Shown: piece after piece, positions 1 to 45,161 of the stretch
Numbering within the stretch: position 1 is the stretch's first letter
How the letters are laid out: each line of letters starts with the position of its first letter
Source: Gemmata sp.
GTDB taxonomy: Bacteria > Planctomycetota > Planctomycetia > Gemmatales > Gemmataceae
Length of the DNA stretch: 45,161 nucleotides
Assembly (NCBI GenBank): GCA_025055115.1
Contig: JANWYJ010000018.1
Location: forward strand, 1 to 45,161
Direction of reading: 5' to 3'
Position numbers and translations under genes: made by a program
Notes under the pieces: generated by a model
What the model saw: only the letters and a program-made list of their open reading frames with translations
The model's database searches: none
What the model was told of the DNA's origin: nothing

Positions 1-1077
1 ATCGATAGTTGCGCAACTGTTGGTGAGAGAATCCTTGAGGGCACGGTGATGGTCCCAGCCACCCAGGGTCACTTCGACGAAGCGGACACCGGCTTCGAGG
101 AACCGCCGGGCCAGGAGCAATTGTTGTCCGAAGGCCCCACCGCGGGCCGGGCCAAAGCCGCCGCCTCCGAAACCGCCCCCGCCACCGCGGCCGCTGTCGA
201 TGCCGTAGAGTCGCTGTGTGGCCGCGGTTTCCTTCGACAGATCCATCAGTTTGGGCATTTCCGCCTGCATCCGGAAGGCCAGTTCATAGGAGCCAATCAA
301 TCCCTCAATGCTCGGATTGTCGCCGCCGTCGTCGAGGGCATTCTGATTGAGCGATTGCAAGAAATCGAGTTCGATTCGCTGTTGTTGGGCGGTTTGTTTG
401 GGGTTCCTCAAATTCGCCACCGGTTGCCCGGCGCCCATTCCGCCGCCGAAGCCGCCGCGGCCGATCCGCGTGCCTTGGTACACCGCCGGAAGGAATGCAC
501 TGCCGTAATTCACCGGGCCGCCATTGCCCCCCGAGGGAGAAATGGTGATGAAACCAGGCAGATTCTGATTCTCCGTGCCCAACCCGTAGACGATCCACGC
601 CCCCATGCTCGGGCGCGGAAACTGGAAGATACCACAGTGCATCTGGATAAACGCCTGCGGGTGGTTGGGCAGATCACAGTACATGCCGTTGAGCAGGCAC
701 AAGTCGTCGGCATGGCGAGCCAGTTCGGGGAAAAGTTCGGAGATGTAGAGGCCACTTTGGCCATACTGAGCGAATTTGAAAGGCGAGGCCAGCAGTCGGC
801 CCCCGAAGCGACCCGGGCCGCGTGGCGCGGCTTTGCCATCGTCGGCCTGGAGTTTGGGTTTGTAGTCAAACGTATCCACATGGCTGGGTCCGCCGTCCAT
901 GCACAAAAACAGCACTCGCTTGGCCTTGGCCGGGAAATGCGATTTCTTGGGCGCTAGCGGATTGTTCGCCCCCAATTCCCCCGCAGCGCGGGCGGCCTGT
1001 TCATGAGCTAACGCGGCAAAGGCGACATAACCGAACCCTGCGGACGTTGTTCTCAGGAGCTGGCGACGTGTCAGCAT
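1..1077 (-). CDS. DUF1501 family secreted protein (C-terminus cut by window edge)
   Basis: The frame is open from an ATG at 1077 to the window edge, giving 359 codons. The N-terminus starts MLTRRQLLRTT, a twin-arginine-like signal followed by an alanine-rich hydrophobic stretch, so Tat export is likely. Residues 61-71 read DGGPSHVDTFD, the metal-site-like motif typical of DUF1501 proteins, which are related to the sulfatase/alkaline phosphatase fold. Two glycine-rich runs lie in the second half. The molecular function of DUF1501 is not established. Its usual partner in planctomycetes, a DUF1549/DUF1553 cytochrome protein, lies immediately upstream on the same strand (163 bp gap), so the two are probably co-expressed. 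The C-terminus is missing only because the window ends. Confidence 0.85.
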   Translation of the reverse strand, partial: MLTRRQLLRTTSAGFGYVAFAALAHEQAARAAGELGANNPLAPKKSHFPAKAKRVLFLCMDGGPSHVDTFDYKPKLQADDGKAAPRGPGRFGGRLLASPFKFAQYGQSGLYISELFPELARHADDLCLLNGMYCDLPNHPQAFIQMHCGIFQFPRPSMGAWIVYGLGTENQNLPGFITISPSGGNGGPVNYGSAFLPAVYQGTRIGRGGFGGGMGAGQPVANLRNPKQTAQQQRIELDFLQSLNQNALDDGGDNPSIEGLIGSYELAFRMQAEMPKLMDLSKETAATQRLYGIDSGRGGGGGFGGGGFGPARGGAFGQQLLLARRFLEAGVRFVEVTLGGWDHHRALKDSLTNSCATID

Positions 1078-1240
1078 AGTAGGAGTTCCCCCAGCAATGG
1101 GACAATTTCGCGAACCATCAGAATGGGCAAACATTTCCACGCTCCCTGTCGACTGTTTTAGCCCCATCGTTTTGGCACCATCCGAGAAGGGGCCGTTGGC
1201 ACGATCCCGTCGAACACACGGGGGCGATTTCTCAACGCCT

Positions 1241-3799
1241 CTACTTGCGATATTGGAACTCCGCGCTGGCGAATAACGCTTGTGTGAAGGCGGACCATGT
1301 TTCCCGTTCGCGCCGCGGAGCCGGAACGCGATCCCGCACCAACTGCTCCTGATAGGCCTTCAGGAACTTTTCGGCATTGTGCAGTTCCTTCTCGCGGGGC
1401 GGGCGGCCATAGAAGGCCAGATACGCCTGGCGGATGCGCTCGGTGTCGGTGGTGGTGGTTTTCAGCAACTGATCGGCCGCGGCTTCGGCAGCACGGATGA
1501 CAAAGGGATTGTTCAAGAGGAACAATCCCTGTGCCGGTACGGTGGTCGTGGGTCGATCGGCGGCAATCAGGCTGGGGTCCGGAGCATCGAAGAGTGCCAG
1601 AGCTTCTGGGAGATTATCGCGGATGATCGGCAGATAGACGGAACGATGAACGTTCCGCGGGTCGTTGATCGCTTGGATGATGTTGGCGCCCCCTGGGCGG
1701 CCGAAGGCATTGACTGGCCCTTCACCAGCCCGCGCAACCACCGAACCGACCGGTGGTTGGGGGTTCAACTGCCCGCTGACGGCGAGCATGGAATCGCGTA
1801 GGGCCTCGGCATCCAGCCGCCGCGGCGACATGCGCCACACATAGACATTGTCCGGGTCGATCTCATAGTTGCGCGGATCGTTTTTGGAATCGAGCTGATA
1901 AGCCTCGGTCAGGACAATGGATTTGATCAATTTTTTCACACTCCAGCCATGGTCCATGAATTGAACCGCCAGATAGTCGAGCAATTGCGGGTGCGACGGT
2001 GGCTGGCCCGCCGCCCCGAAGTTGTCGGGGGTGGGCACCAAGCCACGACCAAACAGATGCAGCCAGACGCGGTTGACCATCACCCGAGCGGTCAGCGGGT
2101 TCTCGCGAGAAGCAATCCAGCGGGCCAAGTCGAGCCGACCACTTTGGCCCGGGGTGATCTTCAGGGGCGTTTTCGTGAGGACTTGCAGCGTGCCGCGGGG
2201 AACGCGGGTAGCCGAGGGTTTGTCAGGTTCTCCCCGTTCGTAGATGGGGCTATCGGCAATGGTGAAGGTGCCGGCCCGGCCGCCGAAGCCGCCCCCAAAA
2301 CCGCCAGGGCCTTTCGGAGGTACCCCAAAGCCGCCGGTTTTGGGAGCCGGTTTATCACGCACTCCCATGGCCAATAACTTCGGGTTGCCGTCGGCATCGA
2401 AAGCCTCGAGCCGTGCTCGCAACAGCGACACTTGACCGCGTGGGAAGATGGTGCGGATGAAGTCGGTTTGTTCCGCGATTTGCTTATTGAGATCGTCGAT
2501 TTGTTTCTCAATGCGGGCGCGTTCCTCGGCGGTCAGTTTCTCGGGAGTCCCGGGGGGCAGACCGCAATCTTTGGGCAGTGTCAAGGTCGGCGACGGGCGA
2601 TTACTTTGGATGAAGCGGATGGTTCCGTAACAGGTTTCCGTGCTGCGGAAAATGCCGGCTAGCGCGTAGTAATCTCGTTGGGGAATCGGGTCGAACTTAT
2701 GATCGTGGCAGCGGGCACAGGCCGCGGTCAGACCCAGGAAGGCTTGGAACGTCACGTCGATCTGTTCATCGGCCAGGTCCAATTCAAATTGCAGACCGTT
2801 TTGTTCGTTGAGCGTTTTGGCCCCCAAGGCAAGGAAGCCGGTGGCGATCATCCGTTCGGCTTTGACTTTCGGATCGCTTGCCCCCATCAGATCGCCGGCC
2901 AGTTGTTCGATGATGAACTGATCGTAGGGTTTGTCGTTATTGAAGGCGTTGATAACGTAGTCGCGATAGCGCCAGGCATGGGGGTAATTCATGTTGACGG
3001 TTTTGCCGGAGCTTTCGGCGTAGCGAGCGACATCGAGCCAGTGCCGGCCCCAGCGTTCGCCGAAGTGCGGGCTGTTCAAAAGTTGGTCAACCACTTTCGC
3101 AAATGCGTTCGGGTCGCGGTCGGCCAAAAAGGCTTCGACAGCTTCTGGCGCAGGTGGCAAACCGATCAGGTCCAGGTACACCCGGCGGATGAGGGTGCGT
3201 TTGTCGGCCCGGGGGGCCTGGGTTAGCCCGTGTTTGTCTAATTCGTGGATCAGAAACGCATCGATGGGATGATTCACCGGCCGAGCGGTAGTGGGAACCG
3301 GCGGGCGGACCGGTGGTTGAAAGGCCCAGAATTGCCGGCCTTTGACGAGATCGATTTCGTACTTGTGGGGTACTTCTGCGGCTTTACCGGCTCGGGGGTC
3401 GGGTGCGCCCATCTTCACCCAGGTTTCAAAATCCGCAATGATCGAGTCGGGCAGCTTACCTTTGGGAGGCATCGCCGTGTCGGGATTTTTCGAGCGCAGC
3501 GAAAGAATGAGTTTACTCCGCTCGGGGTTGCCTGGCTGAATGATCGGCCCGCTGTCCCCCCCACGGCGGATACCTTCCCGGGTGTCGAGAACCAACCCGC
3601 CTTTGATTTTGTCCGCTTCCGCGGAGTGACATTTGTAGCAGTGTTCGATCAAGACGGGGCGAATCTTCTTCTCGAAGAAGGCGATTTGGTCCTGGGTGGG
3701 CTGTTCAACAAATGTACTGACCCGCGGCTGAGCCTGCACAGCCGCATTCGCGGTTAAAACGATCACACTCGTTGCTGCCACCAAGACCAACCGGGTCAT
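1241..3799 (-). CDS. Planctomycete cytochrome-c / DUF1549 / DUF1553 secreted protein
   Basis: The product has 852 residues and a clear Sec signal peptide (MTRLVLVAATSVIVLTANA). The ATG at 3799 is chosen because the signal peptide starts there and a GGGAG sits about 8 bases upstream; the frame extends 48 codons further without signal character. A haem c site C54-Y-K-C57-H58 marks the planctomycete-type cytochrome domain. DUF1549 follows from about residue 160 (HPIDAFLIHELDKHGL, then ERWGRHWLDVARYAES), with a second CxxCH (CARCH) near residue 335. A short coiled segment and a Gly/Phe-rich stretch separate it from DUF1553 (LTARVMVNRVWLHLFGRGL). The family is large in planctomycetes and often sits beside DUF1501 genes. 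A periplasmic electron-transfer or polysaccharide-related role has been suggested but is unproven. Confidence 0.9.
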   Translation of the reverse strand: MTRLVLVAATSVIVLTANAAVQAQPRVSTFVEQPTQDQIAFFEKKIRPVLIEHCYKCHSAEADKIKGGLVLDTREGIRRGGDSGPIIQPGNPERSKLILSLRSKNPDTAMPPKGKLPDSIIADFETWVKMGAPDPRAGKAAEVPHKYEIDLVKGRQFWAFQPPVRPPVPTTARPVNHPIDAFLIHELDKHGLTQAPRADKRTLIRRVYLDLIGLPPAPEAVEAFLADRDPNAFAKVVDQLLNSPHFGERWGRHWLDVARYAESSGKTVNMNYPHAWRYRDYVINAFNNDKPYDQFIIEQLAGDLMGASDPKVKAERMIATGFLALGAKTLNEQNGLQFELDLADEQIDVTFQAFLGLTAACARCHDHKFDPIPQRDYYALAGIFRSTETCYGTIRFIQSNRPSPTLTLPKDCGLPPGTPEKLTAEERARIEKQIDDLNKQIAEQTDFIRTIFPRGQVSLLRARLEAFDADGNPKLLAMGVRDKPAPKTGGFGVPPKGPGGFGGGFGGRAGTFTIADSPIYERGEPDKPSATRVPRGTLQVLTKTPLKITPGQSGRLDLARWIASRENPLTARVMVNRVWLHLFGRGLVPTPDNFGAAGQPPSHPQLLDYLAVQFMDHGWSVKKLIKSIVLTEAYQLDSKNDPRNYEIDPDNVYVWRMSPRRLDAEALRDSMLAVSGQLNPQPPVGSVVARAGEGPVNAFGRPGGANIIQAINDPRNVHRSVYLPIIRDNLPEALALFDAPDPSLIAADRPTTTVPAQGLFLLNNPFVIRAAEAAADQLLKTTTTDTERIRQAYLAFYGRPPREKELHNAEKFLKAYQEQLVRDRVPAPRRERETWSAFTQALFASAEFQYRK

Positions 3800-4036
3800 A
3801 CGTCGGACTCCCACTAGAGTTGATCGAGAGAGTATCCGTGATCCGCGCACTCTATTGAACACCAAAAACACTCCGAAGACCGTTCTCTCATCATTTTTTC
3901 CCCAATAATGAGAATCTGCGACAGCCAACAGGTATTCTCTCATAGAATCCCTTTTCCATTACCGGCTACTACCATCGGCTGTCGGGAATTGTTACCATCT
4001 GTGAGAAACTGTTTGTTGACCTTCGCGGAATGTCCT
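3800..4036. other. Divergent intergenic region
   Basis: This 237-bp spacer lies between the divergent DUF1553 gene (minus) and the GH42-like gene (plus), so both promoters should be here. TTCTCTCAT occurs twice (near 3882 and 3943), and ATGAGAAT near 3908 is nearly the inverse of the second copy, a loose operator-like arrangement. No confident -35/-10 pair was identified. Confidence 0.3.
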
Positions 4037-7000
4037 ATGCGATGCCTGTTGTTTTCGCTGGTGGGTTTGTTGGTTTGGAGCGGCCTGGGGTTGGGCCAGG
4101 AGCGGAAACCGGTGCGGCTGTTCGCCGAGGCCGAAGATTTCACCGTCACATCGCCCGGATGGAAAGTCCTACCCTACCGCGACAACTACTTCGCCGGCAC
4201 GTTTGCCATCACGTTTTTGTCCCGGATGGGCTGCTTGAGTGCTGGGGAATTGGACGACGGCCAGAAAGCGGTTGCTGAGCAAACTATCACCATTCCCTAT
4301 GCGGACACGTATGAACTGCTTGTTCGCTACGAACAGCCCTTTCAATTCAGCGTGGAATTCACGGTGGAAGTGGAACAAAACGGCAAAGTGGTGGCGAGCT
4401 TCCCCTGCGGCCGACTCGATCAGCCGAAGATTTGGGCGTTCAATAATCATCAGCGCGTGGCGATGGAACGCTATGCATGGAGCGGTACCGACAACATCGT
4501 GTGGCAACAGCCGGGCAACATGCAACTAGCTGCCGGAGCGGCCAAACTCCGGCTGATCGCGACGGCCCAGAAAGACGGCCAGCGACCCCGTATCAACGCC
4601 GCCAACCGGAATGTCGATGTCATTTGCCTGACCAACGATAAGGCGGGGATGGAAGCCCAAAAGAAGGCCAATTATCTCGAATTCGACGGCTGGCTTGTGC
4701 AAGATGGGGATTTATTTGTCCGCTTCACCAATCCCAAAGATGGCTTGGGTCCATGCGTACCGGTGGTGGCCCCGTTCGAGCAGGGGCAACACTCGCCGTA
4801 CTACGTTCATATCCGCGACTGGCCGACTCAACAGGTCGTGAAAAGTGGCCGCACGATCAGTGCGACAAAATTCCTCAACGCCGGTCCACGTTCCGAGCAA
4901 GTCAAACCCGAAGTACTGGCCAAGATCGTCGAACTGCCCCCGGGGGCCATCCCTGCGAGCGAATATCTGCAACCCGGCGACACCAGCGGCTGGATTCCCT
5001 TGGGCTTGGCGGTCGATGCCCTGCACCACTGTCAATGGTTCCCTCAAGCCATTTACCAAGCGAAAGTCAACAATAACATCGACTTACGGCTGGAGTTCGG
5101 CATTCCGGACGGCCGGGGCGGCATCCGCGTGGTGAAGGATATTCGCGTGCGCGGGCCAGCGCAGAACCTCTCGCCGGTGTGCTTCGACATTCCCGGTTGT
5201 GTTCATCCCAATCCCGAACTGCAGGCGGCGCTGAAGAAACGCTACTGGCTGCCAGAAATTCGGACGCAAAAAGAAGTTCTCGATTGGCTCAACGCCCAGG
5301 TCGCCCAGTTTCCCAAAATTGGTAGCGTGCCCAAACGCCTGCTCATCTACAACATCATGGGCTTCAGCGGCGTGCTGAATGTGCTGCCAGAAGCCAAGCA
5401 ATTGGCTTTGGCTTTGGGCGACAATACCGCGGTCAATAGGATCGGCCAGAAGCGGGAATTGGTCGCTCATTGGGGCGATCCATCGTTGGAGTGGATCAAA
5501 AAGCAGGAAGCGAGCCGCAAAAATGGTTTCGACGATCTGTTCATCGTCAGTTACGGGGATGAAATCCATCTTCCGGCGGTCCCGTTGAAAGACGACGAAT
5601 TCGCACGCTGGCTGAAAGATCGCGGTATCACGGTCGAAGGTGAAGTCAAGTACACAACTGATAAGAAACACCCTCTGTACTACTATTCACAGATCGCTGC
5701 CAAGGAGAAGGGCGCTGCCCAGTATGCCGCCGGCACGGCGTATTACCTTTCCAAAGGTGTCCGCACGGGGGCGAACTACTCTCCGCACGCCAACTATCTG
5801 GTCACGGAGATCGACTACATCCGCCCCTTCAAGCTCAAAGCGATGTCGATGCCGTGGACGGAAGACTACGCGTGGCAGATTGCCGAATTCAGCCCGCAGG
5901 TCGTGGGCTATCTGGTCAGCGGATTGCGTGCAGGGGCGAAATACGACAACCTGCCCATTCACATGTACGTGATGCCCCACTCACCCGGTCAGATTCCCAG
6001 CGAATTCCGCCAAAGTTTCTACACCAGCATTGCCCATGGGGCCAAGATCATCAACTACTTCTGCGCCACCCCTTCCGCGGTGGGCTACACCGAAAATTAT
6101 GTGGATAGCTACGACCTGCCGATGTGGAAGGAAATCTACACTTGCACCCACGAAGCCGGTATTTTCGAGGATTACATCGTCGATGGCCAGGTTCGGCCCG
6201 CGCGGGTGGGTCTGCTGTTATCGAGTACCGACGAAATCATCACCGGGGTCAACAATTTCAATCTGGCGTTGCACAACAACGAACGCAAAGCCCTCTACTA
6301 CGCCCTGCGGCATGCGCAAACGCCTGTTGATTTCCTCAGCGAAGACGATGTGATCGACGGCCGAGCCAAAGACTACAAGCTGATCTACGTGACCCAGCAG
6401 TATCTCCACTCGAAGTGCCTGGACGCTTTGCAAAAATGGTGCGAAGCGGGCGGCACCGTGGTGGCGATGGCCGGCGGTGGCTTCTGGAATGAATTCCAGA
6501 AGGAAAACCCAGCGGCCGAGAAGTTCTACGGTGCCAAAGGGCTGAAAATCGACACCGACCCGAATTTGGTCCCCAAATACCTGACCAAGGAGAACGTCCC
6601 GTTTCTCGCCAAGCACGACCTACCACGCTACGAACCGATCGACATGGTCCAATGGTGTATCCGCGGCTTGCCCAAAGTCGAACCGGCTCCCAATCCCATG
6701 CCCGAGCATATTTTCAATGTCCCGGTGATCGTTTGGAAACAACCGCTGACCCCCACCGATGGCACCGTGATCGGTAAGTTCAAAGACGGCACACCGGCCG
6801 TCGTGATGAAGCGGCACGGGGCCGGCCGGGCGGTGTTGTTTGGTTTCTTACCCGGGCAAGCCTACCTACAAAGCGGACTGCCAGTCCGACCCGTCGATCG
6901 TGGTGCCAACGCCAACAGCTTCGCCCACTATCTACCCCAAACGATGCGGCTACCCCTGTTAGCCCGGCTGACAGACGATTTCCTAGCCCTCAACGCCCAC

Positions 7001-7273
7001 GAGGCCAAACCGGTAATCACGACCGATGGCCTGGTCGAAACCACCTGCATCGACACACCCGCCAAAGATGGCCAACCGGCCAAACTCGCCGTCCCGCTGA
7101 TCAACTGGTCGGGGACAGCAATTGCCAACCTGACGGTCACGATCCGAACCCACGCCCCGGTGACCCGAGTCCGCAGTGTCGAACGCGGTGAGCTGAAATT
7201 CACCCCACGGCCAGGAGCCATTCAACTGCAAATGCCCCTGAACGTGGCCGATATGCTCCTGATTGATTTCTGA
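4037..7273 (+). CDS. Secreted GH42-like (beta-galactosidase-fold) protein
   Basis: The product has 1078 residues with a Sec signal (MRCLLFSLVGLLVWSGLGLG, then QERKP). The ATG at 4037 is chosen because it begins the signal peptide; the frame is open 43 codons further upstream. The N-terminal third looks like a beta-rich carbohydrate-binding or accessory region. The middle contains a TIM-barrel-like segment with VSYGDEIHLP, resembling the acid-residue strand of GH42 and clan GH-A enzymes. From about residue 720 a segment (ARVGLLLSSTDEI, later LQKWCEAGGTVVAMAGGG) resembles the amidotransferase-like trimerisation domain of GH42. A beta-galactosidase or related hydrolase is inferred, but the substrate is unknown and the catalytic pair is not certain. 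The stop codon lies inside a 21-bp tandem duplication (7263-7304). Confidence 0.6.
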   Translation: MRCLLFSLVGLLVWSGLGLGQERKPVRLFAEAEDFTVTSPGWKVLPYRDNYFAGTFAITFLSRMGCLSAGELDDGQKAVAEQTITIPYADTYELLVRYEQPFQFSVEFTVEVEQNGKVVASFPCGRLDQPKIWAFNNHQRVAMERYAWSGTDNIVWQQPGNMQLAAGAAKLRLIATAQKDGQRPRINAANRNVDVICLTNDKAGMEAQKKANYLEFDGWLVQDGDLFVRFTNPKDGLGPCVPVVAPFEQGQHSPYYVHIRDWPTQQVVKSGRTISATKFLNAGPRSEQVKPEVLAKIVELPPGAIPASEYLQPGDTSGWIPLGLAVDALHHCQWFPQAIYQAKVNNNIDLRLEFGIPDGRGGIRVVKDIRVRGPAQNLSPVCFDIPGCVHPNPELQAALKKRYWLPEIRTQKEVLDWLNAQVAQFPKIGSVPKRLLIYNIMGFSGVLNVLPEAKQLALALGDNTAVNRIGQKRELVAHWGDPSLEWIKKQEASRKNGFDDLFIVSYGDEIHLPAVPLKDDEFARWLKDRGITVEGEVKYTTDKKHPLYYYSQIAAKEKGAAQYAAGTAYYLSKGVRTGANYSPHANYLVTEIDYIRPFKLKAMSMPWTEDYAWQIAEFSPQVVGYLVSGLRAGAKYDNLPIHMYVMPHSPGQIPSEFRQSFYTSIAHGAKIINYFCATPSAVGYTENYVDSYDLPMWKEIYTCTHEAGIFEDYIVDGQVRPARVGLLLSSTDEIITGVNNFNLALHNNERKALYYALRHAQTPVDFLSEDDVIDGRAKDYKLIYVTQQYLHSKCLDALQKWCEAGGTVVAMAGGGFWNEFQKENPAAEKFYGAKGLKIDTDPNLVPKYLTKENVPFLAKHDLPRYEPIDMVQWCIRGLPKVEPAPNPMPEHIFNVPVIVWKQPLTPTDGTVIGKFKDGTPAVVMKRHGAGRAVLFGFLPGQAYLQSGLPVRPVDRGANANSFAHYLPQTMRLPLLARLTDDFLALNAHEAKPVITTDGLVETTCIDTPAKDGQPAKLAVPLINWSGTAIANLTVTIRTHAPVTRVRSVERGELKFTPRPGAIQLQMPLNVADMLLIDF

Positions 7274-7304
7274 TGCCAACATGTTGATTTCTGATGCCAA
7301 CATG
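7263..7304 (+). repeat. 21-bp exact tandem duplication spanning a stop codon
   Basis: Two identical, directly abutting 21-bp units (7263-7283 and 7284-7304) begin TTGATTTCTGATGCC. The TGA stop of the GH42-like gene (7271-7273) lies in the first unit. The second unit carries a second copy of the end of the gene beyond the stop. Confidence 0.95.
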
Positions 7305-7374
7305 GCCACCGAGGCGATTCGGCTAACAACGATTTGGTTAACCAAGAAGAGGTCCCTCTATCATTCCTATACAA

Positions 7375-8682
7375 ATGAATAAAATCATGATTCTCCGCCA
7401 CGTCCTCGCTCTGGGGTTCCTTCCCTTAGTGCCCACCGTCACCTGGGCGCAAGCGAAGGAACCGGCCAAGGCGCCGTTTCCGTATGTCTGGGCTACCGCG
7501 TACCACGTTTTGCCTGGGACGCACACGGATGAATCCGGTTACTTTTCGCTCTGTGAAGGGCATAACGGCAAAATCTACATCGGCACCGCGGCCTATGGCT
7601 TCAATGCTTATTTAGTCGAATTCGATCCCACCACCGGCCAACAGCGGATCGCTGTCGATGTCAACAAGGCCTGTGGATTAGCCACTCCGGCCAAGCCGAC
7701 CTACGCTGCGCAAGCGAAGATTCACACCCGCAATTTTGTCGCCCCCAGCGGCAAAATCTACATCGGCAGCAAACAAGGCTATCGCCGCGATAAGGACGAC
7801 ACCGCCGATTATCCGGGCGGCTATGTGATGGTTTACGATCCGGCCACCGACAAAACCGAGAACTTGGGGATGCCCTACCAGGGCGAAGGGGTGAACGATG
7901 TCACGGCGGACGAGAAAGCCGGCTTGGTGTACGTCGTCACCTGCGAGGATCACCATTGGATGATTCTCGACCTGAAAACGAAGCGGTATCGCGAACCGGA
8001 CCCGAAATTACGCCTGACCCCCTACGCACAAACGCTCCTCGACCATCGCGGCCGCGCGGTCGTGGTGACGCGCGACTTCCGGCTAGCCCGTTTTGACCCC
8101 AAAACCAACCAGCTCGAAGTCCTCGAATTCGCCTCCAACGGCCAACCCGTCGGCCGGGCCGATGACAAACTCGGCCCCGCCTGCTGGGCCATCACTGCGG
8201 ATGGGAAAACGGCTTATCTGGTGCGCATGTCGGATGCCACACTCTTCCGCATCGACTTGGCCGCGGATGGCCCGAAAATCCCGGTGGCGGATTTGGGGCG
8301 GATGATCGACGGCAAAGGCTTTGACTCGCGCGGTTCATTGATCGTCGGGCACGATGGCAAGGTCTACGCTCTCTACCGCGTCGATAACGAAACCGGCTTC
8401 GGGAAGGGCTATCTGCATCATCTGGTCAGCTACGATCCCGCCTCGCGCAGGATGCGCGATCATGGGGTTTTGGGCGTGAAGAATCCCGATTGGTTTGACT
8501 TTTCGCCCGGTCCTGACGGCCGGCCCAAACCGTGGACCCACGGTTTCCACCGACTGCCCGACGGCACCTACACCCCCCTGCATGCTCATATGGCCCTCAT
8601 CCAGGCCAAGGACGGAACCTTATACGCCACCGTTATTTACCCCTTCACTCTGTTGCGGATTGCGGCCAAGGCGGTGAAATAG
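7375..8682 (+). CDS. Secreted beta-propeller protein of unknown function
   Basis: The product has 435 residues. The N-terminus (MNKIMILRHVLALGFLPL, then a TWAQA cleavage-like site) is a Sec signal; an internal ATG at 7387 is an alternative start. The body consists of repeated blade-like segments such as GKIYIGTAAYG, GKIYIGSKQGYR, GYVMVYDPATDKTENLG and GKTAYLVRMSDATLFRID. This pattern is typical of YVTN/SMP-30/quinoprotein-like six- or seven-bladed propellers. No catalytic signature was recognised. It follows the GH42-like gene by 101 bp on the same strand and may be co-transcribed, which would fit an extracellular role in carbohydrate handling. That link is inference only. Confidence 0.6.
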   Translation: MNKIMILRHVLALGFLPLVPTVTWAQAKEPAKAPFPYVWATAYHVLPGTHTDESGYFSLCEGHNGKIYIGTAAYGFNAYLVEFDPTTGQQRIAVDVNKACGLATPAKPTYAAQAKIHTRNFVAPSGKIYIGSKQGYRRDKDDTADYPGGYVMVYDPATDKTENLGMPYQGEGVNDVTADEKAGLVYVVTCEDHHWMILDLKTKRYREPDPKLRLTPYAQTLLDHRGRAVVVTRDFRLARFDPKTNQLEVLEFASNGQPVGRADDKLGPACWAITADGKTAYLVRMSDATLFRIDLAADGPKIPVADLGRMIDGKGFDSRGSLIVGHDGKVYALYRVDNETGFGKGYLHHLVSYDPASRRMRDHGVLGVKNPDWFDFSPGPDGRPKPWTHGFHRLPDGTYTPLHAHMALIQAKDGTLYATVIYPFTLLRIAAKAVK

Positions 8683-8770
8683 ACGCCAAGCGCCGCGGAA
8701 CAAACGAGCAAGCGAACGACGCGCCAGCGCGGTTGTCCTTCGGGGGAAACGACCTCATACCGGTGTTTCC

Positions 8771-8787
8771 CCCCAGCGCCGCTGGGG
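8771..8787 (+). terminator. Possible terminator hairpin after the propeller gene
   Basis: CCCCAGC / GCTGGGG forms a perfect 7-bp stem with a GCC loop, 89 bp after the stop codon of the plus-strand gene. No T-tract follows, so this is tentative. Confidence 0.3.
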
Positions 8788-8904
8788 TCGGTGGTCTGGG
8801 CGGCTCAACGGTTATTGCGTCTTATCTTCTTTTGCAGTCGGTGTTTCCGGTAGATCGTCCTTGATTTATTTGGCCGCCAGACAATGACGGCGAACGGAAA
8901 GGCT

Positions 8905-9015
8905 GTGCCGGGCCAGTTCGGGAGGAAATGACTCCGATCGGCGCACAATTTGATGGTCCGGTGTGACTCGAAGATCGGTGCCGGGCCAGTTCGGGAGGAA
9001 ACGACTCCGATCGGC
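8905..9015. repeat. 38-bp direct repeat, 73-bp period
   Basis: Segments 8905-8942 and 8978-9015 (each starting GTGCCGGGCCAGTTCGGGAG) differ at one position. Similarity fades beyond the 38 bp, suggesting an older 73-bp tandem duplication whose second part has decayed. Confidence 0.9.
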
Positions 9016-9122
9016 TCCCGAATTGATCAGACTGACAGCGAACGAAGGGAGGTTAAGGGCCGGCTTTCACTCCGGCCCTGCGCAAGGATTGGCCTCGATG
9101 GTGGAAAAACCAGAGGGTTGGG

Positions 9123-10772
9123 CTATTTCGCATCATGGGTTGCAGTGAACAAGCGGTACGTTTTGTAGCCGCCGCTGAGGTTCGCCGCTTGGAAGCCCGA
9201 TTGCAGTAGGATGCGTGTTGCGATGTAGCCGCGTTGGCCGACCTGGCAATAGGGCAGAATGAGCCGGTCTTTGGGGAGTTCGCCAAGGCGGGCACGCAGT
9301 TCATCGACCGGGATATTCACTGCACCCGGAACATGTCCCGAAGCGAACTCTTCGCGCGTTCGCACATCGAGCAGGAACGCATCGGTTTGTTCGCGGAGCG
9401 TTTCCCAATCGGTTTGTGGGTGGTCGCCCCGCAATAGCCCCCCGGCGACAAAGCCAGCCATATTGATGGGGTCTTTGGCCGAGCCGAATTGGGGGGCGTA
9501 ACACAATTCCATCTCTTCGAGATCAAAAACAGTTTGCCGGGCTTGGATCGCCACCGCCAACACATCGATGCGTTTATCGACGCCAGCTCCACCAATGCCT
9601 TGGGCGCCCAACAATTGACCGGTATGCGGATCGAAGATCACCTTGAGCGTCATCGCTTCCGCGCCGGGGTAGTAACTGGCATGATGTGTTGGGTGAACGT
9701 AAACCTTGCGGTAGGGTTTGCCGAGGCGTTTGAGGGTCTTTTCCGAAAGCCCGGTCATTGCGGCGGTGGTGTTGAAAAAGCCCAAAATGGCGGTTCCTTG
9801 CGTGCCACGATACTTCGTTTTCCGGCCCAGAGCATTCTCGGCAGCAATCCGACCTTGCCGGTTGGCGGGGCCAGCTAAGGGAATTTGGGTCGGCTCGCCC
9901 AAGACAAAGTCGGTGGTTTCGATGGCATCGCCCACAGCGTAGATGTCCGGGTCGCTGGTTTGCAGATATTCGTTAACGCGAATGCCACCCCGGGGGCCGA
10001 TTTCGAGCTGAGCTTCCACGGCCAACTTATTGTCCGGCCGGACACCGACGCCGAAGATGACGATCTGCGCGATCCGTCGGGTTCCGGAGGTGAGGGTCAC
10101 TTCCATACCCTCGGGATGAGGGGCAATCGCTTCGGCGCTTTGGCCCAAAAGAACTTCCACCCCCTTGGCTCTCATGGCTGCCACCAAGGGGGTTGTCATT
10201 TCCGCGTCGAAGGGGGCCAGTACCTGCTCGTTGCGATCGAGAATCGTGGTGGCGATGCCTCGATGCACAAAGTTTTCGGCCAATTCGATGCCAATGAAAC
10301 CGGCCCCGACAATCACCGCTTGCCGAACGCCGGCATCCACGGCTTGCTTGATGCGGTCGGTGTCCGCCAGGCTGCGCAAGGTAAAGACATGGGGCAAATC
10401 GGCACCGGGAATCGCAGGCCGGATGGGAGCGGCCCCCGGAGCTAGCAGCAGCTTGTCGTAGCTTTCCTCATAGACACGTCCACTGGCCAAATCCCGAACA
10501 CGCACGGTTTTTGTGGCTCGGTGAATGGCCTCTACTTCGCTGCGCGTCCGCACAATCAGGCGAAAGCGTTCCCGCAGCCGATCCGGAGAAGTTACCAGCA
10601 ATTTGTCGCGATGGGGGATAACGCCGCCAATGTGATACGGTAGCCCGCAATTGGCAAACGAGACATCAGGCCCACGTTCAAAGAGAACAATCTCAGCTTG
10701 TTCCGATAACCGCCGAGCGCGGGCGGCCGCCGAGGCTCCGCCCGCAACACCGCCAACAATCACCAATTTCAT
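9123..10772 (-). CDS. CoA-disulfide reductase-like flavoprotein with C-terminal rhodanese domain
   Basis: The product has 549 residues. The N-terminal FAD-binding motif (VIVGGVAGGASAAARARR) and the single redox cysteine in SFANCGLPY (Cys42) match the CoA-disulfide/NADH-dependent persulfide reductase group. A second dinucleotide site (VIVGAGFIGIELAENF) binds NAD(P)H. The C-terminal 100 residues form a rhodanese domain with active-site PYCQVGQRG. This CoADR-rhodanese fusion is known to reduce CoA-persulfides and polysulfides. The ATG at 10772 shares its A with the TGA of the upstream rhodanese gene (TGATG), and GGAGGT within that gene's last codons serves as ribosome-binding site, so translation is coupled. 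It is probably under the ArsR repressor encoded upstream. The physiological substrate is inferred from the family. Confidence 0.9.
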   Translation of the reverse strand: MKLVIVGGVAGGASAAARARRLSEQAEIVLFERGPDVSFANCGLPYHIGGVIPHRDKLLVTSPDRLRERFRLIVRTRSEVEAIHRATKTVRVRDLASGRVYEESYDKLLLAPGAAPIRPAIPGADLPHVFTLRSLADTDRIKQAVDAGVRQAVIVGAGFIGIELAENFVHRGIATTILDRNEQVLAPFDAEMTTPLVAAMRAKGVEVLLGQSAEAIAPHPEGMEVTLTSGTRRIAQIVIFGVGVRPDNKLAVEAQLEIGPRGGIRVNEYLQTSDPDIYAVGDAIETTDFVLGEPTQIPLAGPANRQGRIAAENALGRKTKYRGTQGTAILGFFNTTAAMTGLSEKTLKRLGKPYRKVYVHPTHHASYYPGAEAMTLKVIFDPHTGQLLGAQGIGGAGVDKRIDVLAVAIQARQTVFDLEEMELCYAPQFGSAKDPINMAGFVAGGLLRGDHPQTDWETLREQTDAFLLDVRTREEFASGHVPGAVNIPVDELRARLGELPKDRLILPYCQVGQRGYIATRILLQSGFQAANLSGGYKTYRLFTATHDAK

Positions 10773-11416
10773 CAGTTACCTCCGGCTTGAGGTTGAACTG
10801 TGCATACCGTCGCCGTGGTGGCCACCGGCGGCGACACAGCGCCAGCAGGACTTTTCGCCCCAGAACCAGCAACGGCACAGGTAGCTCCGACCTGATTCCA
10901 CGGCATTCGAGCCAAGAGCAACCCCATGCCGCAGGTGTCCGTAATCCCGGCGAACACCAAACCGGCTCCCACAAACGCTGCGATCACCAAGAAACCCGGA
11001 TGCACCCACCACCCCAACGCCACACCTAACAACACCAACGAACCGGCCGCGATACGAACCTGCCGCTCCAGCGAAATCGCTTTCTTGCCCCGATTCACGG
11101 GCAAGCCTGCCGCCTCCCAAGCGCTGGTGCCGCCTTCGACATTGATAACATTCGCAAAGCCGGCGGCGAGGAATTTTTCACACGCTTGTCGGCCGCGCGA
11201 ACCGGATTTGCAAATGATATACAAAGGTTGATCGGCCGAACCGCTCCGCGAAGCGATAACCGCCGAAGGATCAAGCTCGGTCAGAGGGATATTGCGTGCC
11301 AGCGGGCAATGGACTTCGCGAAATTCGACCGGCGTTCGCACATCGATCACTTCAACCGGCTCGCCGCGTTGATGGCGGGCATACAATTCGGCTGGCGTAA
11401 TCGTACGTACACTCAT
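10772..11416 (-). CDS. Membrane-anchored rhodanese with DUF2892-like tail (YgaP-type)
   Basis: The product has 214 residues. Residues 1-105 form a rhodanese domain (EVIDVRTPVEFREVHCPLA) with active-site Cys69 in YIICKSGSRG. The C-terminal part has two hydrophobic helices (AAGSLVLLGVALGWWVHPGF and LVIAAFVGAGLVFAGI), resembling the DUF2892 membrane unit of E. coli YgaP. The ATG at 11416 is preceded by AGGAGGAAGACG, a strong ribosome-binding site; the longer open frame upstream runs through the promoter region and is not used. Sulfur-transferase activity at the membrane face is expected. It overlaps the CoA-disulfide reductase gene by one base and lies 107 bp after the arsR-type gene. Confidence 0.88.
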   Translation of the reverse strand: MSVRTITPAELYARHQRGEPVEVIDVRTPVEFREVHCPLARNIPLTELDPSAVIASRSGSADQPLYIICKSGSRGRQACEKFLAAGFANVINVEGGTSAWEAAGLPVNRGKKAISLERQVRIAAGSLVLLGVALGWWVHPGFLVIAAFVGAGLVFAGITDTCGMGLLLARMPWNQVGATCAVAGSGAKSPAGAVSPPVATTATVCTVQPQAGGN

Positions 11417-11442
11417 CGTCTTCCTCCTGAAAGGTTGATAGG

Positions 11443-11456
11443 TCGAGATTTCTCGA
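11443..11456. promoter_or_regulatory. Operator-like palindrome upstream of the rhodanese gene
   Basis: TCGAGA-TT-TCTCGA is a perfect inverted repeat 27 bp before the rhodanese ATG. Read on the minus strand, 11459-11448 is ATATCGAGAAAT, matching 11 of 12 bases of ATATCGAGATAT at 11858-11869 in the arsR promoter. It is probably a binding site for the neighbouring ArsR protein. Confidence 0.55.
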
Positions 11457-11481
11457 TATTTTGAACCTACAACAAGGCTTC

Positions 11482-11527
11482 TCTCGCACCGAATGTGGTC
11501 AGCATTTCTCACACCGAATGTGGTTAG
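11482..11527. repeat. 21-bp near-tandem duplication spanning the arsR stop codon
   Basis: Units 11482-11502 and 11507-11527 share the core CACCGAATGTGGT and differ at two positions, with a 4-bp spacer. The TAA of the arsR-type gene (11524-11526 on the minus strand) lies in the second unit. Confidence 0.9.
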
Positions 11528-11835
11528 GTTGACCCGAAGCGCTGTCGGATGCACTGCAGAAACGATGCCAAGCACGGTTCGGTGATGCTGTAATACACCC
11601 TGCGACCATCGCGCTGTGGGGCCAAAAAGCCACAGCGCTGCATCAGCCGCAGGTGCTCGGAGGCGACATTGCTCGGAATGCCACACGCTTCGGCCAGTTC
11701 CCCGACGGTGTAGCGATCATTCAAAAGCATCTCCACCATCCGTAGGCGGTGCGGATGGGCCAACGTCTTCAAGCACTCCGCGGCTTGGGTCAGATGGTCC
11801 AGGGGAATGAGCGTGGAGGTCGGCTCGGCTTTCAT
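11524..11835 (-). CDS. ArsR/SmtB-family transcriptional repressor
   Basis: The product has 103 residues with a winged helix-turn-helix fold: LAHPHRLRMVEMLL, the recognition segment VGELAEACGIPSNVASEHLRLM, and the wing QRDGRRVYYSI. Five cysteines (21, 51, 68, 88 and 95) are present. The classical metal box ELCVCDL is absent. A thiol or persulfide sensor is therefore more plausible than an As/Cd sensor, by analogy with SqrR/BigR proteins, although the exact cysteine positions of those proteins are not reproduced. It lies directly upstream of rhodanese and CoA-disulfide reductase-rhodanese genes, which fits sulfide/persulfide-responsive control. Its own promoter carries an operator-like sequence, suggesting autoregulation. 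Confidence 0.9.
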   Translation of the reverse strand: MKAEPTSTLIPLDHLTQAAECLKTLAHPHRLRMVEMLLNDRYTVGELAEACGIPSNVASEHLRLMQRCGFLAPQRDGRRVYYSITEPCLASFLQCIRQRFGST

Positions 11836-11854
11836 GTCTCTGCCTCTCCGCTAC

Positions 11855-11882
11855 ATTATATCGAGATATCACGACATATCAA
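11855..11882 (-). promoter_or_regulatory. Sigma70-type promoter of arsR gene with overlapping operator
   Basis: On the minus strand TTGATA (11882-11877), a 16-bp spacer and TATAAT (11860-11855) lie just before the arsR ATG at 11835. The spacer holds ATATC/GATAT inverted arms (11858-11869) plus a further GATAT/ATATC pair (11866-11880). A repressor bound there would block RNA polymerase. The 5' leader would be only about 13 nt. Confidence 0.65.
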
Positions 11883-11962
11883 GAGAAAAATCGGTCGGCT
11901 AAGGATTCGGCTGGCCACGGAAATGGGTGTGTTACTCGACTGGCATCACATGAGGGGATTCC

Positions 11963-12341
11963 GGTGATTAATGGAGATGGTGATCAACGGAGATGGAATA
12001 ATGCTTATTGTGATAATGCTTATTGTAGGATTTGGCCAAAGGTTCCGCGGTTTGGCGGAACCCGGTTGACCGACTTCCCAACGGTTTTGCGTGGTGCGTG
12101 TTTTGCGTGGTGCGCGCTTTGCGTGGTGCGTGATGCCAGGTTCATCACCCAGCTTGAGTTCATCACCCATCCACGGATGGATGGTGTTTGTCCCGGCACT
12201 AGGCTAATTGCCGAGTTCTTATTTTACTGTGGCCATCACTTTTTACTGTAGCCATCACTCATCCACGGCTTGTGCTTGTCTCTGCAACGGCTTGTGCTTG
12301 TCTCTGCACCGGCATGTGCTTGTCTCTGCACCGGCATGTGG
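11963..12341. repeat. Cluster of six different short tandem repeats
   Basis: Consecutive units are: 16 bp x2 (11963-11994, GGTGATTAATGGAGAT-type); 15 bp x2 (11998-12027, ATAATGCTTATTGTG); 16 bp x3 (12085-12132, TTTTGCGTGGTGCGTG); an 11-bp core twice at 18-bp period (12141-12169, TTCATCACCCA); 19 bp x2 (12222-12259, TTTTACTGTGGCCATCACT); and 22 bp x3.5 (12266-12341, CGGCTTGTGCTTGTCTCTGC-type). Each family is different in sequence, and most copies differ by one or two bases. Confidence 0.92.
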
Positions 12342-12401
12342 AGGGGGGGCAGTGTCGGGTGCCCCCCGCTGATTCGGTCCTTCGGGTGAGCCGCGGCTGT
12401 G

Positions 12402-13721
12402 TTACACCAAGCCGGTGAGAACGCCGTCGCGGCAGAAGCTGGGGTTGCCAAAGGTCTTGATTTCGTGGCCGAAAGCGTGGGCGAAGGCCATGAGCAACCG
12501 GTTGTGCGGCACCTTGCCGTATTTCAGCGATCGGCCCATCTTGAAATCCAAGCCGCCGCCTACCAACACAAACGGGATGTTGTCGAGCGTATGCGAATTG
12601 CCTTTGCCCAATTCGTTGGTCCACACGATGAGGGTATTATCGAGCAGGCTGCCCGGACCGCCGGGTTCAGGCGTCTCGGCTAGCCGTTGGGCCAGGTATG
12701 CGACTTGCTCGCAGTACCATTTGTTGATTTTCACCAGTTTATCTTGCGCTGGTTGGTTGCTGTCGGGTTCGTGGGAGAGCGTGTGGTGGCCTTCGTCGAT
12801 GCCCAGCCAGCGCATGCGGGCTTCGCCGACGGAGTTGGTGATCTGGTAAGTGGCGACGCGGGCAAAGTCGGCCACGAAGCTTTGCACCAAGAGGTCGAGT
12901 TGCGTCTTGGAAATCTTGGGCATGTTGTCGTTGTCGCGGCGGATGCCGGGTTCCAGTTGAGGAATCGGGTGGTTTTGGGCCGCGGTTTGTTGTTCCTTCA
13001 GCTCGCGTTCCATGTCGCGAACGAACGTGGCGTGTTCGTCGAGCAGACGTTTGTCGGCGGCATCGACTTTTTCACTCACCTTCTTGAGGTCATCTTGGAT
13101 GGCATCCAGAACGCTGGCGAGGACTTGGTTATCTTTGGCCCGGCCGTAGAGTTTGTTGAACAATTGGTAGGGGTTGTCGATAGGCGTGAGGGGTTTGTTG
13201 GGTCCTGCATAGCTCCACCGGGTCCAGGTGTCGGCCCGTTCTGGCACCATCACGCCCAATTCGAGTGAGCCGAAGCGAGTCCGCGTCGCCGGGTTTTTCT
13301 GCAGGAAGTTTTTGATCTCTTGGTCGATGGAGATGCCCTTGGACCATCCGGCCGGGGTATCGGAGCCACCCTGGATGTTGCCGGGAAACAGCTCGATCCC
13401 CGTCAGTAAGCAGCCAATGCCGCGCATGTGGCCATCGCCATCGCCGCGGATGCGGTCGCAAACGCCGTGCAGCACCAGCAATTGTTTTTTGAATGGTTCC
13501 AGGGGGCTGAGGATCGGTTTGAGTTGGAAGTTTTCGCCCACTTCATCGGGCCAGAAGTCCTTGGGGACAATACCGTTGGGGCTGAAGACGAAGACAATGC
13601 GTTTTTTCCGCTGCGTTTGATTGGCAAAGCCGAGGCTGGGCAAATTCATCAGAAACGGCAGGGCGGCAGCGCTGAGGCCCAGGTCGCGGATGAATTCACG
13701 GCGGCTACGGGTCAACGGCAT
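12402..13721 (-). CDS. DUF1552 family Tat-exported protein
   Basis: The product has 439 residues. The N-terminus ([20 protein letters not shown]) is a twin-arginine signal, and the ATG at 13721 that begins it is preferred over an upstream in-frame start. The body begins [20 protein letters not shown] and continues [21 protein letters not shown] and [20 protein letters not shown], diagnostic of DUF1552. This family is distantly akin to DUF1501 and of unknown function. It lies 77 bp downstream of a DUF1592-type cytochrome gene on the same strand, the standard pairing in planctomycetes, so the two products probably act together in the periplasm. Confidence 0.88.
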
Positions 13722-13798
13722 GGACAAGCTCCGAAAGAAAAGGTGGGACGAACACGGTAGGACCAACGATCAGTCGTAGGCAACCTTCACCCGCACTT

Positions 13799-16123
13799 TC
13801 AACGGGGCGGGTTCGCCCGCGGCGGGGGTGGAGAGTCGGGAGCCGTCAGAGCAGCCATGACGGCTATTTCCATTATCAATTTTCGCATATTGAAGTTGTT
13901 TTCGGCAAATATTTTTCGCAGTTCCTCTGGTTTTGTTAATCCATAGGCCCGGACGGGCTGTTTCACGAAGAAATGGAAGGCTTGTTGGGCGAAGGCGTAG
14001 TGAGTTTCTTCGCTTTCGGCCAGGAATTTCGCCAGTTGTTTGGCCCCGGTGAAGGTCGCTAGGGTGCCCGCTCGGGTTTCATAGCGCCCTGAGGCGTCGA
14101 TGGGTTTGCCGCGGTCTTTGGCCCGGAAGCGGCCTACGGCGTCGAAGTGCTCCAGCGCAAAGCCCAGCGGATTCATGATGCCATGACAACTGGCGCAGGC
14201 CATGGGTTGGGTCTGCAGGGCCACCCGTTCACGCGTGGTCAGGCTCGGGTGCAAATCCGGTGCCAATGGCGTGAACGCATCCATCGGCGGACGAATCGTG
14301 ATTCCGAGCAACCCGCGGCCAATGTAGACCCCGCGATGAATCGGCGAACTTTCACTCTCATACGCTAGCGCGGCTAACATATACGGATGCGTCAGAATCC
14401 CGCTGCGATCTTGGGATTCAAACGTCACCTTCTTGAAGCCCTTCTCGGGTGCCACACTGTAGCCGTAGAACTTCGCCAAGCGCTCGTTGAGGTACATTTC
14501 ATCGGCCAGCAGCAATTGGCGGAAGTCGGCGTTGGGGCTCCACATCACGTCGTCGAGAAACAGCTCCAACGACGTTCGCAAGTCGTTGACCAAAGTGGCG
14601 TCGAAATCCGGGAAGTGTTTTTTGTCTTTGACTAACTCTTTGACCTGATCGAGTTTCAACCATGTCAGGAGAAATTCATGCACTTTGGCGCGACCGCGGG
14701 GGTCCTGGAGCAGCCGCTCGGCGTGAGGGAGCAGTTCAGCGCGGCTGCTCAGTTTGTTGGCAGCGGCCGCGGCCAATAGTTCTTTGTCGGGGGGGCCGTC
14801 GCAGAGGGTATAGGCCAGCCGTGTGGCGATGGCGTACGGATCAGCCGCCCGGCCAGCGTTTGGGTACAGGAAGCGCGGCGACTTGAGCACCAGCAGCACG
14901 ACGCGTTTGACGGCCAGTTCCGGATCATTTCCGGCCGCTTCGAATTGCCGATCGATGTAGAAGGCTTTTTCGGCATCGCTCAGTGGTTGGCGGAAGGCGC
15001 GTTCGGCGAAGGTGCGGCAGAAGGCTTGGAGTTTGGCGATGCGGTCGCGGTCCCGCGGCTGGAGAGCGGCCAATTCGTTGAGATGGGCGACGATGTACGC
15101 CGCGGCTTCCAAGGCCCCTTCGGTGGTGGCCGCATCCCATTCTTTGGAGACTGTTGTCCCGCGCTCCCAACCGAGGCTACGATCGTCGGGGGGGAAGGGG
15201 GCACTGACCACTGCCACTTCGGGAAACCGCTGCGGTGTCAGAAACCGGTTCGGGATCACTTCAATAGCCCGATGGGGCCGCTTCCAATGCAATCCGATGA
15301 ACGCCGGTTTGGCGGGCGGATTGGGGTTTTTCTTGGAGTCGTCCACACCTTGTTTGGCTTTCAGAAATTCCAAGCGAATCGGGTAAGCTCGACCGCCCAG
15401 CAGGAAAATCGGCTCGGCAAATTCAGTGTCGGACCCCGATTTCACAAAGCGATCGATCAACGGCGTGCGCAGATCGTTGACCCACAAGCGTGTGGCGTGA
15501 TCGGTGCGAACGACAAATTCGTACAGGCCGGTTTCCGGGACCCATACCGACCCCTCCCAGCGGATGCAGAATTGGTGCACGTCGAATTGGTCGTTGGGGC
15601 CAGATTTGCCGAAATCGAAGTTCACTTCGGGATCGATCCGGTCCAACAGTCGGGCTTTCGGTTGAAAGTTGCGGGCGTTGTAGTACTCCCCGCGCAAGCC
15701 GGTGCGGCCATCGGGCTTGGGAGCCGGACGGAAGCTGCCGATAAGATCGGCGATACTATTGCGATATTGTTTGACCGTCAGGCGGGCCAATTCGATCCGA
15801 GGCGGATGGAGGCGGGCCTGCGCGGTGGGCGAGTAAAACGCATCGTAGATGTACTCGGCAACACGTTTGGCACCTTCGGCATCGAGGGCGTCAGGGTCGC
15901 CTTCGGGCATGGTGCGGTCGATGAGATGGGCCAGTTGCGCCACACTGCGATCGCCGACCAGGGGAAGTTCATACTTTTTGGTTCCTTCCCCTTTGGCCCC
16001 GTGGCAACGGGCGCACATTTGCTTGTAAATCTGCTCCCCGGTACGGTTCTCCGCCCCTACAGCGGGGGTGAAAACCACCAGTGCCACCACTCCGGCAAGC
16101 GTTTTCGTCAGTGGGTGAATCAT
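13799..16123 (-). CDS. Cytochrome-c / DUF1587 / PA14 / DUF1592 / DUF1588 / DUF1585 secreted protein
   Basis: The product has 774 residues. The ATG at 16123 opens a Sec signal (MIHPLTKTLAGVVALVVF). The haem site C37-A-R-C40-H41 follows. In order come a DUF1587-like segment (LARLTVKQYRNSIADLIG), a PA14-like sugar-binding insert (GLRGEYYNARNFQPKAR to about residue 270), DUF1595/DUF1592 (ATRLAYTLCDGPPDKELL, FLLTWLKLDQVKEL), DUF1588 with ACASCH (MACASCHGIMNPLGFALEHF), and DUF1585 near the end. This multi-DUF cytochrome is characteristic of planctomycetes and is typically followed by DUF1552, as here. The PA14 module suggests binding of a glycan. The function is unproven. Confidence 0.88.
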   Translation of the reverse strand: MIHPLTKTLAGVVALVVFTPAVGAENRTGEQIYKQMCARCHGAKGEGTKKYELPLVGDRSVAQLAHLIDRTMPEGDPDALDAEGAKRVAEYIYDAFYSPTAQARLHPPRIELARLTVKQYRNSIADLIGSFRPAPKPDGRTGLRGEYYNARNFQPKARLLDRIDPEVNFDFGKSGPNDQFDVHQFCIRWEGSVWVPETGLYEFVVRTDHATRLWVNDLRTPLIDRFVKSGSDTEFAEPIFLLGGRAYPIRLEFLKAKQGVDDSKKNPNPPAKPAFIGLHWKRPHRAIEVIPNRFLTPQRFPEVAVVSAPFPPDDRSLGWERGTTVSKEWDAATTEGALEAAAYIVAHLNELAALQPRDRDRIAKLQAFCRTFAERAFRQPLSDAEKAFYIDRQFEAAGNDPELAVKRVVLLVLKSPRFLYPNAGRAADPYAIATRLAYTLCDGPPDKELLAAAAANKLSSRAELLPHAERLLQDPRGRAKVHEFLLTWLKLDQVKELVKDKKHFPDFDATLVNDLRTSLELFLDDVMWSPNADFRQLLLADEMYLNERLAKFYGYSVAPEKGFKKVTFESQDRSGILTHPYMLAALAYESESSPIHRGVYIGRGLLGITIRPPMDAFTPLAPDLHPSLTTRERVALQTQPMACASCHGIMNPLGFALEHFDAVGRFRAKDRGKPIDASGRYETRAGTLATFTGAKQLAKFLAESEETHYAFAQQAFHFFVKQPVRAYGLTKPEELRKIFAENNFNMRKLIMEIAVMAALTAPDSPPPPRANPPR

Positions 16124-16185
16124 GGACCTATCGCGACAGAACGGGCGAGGCAGGAAGGATACATTCAGTCTGCAGACCAAGGACC

Positions 16186-16326
16186 ATGAAGTCAAGGATC
16201 GTCTATCCCCGCTGTATCTTCAGAGGCGTTGTTGGTTCTGGAGGTACGCTGGAGGCGTTGTTGGTTCTGAAAGTACGACAACTCCGATTATGAAGTCAAA
16301 GATGGTCTCTGTCGGCTGTATCTTCA
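16186..16326. repeat. Nested direct repeats upstream of the LmbE-type gene
   Basis: Outer 37-bp segments 16186-16222 and 16290-16326 (both start ATGAAGTCAA and end GCTGTATCTTCA) are diverged copies. Between them, 26-bp units 16223-16248 and 16252-16277 (GAGGCGTTGTTGGTTCTG core) repeat with a 29-bp period. They occupy half of the 281-bp spacer between divergent genes. Confidence 0.9.
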
Positions 16327-16404
16327 TTGTCCGGTTGATACATCAATCCCCAGCCTACCCCAGGATTCCTCCCTTTCCCCAATTTCTCAAAATGGAGGCC
16401 ACGC

Positions 16405-17316
16405 ATGCGCTGGTTCCTGACACTTCTGCCCCTTTGGGCTGGTCTGGTGGCGATCCCCACTCCGCTCTATGCCGACAATCCCCCTAAGAAACTCCGCATA
16501 ATCGTATTCGGTGCCCATCCCGACGACGCCGAACTGAAAGCCGGCGGGACGGCCGCCAAATGGGCCAAACTGGGGCACGAGGTGAAGATGGTTTCCGTCA
16601 CCAATGGCGATATTGGCCATTGGCGAGAAGCGGGTGGCCCCTTGGCCCAACGCCGCCGGGCTGAAGTGCAACGCGCCGACAAAATTCTTGGTGTAACGTG
16701 TGAAGTCCTGGATATTCACGATGGCGAACTCGAACCGAATCTGGAAAACCGTAAGAAAATCACGCGGCTGATTCGCGACTGGAAAGCCGATATTGTGATC
16801 GCCCACCGCCCGTGGGATTATCACCCCGACCATCGCTATGTGGGCGTTTTGGTCCAAGATGCCGCCTTCATGGTCCAAGTGCCCCACTTCTGCCCCGATA
16901 CACCCGCTCTCAAGGAGAATCCCCTCTTTCTCTACTCGAGCGATAATTTCCAGAAACCGTACCGTTTCAAGCCGGATATTGTGGTGGCCATCGACGATGT
17001 TATCGAAACGAAATTCAATGCTCTCCACGAACTGGAATCCCAACTGTACGAAGGCGGGGCACTCGGGAGCGAGGAACAATTCCGTTTAGTGCCGCCGGCC
17101 AAAGATGTCGCGGCGCGCAAACAGTGGTTCCGAGAGAAACACCCCTGGGCACGCCGCGATGCCGACGTGGCCAACAAATACCGCGAAGAACTCCGCCAGT
17201 ATTACGGACCCGAAAAAGGCCAACAGGTGAAGTACGCGGAAGCCTTCGAGATTTGTGAGTATGGCCGCCGCGTCAACGATGCCCAAATTCGCCAACTCTT
17301 TCCGTTCTATCCATAA
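16405..17316 (+). CDS. Secreted LmbE/PIG-L-type N-deacetylase
   Basis: The product has 303 residues. A Sec signal (MRWFLTLLPLWAGLVAI, cleavage near YADN) precedes the metal-binding motif A37-H38-P39-D40-D41-A-E. The second zinc-ligand motif HPDHR follows in the segment HRPWDYHPDHRYVGVLV. These are the hallmarks of GlcNAc-PI/bacillithiol-type de-N-acetylases (LmbE family). Many planctomycete members are exported and their substrates are unknown; an N-acetylated sugar is the likely type. The start at 16405 has GGAGG seven bases upstream. It precedes a 2-hydroxyacid dehydrogenase gene by 89 bp on the same strand. Confidence 0.85.
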   Translation: MRWFLTLLPLWAGLVAIPTPLYADNPPKKLRIIVFGAHPDDAELKAGGTAAKWAKLGHEVKMVSVTNGDIGHWREAGGPLAQRRRAEVQRADKILGVTCEVLDIHDGELEPNLENRKKITRLIRDWKADIVIAHRPWDYHPDHRYVGVLVQDAAFMVQVPHFCPDTPALKENPLFLYSSDNFQKPYRFKPDIVVAIDDVIETKFNALHELESQLYEGGALGSEEQFRLVPPAKDVAARKQWFREKHPWARRDADVANKYREELRQYYGPEKGQQVKYAEAFEICEYGRRVNDAQIRQLFPFYP

Positions 17317-17405
17317 TGATACTAAGTTTATGTACATAATGATCTTTTGTTCCATACATAACAGCCTGAAAAATCTCACTTTATGGTGCTGATTGAGGTA
17401 GAACC

Positions 17406-18329
17406 ATGCGGCCAAAGGTATTGGCAGACTTGCCGGTATCGCCCGTGGTGGTGGAATTGCTCGGCGGGAAGGTCGAATTGGTCCCGTGGGAATATCGCGG
17501 CCCGGTCGATGCCATTTACACGTATGGCCATCCGATCGTCGATGCCGCGCTGATGGATCGCTCCCCCGGCCTGAAAGTCATCAGCAACTTCGGTGTCGGG
17601 GTCGATCACATTGATCTGAACGCGGCCAACGCCCGGGGAATTCCCGTCGGCAACACGCCCGGCCTGCTCGACGGGGCCACAGCCGATATGGCCTTCGCCC
17701 TGCTGCTGGCTGCCGGACGACGACTGGTGGAAGGCGACCGCTACGCCCGCAGCCCGCACTTCACCCGTTACGATCCCTCGTTTATGCTCGGCCGCGAGGT
17801 GCACTCAAGCACGCTCGGCATCTTCGGCATGGGCCGCATCGGGCGGCAAGTCGCGTTGCGAGCGGCCGGTTTCGGGATGAAAGTCCTGTACCACAACCGC
17901 AATCGCAATGATGAAGCCGAAGTGGCACTCAAAGCCACCTACGTCACCAAAGACGAGTTGCTAGCCACCGCCGATTACATCGTGCTGACAATGCCCCTGA
18001 CCCCCGAAACCCGCGGCTACATCGGCCGTGCCGAACTGGCGAAGATGAAGCCCACCGCGATTCTGATCAACGTAGCCCGCGGGGCGGTCGTCGACACCGA
18101 CGCCCTCACGGAAGCCCTCCAAACCCGCCGTATCTTGGCTGCAGCCCTCGATGTCACCGATCCCGAACCACTGCCTCGGGATCATCCGCTTTTGCAATTG
18201 GAAAATGTCATCATCACGCCACACCTGGGCAGTGCCACCGAGGAAACCCGTCGTCGTATGGCCGTAGTCTCCGTGCAGAATCTCTTGGCGGGGTTGGAAG
18301 GCGGTGAATTGCTCCACCGTGTGGTCTGA
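17406..18329 (+). CDS. D-2-hydroxyacid dehydrogenase (glyoxylate/hydroxypyruvate reductase-like)
   Basis: The product has 307 residues, the usual length for the short forms of this family. The NAD(P) Rossmann motif G141-M-G-R-I-G146 sits in LGIFGMGRIGRQVALRAAGF. The catalytic triad is visible as Arg225 (INVARGAVVD), Glu254 (DPEPLP) and His273 (TPHLGSAT). A substrate loop NFGVGVDHID is also canonical. The ATG has GAGGT six bases upstream. It reduces a 2-keto acid or oxidises a D-2-hydroxy acid; glyoxylate, hydroxypyruvate or 3-phosphoglycerate are possible substrates, and the absence of an ACT domain argues against classical SerA. Confidence 0.88.
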   Translation: MRPKVLADLPVSPVVVELLGGKVELVPWEYRGPVDAIYTYGHPIVDAALMDRSPGLKVISNFGVGVDHIDLNAANARGIPVGNTPGLLDGATADMAFALLLAAGRRLVEGDRYARSPHFTRYDPSFMLGREVHSSTLGIFGMGRIGRQVALRAAGFGMKVLYHNRNRNDEAEVALKATYVTKDELLATADYIVLTMPLTPETRGYIGRAELAKMKPTAILINVARGAVVDTDALTEALQTRRILAAALDVTDPEPLPRDHPLLQLENVIITPHLGSATEETRRRMAVVSVQNLLAGLEGGELLHRVV

Positions 18330-18789
18330 GGCAACGACACGATCGCTCTTGTGTGCAGAGCGTGTCGCATCGAATACGGCCCCCCGAGCCGGCTGATGGA
18401 TGACACGACCGCGGCGGGGTCTCGATGTGCCGCAGGGCCTCGATGCGCCGCAGGGCCCCGATGTGCCGCATTTTCTTCGCGAACACGGTGTTTACAGTTA
18501 CAAACGGTGTTTACAGTTACAAGCAGAGCCTCTACAAGCAGAGCCTCGATGCGCTGCAGCAAACGCTTGTGCAGCAGCTTCAGATGCAAACAGGCGCAGA
18601 GCCTCTACAAGCAGAGCCTCGATGCGCTGCAGGGCCTCGATGATGGCGGACACGACCGCGGCAGGGCCACTTTGTAACGAGAACACTTTGTAACGAAAAT
18701 GTAACAAGCCGCCACAAGTTTCTGGACAAAATAGCAATTGTACATCAGTATATATACAGATGCGCCCAGGTCCACAGTCGGGGTGGACC
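18330..18789. other. Convergent intergenic region rich in short repeats
   Basis: This 460-bp spacer lies between two convergent genes. It is dominated by short duplications (see next entry) and ends with a terminator hairpin for the minus-strand gene. Short open frames exist only because the repeats lack stops; none shows protein-like features. Confidence 0.65.
18403..18696. repeat. Interleaved short direct repeats
   Basis: 18-bp units GATGTGCCGCAGGGCCTC occur about 2.6 times (18424-18470). A 19-bp unit ACGGTGTTTACAGTTACAA is repeated exactly (18485-18522). A 37-bp segment is repeated exactly at 18523-18559 and 18596-18632; it itself contains GCAGAGCCTC twice. CACTTTGTAACGA occurs at 18668-18680 and 18684-18696. 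CACGACCGCGGC appears on both sides of the cluster (near 18404 and 18651), suggesting one more enclosing duplication. Confidence 0.92.
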
Positions 18790-18790
18790 T
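18768..18790 (-). terminator. Hairpin terminator at the end of the propeller/di-haem gene
   Basis: AGGTCCAC / GTGGACCT forms a perfect 8-bp stem with a 7-nt loop and begins at the last base of the TAA stop codon on the minus strand. An A/T-rich stretch (TGTATATATAC) follows a few bases later rather than a pure U-tract. Confidence 0.5.
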
Positions 18791-21700
18791 TATGGGGCGT
18801 GAAAGCGGCGGTCGAGGCGTGTGAGGTTCCCCTGCTTGTCTTTGATGCTGACGCTGAGATGGCCGCGTTTGAGCGTTAGGGGTGAGTCGAGCTTCAGTTC
18901 ATAAACACCATCACCGCGGGATTGGAACTTCGGGGCCAGGTTCTCGCCCGCGGGCACACCATTGACCGCGAAATCGGCGATGACCGTGAAAGTTGCCATG
19001 TCCAGGCCACTGCCGTAATCGTGCATGCCGATGAGAAAGCGGTCGAGTGGCGCGTTGGTGCCGGCTTGGGGGAAGGTGACGGTGAGGGTGGGGCGCTGAT
19101 CGTCAAGGAACCAGCCGTACTTCGTCGCCTCGGGCTGGGCTGGGTTGTAGTGGAGGTCGATGGGGCAGCCCAGGTCGATCCAGCGGACAAGCGTGAGCCG
19201 ATCTTCGTCAGAGAGTGGTTGAACTTGGCCGCTCGCAACGGCTTCTGGGGGTGGCATGATGCTGCCAGTGAAGTCGAGATCAGCGCGATTGCGGTTCGCG
19301 GGGGTGTTGGGTACTGGTTGGCCTTTGAGGGCGAGCGTGCGCGGATCGCCGGGGGTAGTTTCGGTGGGGAAGTCGTCGTTGCTCCAACCGTCGAGCCGTT
19401 GGCCATAAATCTTCCAAATGAGCAGGCTGCGGCGGGATTGGAACATGCGGATGTAGCGGCTGGCATTGGCTCCGCGCCACGATCCGATGATCGGCTTGTA
19501 ACCGAAGCGCCCGGCCGCGTCCATCGCGAGCCGATAGTAGGTGCCTGGTACATCGTTGTTATCGGGCAAGTTGACGATGGTATCGTCGTCGAGAACCAGA
19601 TGGGCCGCGGGTTTCGCGCCGTTTTTCTGTGTGTGGCAGGCGGCGCAACTGCGTTCGAGAATCGGCTTGACATCACGCCAATATTCGACGTTGTGGACGC
19701 GGGGTTCGTAGCGTAAACCGGTGGTGTCGTCGCGATCCCACTTCGTGCGGCTTTGGTCGTGGGCTTTGGTGGTCAGAAGGGGAGTTTGGGTGGTGAGGTC
19801 GAAGAGGGCGTAGTCGGCTTTGGCGGCCGCGGTGCGTTCAAATTCGGTCGGTTTTTGGCTGTGGGCATGGCAGCCGCCACAGTCGGTGCGGATTTCCCCC
19901 GGGCGCAATTGGTGCCACGTTTGCGACATGTTCAGCACCATGCCGCGTTTGTCGAGGGTTTGGAAGGTGAAAGCCACATCCGCCGGAATCTTCGCCAGGA
20001 AGCTCGTATCCGGGTTGCCATCGGGATCGAGAGGTTGTTGATCGCCACTGAATTTGCGTAAGGGGATTTCGCCCAGGATGCGCAACCGTTCGTTGGCATG
20101 GCTCCGGAAGGTACGACCAGAGTTTGGCCCCTTGTTGCGATCGGTCGTCGGTTCCATGACCAGAATGCGGACCGCGTGAATGTCGTCGTTGGAGTAGCGG
20201 CCGGCATCGGCCCCTTGGTTGAACCAATTGAAAGAAACGCCGTCTTGCGTGGTATTGAAAGGATCGAGGTCTTCGTAGCCGCCGGTGGCATCGGTTGCCC
20301 CCGCGAAGGTCGCGGTGACGGAGCCTTTCTTCACTAAACCGTTGGGATAGCTTTCGCGTTTATAGAAGCTGGAGGTACCGATCAAGCCAAAAGGAGTGCC
20401 GGCGGGCAGGTGTTTGGAACGGCGGCCATCGTTGACGAGGGAAGCAATCCGTTTCGGTTCCTCGATTCCGTAGATGCGTTTGTAGGGCACTAATGCCCGC
20501 GGAAATTGCATATTGAATTGCGGGTCGTGCTTGATCTTCAGCAATTGCCCTGGTTCATTCACGGGTTGGCCGTTTTTGAGCAAGTACAGCCCACCACTGA
20601 CTGCCGGCTGGTGTACGGTGTAACCGCCGTTGACCGGCCCTGGTGACCATACCAACAGCAAGTGATTATCCGGCGCAGCCGACGGATGGGTCACTTTGCC
20701 GACGCGGGGGGCGTTGTCGGGTCCGCGGAGGGGCGGCCGTGTGTTCGGGTTGGCATAATCCGCCGGCCCTTCGTCTGCGCGGGCAAAGGGCGTGAGCGAT
20801 TCAATCCCATAGGGGCTGAAAGGATAGCGTCGGATCCGGGCTTGGCCATCGCTGAGGCGGCCGTGCCGCAGCGGCGGGTTACGCGCATCCAGAGTGTAGG
20901 CCGGACCAAAGGCGACACCATAGGGGGCGTTCGGTGGGAATTTCACCAAACTCCCAAACCCGCTGCTGGTTTGGTTGTAGTATTCCTCCGCGACAATCGA
21001 ACCGTCGGACAGTTGCGTTTGGAAGTGCCAGGCGCTGGGGCTAGCTCCGGTGTTGAAGGCGCTGACCAGCGGTCCCCAATTGGTGCCATCGGGGTGAATC
21101 TGCCATAAACCCCACAGCGTACTGGAACGCAACCCCTGCGATTCCAGAGAACTGAACATCACCCGGCCATCGGTGAGCACCACCGGATGCAGCGCCATGC
21201 CGAGGTTGAGGTGGCCAATGCACTCGACATTGCTGCCGTCGTCGTCCATGACAAAAAGCTGCAGGGTATGCGGGAGCCGTTTGGGCGGTCGGAAGCCGTT
21301 GCGGTTGCTTGTGAAGATGATCTTGCCTCCCGGCAACGGGCACGGCCCCATGTTGAAGACACCGTAAGCGAAGTAGTTTTTTCCCGCTTGGGGTGTGCGG
21401 AAATCCTGACTCCAGTTGCCCGCTCCGGTGTTGGGGGTGAACTGTTGATGGGTGAGGCGGACAATCGTCCGAGTTTTGACGTGAATTTTGTAGATATCGG
21501 CTCCGGCCGGTGGCCCTTGGGAAACACTGGCCCCATGGAGATCGTGAAAGAGCGTGTAGTACACCCACTGGCCGTCGAACGACACCATCGGATCGGTCAC
21601 GGAACCGGCGCCACCGCGGACTAGCACTTCTTCGGTGCCGTCGGGATGTAATAGCATCAGGTCGGCCCCGGGGTCCATGAACACCGGGTTGGAGATTTCT

Positions 21701-21900
21701 GGCCAATTGGTGCCAACGGCGTCGCCGCGGCGCGGCGCTCGGACATAGACAATGTCGTAGTCAATCTTCACGTCGGGATCGTTGGCCACCGCGGGAGGGT
21801 TGATGTTGATCGGCTTGCGAAGGTCTGGCGGTTGGGCGGTGGTGACAGCAAGAGCGACTAGCCCGAAGCTCGGCAATACCCAAAGCCAACGGCAGGCCAT
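18790..21900 (-). CDS. Secreted TolB/PD40-type propeller protein with two c-type haem sites (HzsA-like architecture)
   Basis: The product has 1036 residues. The ATG at 21900 is chosen because GGAG lies six bases upstream and it starts a Sec signal (MACRWLWVLPSFGLVALAV). The first half consists of PD40/TolB-like propeller blades (DPMVSFDGQWVYYTLFHDLH, PLPGGKIIFTSNRNGFRPPK). The second half holds two CxxCH haem c sites (TDCGGCHAH and RSCAACHTQ) and DEDRLTLVRWIDLGCPIDLH near the end. This order resembles the hydrazine synthase alpha-subunit-like family widespread in non-anammox planctomycetes; hydrazine synthesis itself is not implied. It lies 72 bp after the UGA-containing thioredoxin-like gene, separated by a strong hairpin. 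Confidence 0.7.
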   Translation of the reverse strand: MACRWLWVLPSFGLVALAVTTAQPPDLRKPININPPAVANDPDVKIDYDIVYVRAPRRGDAVGTNWPEISNPVFMDPGADLMLLHPDGTEEVLVRGGAGSVTDPMVSFDGQWVYYTLFHDLHGASVSQGPPAGADIYKIHVKTRTIVRLTHQQFTPNTGAGNWSQDFRTPQAGKNYFAYGVFNMGPCPLPGGKIIFTSNRNGFRPPKRLPHTLQLFVMDDDGSNVECIGHLNLGMALHPVVLTDGRVMFSSLESQGLRSSTLWGLWQIHPDGTNWGPLVSAFNTGASPSAWHFQTQLSDGSIVAEEYYNQTSSGFGSLVKFPPNAPYGVAFGPAYTLDARNPPLRHGRLSDGQARIRRYPFSPYGIESLTPFARADEGPADYANPNTRPPLRGPDNAPRVGKVTHPSAAPDNHLLLVWSPGPVNGGYTVHQPAVSGGLYLLKNGQPVNEPGQLLKIKHDPQFNMQFPRALVPYKRIYGIEEPKRIASLVNDGRRSKHLPAGTPFGLIGTSSFYKRESYPNGLVKKGSVTATFAGATDATGGYEDLDPFNTTQDGVSFNWFNQGADAGRYSNDDIHAVRILVMEPTTDRNKGPNSGRTFRSHANERLRILGEIPLRKFSGDQQPLDPDGNPDTSFLAKIPADVAFTFQTLDKRGMVLNMSQTWHQLRPGEIRTDCGGCHAHSQKPTEFERTAAAKADYALFDLTTQTPLLTTKAHDQSRTKWDRDDTTGLRYEPRVHNVEYWRDVKPILERSCAACHTQKNGAKPAAHLVLDDDTIVNLPDNNDVPGTYYRLAMDAAGRFGYKPIIGSWRGANASRYIRMFQSRRSLLIWKIYGQRLDGWSNDDFPTETTPGDPRTLALKGQPVPNTPANRNRADLDFTGSIMPPPEAVASGQVQPLSDEDRLTLVRWIDLGCPIDLHYNPAQPEATKYGWFLDDQRPTLTVTFPQAGTNAPLDRFLIGMHDYGSGLDMATFTVIADFAVNGVPAGENLAPKFQSRGDGVYELKLDSPLTLKRGHLSVSIKDKQGNLTRLDRRFHAP

Positions 21901-21928
21901 AGCGATCTCCAAATACCGTGCGATCCGA

Positions 21929-21961
21929 CCGGGGGGTGCTCCGTGTCTGCGCGCCCCCCGG
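21929..21961 (-). terminator. Strong GC hairpin downstream of the UGA-containing gene
   Basis: CCGGGGGGTGC pairs with GCGCCCCCCGG (11 bp with one wobble, 11-nt loop), 12 bp past the TAG stop at 21973. No U-tract follows. It probably ends or attenuates the transcript before the propeller/di-haem gene. Confidence 0.5.
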
Positions 21962-21972
21962 ATGGGAAGCGG

Positions 21973-22521
21973 CTACTTCAGAGCTTCAGAGGTTGCTTCA
22001 GCGATTTCTTTAGCTTTTTGCAATGCGCTGGAAGTGTCTTTGAAGGCGAAGTTCTTATGAACGGTTCCGCCTTTTTTGTAGATCACCACGGTGACCGCCG
22101 CTTCCTTATTGAGGGAGTATTTGGGAGGTCCGTCTGCGTCTTCTGCGATTGTCAGCGGCGTTGTTAACTTGTGCGTGTCTTGGAGTTTTTCGAAGTCGGC
22201 CGGAGCGACTCCACTGACCCCAACAACCACGGTACCGAGTTTGGCGTTGTTCTTTTGGACTTCATCAACTGCCTTGACCAGACTGGCCAAGTTTTCGTCG
22301 GCCTTTTGGGTGAAGATGAGCACCACGGCCGCACGACCTTCGCCGTTGTACTTTCAGACATAGCAGAGGGTTTTGCCCTTCTGCTCACCGGTGATGGCCT
22401 TCACTTGGAAGGCACCGCCGATTTTCTTCTCCGGGCCAGACTTGATGTCTTGCCCCGCTGCCAGAGGCCCTGCGAGCGCTATGGCGAGCGCCGCTAGGCC
22501 ACACATCGACATCGTTCGCAT
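21973..22521 (-). CDS. Candidate selenoprotein: secreted thioredoxin-like protein with in-frame UGA (CxxU)
   Basis: Read through one TGA, the frame encodes 182 residues. The ATG at 22521 has GAGGAG with a 6-nt gap and opens a Sec signal (MRTMSMCGLAALAIALAGPL). The TGA at 22356-22354 is codon 56, in LCYV-TGA-KYNGE. The tandem upstream paralogue has LCYVCKYNGE, with TGC there. Both sides of the TGA are about 70% identical to the paralogue and no other stop or frameshift occurs before TAG. The homologue's CxxC corresponds to CxxU here, the classical Cys/Sec pair of redox selenoproteins. A stem-loop suitable as a bacterial SECIS follows directly. Other genes in the window end in TGA, so general recoding is excluded. 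The alternative is a recent nonsense mutation, or a separate start near 22326, for which I see no ribosome-binding site. Function: probable exported thiol/selenol redox protein; substrate unknown. Confidence 0.65.
22322..22356 (-). promoter_or_regulatory. Candidate bacterial SECIS stem-loop just after the in-frame UGA
   Basis: Starting five bases after the TGA, ACAACGGC (22349-22342) pairs with GCCGTGGT (22329-22322) with one A-G mismatch, leaving the loop GAAGGTCGTGCG. AGGUC in the loop lies 15-19 nt after the UGA; the E. coli fdhF SECIS has AGGUCU in its loop at a similar distance. In the Cys paralogue the same positions read ACAATGGT / GCAGTGGT, which breaks a central pair. Confidence 0.5.
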
Positions 22522-22542
22522 AACGAACTCCTCACGAGAAAT

Positions 22543-22603
22543 CCCCGCTTGGACCACCCAAGCGGGGTTGTACGGCTACTCAGGGGATGGTTCGACCATC
22601 CCC
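22543..22603 (-). terminator. Two perfect hairpins between the Cys and UGA paralogues
   Basis: On the minus strand the first hairpin is 22603-22583 (GGGGATGGT / ACCATCCCC, 9 bp, 3-nt loop). The second is 22567-22543 (CCCCGCTTGG / CCAAGCGGGG, 10 bp, 5-nt loop). Both lie after the Cys gene stop (22626) and before the UGA gene's ribosome-binding site. Neither has a U-tract. They may terminate, attenuate or stabilise the upstream message. Confidence 0.45.
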
Positions 22604-22625
22604 GGTTGTTCCCACTACGTTCGCC

Positions 22626-23165
22626 TTACTTCAGGGCCGCACTGGCCGCCTCCGCGATGTCCTTCGCTTTGTCCGCGGCATCTTTGGTGGTTTTGAAAGC
22701 GAAGTTCTTGGTGATCACGCCACCTTTCTTGTACACCAAAACCGTGACGGCGGCCTCTTTATTCAGTTCATATCGGCTCGGTCCGTCTTTGTCGACCGCG
22801 ACAGTCAGCGGCGTTGTCAGTTTATGGGTCGCTTGCAGTTTCTCGAAATCCACCGCCTCAACACCACTGATGCCGACCACAACCGTCCCAAGGTCCTTGT
22901 TATTCTTCTGGACTTCGTCCACGGCTTTGACCAAGGTTACGAGGTGATCATCGGCTTTCTGGGTGAAAATCAGAACCACTGCCGGGCGTTGCTCACCATT
23001 GTACTTGCAGACATAGCACAATTCCTGACCCGCCTTTTCTCCCGTGATCGCTTTGACATTGAACGCGCCGCCGATCTTGTCTTTCGGACCCGACTTCAAT
23101 TCGTCGGCCATCGCGATCGACAGTGACAGACCAACCACGGTTGTGCATGCTAGGATCCGCAACAT
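22626..23165 (-). CDS. Secreted thioredoxin-like protein, Cys paralogue (CxxC)
   Basis: The product has 179 residues. The ATG at 23165 has GAAGGAGT upstream and opens a Sec signal (MLRILACTTVVGLSLSIAMA). The mature part reads ELKSGPKDKIGGAFNVKAIT, then C50-Y-V-C53, then AVVLIFTQKADDHLV and a long lysine/alanine-rich C-terminus. The CxxC is followed by a hydrophobic strand (VVLIF) and later TVLVYKKGGVITKNFAF, consistent with a redoxin-type alpha/beta fold, though I cannot assign it to a named thioredoxin subfamily. It is the direct tandem copy of the UGA-containing gene downstream (104-bp gap) and shares roughly 70% of residues with it. A role in exported thiol redox chemistry is inferred from the motif only. 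Confidence 0.8.
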   Translation of the reverse strand: MLRILACTTVVGLSLSIAMADELKSGPKDKIGGAFNVKAITGEKAGQELCYVCKYNGEQRPAVVLIFTQKADDHLVTLVKAVDEVQKNNKDLGTVVVGISGVEAVDFEKLQATHKLTTPLTVAVDKDGPSRYELNKEAAVTVLVYKKGGVITKNFAFKTTKDAADKAKDIAEAASAALK

Positions 23166-23343
23166 CAGAAGCACTCCTTCGTCGAATGTGAGACGCCCCG
23201 CAGTGCGCAGGCTATCGGACACACCGGATGGACGATAGCCCGTCCGTCACAGGCGTGTGGAGTAATGATCGGGCGAAGTTCCTGCGAACCGTCGGCAATG
23301 CAACAGACGTTACCAATGGGAGAGATATTCACGCGACCAGACG

Positions 23344-23410
23344 AAAAAATCCCACGTATCGGCATTTTTTTCCGGGTCTAAAAATCCCACGTATCGGCAT
23401 TTTTTTTCCG
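23344..23410. repeat. 31-bp direct duplication spanning the der stop codon
   Basis: Segments 23344-23374 and 23380-23410 share ATCCCACGTATCGGCATTTT plus flanking A and T runs, with only run-length differences and a 5-bp spacer. The der TAG stop (minus strand, 23380-23378) lies at the junction, so the last ten or so codons of der are present twice. Confidence 0.93.
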
Positions 23411-24820
23411 AGGTCGCGGTGGTGGTGATGCTGTCGAGTTGCGCACAATCGCCAGACCTTCGTCGGGGGTGTCAGGAGGTTCCTGGGTGGTTTCGACCGT
23501 TTTGCTCTCCCCTTTGGCGCGCAAAATCAGACGAAGGGCGACTTCGGAAAACGGAAAGGCATCGCGGAGCGATTTGGTGAGGTAGCGCAGGTAGGAGTCG
23601 TCGAAGAGTTCCGGGCCATTGGTGAAGAGCACAATCGTGGGTGGATGCACGCCGATTTGTGTGGCGTAGAACACCTTCGGTTGGCGGTTGCCACAAAGCG
23701 GCGGCGGGTTGGCCTCGATCGCAGCGCGAATGGCCCGGTTGAGGTCGCCCGTGCTGACACGCACCCCGGCTTGCTTGTGCAATTGCACGGCCAGTTGCAG
23801 TAAGCGCAGCGTGTTTTTGCCTTTTTTGGCAGTGATGAAGGCGATGGGAACATGTTCGAGCATCGGAAACATCGCCCGCAGATAATGGGCCATCCGCTCG
23901 GTATCGACCCGGTCTTTGACCAAATCCCATTTGTTGACGACGAAAATCGCCGGTTTATGTTCTTCAACAATGTATTCGGCCAATTGTTTATCCACACGGC
24001 TGATGCGGTAGCGGGCATCGAAGAAATGCAACACCACGTCGGCCCGACGGATAGACCGCTGCGCCCGATGCAGGCTGTAGTATTCGATATCGTTGGCTAA
24101 TGAGGTTTTCTTGCGGACCCCAGCGGTGTCGATGGCAATGTAGGTTTTGCCATCGCGTTCAAAGCGAACATCGACGCTGTCACGGGTCGTGCCAGGAACT
24201 TCCGAAACAATGACACGCTCGGCCCCAGCCAGGCTGTTGATGAAGGTGCTTTTGCCGGCGTTACGCCGTCCGACAATGGCCATCTTCAGGGCGGGTTCCG
24301 GAGGAGGGGAGGTACCAGTATCCGGTGGTAACCGGGCGACGATCGCCGCCAACAGTTCGTCCTTGCCGATTTTTTGTTCCGCACTGACGCACAAAGGCTC
24401 GCCGTAACCCAACCGGAAGAACTCTGCGGCCTGTTGGGCCAGCTTTTCGGTATCGGCCTTATTGGCCACCAGAAGAATCGGTTTCCGCACGCCGCGGAGC
24501 CGCTGGGCGACTTCCTCATCCAGCGGCATGATGCCTTCGCGCACATCGACCACAAAGAGAATCACCGCAGCCTGGTCGATGGCCATGTGAATCTGCCGTT
24601 CGACATCGGCGGTCAGATTATCAGCATCCACAATGCCCACGCCGCCGGTATCCATCCATTCCCAAACGCGGCCATCATGTTCGACGAGTGTCGAAACACG
24701 ATCGCGCGTTACCCCGGCCGTCGGATCAACAATGCTGATCCGCCGACCGGCCAGCCAATTGAAAAGCGATGATTTGCCGACGTTGGGTCGCCCCACGATG
24801 GCAACAATCGGTACCGTCAC
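23378..24820 (-). CDS. der: Ribosome assembly GTPase Der (EngA)
   Basis: The product has 480 residues, near the usual size. It contains two tandem GTPase domains and a C-terminal KH-like domain. G1 of domain one is GRPNVGKSS (residues 9-17), with DTGG as G3 and NKAD as G4. Domain two has GRRNAGKST as G1, DTAG as G3 and NKWD as G4. The KH-like domain follows and a short basic tail (PRPRKKNADTWDF) ends the protein. The start is GTG at 24820 (GTG ACG GTA CCG); no ATG gives a better N-terminus. Der acts in maturation of the 50S ribosomal subunit. The second G1 has Arg-Asn-Ala instead of the common Pro-Asn-Val, a mild variant. The end of the gene is duplicated just past the stop. Confidence 0.97.
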   Translation of the reverse strand: MTVPIVAIVGRPNVGKSSLFNWLAGRRISIVDPTAGVTRDRVSTLVEHDGRVWEWMDTGGVGIVDADNLTADVERQIHMAIDQAAVILFVVDVREGIMPLDEEVAQRLRGVRKPILLVANKADTEKLAQQAAEFFRLGYGEPLCVSAEQKIGKDELLAAIVARLPPDTGTSPPPEPALKMAIVGRRNAGKSTFINSLAGAERVIVSEVPGTTRDSVDVRFERDGKTYIAIDTAGVRKKTSLANDIEYYSLHRAQRSIRRADVVLHFFDARYRISRVDKQLAEYIVEEHKPAIFVVNKWDLVKDRVDTERMAHYLRAMFPMLEHVPIAFITAKKGKNTLRLLQLAVQLHKQAGVRVSTGDLNRAIRAAIEANPPPLCGNRQPKVFYATQIGVHPPTIVLFTNGPELFDDSYLRYLTKSLRDAFPFSEVALRLILRAKGESKTVETTQEPPDTPDEGLAIVRNSTASPPPRPRKKNADTWDF

Positions 24821-24850
24821 GATATCACCTCTATCCCGACTCCAACCGGT

Positions 24851-24888
24851 TGCCTTTTACGCGATCCAATGCCTTTTACGCGATCAAA
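24851..24888. repeat. 19-bp tandem duplication spanning the flgG-like stop codon
   Basis: Units 24851-24869 and 24870-24888 (TGCCTTTTACGCGATCCAA / TGCCTTTTACGCGATCAAA) abut. The TAA stop of the minus-strand gene (24878-24876) is in the second unit. Confidence 0.94.
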
Positions 24889-25655
24889 TCGAGTGTCGCC
24901 TGCAAGGTGGCGTTTTCAACCTGAATGGCCCGGGTATTGAAAGCAAAGGCCCTCTGGGCCAGGATGAGATTGACCAATTCGGTTGTCAATTCGACGTTGG
25001 ATTGTTCGAGAAAACCTTGGTTGAGGGTGCCCAAACCGTTGGTTCCCGGCACACCGGTGATGGCCGGGCCACTATTGGGTCCAGGAGCGAACACCGTATC
25101 GCCAATCCGTACCAATCCCGCGGGGTTTTGGAAGGCCGTCAGTTGGATTTGACCCACGGTCACAATTCCATTGGGTGTGACCGCCGTTACGGTACCATTG
25201 GCCGCAATGGAAACCGAACTGGCATCCAAAGGAATGGTGATCGCATCGGCCAGCACATACCCATCAGCGCTGACCAACTGGCGATTGGCATTCAGATCGA
25301 AGTTGCCAGCCCGGGTATAGCCAAGGGTGCCGTTGGGCAGCCGTACGGCCAGAAAGCCGCGTCCGGTGATCGCCAAATCGAACGGCTCGCCAGTGGGTTG
25401 CAAGCGCCCCTGCGTGAACAAACCCACCACGTCATCCACCAGTGTACCAAAACCGAGTTGATTGGCCGACGGTGGAGTGAACCCCGTTGTCGCAGCCCCC
25501 GCTGCAAAGGCGGAATAAAGCGCATCTTGGAACGTAATTTGCGCCGTCTTATAGCCGATAGTGTTGGAGTTGGCCACATTATTGCTCACGACTTCCAGAA
25601 ACCGCGACGCGGCCTGAAGCCCGGTGTTACTCACAGCTAACGCAGTGATCGCCAT
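24876..25655 (-). CDS. flgG: Flagellar basal-body rod/hook protein, FlgG-like
   Basis: The product has 259 residues, the length of FlgG. The N-terminus (TALAVSNTGLQAASRFLEVV, then SNNVANSNTIGYK) is the conserved flagellar rod/hook signature, and the C-terminus (EQSNVELTTELVNLILAQRA) is the matching helix that forms the rod coiled coil. A central segment (LAITGRGFLAVRLPNGTLGY) matches the FlgE/F/G domain. It builds the distal rod of the flagellum and is exported by the flagellar type III system without a cleaved signal. No other flagellar gene lies in the window; der is 55 bp downstream on the same strand. FlgF or a short FlgE paralogue cannot be fully excluded. Confidence 0.82.
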   Translation of the reverse strand: MAITALAVSNTGLQAASRFLEVVSNNVANSNTIGYKTAQITFQDALYSAFAAGAATTGFTPPSANQLGFGTLVDDVVGLFTQGRLQPTGEPFDLAITGRGFLAVRLPNGTLGYTRAGNFDLNANRQLVSADGYVLADAITIPLDASSVSIAANGTVTAVTPNGIVTVGQIQLTAFQNPAGLVRIGDTVFAPGPNSGPAITGVPGTNGLGTLNQGFLEQSNVELTTELVNLILAQRAFAFNTRAIQVENATLQATLDLIA

Positions 25656-26145
25656 GACATCGCTTCAAAGGAGTTACTCTCGCGGCTGTCATCTCTTCGG
25701 TCGCGCCGCCCACGAAACCCTCTTGCTCATCATACCATGGTACCGCCGCCTTCAAGACAACGCGCCGGGCTTCCGTCGCCACCGTTACCTTGGCAATAAC
25801 ACCTCTGTTCGATGGCTGCAGGAAACTTCCACCGACCGTTACCGTCTTTCCCGAGAAACTCCACCGAACCTCGTAATAAGTCTCCCAGCCTCGTAACAGG
25901 TCTCCCAGGCGGGAAACTTCCACCGACCGTTGCCGTCTTTCCCGTCACCTCATTCCGGAGCGTTGTGAGATAGCCGTGGAATGAGGCACAGGCCACAATT
26001 CCACAATCGAATCCCCAGCCAAAAACCAGACGATTTTCTCTTGACGTCCCCCTACCGAGCGTTCAGCATGATGCCGATAGCGTTGCCAGGCTTCAGTCCG
26101 TCCACTTCGGCAATACGGCTTCTCCTCTGTAGGACGAGGCTTCCC
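25656..26145. other. Divergent intergenic region with duplicated segments
   Basis: This 490-bp spacer lies between the flgG-like gene (minus) and the caspase-WD40 gene (plus). It carries two repeat families (25821-25944), and AGGACGAGG serves as ribosome-binding site for the caspase gene. No promoter was convincingly identified. Confidence 0.5.
25821..25944. repeat. 33-bp direct repeat flanking a 20-bp tandem duplication
   Basis: Segments 25821-25853 and 25912-25944 (GGAAACTTCCACCGACCGTT start) differ at one base. Between them, 25869-25888 and 25889-25908 (CCTCGTAATAAGTCTCCCAG type) are a tandem pair differing at two bases. A third, truncated copy of the outer unit (AAACTCCACCGA) starts near 25856. 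Confidence 0.92.
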
Positions 26146-29100
26146 ATGTCAGCATTGAAAGTCCGCTGCCCGGAATGTCAGGCCACGCTCCGACTTCAGC
26201 TCGAAGGAACCGGTGAACACGACGTGGAGTGCCCCCGCTGCGGGCACGAGTTCACGGCAGTTTTCCAAGTCGATAGGCCCGATCTTCGCCGGCGACCGCC
26301 CGACTACCCCACCGATCGGAAAACAGCTGCGTCAGCCGGCCGATTCCACACTCGGCACCAGAATGATAACTACGACGATGAAGATAGTGAAGATTCCACC
26401 GGAAACCCCACCACGAAATGGATCATCGCGGGGGTGGCGGCCGCGGTGCTGGTGGTGGGCGGGATCGTTGGTGTGATCGTCGCATTCCGTGGTTCAGATA
26501 CAGACACCACAGCCCAAACCGACACCACAGCCAAAACCGACGACCCCCCGAACCCCACTGCGGCAACGAACGTCCCAGCTCCCCCCCAACCGAATCCCTC
26601 GCCTGCCCCCAACCCTTCACCGCCTCAGCCGAAGATCAATCCCCCCAGCCCCCCGCCGTCACCGCCGCCCCCGATTAACCCGAATCCCCCACCCACGCCG
26701 AAGCCCCAACCACCCACAAAGAACACCCTACCCGGACTCCCACCACCGCCGAAAATCCGCATCAGCGGTTCTCTGGTTCCCGAGACCAAGCCGATTGTGA
26801 AAGCCCCCGCGATTCCGCCCCTAGCGGACGATGAAGACCCCTTTGTACGGGCGCGAAACTTCGTTGCCGAGGGTCCGTTACCGAAGCTGCCCCCGCTACC
26901 CGAACGCCAGCGCCGTCCGCTGCTGATTCTCGATGCGGGGGGGCATACCGATTTGATCGGCAAAGTGTTCTTTACCCCCCAAGGCGACCGGGTCATCACC
27001 GTCGGTCAAGACAAAGCGGTCCGTATTTGGGACCCGGTCACCAACGAAACGCTCAAGACTATTCGTTTCCCTGCAGGTCCAGGTCGGGAAGGTTCGTTGC
27101 TGGCGGCGGCGATGTCGCGTTCGGGCAAGCGTTTGGCCGTCGCGGGCGAACCGGTTGGCAAATTGATCCCCGGGAAAGTGCCGATCTACATCATCGACCC
27201 CGAAACCGGCGCGATGGCTGGTGCCCCCCTCGAAGTCGGCATGAGTACGATCCTTACGCTCCACTACTCCAATGATGGCAAGTGGTTAGGAGTCGGTTGC
27301 GACAATGGCTACATCCAATTGGTGAACGTGGCCAACCGCACCTCGCTCAAAGAACGGCCCAGTCCAGCGCCAGTCCTTGAAGTGAAGTTCAATCCCAACC
27401 CGAAAGCCCAGATTCTGGCCTGCCTGGGAGCGGATAATTTTGTGCAGATTTTCCACTTCGATCGTAAAACGCCTCACCGGGAATTCCCCTTGCGCGGATT
27501 ACAGGCCACGACCTTGGCCTGGAGCAACGACGGCCAAACGTTGGCGATTGGCACCAAGTCGGGGGAAATTCTGCTGGGCAACGTCGCCGGTGTTTTCACC
27601 AACAAACTGCCGCCCATCGAATATGCGGGGCGACCGGTGGCCATTCACCAGATGCAGTTTTTGCCCGGAGATCGGGAAATCGCGGTCGTCGGTGTCGGTG
27701 GAGCCGGCTGGGCTGGGATTGTCAACCTCACCAGCGGCCAACCCCGACTCTCGTTCACGCAGCACACCAATACCGTTTTTGCGGTCGATGTTTCGCCCGC
27801 GGGCGACAAAATCGCCACCAGCGGCGGCAGCCAACACGAAACATTCGTCTGGAAAAGTAACACCGGTGACGTGGTCAATCGCTTCGTGGGTTCCGGGCAG
27901 GCCATTTGGGCGTTAGCCTGGTCGAAAGATGGCAAATCCCTCGCATGGGGCACCAGTAACGTCCGCGATGCGAACCGCGAAGGCCGATTGGAACACACCT
28001 TCCGCCTCGATTCATTCGGCATCGGTGACCCACCCGACCCCGCCAAATATACGCAAACGGTCACATCCGATGATCATGTGAAAATCATCACCGGTTCGCG
28101 GGGTTTTGAAGTGCAAACCACGGGCCGCCCCCCCCAAGTGATGCTGCTCAACGGCGGTGAGAAGATTTATTCCGCCACGGTCTTGCCCAAAGGGAATGCC
28201 GTGGTGGTCGCGGGGGCGGAAACGCTGGCGCTGATCAACCCCGCCACGGCCCGCGAAACCCATCGCTTCATCGGTCATACCGGCAACATCCTGTGTGTGA
28301 CCCCTTCCCCCGATGGCCAACTGTTCGCCACTGGATCGTCGGATCAAACCATTCGCATCTGGCAACGCGACCAGGAAGACCCACTACTCTCCATCTTCAT
28401 CTCGGGTCGGGATTGGATCGCCTGGACCCCGCAAGGCTACTACGCCTGCTCCGGACAGGGCGAACGGCTCATCGCCTGGCAAGTGACAGGCAGTAACAAG
28501 GCGCAAATCGTTCATCCCGCCGAACGTTTCCGGGCGTCGATGTATCAACCGGCGCTATTGAAGTACATTGTGCCCGCGGGCGATATCCCCCGTGCCCTAG
28601 CCATGGCTCAGAAGTACGACAAAGCCCTCATCCAGACGACCAACGTCGCCGATGTGATCCCACCTGAAGTGACCCTCGAAGGCTTTGACGACACCGAACT
28701 GAAAGTCAATTCCGACACATTGATCATCAAAGCCAAAGCGACCAGTGCCAAGCACCCGATTGAGTCGATGCGGCTATTGGTGGATGGCCGACCGTATCTG
28801 GGAACAGCCGGGGTGAAGCGTTTCACCGGTGGGTTAACTACGGTCGAAGCGAGTTGGGAAGTGGCGCTGACGCCGGGGTTGCATACCTTCGCCGTCATCG
28901 CCGATTCCGGCGTCAGTAAAGGGATGTCGAAGGTGGGTTTGGCCGTCAAATCCGGACCGATTCCCAAACCCAATTTGTATGTCCTGGCTGTGGGTGTCTC
29001 GGACTATCCGGGGGATTTGAAGCTCCGTTACTGTGCCAGCGACGCCCAGCAACTGGCCACCGCCTTCCAGACCCGCTCCCAAGCGGTCTTCAACCGGATT

Positions 29101-29715
29101 GAAGTGAAGATTCTCACGGACAAACAGGCCACCAAAAAAGGCATTCTCGACGGCCTTGATTGGCTGCAGGCGAAGATGACCCCGCACGATGTCGGCATTG
29201 TCAGTTTCTCGGGGCACGGAACGACCGACGCCTATGGGCATTTCTATCTGTGCCCCCACGATCTCAACCTGGCCGATCGCGATGGCAGCTCGCTGCTTTC
29301 GGGGAAGTTATTCAAGGATCGGCTGGATGCCATGCCAGGGCGTCTGGTGGCCATCCTCGATGCCTGCCACTCGGGGCGGGTGGCCGAGAAAGGTCCCCCG
29401 GTGACCGATACTCTCGTCCGCGACCTGACGGCCGCAGATTCTGGCGTCATCGTGATGTGTGCCTCGGCCGGTCGTGAATTCTCGCTGGAAAATCCCCTCA
29501 CCAAAGCCGGGTTTTATACCTTCGGCCTGGTCGAAGGCTTGTCCGGCCATGCCGATATTGACGGCGACGGATTGATCTACATTCACGAACTTGATTTGTA
29601 CGCCCGCGCCCGCGTCCGGCAGCTCAGCGGCGGAACGCAAAACCCCACCTTGGGCCGCCCACAAACCGTGCGACCATTTCCCATCGCCAAAGTGGAGCAA
29701 CCAGCCGGTCGGTAA
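26146..29715 (+). CDS. Zinc-ribbon / transmembrane / WD40 / metacaspase (peptidase C14) protein
   Basis: The product has 1189 residues. The ATG at 26146 is chosen since it begins the zinc ribbon (C8-P-E-C11 and C29-P-R-C32, MJ0042 type) and has AGGACGAGG upstream; the frame is open 55 codons further. A transmembrane helix lies at about residues 92-114 (WIIAGVAAAVLVVGGIVGVI), followed by a Pro/Asn/Thr-rich linker to about 210. WD40 blades follow (VGQDKAVRIWDP, GSSDQTIRIWQRD). The C-terminal caspase-fold domain has catalytic His1024 (SFSGHG) and Cys1074 (DACHSG). Topology: ribbon inside, propeller and protease outside if the helix is a signal anchor. Planctomycetes are rich in such fusions; roles in signalling or regulated proteolysis are suspected but the substrate is unknown. 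Confidence 0.88.
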   Translation: MSALKVRCPECQATLRLQLEGTGEHDVECPRCGHEFTAVFQVDRPDLRRRPPDYPTDRKTAASAGRFHTRHQNDNYDDEDSEDSTGNPTTKWIIAGVAAAVLVVGGIVGVIVAFRGSDTDTTAQTDTTAKTDDPPNPTAATNVPAPPQPNPSPAPNPSPPQPKINPPSPPPSPPPPINPNPPPTPKPQPPTKNTLPGLPPPPKIRISGSLVPETKPIVKAPAIPPLADDEDPFVRARNFVAEGPLPKLPPLPERQRRPLLILDAGGHTDLIGKVFFTPQGDRVITVGQDKAVRIWDPVTNETLKTIRFPAGPGREGSLLAAAMSRSGKRLAVAGEPVGKLIPGKVPIYIIDPETGAMAGAPLEVGMSTILTLHYSNDGKWLGVGCDNGYIQLVNVANRTSLKERPSPAPVLEVKFNPNPKAQILACLGADNFVQIFHFDRKTPHREFPLRGLQATTLAWSNDGQTLAIGTKSGEILLGNVAGVFTNKLPPIEYAGRPVAIHQMQFLPGDREIAVVGVGGAGWAGIVNLTSGQPRLSFTQHTNTVFAVDVSPAGDKIATSGGSQHETFVWKSNTGDVVNRFVGSGQAIWALAWSKDGKSLAWGTSNVRDANREGRLEHTFRLDSFGIGDPPDPAKYTQTVTSDDHVKIITGSRGFEVQTTGRPPQVMLLNGGEKIYSATVLPKGNAVVVAGAETLALINPATARETHRFIGHTGNILCVTPSPDGQLFATGSSDQTIRIWQRDQEDPLLSIFISGRDWIAWTPQGYYACSGQGERLIAWQVTGSNKAQIVHPAERFRASMYQPALLKYIVPAGDIPRALAMAQKYDKALIQTTNVADVIPPEVTLEGFDDTELKVNSDTLIIKAKATSAKHPIESMRLLVDGRPYLGTAGVKRFTGGLTTVEASWEVALTPGLHTFAVIADSGVSKGMSKVGLAVKSGPIPKPNLYVLAVGVSDYPGDLKLRYCASDAQQLATAFQTRSQAVFNRIEVKILTDKQATKKGILDGLDWLQAKMTPHDVGIVSFSGHGTTDAYGHFYLCPHDLNLADRDGSSLLSGKLFKDRLDAMPGRLVAILDACHSGRVAEKGPPVTDTLVRDLTAADSGVIVMCASAGREFSLENPLTKAGFYTFGLVEGLSGHADIDGDGLIYIHELDLYARARVRQLSGGTQNPTLGRPQTVRPFPIAKVEQPAGR

Positions 29716-29824
29716 GGCAGTTGGGACGAAAGCGGCCACAATTCTCGTTGCCATCCACGCGGCAGGTTTTTAAATTCAGCGTCATTCCGATGGCTGAATG
29801 ACCAAAACCCCACCCGGAGACACC

Positions 29825-31222
29825 ATGTCGGCTGAATTGGTTCCCTCCACCCGAGAACGCTCCTTGCGCTTCCAACTCTCGGTGATGATGTTTCTCCAGT
29901 TTTTCATCTGGGGAGCCTGGTTTGAACTGGGCTTCGATTATATCCCCAAATTGGGCTTCAACGGCGATTGGCAACAGCCCCTGATCTTTGGTGCATTCAA
30001 CGTCGGCGCGCTGGTGGCGTTGTTCTTCAGCACCCAATTCGCCGACCGGAAGTTCGCCGCGGAGAAGTTTCTCGCGTTCAGCCACCTGGTGGGTGGAACC
30101 TCGATACTGGGCCTGTTTTTCATTCGCCCCAACCCGGCCAATGCCGACGAAGTGAACGCCGCGTTCTGGCCGTTTTTCGGCCTGATGCTGATCCACTCCA
30201 TCTTTTACGTTCCTACCATCTCGATTACCAACTCGATTGCCTTCGCCAATCTGCGCAATCCAGCCCGTGATTTCGGCCCGGTGCGCGTCTGGGGTACCAT
30301 CGGCTGGATCGCGGCCAGCTGGCCATTCATCTTCTTGCTGGTGGATTGGGATGCGGTCGCCAAAACCCAGACCAGTGGGGCTGTGAACTGGCTGGAGACA
30401 GTCCTGGGAACCTCATTGGTCGGCGAACCGGCGATGGCCATGAAGCGGTACATCTTCCTACTGGCCGCGGTGGCGTCGTTTCTGCTGGCGGCCTACAGCC
30501 TCCGCCTCCCGCACACGCCGCCCAAACCCGCCACCGGGCAAGATGCGATTGCGTGGTTGAAGGCGCTGCGTTACTTGAAAAAGCCGTTTATCGCGGTCCT
30601 GTTTATCGTGACCTTCATCGATGCCGCCGTGCATCAAAGCTTCTTTTTCTGGACATTCACGTTCTTGGGGCCGAAGGCCGACGGCGGGGCGGTAGATATC
30701 AACGCCAACTGGGTGGCCCCGGTGATGAAAATTGGGCAGATCGCCGAGATTTTGACGATGCTCGTCCTCGGCTACGTCCTTAAATCGCTCGGTTGGCGCT
30801 TCACGATGATCGTGGGTGTTTTGGGGCACGCAGCCCGCTTCGCCGTGTTTGCGTACTACCCAGAACCGTGGGCGGCGATTACCGTCAACGCTCTGCATGG
30901 CATCTGCTATGCATTCTTCTTCGCAACGGTCTACATTTTCGTGGATGAATACTTCCCCAAGGATGTGCGGGCCAGCGCCCAAGGTTTGTTCAACGTCTTG
31001 ATCTTGGGCGTGGGGCCGTTTGTTGCCAACTTCCTGTGCGGCCGACTCAAGGAAGCCTACGCGGTGGGACAAAGCGTCGATTACCAGGCCGTTTTCCAAT
31101 TCTCGATGGGCGCTGCTCTGGTCGCCGCACTGCTGCTATTACTCTTGTTCCATCCGCCCAAGAGTGTATCCCAACAACCAGAAATCGATCAACCCGAAGA
31201 ACAAGCCCCGCCTGTGGCGTAA
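29825..31222 (+). CDS. MFS transporter, nucleoside:H+ symporter-like
   Basis: The product has 465 residues. The ATG at 29825 has GGAG five bases upstream; an earlier ATG at 29798 lacks one. About twelve hydrophobic segments are visible, beginning FQLSVMMFLQFFIWGAWFEL, a start typical of the NupG/XapB nucleoside symporter branch of the major facilitator superfamily. NLRNPARDFGPVRVWGTIGW and the helix pair near DEYFPKDVRASAQGLFN fit the same family. Many planctomycete members are annotated as nucleoside or unknown-solute permeases; the true solute is unknown. The tail (residues 440-465) is charged and cytoplasmic. It follows the caspase-WD40 gene by about 110 bp. Confidence 0.8.
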   Translation: MSAELVPSTRERSLRFQLSVMMFLQFFIWGAWFELGFDYIPKLGFNGDWQQPLIFGAFNVGALVALFFSTQFADRKFAAEKFLAFSHLVGGTSILGLFFIRPNPANADEVNAAFWPFFGLMLIHSIFYVPTISITNSIAFANLRNPARDFGPVRVWGTIGWIAASWPFIFLLVDWDAVAKTQTSGAVNWLETVLGTSLVGEPAMAMKRYIFLLAAVASFLLAAYSLRLPHTPPKPATGQDAIAWLKALRYLKKPFIAVLFIVTFIDAAVHQSFFFWTFTFLGPKADGGAVDINANWVAPVMKIGQIAEILTMLVLGYVLKSLGWRFTMIVGVLGHAARFAVFAYYPEPWAAITVNALHGICYAFFFATVYIFVDEYFPKDVRASAQGLFNVLILGVGPFVANFLCGRLKEAYAVGQSVDYQAVFQFSMGAALVAALLLLLLFHPPKSVSQQPEIDQPEEQAPPVA

Positions 31223-31623
31223 GCCTCCCGAGAAGGCACGCATCGCCCTACGGCCCCAACCCCACAGGCCGTAGGCTTCCCAGAGAAGGCGGGCCGTAGG
31301 CTTCCCAAGGAAGCACGTCGGCCCTCCGAGTTGCTATCTTCCCCACATCGGAAGTTCACCCGGTGGGTTGGTCGTTGACCTGATAAATCGAAACGCCTCC
31401 TTTCTGTGATGTTGCTGTCAAAGGAAGGAGGTGGGAGCTATGGTGAGGCGAGTACGACTCTCACCACAGCGATCCGGCGACGATTAGCCACTTTTGCCGC
31501 TGACGATGCCAAACAAGGCCGTTGTCCGTGTCTTGGTATCTTTCTGCCACCCCATCAGGATGACGTTGAAGAGAGTCTGCCTCCGCCTGGACAGCACCCT
31601 CCGCCCCGACAGTGCCCCCCGCT
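31223..31623. other. Convergent intergenic region
   Basis: This 401-bp spacer separates the MFS gene (plus) from the glycosyltransferase gene (minus). It contains a 22-23 bp duplication (31267-31313) and an inverted repeat CCTCCTT / AAGGAGG (about 31396 and 31425). The remainder shows no recognisable gene or site. Confidence 0.5.
31267..31313. repeat. 22-23 bp near-tandem duplication
   Basis: Units 31267-31289 and 31292-31313 share GGCCGTAGGCTTCCCA. A third partial copy (GCGTAAGCCTCCCGAGAAGG) precedes them near 31218, at the MFS stop codon. Confidence 0.85.
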
Positions 31624-32952
31624 CTAGGAGGCTTTCAGCCAACGGCGGACGGAACGCACCCATCGATAGGGGAGACAGGACAAGGCCGATTCGAGGGTTT
31701 GCAGCAGGCTCTGGCACTGCTGCTGCAAATCACGAATGTGTCGACGGAACATCTCCCGTTCGGAGGTACGGCTCAGGACATTCCACACCAACGGCGCGGT
31801 GCCGCCCGTAACAGCCACACACAGCTTCGTGGCTTGAAAAATATCCGTGATGGCGAACGATGTCGTGTCCAGCCACAATTTCTCGCCATCATACCCCCAG
31901 AAGGGATGCCGGAGCCGCGGTTCCCCATCGCTGGGCAGCTCGCCAATGGCGTTGTCGTCAAACCAGGCGAGTAGCTTAGGATCATCGCGGAGATGATCCC
32001 GAACAATCGCAATCAGCCGCCGACGATCGTCGGGATTGGGCATCCACAACGTCCGTACCAGTAACTCGGTCCACACGCGCCGATCCAGCACCAAATCCGC
32101 GCGGTCCGGGAAAAACCGCATTTTCGCTTGCAGAAACGCATCCGGAACGACGGTCGGCACAATGCCGAAGTCGGGAAACCACGGATGTGTGGTCAATCCG
32201 TCGCGGCGATTGAGTTCGAGAAACTCGCGGCCGACGGGGTTTTGCGACTGATACAGCCGCGCCGCCATGTTGTTACTGCACGCCGACAGCCCATAGATTG
32301 ACAACGGAGCTGAACTATAGACAAACTCACCCGCCACCCAGGCGAAAGCCACACAACTGTAAGTATCTGGATAGGCCGAACAGTACACCTGCCCCGTTTG
32401 TTGCCGAACCTTCTCCAAAATGTCGCGATGGACAGCCCCATGATAGTTGCCCGGCAGTACGTTGATGTCGATGGCGTTACACCCCAGTTGACGGATACTG
32501 TCGATGCCATTGAGTCGGCGCAATTCCCGCGCCAGAGGGATACTGAGTAAATTCGCATCGCGACGATCGGCCAGGTCGGGCCAGGTGTAGGTGGCCGTGG
32601 CCCATTTCACAGCTCGAACCGGATGGCGAGCTACAATCGCGTCGATTTCACGCAAGGCATGGGGAAGCACGGCGTCATCGTTGCCGATGACCAGCACCCA
32701 CTCGCCACGGGCCGCGGCCACCGCGGTATTCCAGCTCTCCGTCATGGCCAAAAGTTGCTCGCAGCGCACATAACGAAGCCGGGGATGGGCTTGGGCGTCA
32801 ACGGCTGCGCGAACTTCTGGACCGCTGGCGTTATCAAACACGACCACTTCGTAGCTGTCGTGTTCCACCGCCAGGCAACTTTGCAACGTCGCCTGGAGGG
32901 TCGCGGCTCGTTCCCGCGCTGGGATAACAATACTGAAACGCGGATGATTCAT
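31624..32952 (-). CDS. Family 2 glycosyltransferase
   Basis: The product has 442 residues. The N-terminal GT-A fold is clear: FSIVIPARERAATLQATLQS, EVVVFDNASG, and the nucleotide-sugar/metal region WVLVIGNDDAVLPHALREID (GNDDA in place of a strict DxD). The remainder is a less conserved acceptor domain with several aromatic residues and no transmembrane segment. It likely transfers a sugar in cell-envelope or exopolysaccharide synthesis in the cytoplasm; donor and acceptor are unknown. The gene stands alone, convergent with the MFS gene and divergent from nusA. The ATG at 32952 immediately precedes the core motif and fits the family start. Confidence 0.82.
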   Translation of the reverse strand: MNHPRFSIVIPARERAATLQATLQSCLAVEHDSYEVVVFDNASGPEVRAAVDAQAHPRLRYVRCEQLLAMTESWNTAVAAARGEWVLVIGNDDAVLPHALREIDAIVARHPVRAVKWATATYTWPDLADRRDANLLSIPLARELRRLNGIDSIRQLGCNAIDINVLPGNYHGAVHRDILEKVRQQTGQVYCSAYPDTYSCVAFAWVAGEFVYSSAPLSIYGLSACSNNMAARLYQSQNPVGREFLELNRRDGLTTHPWFPDFGIVPTVVPDAFLQAKMRFFPDRADLVLDRRVWTELLVRTLWMPNPDDRRRLIAIVRDHLRDDPKLLAWFDDNAIGELPSDGEPRLRHPFWGYDGEKLWLDTTSFAITDIFQATKLCVAVTGGTAPLVWNVLSRTSEREMFRRHIRDLQQQCQSLLQTLESALSCLPYRWVRSVRRWLKAS

Positions 32953-33282
32953 CGCATGTCCTCGCCGATGATCTGTCAGACCGGCATCATCCCGAAGGGT
33001 GGAGGAAGAACAACCGCAAATTCCCTAATGAACAATCCAATTATCAATCGATGCTTCACATCTTGATCCTCAACTTGATTCCCAGATAGATTCGCAGGGG
33101 AAGCCTCAGCACACTACCGTCACCGCCAAACCATCCCGCCGACGGTGCCCAACAGCCGTAGCGCGACCTATCGCCAGAGGGGGCAATCTGGCCTAGCGCT
33201 GGTCGCCACGGCCCCATCGCGATGAACCAACACGGCAGAGTGCGCGATGGTCGCGTACCGTATACCATGAAGCCTTGCTGTG

Positions 33283-33342
33283 TCTCCAGATCAGATTGTG
33301 CCCCATCAATTTCTCCAGATCAGATTGTGACCCCCATCAATT
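33283..33342. repeat. 29/31-bp tandem duplication
   Basis: Units 33283-33311 and 33312-33342 (TCTCCAGATCAGATTGTG start, CCCATCAATT end) abut and differ by a 2-bp insertion. Confidence 0.94.
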
Positions 33343-33490
33343 CACGATGGCTCTCTCCTCATGATGGCTCTGTCCCGACGCCAAGACCGCATCGGTGGGG
33401 TTCGGTGATATTCTCCTGATCGGTTGGGGCACTGGCCTCATCATTGCAAGCCCGGCCCGCGTGCCAACAGTGGCCGACGGGGGCTTCCAT

Positions 33491-33544
33491 CCCAATAAGG
33501 GGAAGAGGCAGGGAAGACCCAATAAGGGGAAGAGGTAGGGAAGA
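33491..33544. repeat. 27-bp tandem duplication
   Basis: Units 33491-33517 and 33518-33544 (CCCAATAAGGGGAAGAGG start) abut and differ at one base. Confidence 0.95.
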
Positions 33545-33841
33545 GGTTGCGGCACGGAAGAATCCGGGGATCGAGCCGAACGGGCCGTGGAAACCATCAT
33601 GGGCGATGGGGCCTGGGGAAAATCTCCCAAAAGCCCCTTGCTTATCGCGGAGGCAACGGCCAGAATACAGCAGACAACCACACCAACGATGCACCGGCTT
33701 TTGGCCGCACGCGTCGGGGTGTCGGGCTGCGAATCTAACAGTTGTGCTACTGTTGGATTGGCCCCGGCAACCGCGGCGTGGGAGCGCCCCAAGCCGGTGT
33801 CGGTGTTTGTGAGCTATGCACCGTCGCGAATGAGGCCGATT

Positions 33842-35242
33842 ATGGTGGTCAAAAAAGAGAAGAATCCCGGAGAAGCGATCCTCAAGCTGGTCGAAATGCT
33901 CCATGAGGAACGCAAAATTTCCAAAGAAACGATTTTCAAAGGGATTGCCACCGCTATTCAAGTTGCGGCCGAACGCCATTTTGGTGTCGAAGAAGGCGTC
34001 TTTGTGCATATTGACGAAGCCACCGGCAACATCATTGCCCGCTATGGCGAGCAGGAGCTGGACCCCGAGACGTTGGGTCGCATCGCCGCCCAATCCGCAA
34101 AACAAATGATCATTCAGAAGATACGCGAAGCCGAATCCGACACCGTTTACAATGAATTCACCGGAAAGAAGTATGAATTGGTCGTTGGCACCGTGACGCG
34201 TGTCGATGCGGGCACGGCGATTGTTGCGTTGGGCAAAACCGAGGCCTTATTACCGCGGAGTGAGCAAATTCCCGGCGAAACCCATCATGTCGGGGAGCGG
34301 GTGAAAGCCATCATCATGGAGGTCCGCAAGCAGGGGCATCGCGTCAAAGTGGTGCTGTCACGCTGTCATCCGGAGTTTGTCAAAGCCTTGTTTGAAGAAG
34401 AAATCCCCGAGATCGAAGAGCGGATTATCGACATCCGCGCCGTAGCTCGGGAAGCGGGTTACCGTTCGAAAGTCGCCGTGTCAAGTATCGACTCCAAAGT
34501 GGACGCTGTCGGGGCCTGTGTCGGCGTTCGCGGCAGCCGCATCAAAAACGTCATCGAAGAACTCAACGGGGAACGCATTGACATTGTGCGTTGGAACGAC
34601 TCGCTGCAAGTCTTGATTCCCAATGCCTTGCAGCCGGCGCAGATTTCCGATGTTTTCCCATACCCACGTTTGGGCCGGGCGATTGTTCTGGTCACCGACG
34701 ATCAATTGTCCTTGGCCATCGGCCGCCGCGGCCAGAACGTGCGTCTAGCTTCCAAACTGGTGGGTTGGGATATCGAAATCATGACCCACGACGAACTGGC
34801 CGAAGCCCTCGAACGGGCCGAGCGGTGGTTCGGACAACTCCCGCACGCCTCCCCCGAACTGACCAACGCCCTCATTGAAGAAGGGTTCCTCTCTTACAAC
34901 GACATCACCTGCATTGATGCCGCCGCCCTTGCGGAATTCACCGGCTTGCCGGAAGATCAAGCCGATGAAGTGATTATGTATGCCGAAGAATATGCCGACG
35001 TGATGGAACGCAGCGTCGAGGAAGAACGCCGTCAGGCCGAAGAAGCCGCGGAACAAGCCCGCTTGGAAGCGGAAGCCCACTCGACCACAACCGCCGGGGC
35101 CGACGCCGCCTCCGCCGAACCCGCCCTAGCCTCCGCGGTGGCATCGGATGAGGAACAGCCCACTGCCCCAGCGGCGCCCACCGAACAGGAGAATGTCACG
35201 CCGCTAGCGGCAACCCATGAGGAAGTTCGTCAGGAATCCTGA
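33842..35242 (+). CDS. nusA: Transcription termination/antitermination factor NusA
   Basis: The product has 466 residues. The ATG at 33842 has GAGG with a 6-nt gap and matches the family start (EAILKLVEMLHEERKISKET); another ATG four codons earlier is possible. Domains in order: NusA N-terminal RNA-polymerase-binding domain (1-130), S1 (VGTVTRVDAGTAIVALGKTE), then two KH domains, with the KH2 motif LAIGRRGQNVRLASKLVGWD. A short helix-hairpin-helix-like region follows (LTNALIEEGFLSYNDIT), then an acidic Ala/Glu/Thr-rich tail from about residue 395. NusA binds RNA polymerase and nascent RNA. The nusA-infB-DUF503-rbfA order is the conserved bacterial translation cluster; rimP, normally upstream, is not visible here. 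Confidence 0.97.
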   Translation: MVVKKEKNPGEAILKLVEMLHEERKISKETIFKGIATAIQVAAERHFGVEEGVFVHIDEATGNIIARYGEQELDPETLGRIAAQSAKQMIIQKIREAESDTVYNEFTGKKYELVVGTVTRVDAGTAIVALGKTEALLPRSEQIPGETHHVGERVKAIIMEVRKQGHRVKVVLSRCHPEFVKALFEEEIPEIEERIIDIRAVAREAGYRSKVAVSSIDSKVDAVGACVGVRGSRIKNVIEELNGERIDIVRWNDSLQVLIPNALQPAQISDVFPYPRLGRAIVLVTDDQLSLAIGRRGQNVRLASKLVGWDIEIMTHDELAEALERAERWFGQLPHASPELTNALIEEGFLSYNDITCIDAAALAEFTGLPEDQADEVIMYAEEYADVMERSVEEERRQAEEAAEQARLEAEAHSTTTAGADAASAEPALASAVASDEEQPTAPAAPTEQENVTPLAATHEEVRQES

Positions 35243-35351
35243 CCGCCATCACCGTTTGCGCTGAACGGGGTGCCCGGCCCACATGGCCCGGCGCTTCCGA
35301 CGAGGTGCCCTTTTCAGGAAACTCAGCGCGATTAGAATAGTACACAGAGGG

Positions 35352-35389
35352 GGTCAACGGGGTTGACCGGACTCACTGGCCGAGGTGAG
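35352..35389 (+). promoter_or_regulatory. Paired hairpins in the infB leader
   Basis: GGTCAAC-GGG-GTTGACC (35352-35368) is a perfect 7-bp stem. CTCAC/GTGAG (35372-35376 and 35385-35389) forms a second hairpin. Both lie 45-80 bases before the infB start in the 191-bp nusA-infB spacer and could modulate transcription or translation. Confidence 0.35.
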
Positions 35390-35433
35390 GACGTTTTCCG
35401 GGGGTAGCTCGCAGCCCACCAGAGGAGTACCGC

Positions 35434-38400
35434 TTGTCGAATCCGCAGACGAAAGACACCAAAGAAAAGAAGGTCCGGGTTTTCAACCTGGCAAAGGAAC
35501 TGAATGTCGAGAGTAAACTTCTGCTCGACTACTGCAAGGAATTGGGATTCACCGGAATCACCAATCAATTGAGTGGTTTGGAACCCGGCCAAGCGGAGGC
35601 GCTCAAGGAACGCGTCAAGAAAGGCCCTAAACCGGGCAGTGCCCCCCTTCCGCCGCCGGGTACTCCCCCGAAGTCGATTATCCCGCCGGCGGCCAAACTC
35701 GAAAAAACGATCCAAACGTTGCCCAAAGCCGCCCCCAAACCGGCTCCCAAACCCGCGGACACGGCGGTGATTTCGCCCACGGCGGTGATTTCGCCGCCGC
35801 CGACACCATCCGCCGTACCCGCTCCCGAAACACTCCCGGCAGCAGCCGCGGCTCCTGCGGCGAGCATGACGCCAGTTCCTCCTCCGGCGGAACGCCTCCC
35901 CGCTTCCCCGCCGACGGCCCCAACCGCACCATCCCTCAACGCTGACAACCCAGCCCCCACGTTGACAACAGCCACGACCCCAGCCACGCCAGCGGCTCCA
36001 GCAACCACGGCCACCACAACCCCGACGCCTCCACCGGCTCCGACGCCCCCCCCGCCGGTGCCGCGCAATGTTATCCCCACCCTGCCCGGCAGTGGCATTC
36101 GCAATCTGAATACGTCGGGTCGTTCAGGCTCTGTCAGCGCTCCAGGTCGTTCAGGCCCTGTCGGTGTTCCGCGCCCCACACCGGGTGCTGCCAGCCCCGC
36201 GGCATCGAGTTCAGCTCCTACGCCGGCTGCGTCTATGCCCCCCACGCCTCCCCCACCGCCCGTGGCCCCATCCCCCTCGGGTCTGACTTCTGCTGCCGCT
36301 GCCCCCTCACCGCCCAAGGCACCGCCAGCGGCCCCGACGGCCCCCCCCACGCCACCCCCCGCGGCGAAAAGCCCGCCGCCACCGACACCCCCTGGCCCTC
36401 CCAAGAACATCATTCCGCCGACCGCCGCGCCATCCACGCGGCCAGCCGTATTGAACCGGCCCCCCCAAGTTCCGCCACCCAAACATCTGGCACCGGCGCG
36501 AACGTCGGCGAATCAAGCCCCGCCCCCAGGCAGCCAGCGCTCAACCGCACCCGGCGGCACGGCAGGTTCTCGGCCTGGTGGCGGACCCGGACCCAGCGGT
36601 GCCAGCCCGCCCAGCGGCGGTCCGTCAGGACCACGACCGCCCGCACCACCGGCCAAGCCCACCGCACCGGCCAAAAGTGGCTCCAGCCAATCGGTGAAGC
36701 TGACGCCCGAGATGATTGAACGCCTGCGGGCGGCCAGCGCCCGGGGCCAGCGGGTGTCCATGACCGAAATCGTGCGTACCCCCCCCGGTGGCGGAGGGAA
36801 AACCAACGAAGCGCCCCCGCGACCTAGCGGACCGCAACGAGGGGCTGGTGGACGCGGAGCCAACTTCGATAGCGACGATGAGGACGAAAAGAAAAAAGGC
36901 GTCATCGGTCGCGAGTCGCGCCATAAAGGCCGCACTGATAAAGGCCGGCAGTCCGGCCCGCGGGTCGATCGCAGCTCGATTGTCATTGGTGATAGCGGTG
37001 TCGAGACCATCGAAGAACAGTTTGGCTCGCGGCGTGGCCCGCGCGCGGCTTTGTTGCGCAAGGCCAAGCGCGAAAAAGTCGAAGTGAAGAAGGAAGGGAA
37101 GGTGGAAATCACCCTTCCCATTACCGTGCGCAGCCTCTCCGAAACCATCGGGATGAAGGTGGGCGAATTGATTCTGCGCCTCAAGAAAGAAACCAATGCC
37201 CTTTATTCCATCAATGCCCCGGTGGACTTTGATACAGCCGCTCTCATCGCCATCGAGAAGAACATCGAGCTGGTCGCCAAGAAACAAAAGACCGCCGAAG
37301 AACAGCTCATCGAAGACTTTGAACGCCTGGCCCGTGAAGTCGACCCGGCCAAACTGCGTCCCCGACCGCCCATCGTCACCATCATGGGCCACGTCGACCA
37401 CGGCAAAACAACCTTGCTCGATAAAATTCGCCAGTCGAATATCGCCGCCAGTGAAGTGGGCGGCATCACCCAGTCGATCCGAGCTTGGTCGGTGACGCAC
37501 CGGGTGGTTGACCCCGATCATCCCGACCAGAACCTGATCGACAAACGCATCACCTTCCTCGATACCCCCGGTCACGAAGCCTTCACCAAGATGCGGGCAC
37601 GCGGCGCCAACGTCACGGACATTGCCGTCATCGTCGTTGCCGCCACCGACGGGGTCATGCCGCAAACGGAGGAAGCCATTGCCCACGCCCGGGCCGCCGG
37701 CGTGCGGATGATCGTCGCCATCAACAAAATCGACGCCCCCAACGCCAACATCGAACGCACCCGCCGCCAACTCTACCAACTCGAACTGCTCCCCGACAAC
37801 ATGGGCGGCGATACGCAATTCGTCGAATGTTCTGCCCTCACGGGCCAAGGGATCGACGATCTGTTGACGGCGATTTCGATTGAAGCGGAACTCAATTTGG
37901 CCGATAAGCTGCAAGCCGACCCGGATCGTCCGGCCACCGGAACCTGCCTTGAAGCGTACATGAGTTCCGATGAAGGCGTTATGGCCACGCTGCTGGTGCA
38001 ACAGGGCACGCTCCGGGTGGGCGACATCGTGCTGTGTGGCTCCACATACGGCCGTGTCCGCGCGATGTACAACGACTTGGGTCAGCCCATAGAAGAAGCT
38101 GGCCCCAGCACACCCGTTCGTATTACCGGCTTGGATCGGGTCCCCAATGCCGACGATCCGTTCTATGTCGTCGAAGAATTGGCCACCGCCAAGGAAATTG
38201 CGGAAGCCCGCGAGAAGAAAGAACGCGAGGAGAAACTGCTCAAAGCGGCTCCGGTGGTCGATATGGCGGCCCTGACCGCGGCGCGCAGTAAGCAAAAGAT
38301 CACCGAGCTGAAGGTAATTCTCAAAGCCGACGCCCGCGGCTCACTGGAAGCGATTCGCAAAGAACTCGAAAAGCTCACTCACGAAGAGGTCACCACGCGG

Positions 38401-38934
38401 GTGCTCCACGCGGGCATCGGGGCGATTACTGAATCCGATGTCCAACTGGCCCTCACCAGCCCCAGCGATACGCTGATCGTTGGCTTCAACGTCACCGCCG
38501 ACGATGCCGCACTGCAACTGGCCGAAGAACGCGGCATCAGCCTCCGCGAATACCAGATCATCTACAACCTCGTTGATGATGTGAAAGCGGCGTTGGAAGG
38601 GCGGCTCAAGCCGGTTGAGGAAGTCATTCACCTGGGCCGGGCGGTGGTGCGGCAAATCTTCAAGGTGGGCAAGGTGGGCACCATTGCCGGCTGTTATGTG
38701 ACCAGCGGCGTGATCGAACGAACCGCTCGCGTGCGGGTGATTCGTGGCGGTGTTGTGGTCTATCCACCGGCCGATAAAGTGGTTGGCCTCGATAGCCTCA
38801 AGCGGTTTAAGGACGATGTCCGCGAAGTCCGTGAGGGCTTTGAGTGCGGTCTGAAAATCTCGGGTTTCGACGATGTCAAAGTCGACGATGTCATCGAAGC
38901 CTTCAAAGTTGAAGTGCGACAACGAACCCTCTAG
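35434..38934 (+). CDS. infB: Translation initiation factor IF-2
   Basis: The product has 1166 residues, longer than most IF-2 because of a Pro/Ala/Thr-rich linker (about residues 65-430). The start is TTG at 35434, with GAGGAG and a 7-nt gap; no suitable ATG is present. An IF2_N-type module ([20 protein letters not shown]) opens the protein and a second one ([20 protein letters not shown]) precedes the G domain. G1 is GHVDHGKTT from Gly652, G3 is DTPGHEAF and G4 is NKID. Domains II to IV follow to the C-terminus. It places initiator tRNA on the 30S subunit in a GTP-dependent step. The linker carries in-frame duplications: 18 bp x2 at 35761-35796 (TAVISP twice) and 27 bp x2 at 36118-36171 (GRSG repeats). 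Confidence 0.97.
35761..35796 (+). repeat. In-frame 18-bp tandem duplication in infB linker
   Basis: Units 35761-35778 and 35779-35796 encode TAVISP twice and differ only at the last base. Confidence 0.95.
36118..36171 (+). repeat. In-frame 27-bp tandem duplication in infB linker
   Basis: Units 36118-36144 and 36145-36171 (start GGTCGTTCAGGC) encode GRSGSVSAP and GRSGPVGVP. Confidence 0.92.
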
Positions 38935-38982
38935 AGTGCTGTTCCGCGGTCCGTGAGTGGATGCTGAGGCTACGCGGAGCCA

Positions 38983-39303
38983 ATGGGGCTTTCTTCGTGT
39001 GACAAACTCATGGTTGTCGGCACCCTCTCTGCCCGACTGTTGGTTCGCGATTCTCGAACCCTCAAGGACAAACGCCAAGTGGTGCGGAGCATCCTCGATC
39101 GTATGCGCGGCCGCTTCAACGTGGCGGCCGCCGAAGTGGACACCCACGACGACGTAAAATTGGTCACACTGGGTTTCGCCGCCGTTGGTTTTGAAACAGC
39201 CGCGGTGCAGAGCGTGCTCCACAACATCGCTCATGCCCTGCGTACCCACCCGGTGGCCGAATATCTCGGCGGTGATGTCGTCGTGGGCACCGACGTGGTC
39301 TAA
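38983..39303 (+). CDS. DUF503 family protein (YlxP-like)
   Basis: The product has 106 residues from the ATG at 38983, which has GGAG only three bases upstream. Homologues normally begin directly at a segment like VVGTLSARLLVRDSRTLKDK, so the ATG at 39010 (97 residues) may be the true start. The conserved core SRTLKDKRQVVRSILDRMRG and FNVAAAEVDTHDDVKLVTLG is characteristic of DUF503. The family sits between infB and rbfA in many bacteria (ylxP in Bacillus) and is presumed to act with ribosome biogenesis, but its biochemical role is not known. Spacing to infB (48 bp) and rbfA (48 bp) supports one operon. Confidence 0.88.
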   Translation: MGLSSCDKLMVVGTLSARLLVRDSRTLKDKRQVVRSILDRMRGRFNVAAAEVDTHDDVKLVTLGFAAVGFETAAVQSVLHNIAHALRTHPVAEYLGGDVVVGTDVV

Positions 39304-39351
39304 AATCCCCCCCAACCGCGGTCCTTGCCGCCGCCGGCGCGAGTAGACACT

Positions 39352-39804
39352 ATGAAATCGCATCGACTAGCGCGGGTATCCGAAGTCATCCGCGAAACGG
39401 CCGCCCATGCCATTTTGTTCGAACTCAAAGACCCGCGCGTCAAAGGCGTGACCGTCACGCGCACCGAGGTTTCACCCGATTTGCAGCATGCGAAAATCTA
39501 CGTCTCCATCATGGGAACGGAGAAAGAACAACAACTCACGATGCACGGGTTGAAAAGTGCCGCCGGCTTCATCCAAACCAAAATCGCGGATCGGCTCACC
39601 TCCCGCTATGTTCCGCATGTCACGTTTGTCATCGACGAAGGTGTCAAGAAAAGCATCGCCATCTCCCGGATCATTCGTGAGGAGAATGAACGCCGCGCCA
39701 CGCACAACAGCCCGGTGCCCGCCGACCATGCGACCGCTGCCGACACCGACGCATCCGACGACCCCGAACAACCCCCCGAACGCACAAGCAATAACCCCCA
39801 CTAA
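39352..39804 (+). CDS. rbfA: Ribosome-binding factor A
   Basis: The product has 150 residues. The ATG at 39352 starts the conserved RbfA fold (MKSHRLARVSEVIRETAAHA, ELKDPRVKGVTVTRTEVSPD, then AKIYVSIMG). The core KH-like domain ends near residue 112 and a Thr/Pro/Asp-rich tail of about 35 residues follows. RbfA binds the 30S subunit during late 16S rRNA processing. It ends the nusA-infB-DUF503-rbfA cluster; truB, often next, is absent and an endonuclease III-like gene follows instead. Confidence 0.95.
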   Translation: MKSHRLARVSEVIRETAAHAILFELKDPRVKGVTVTRTEVSPDLQHAKIYVSIMGTEKEQQLTMHGLKSAAGFIQTKIADRLTSRYVPHVTFVIDEGVKKSIAISRIIREENERRATHNSPVPADHATAADTDASDDPEQPPERTSNNPH

Positions 39805-39864
39805 CTCATACTCCCGCGGCTCACTGAGGAGCGCAGGTTCTTCTTGGGAAATGGAGCCCACGGC

Positions 39865-40662
39865 ATGCCGGCGATTACCAATAAGCAACAGTTGTTAGCG
39901 CAGGTCCAAACCGCCCTCAAAAAACGTTTCCCCCTCCCAGTCATGGAAGGGGAAACACCCCGGCCGCTATTGGAAGAATTGATCTACGCCATTTGTCGGG
40001 AGGGCAGCATCAGCAGCGAGGCCGATGCTGCCTTCGAACGACTCAAAAAATCATTTGTTGACTGGAACGAAATCCGCGTCTCCACGGTCCAGGAAGTGGC
40101 CGAGGTTTTACGCCCTTTGCCACAAGCCGGCCTCCGCGCCGGCTGGATTATTGGCGTTCTGCAAGCCGTTTTTGAGCTCAACTACTCCTTCGAAATCGGC
40201 GATATGGAGAAGAAAGGACTGAAACACGCAGCCAAACAAATTTCTCGCTACTTCAACACCAAAGACCTGGAAACCAAAGGACTCAAACAGGCGGCCAAGC
40301 AGATTGGCCGCTTCAAGCAGGTGAACGATTTTGCCGTTGCCTGGGTGGTGCAGCGGTCGTTAGGCGGTCATGCCATACCGCTGGATGGCCCCACCATTCG
40401 CGTCCTGCAGCGTTTGGGGGTGGTCGAAGCGGATATCGATTTGGAAGATTTGGAGGCCGTCCGCAGCGGCATCGAACACGTTATTCCCAAAGCGCGCGGC
40501 TTGGAATTCACCGAATTGATGAGCCTGCAGGCCAAAGAAATCTGTACCGAAAAAGACCCTCTGTGCAGCAAATGCCCTGTGCTGACGGAATGCCCCACCG
40601 GTCAAGAACTCACGGCCAAAAAGAGCGACAAAAACGACGGCAAACCCAAAAAATCACGCTAA
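39865..40662 (+). CDS. Divergent endonuclease III-like (HhH-GPD) protein with Fe-S cluster loop
   Basis: The product has 265 residues. The ATG at 39865 has GGAG eight bases upstream. The C-terminal cluster C-x6-C-x2-C-x5-C (CTEKDPLCSKCPVLTEC) is the canonical [4Fe-4S] loop of endonuclease III. The catalytic aspartate region is kept (IPLDGPTIRVLQRLG). The hairpin LPGVGxKTA is replaced by RFKQVNDFAVA, so the catalytic lysine position is not conserved. Two consecutive 21-codon segments (DMEKKGLKHAAKQIS and DLETKGLKQAAKQIG starts; 40201-40263 and 40264-40326) are an internal duplication just before this site. It may be a base-excision enzyme with altered chemistry or a DNA-binding non-catalytic relative. 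The stop codon lies in a short repeat (40649-40679). Confidence 0.78.
   Translation: MPAITNKQQLLAQVQTALKKRFPLPVMEGETPRPLLEELIYAICREGSISSEADAAFERLKKSFVDWNEIRVSTVQEVAEVLRPLPQAGLRAGWIIGVLQAVFELNYSFEIGDMEKKGLKHAAKQISRYFNTKDLETKGLKQAAKQIGRFKQVNDFAVAWVVQRSLGGHAIPLDGPTIRVLQRLGVVEADIDLEDLEAVRSGIEHVIPKARGLEFTELMSLQAKEICTEKDPLCSKCPVLTECPTGQELTAKKSDKNDGKPKKSR
40201..40326 (+). repeat. In-frame 63-bp tandem duplication in the endonuclease III-like gene
   Basis: Segments 40201-40263 and 40264-40326 are aligned at a 21-codon period; the first 15 residues share 11 identities, notably KGLK-x-AAKQI. Confidence 0.85.
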
Positions 40663-40679
40663 TCTGGAAAAATCACGCT
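40649..40679. repeat. 12-bp repeat at the endonuclease III-like stop codon
   Basis: AAAAATCACGCT occurs at 40649-40660 and 40668-40679 (19-bp period); the TAA stop is 40660-40662. Confidence 0.85.
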
Positions 40680-40739
40680 TATGTGCGACACGAACCCGCA
40701 CTGGCCCGATCCCAGAGCCGCCTTGCCTCTCGGCCTGAC

Positions 40740-41522
40740 CTACTTGCGGGTAGTGACCATGGTCTCGGTCGCTTGGAGGATCTCACGGACCTTGTCGTCG
40801 TTGAGATCGTCGGGGGCTAACTCCCAGCGTTGTTGAATTCGGAAACGGTTGTAAATAATGACCGTCAGCGGCACACGTTCGGGAATACCGAAGGTCCGTA
40901 TCGCCGGTGACGTCACCGGCACCAAGCCCCACGGCACATTGTCGGCCGGGACTTTCTCGGCAAACCCCCGAATCTCCGCCGCGTACAGGTCGCGGTTCTC
41001 GTCATCGGGATATTCTTTCGGCACTTCGATCCGTTCTTCACTGCCATCGGCTCGCTTGACAGCCACAATTTTCGAGCCGCCCTCGAGGCGGAGATACATC
41101 GCAAAGGCCGACAATTTATCGGTGGTGTATTTGGCAACAAGCTTATCCACGCCTTGAATAAGTTTGGCCAAACCGCTCTGCTCGTCGAAATTCTTCAAGT
41201 CACTCCGAAGAAAGATCGCCACCACGGGGGCCAGCCCGTACTCACACACCAGGCAGTGCATCTTGCCCGTACGATTGCGTGGATCCGGAGATTCACGGCC
41301 ATCCGGACTGGTGATCGGCTTTTTGAAGCGATTATCCACAACAACTTGCGCACGGAATGTGCCGGGCACGACATTGGCCTGGCTCGCCCCGGCGACCAGC
41401 GCCGCGGCGGCATCGTAAGCCAAGTTTCGTGCCGATGGCGGCGACGGTGGTTGCGCTGGAACCGACAACACGATCCCGGTGAACATTCCGGCTGAAAGAA
41501 TTGTGTATCGCAACCCAATCAT
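40740..41522 (-). CDS. Secreted CxxC protein, distant relative of the tandem thioredoxin-like pair
   Basis: The product has 260 residues. The ATG at 41522 has a GGAG six bases upstream and starts a Sec signal (MIGLRYTILSAGMFTGIVLS, cleavage near VPAQ). The motif HCLVCEYGLAPVVAIFLRSD matches LCYVCKYNGEQRPAVVLIFT of the 22626-23165 protein in spacing and in the hydrophobic strand after the CxxC. The segment LAKLIQGVDKLVAKY mirrors LVTLVKAVDEVQKNN, and VPLTVIIYNRFRI mirrors AAVTVLVYKKGGV. It is therefore probably a longer member of the same family, with an insert between these segments. Exported redox function is inferred from the motif only. It is divergent from the zinc-ribbon gene (171-bp spacer). 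Confidence 0.72.
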   Translation of the reverse strand: MIGLRYTILSAGMFTGIVLSVPAQPPSPPSARNLAYDAAAALVAGASQANVVPGTFRAQVVVDNRFKKPITSPDGRESPDPRNRTGKMHCLVCEYGLAPVVAIFLRSDLKNFDEQSGLAKLIQGVDKLVAKYTTDKLSAFAMYLRLEGGSKIVAVKRADGSEERIEVPKEYPDDENRDLYAAEIRGFAEKVPADNVPWGLVPVTSPAIRTFGIPERVPLTVIIYNRFRIQQRWELAPDDLNDDKVREILQATETMVTTRK

Positions 41523-41693
41523 GTCATCTCCCCCGCAGCCGGCCGGCTCATATTGTTACATTGACGGCGCGGACTAGCCGCGTCAAGCTGAGTAGCGAGT
41601 ATCTCCTTGTATCGGTCGCAAAGTTCTCGGTAGGATCGATACAGAAGCCTTGTCGTCATTTCCGGAATCGCCAGCGGTTGTGGTATTAACGTT

Positions 41694-43301
41694 ATGGCTA
41701 TCGAACTACGCTGCCCGGATTGCCGGGCCAAACTCCGCCTCAAAGCGGCCCCCGCACCGGGCACCGACATCGAATGCCCCAAGTGTGAGTCGGTCTTCAC
41801 CGCACCTGAACTCGAGGATGAAGACGATGCCGACAGCCCGCCGCCCCCGAAGAAAAAAACGACCCATGCGTCCGCCGCGACGAAAACCGCTGACCAGAAA
41901 TTGGACAAACCCAAGCCTCCCCCCCCGCGTGGACCGCGCAAACGCCGTGCCAAGAAGAAAGAAACGAGCAAGTTATCGCTCTTTCTGATGATCGGGGCCG
42001 CGGTGTTGATGGTCAGCGTCATGAGTGGCACGCTGATTTGGTTCTACACGCGCACCCCGAAAGCGGTCGAAATGTTCTACTATGTGCCCGAAGACGCCCA
42101 ATTTGCCATCGGCATCAACTTGGGGCACGCGCAAAAATACCCCAAGTTCTATGAACAAGTGAAATCCTCCCAAGAAGGCACCGACTTCAAAATCGCCGGG
42201 CAAGCGATTGCCAAAGCCGCCGACACCGACTTCGACACTCTCATCGACTACATGGTGCGTGCCGATTCCCTCGGCCATAGCTCAACCATCGTCTTTCGCA
42301 CCAAAGAAGAGTTTAACGGGGAAGCCTTGGCCAAACTCCCCAACGCCACCAAGAAAATCGCCGCGGGAGTCACTTATTATGTCGCCCCCAACATCCTGCC
42401 CAGCAATCAAACCGGTATCGTCTTTGCACCCACCAATCGGCTGATTGTCGTATGCTATCGGCACCTCGAAGGTAAGCCAGTGTTTGAAAAAATGCTCACG
42501 GGGCATGCCAACAATCGCGAAAATACGCTCGGTATCCGCATGGGTCCCTTGGGCGAAAAGATCACCCGCGGGACTTTCTGGCAGATGACGATCTACGACA
42601 ACAGCGTTCGCCCCCCCAGCCCACCACCGCCACGCACCGATCCGATGCCGGGGGGAGGAGGACCAGGCGGGGTTCCCCAACAACTCGGCGATGACACCGA
42701 AGAACAATTCAAACGGGTCCAGGCCGAAGCCCTCAATGGAGCCAAAGGAATGGGCGTGAAAGCCAGCCTCGGCAGCCGTGAGGTGCGTTTTGAAATAGTC
42801 GTTTGGCACAAAGACAGCGACAAAGCGTCCGAATATGCCAAAAAGATGCGGGAAAGTGAACTTGGCAAAGGCGATGAAGGCGAACCGCCGCGGTGGTTCA
42901 AGAACAAAACGCAGGGCTTGGGCGACCGCAAAGTCGCTGCCCAGTTACTTTCGAACATCAGCTTCGGTTCTTCGGGAGAGTTGTTTTACGCCAAAAGCGC
43001 TGTGGAAACGGTCGATATGCAACAACAGGCCGGAACCATCATTCTGAAAGTCACCGGACAGTCGAAGGAGCAAGCCGGTGGCCCCCCCGGCATGATGCCC
43101 GGGACACGTCGCCGCCGCTGGATTCGCCCCGAGCTGGCCCGTCGCTCGGCCGCGACGATGGCCTCGCGGCCCACCCGCCCTCGCCGCCGCGCTCTGCCCA
43201 CCGCCTATAGTCGGAAAGCGTTGGACCGGACGTTTGGCTTCCCACCCCCGCCCGCCGCCGCATTCAGTCCACCGCCAGCACCGAGGAAGTCCTGTGAGTA
43301 G
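41694..43301 (+). CDS. Zinc-ribbon / transmembrane protein of unknown function
   Basis: The product has 535 residues. The N-terminus is an MJ0042-type zinc ribbon (C7-P-D-C10 and C28-P-K-C31). An acidic then Pro/Lys-rich linker leads to one transmembrane helix at about 94-118 (LSLFLMIGAAVLMVSVMSGT). The external part (AVEMFYYVPEDAQFAIGINL onward) is a soluble domain I do not recognise; it resembles substrate-free structural domains seen in other planctomycete membrane proteins. The last 75 residues are Arg/Pro/Ala-rich and low in complexity. The same ribbon-linker-helix design opens the caspase-WD40 protein at 26146. The TAG stop overlaps the start of queC by 8 bp. Confidence 0.7.
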   Translation: MAIELRCPDCRAKLRLKAAPAPGTDIECPKCESVFTAPELEDEDDADSPPPPKKKTTHASAATKTADQKLDKPKPPPPRGPRKRRAKKKETSKLSLFLMIGAAVLMVSVMSGTLIWFYTRTPKAVEMFYYVPEDAQFAIGINLGHAQKYPKFYEQVKSSQEGTDFKIAGQAIAKAADTDFDTLIDYMVRADSLGHSSTIVFRTKEEFNGEALAKLPNATKKIAAGVTYYVAPNILPSNQTGIVFAPTNRLIVVCYRHLEGKPVFEKMLTGHANNRENTLGIRMGPLGEKITRGTFWQMTIYDNSVRPPSPPPPRTDPMPGGGGPGGVPQQLGDDTEEQFKRVQAEALNGAKGMGVKASLGSREVRFEIVVWHKDSDKASEYAKKMRESELGKGDEGEPPRWFKNKTQGLGDRKVAAQLLSNISFGSSGELFYAKSAVETVDMQQQAGTIILKVTGQSKEQAGGPPGMMPGTRRRRWIRPELARRSAATMASRPTRPRRRALPTAYSRKALDRTFGFPPPPAAAFSPPPAPRKSCE

Positions 43302-43974
43302 TTGGCCGCCGCACCATGCGAATCGCCCGCTGGCTGTCCTTGTCAGCGGCGGACTCGATAGCGCCATTCTGTTGGCGGAAGCGGTTCGCGCTTACCCGCG
43401 CGTGTATCCACTTTATGTTCGCACCGGCTTGCACTGGGAAACCGTGGAACGCGAATATCTCCAGCGTTTTCTGCACTCGATCCGGTGCCCCGTTTTGCAG
43501 CCCCTGGTCGTCCTCGATCAGCCCATCGGCGATGTCTACGGCCGGCACTGGAGCATTTCGGGTGAAGGCGTACCCAATGCCGACACACCCGATGAGGCGG
43601 TTTTTCTCCCCGGCCGCAACGTGCTGCTATTGGCCAAGCCGCTGTTGTGGTGCCATCTCAACAGCGTGCCGGAAATCGCCACGGCCCCCTTGGGAACCAA
43701 CCCCTTCCCCGATGCCACACCCGCGTTCTACGACAACTTCGCCGCCATCGTCAGCTCCGCCCTTGGCGGCCAGGTCCGCGTGCTACGACCTTATGCCGAA
43801 CTTCATAAAGTTGATGTGTTGCGACGTGGTCGCGGCTTGCGGTTAGAATTCACCTTCTCGTGCCTTCGCCCGCACCGGGGTCGGCACTGCGGAACCTGCA
43901 ACAAATGTGCGGAACGACAAGCCGGCTTCCGAGAAGCTCAGATGATCGATCCGACCGAATATGACGAATCCTGA
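43294..43974 (+). CDS. queC: 7-cyano-7-deazaguanine synthase QueC
   Basis: The product has 226 residues from GTG at 43294, preceded by GAGGAAG four bases away; upstream ATG at 43234 would add an unrelated tail. The PP-loop ATP motif SGGLDS lies in LAVLVSGGLDSAILLAEAVR. The zinc site is C-x8-C-x2-C-x2-C (SCLRPHRGRHCGTCNKCAER), as in known QueC. The motif FLPGRNVLLL matches the family. The enzyme converts 7-carboxy-7-deazaguanine to preQ0 using ATP and ammonia, in queuosine and archaeosine-type biosynthesis. queD follows 74 bp downstream; queE was not found in the window. The gene overlaps the upstream membrane-protein gene by 8 bp. Confidence 0.95.
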   Translation: MSSWPPHHANRPLAVLVSGGLDSAILLAEAVRAYPRVYPLYVRTGLHWETVEREYLQRFLHSIRCPVLQPLVVLDQPIGDVYGRHWSISGEGVPNADTPDEAVFLPGRNVLLLAKPLLWCHLNSVPEIATAPLGTNPFPDATPAFYDNFAAIVSSALGGQVRVLRPYAELHKVDVLRRGRGLRLEFTFSCLRPHRGRHCGTCNKCAERQAGFREAQMIDPTEYDES

Positions 43975-44048
43975 CATGGGAACGTTCCCATGCCCCTGAC
44001 CGACGTAGCGACTGGCAACGGCTCGCAAAAGTCCCTGGCGGAGAAGCG

Positions 44049-44516
44049 ATGTTTCGTGTAACCAAAGAAATTCACTTCTGCTACGGCCACCGACTCTTGA
44101 ATTATGCCGGCAAGTGCCGCCATCTGCATGGCCACAATGGCCGCGCCGTCATCACCCTGGAAGCCGAAGCCCTCGACACCCTCGGTATGGTTGTGGATTT
44201 TTCAGAAATCAAGCGGATCGTTGGCCGCTGGATCGATGAACAACTCGACCATCGCATGCTTCTCCATGAAGCCGACCCGATCATCTCCGAGCTATTACGC
44301 CAAGGCGAACCGTTCGTAACACTCGATGCCAACCCCACCGCCGAGAATATCGCGCGGCTCATCTTTGAACGCACGACCACGCACGGGTTACCGGTCGTCG
44401 AAGTGACGTTGTGGGAAACCGAAACGTCATTCGCCACCTACCGCCCTCCGTCTGGCGAAAGCCCCCCCCCACTGCGGATGCGTTCAGTCGCAGCCCGGCC
44501 ACCAGGCGAACGCTGA
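44049..44516 (+). CDS. queD: 6-carboxy-5,6,7,8-tetrahydropterin synthase QueD
   Basis: The product has 155 residues. Zinc ligands are His14 (CYGHRLL) and His27/His29 (HLHGHN), with catalytic Cys23 in GKCRHLHGH, the order typical of the PTPS/QueD family. MVVDFSEIKRIVGRWIDEQL and VEVTLWETETSFATY match the later strands. It converts 7,8-dihydroneopterin triphosphate to 6-carboxytetrahydropterin, an early step of queuosine synthesis. Adjacent queC supports QueD rather than eukaryote-like PTPS. A Pro-rich, Arg-ending tail of about 20 residues is extra. The ATG lies after GGAGAAGCG. Confidence 0.92.
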   Translation: MFRVTKEIHFCYGHRLLNYAGKCRHLHGHNGRAVITLEAEALDTLGMVVDFSEIKRIVGRWIDEQLDHRMLLHEADPIISELLRQGEPFVTLDANPTAENIARLIFERTTTHGLPVVEVTLWETETSFATYRPPSGESPPPLRMRSVAARPPGER

Positions 44517-44657
44517 CTCCCAAACCGATCGTATCGGGACCGCGGCCGCTTCAGTTCCCCTTGCGGCCAACGCCGAAATTCGTTCCAATCCAACCAAGAA
44601 TCGGACTTTGTGTACGGATGCGCCCCGGGAATGCTCCCGGCTCACGGAATTGTTGCC

Positions 44658-45161
44658 ATGATGGCCCCGCTGCCGAACCCCCACTCGTTGGGTCACCGGC
44701 CTGAGCTGCCGCCAGTCCGTCTGGAAGTGCGCACCGACACCGGACGAATCAGCCACTGCGACATCGAACGCGACGAATTCCTCATCGGCAGCGCCTCCGG
44801 TTGCGATCTCCGCCTGACCTCGTCCGCCTTGCCCCCGGTGACCCTCCAACTCACCCGCCATCCCGACGGTTTGCGCCTCCGCCGCCTCGTTCCCGCCATT
44901 CCGGTCGTCATCAACGACAGCAGCCTGACGACCAACAACCCGCAGCTGTTGCACCCGGGCGATACCATTCGCGTCGCGGGCTATACCATCACGGTACAAT
45001 TCCCCACCACAGCCGCCGGCCCCTACCTGTCACCACAATTCATCCCCCTCGACGAGACGCCACTGGCCGAACCCGGTCGGCCGCCCCCCCCCCCCCCCCC
45101 CCCCCCCCGCCGCGCCCGCACACACCCCGGGCCCCCCCCCCCCCCCCCCCCACCGCGCGGC
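44658..45161 (+). CDS. FHA-domain protein (3' end cut by window edge)
   Basis: The frame is open to the window end (168 codons). An FHA-type domain is suggested by EFLIGSASGCDLRLTSSALP and LHPGDTIRVAGYTITVQF, with IND as a turn before the last strands; the classical GRxxxxD/N is only partly kept (IGSASGCDLRL). FHA domains bind phosphothreonine peptides. A start at 44631 is also possible. After residue 140 the sequence becomes a poly-proline run encoded by C-homopolymers that is probably a sequencing artefact, so the true C-terminus is unknown. Confidence 0.6.
   Translation, partial: MMAPLPNPHSLGHRPELPPVRLEVRTDTGRISHCDIERDEFLIGSASGCDLRLTSSALPPVTLQLTRHPDGLRLRRLVPAIPVVINDSSLTTNNPQLLHPGDTIRVAGYTITVQFPTTAAGPYLSPQFIPLDETPLAEPGRPPPPPPPPPRRARTHPGPPPPPPPPRG
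45084..45151. other. Long C-homopolymer tracts at the contig end
   Basis: Runs of about 25 C (45084-45108) and about 20 C (45132-45151) flank GC-only sequence at the extreme right edge. Nothing similar occurs elsewhere in the window. They look like an assembly or sequencing end artefact. Confidence 0.7.

Follow-up and report, generated by a model that had tools for sequence, protein, structure and literature searches.

A putative selenoprotein family of exported CxxU redoxins in Planctomycetota and its distal SECIS-like hairpin

We describe a gene in a stretch of 45,161 nucleotides from a Gemmata sp. genome (contig JANWYJ010000018.1, hereafter the window) that very probably encodes a selenoprotein. 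According to this reading, in which we have high confidence, a hairpin in the mRNA far downstream of an in-frame UGA codon is bound by SelB and directs the insertion of selenocysteine at residue 56 of an exported redoxin-fold protein with a CxxU motif, while an intervening RNA stem restores the distance between codon and hairpin. The gene would represent a new selenoprotein family, widespread in Gemmataceae and also present elsewhere in Planctomycetota, for which standard annotation would give a truncated stub. The SECIS-like hairpin, which the preliminary description of this DNA had missed, provides the strongest evidence and is also the most novel aspect of the finding. The features discussed below are collected in Table 1.

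Table 1. Features of the selenoprotein locus (positions are those of the window)
Feature	Position	Strand	Basis
Selenoprotein gene of 182 codons for an exported CxxU protein with redoxin fold	21973..22521	(-)	Frame reading and homologue alignment
UGA codon 56, presumably read as selenocysteine	22354..22356	(-)	Family has TGA or TGC/TGT here (exceptions in the text)
Cys53 codon, first CxxU residue, invariant in alignments A1 and A2	22363..22365	(-)	Alignments
Putative signal peptide, residues 1-23	22453..22521	(-)	By eye
Ribosome-binding site GAGGAG (22533-22528), 6 nt before ATG	22528..22533	(-)	By eye
Tandem paralogue with CxxC (TGC), directly upstream	22626..23165	(-)	Frame reading and alignment
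Distal SECIS-like hairpin CUUGGCC-AGUCU-GGUCAAG, loop 22284-22280	22273..22291	(-)	Conservation, covariation, covariance model
Candidate intermediate hairpin	22296..22335	(-)	RNAalifold of close copies; 91% and 93% of cells paired in its two helices
Proximal hairpin, an alternative to the intermediate one (mutually exclusive)	22321..22350	(-)	Share of paired cells 97% (TGA copies) and 71% (Cys copies)
Conserved downstream neighbour: gene for 1036 aa with an HZS_alpha (PF18582) domain and two CxxCH haem motifs	18790..21900	(-)	Domain and neighbour searches

The in-frame TGA codon and the selenocysteine machinery

The frame of the gene consists of an ATG, 181 further codons and a TAG, and its sole internal stop is the TGA at codon 56 (22356-22354). 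This codon aligns with the second cysteine in the CxxC motif of the tandem paralogue, which is 70% identical and has TGC there (LCYV-TGA-KYNGE versus LCYVCKYNGE). Frame reading and paralogue alignment thus confirmed the preliminary description, which had reported a single TGA at this cysteine in an otherwise intact frame of 182 codons. TGA terminates 6 of the 23 long open reading frames of the window, which were picked by length, and therefore the codon is not reassigned. Two open frames on the opposite strand that overlap the selenoprotein gene, 22171-22497 and 22373-22696 (+), were treated as mechanical.

The stretch following the TGA is conserved as protein. The pairwise median pN/pS was 0.43 upstream of the TGA and 0.29 downstream of it, as calculated from 105 pairs among the close TGA copies (15 of 16 were used, since one was too short), with the signal peptide excluded and with dS near saturation. 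Therefore, selection is not relaxed downstream of the TGA.

The protein was matched in 94 of 95 Gemmataceae genomes, and at least 44 of them hold a copy with exactly one TGA. A phylum-wide draw of 294 genomes gave 35 with a match, the source genome included, and a one-TGA copy was found in 11 of the 34 others. Named records with the family come from Gemmataceae and from other planctomycete MAGs and isolates, including one Pirellulales MAG with the Cys form. In every copy read, the TGA is located at codon 56; this comprises all TGA rows among the family matches listed and 9 of the 11 genomes outside Gemmataceae, G242 and G347 having been left out of the reading. The remaining copies read have TGC or TGT at this position, so that an in-frame UGA is aligned with a cysteine of homologues in several species. 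The exceptions are L124 (TCT) and L167 (GCG), both excluded from all comparisons of TGA and Cys copies, and L232 (G093:C38), a member of the family in which this codon is CGC (Arg). Since dozens of genomes share this TGA at codon 56, it is neither a sequencing error nor a nonsense mutation of a single strain.

We also placed 113 distinct proteins (59 TGA, 54 Cys) on a quick tree with codon 56 masked and the hairpin codons kept. The TGA/Cys label changes six times on this tree, compared to 37.8 times with shuffled labels; well supported branches force only two changes, and one of the six is the doubtful copy L142 (see below). Selenocysteine and cysteine have likely been exchanged repeatedly in this family, although the number of exchanges is not firmly counted. 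One pair on the tree, the TGA copy L059 with 5/7 hairpin pairs and its sister Cys copy with 6/7 pairs (support 87), looks like a recent Sec-to-Cys change. A third subfamily has the motif CPVU and mostly the same hairpin (L024:2205-2786, L227-L229, L238-L240 and L246). In genome G013, a copy of this subfamily adjoins a close TGA copy in opposite orientation.

The preliminary description had named the absence of all sel genes as an argument against selenocysteine. Family searches of the source genome (4.9 Mb in 100 contigs, 98% complete) detected all four of them: SelA (473 bits, an open frame of 473 codons), SelB (402 bits, both halves within one frame of 676 codons, a SelB-wing_3 domain at the C-terminal end), SelD (390 bits), and selC, the gene for tRNA-Sec (TCA anticodon, 73 bits). 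Within Gemmataceae, SelA was found with more than 400 bits in 38 of the 44 TGA genomes. Since nearly all genomes of this family have SelA, testing for co-occurrence has little power there. Six TGA genomes are without a full-length SelA (G014, G032, G039, G069, G082 and G086); five of them are less than 93% complete, and G039 is 95% complete. Outside Gemmataceae, SelA with more than 300 bits is present in 10 of 11 TGA genomes, compared to 2 of the 23 genomes in which no copy has the TGA (Fisher p 5e-6; the threshold of 300 bits was set after the scores were seen, and the statistics ignore relatedness). If two weaker SelA-like matches are counted as SelA, the latter value becomes 4/23 and p 7e-5. 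In one of these 23 genomes, G374, a fragment of SelA is located at the end of a contig. Taken together, the sel genes, the recurrence of the TGA well beyond one strain, the selection downstream of it and the alternation of TGA and TGC at codon 56 support the selenocysteine reading that had been proposed.

A covarying hairpin specific to the TGA copies

Folding of the 40-60 nt after the UGA alone resulted in weak z-scores (-1.2 and -1.4) and a proximal hairpin without covariation. A likelier signal appeared only when the subfamilies were compared out to about 80 nt past the UGA. This distal hairpin starts 53-62 nt after the UGA and is common to the TGA copies of all subfamilies at the homologous codons 77-83. 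In most of them, it has the form C[U/C]UGRYC-RGUYU-GRYCARG, with a stem of 7-8 bp and an RGUYU loop. The full 7-bp stem was found at its fixed position in 49 of 60 TGA copies and in none of 55 Cys copies, and the loop RG[UG]YU in 56/60 versus 0/55 (related copies were counted separately, with 60 and 54 distinct segments, respectively). This set lacked the TGA copy L068 and the Cys copies L097 and L099-L103. After their addition, the stem was present in 50/61 TGA copies versus 0/61 Cys copies, and the loop in 57/61 versus 1/61. The sole Cys copy with the loop letters is L097 from Pirellulales, which has 5/7 pairs. Only 5/7 pairs are also found in seven TGA copies, and four of the 61 TGA copies are without the loop. 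These are L127, which is very divergent, both copies of the L062 genome, which may use another signal, and L142 (G065:C17). The latter is found inside a Cys clade, has no hairpin and probably represents a real nonsense change or an error. If the copies are recoded with the same amino acids and the codon usage of the family, stem and loop are expected in 0.6% of them, compared to the 49/60 observed.

The hairpin is also supported by covariation. In alignment A5, which contains 36 hairpins (17 distinct) drawn from the 56 with at least five pairs, both sides have changed in 4 of the 7 pairs, and the covariation score was reached by 0 of 500 shuffles. Alignment A6 comprises 39 divergent copies with at least five distal pairs and spans the region from the UGA to the hairpin, at a spacing of 53 nt. 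RNAalifold folded it into two adjacent hairpins. In the distal helix, 97% of the cells are paired, compared to 83% and 87% in the two helices of the intermediate hairpin; although this structure was derived from the alignment itself, shifted versions of it pair no more than 26-45% of the cells. Double changes occur in all three helices, affecting 13 of 21 pairs and 43 cells (shuffled mean 15.4), and again the score was reached in 0 of 500 shuffles. Furthermore, the seven-codon stretch of least synonymous variation in 11 close TGA copies (the set after removing near-identical rows) corresponds exactly to codons 77-83 (0.13, compared to 0.44 outside codons 57-83). This dip is absent from 21 Cys copies (0.40 versus 0.32). 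Hence, a covarying hairpin that is specific to the TGA copies is located downstream of the UGA, where it would function as a SECIS element.

We then searched with a covariance model, R1, built from these 39 divergent copies, none of which belongs to the close subfamily of the window gene. At E<=0.01 and with stricter filters, it gave one match in the 4.9 Mb of the source genome, at 22273-22362 of the window (E 7e-8). The tandem Cys paralogue was unmatched, both in this search and in a lax search of the window. Twenty other R1 loci that were examined comprise 11 TGA copies with the TGA at the usual codon, L230, six Cys copies, one copy with CGC and one locus that does not belong to the family (L237); no unrelated host family for the distal hairpin was found among them. 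The 12 TGA genes chosen by R1 were kept out of the hairpin counts given above. The 11 with the usual codon have a complete stem in 10 cases and the loop in nine. L230 (G060:C27) is a two-domain redoxin relative, in which the TGA is located one codon later, right after an intact CxxC, and is followed by the full hairpin 53 nt on; its sequence is consistent with a possible CxxC-Sec motif. R1 also scores Cys copies in other genomes (44 bits for the best of those tried), and the model in part describes coding sequence. A pattern search for the hairpin with up to two mismatches gave 40 places in the source genome and 11 in the reversed control. Among the 27 pattern loci examined, only the window gene combines an intact frame with a UGA at the distance expected. 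Four other frames that passed the mechanical filter look like noise and were rejected.

The rules described for bacterial SECIS (bSECIS) elements in the text of PMC13188914 are a loop of 3-9 nt, a stem of 4-16 bp, a G in the first two loop positions, an energy <= -7.5 kcal/mol and a distance of 16-37 nt between UGA and loop. The loop is mostly N1-G-[G/U]-N-N2 with pairing of N1 and N2, and some elements break this model. Measured against these published values, the window hairpin has the appropriate shape (8 bp with the loop GUC, or 7 bp with the loop AGUCU) and energy (-8.6 kcal/mol alone, and -9.2 kcal/mol for the commonest hairpin alone), but the distance between UGA and loop is 61-70 nt. 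In the window, 62 nt separate the UGA from the stem and 70 nt from the loop; the values for most divergent copies are 53 and 61 nt. A second hairpin in between would shorten the path from the UGA to the distal hairpin, and such a hairpin is clear in the divergent subfamilies only. With their intermediate hairpin folded away, 18 nt and an 8-nt arm add up to 26 nt to the loop, which is within the accepted range. In the window subfamily, 30 nt remain if the intermediate stem given by RNAalifold is folded away. No covariation supports the intermediate hairpin within the close subfamily, whereas its counterpart in the divergent subfamilies covaries. Since the stem of the close copies is without covariation, and since the proximal stem, with which it is mutually exclusive, pairs equally well, the spacing model is based on the divergent subfamilies.

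Predicted fold and conserved gene neighbourhood

The structure predicted by AlphaFold2 from 25 aligned sequences (pLDDT 86.7) has a redoxin/thioredoxin-like fold, as judged by comparison with VIA-align. The best structural match is ResA (Z 15.7, rmsd 2.4, 134 residues, 16% identity), and Bcp, thiol peroxidases, PrxQ, AhpE and AhpC are within about 1 Z of it. By sequence, no convincing match was obtained among PDB chains (best E 0.11). The window pair scores 18.4 and 16.4 bits with Pfam AhpC-TSA (PF00578), below the cut-off of 26. This family was matched at E<=0.1 by 9 of 21 members (best E 6e-4), whereas every other Pfam family was matched by two of the 21 at most. In NCBIfam, the window pair had no match at E<=1, and the best value among the 21 members was E 0.0024 (two members, NF045877). 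The earlier statement that this family is not recognised among the known selenoproteins therefore holds within the libraries searched.

In the predicted structure, the CxxU motif (residues 53-56) precedes the core strand (65-71), and a helix comprises residues 76-90. Residues 57-182 contain neither Cys nor Sec. Therefore, the usual redoxin active site after the core strand is empty, including the position of the peroxidatic Cys of PF00578. The gene product had initially been called a thioredoxin-like CxxU protein. In the model, however, this CxxU motif is probably not at the usual active-site position of thioredoxins. We infer that the exported protein functions not as a peroxiredoxin but as a thiol/selenol-disulfide oxidoreductase.

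The gene directly downstream encodes a putative diheme protein with an HZS_alpha domain (E 7e-12) and the haem motifs CGGCH and CAACH. Of 30 copies, 22 (7/13 TGA, 15/17 Cys) have an HZS-alpha-like homologue on the same strand, no more than 1.5 kb downstream. This count is based on the copies with enough flank at 26 loci, after removal of one L079 fragment that had been counted as a copy of its own. Apart from their own locus, the other neighbours examined in the window matched only L073 and L030, plus one weak match at L096. Such conservation of gene order suggests that the redoxin and the diheme protein may be partners, perhaps in the maturation of the latter. ResA and CcmG keep the haem-binding cysteines of other cytochromes reduced. 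By analogy, the redoxin could do the same for the HZS-alpha-like neighbour, but we regard this function as tentative and rather doubtful. The window also encodes a large protein (25981-29715, +) in which WD40 repeats are combined with a caspase-like (Peptidase_C14) domain.

Proposed mechanism, alternatives and relation to known systems

Our preferred explanation is that the GU-containing loop of the mRNA hairpin 62 nt after the UGA would be bound by SelB carrying Sec-tRNA(Sec). The RNA between the UGA and this hairpin would fold into a stem of its own and thereby bring the distant hairpin back to the usual working distance. The ribosome would then put selenocysteine at residue 56, resulting in a full-length exported redoxin-fold protein. 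Outside the cytoplasm, the CxxU pair would perform thiol/selenol-disulfide exchange, possibly with the diheme HZS-alpha-like neighbour as its physiological partner. Beyond the window gene, there is a good chance that a distinct class of bacterial SECIS operates in Planctomycetes, in which a hairpin with a GU loop is located 53-62 nt past the UGA and is brought in range by an intervening hairpin. This class would serve the two-domain CxxC-Sec relative and at least three divergent subfamilies of the CxxU redoxins, proteins that we found in none of the catalogues searched.

Selenocysteine could also be inserted with the help of a textbook hairpin right after the UGA (22321-22350), the distal hairpin being secondary. 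RNAalifold indeed gives this proximal hairpin in the close TGA copies but not in the close Cys copies, with 97% versus 71% of the cells paired. But its helix shows no double changes, and RNAalifold prefers a different stem there once the folded segment of the close copies extends as far as the distal hairpin. Moreover, the divergent copies are folded without it, whereas the distal hairpin is common to all subfamilies, covaries and has the GU loop. We therefore consider a proximal signal improbable. Still less credible is a selenium-free decoding of the UGA, either through an unusual tRNA or through leaky readthrough, to give cysteine or some other residue. The relatives do have Cys at codon 56, and readthrough needs no SECIS, but the genome contains a dedicated tRNA-Sec together with SelA, SelB and SelD, the TGA copies co-occur with SelA, and the GU-loop hairpin is specific to them. 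A change of the genetic code and leaky readthrough were rejected based on this machinery, the TGA-specific hairpin and the normal TGA stops elsewhere in the window.

This leaves a nonsense mutation or sequencing error in a pseudogene, in favour of which stands the intact CxxC paralogue next to it. We give this explanation next to no weight, since the same codon is found in at least 44 Gemmataceae genomes and in nine checked genomes elsewhere in the phylum, and since pN/pS after the TGA is 0.29. Recurrence and selection refute it for the window gene; L142 alone does look like such a case.

The covariation indicates that a bacterial SECIS-like hairpin can persist at nearly twice the accepted distance, which provides a testable extension of the SelB/SECIS model and of the rules for gene finding. 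If true, a distant two-hairpin SECIS explains why finders with a window of 16-37 nt miss these genes. With several natural Sec/Cys switches, many of them beside one conserved diheme gene, the family is also a good system for studying why selenium is used.

In the literature, a CxxU variant of a Trx-like family is noted in the text of PMC2398784, and PMC4807772 mentions genes for Sec insertion in Gemmata obscuriglobus and Isosphaera pallida as well as selenoproteins in two other planctomycetes. Words beginning with 'planctomyc' are absent from the main texts of PMC13188914, PMC9312934, PMC12013277, PMC1088965 and PMC2398784. We found no description of the family in main-text passages of the open-access literature on planctomycete selenoproteins and Sec, SECIS elements and CxxU selenoproteins.

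Several known selenoproteins resemble the window protein. The Prx-like thiol:disulfide oxidoreductases (PF00578; UxxC/UxxU) and the peroxiredoxin with TxxU, as listed in PMC13188914, are alike in their redoxin fold and in the alternation of Sec and Cys in a redox motif. Unlike these PF00578 selenoproteins, the window protein has a CxxU motif N-terminal to the core strand and its own SECIS layout. The same list contains Prx-SUH (NF045827) and Trx7/PDZ (NF041199), which have CxxU and are thioredoxin/peroxiredoxin-like by name. Neither is among the NCBIfam matches of the window pair (E<=1) or of the 21 members (E<=0.1), and they are thus set apart at the level of profile searches. SelW-like and other CxxU selenoproteins (PF10262 and others, PMC13188914) share the motif, but no sequence match to them is supported; TIGR02174 and NF041051 were each matched by 1 of the 21 members at E 0.07-0.1. 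The ResA/TlpA-like thiol-disulfide oxidoreductases are the best structural match and are also exported, and the neighbour of the window gene carries c-type haem motifs. Unlike in ResA/TlpA, the redox pair of the window protein is located elsewhere in the chain, the match is tied with peroxiredoxins (within about 1 Z) and the identity is 16%.

The proposed signal likewise combines known and novel traits. In the E. coli fdhF SECIS, as described in the text of PMC8659212, the fixed bases are U17, G23 and U24, the last two in the loop, and the GU in the loop of the distal hairpin agrees with G23 and U24. Like the canonical bacterial SECIS of PMC13188914 and PMC8659212, the distal hairpin is located inside the coding region, 3' of the UGA. 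Unlike in the canonical element, a second hairpin is placed between the UGA and the distal hairpin, at least in the divergent copies.
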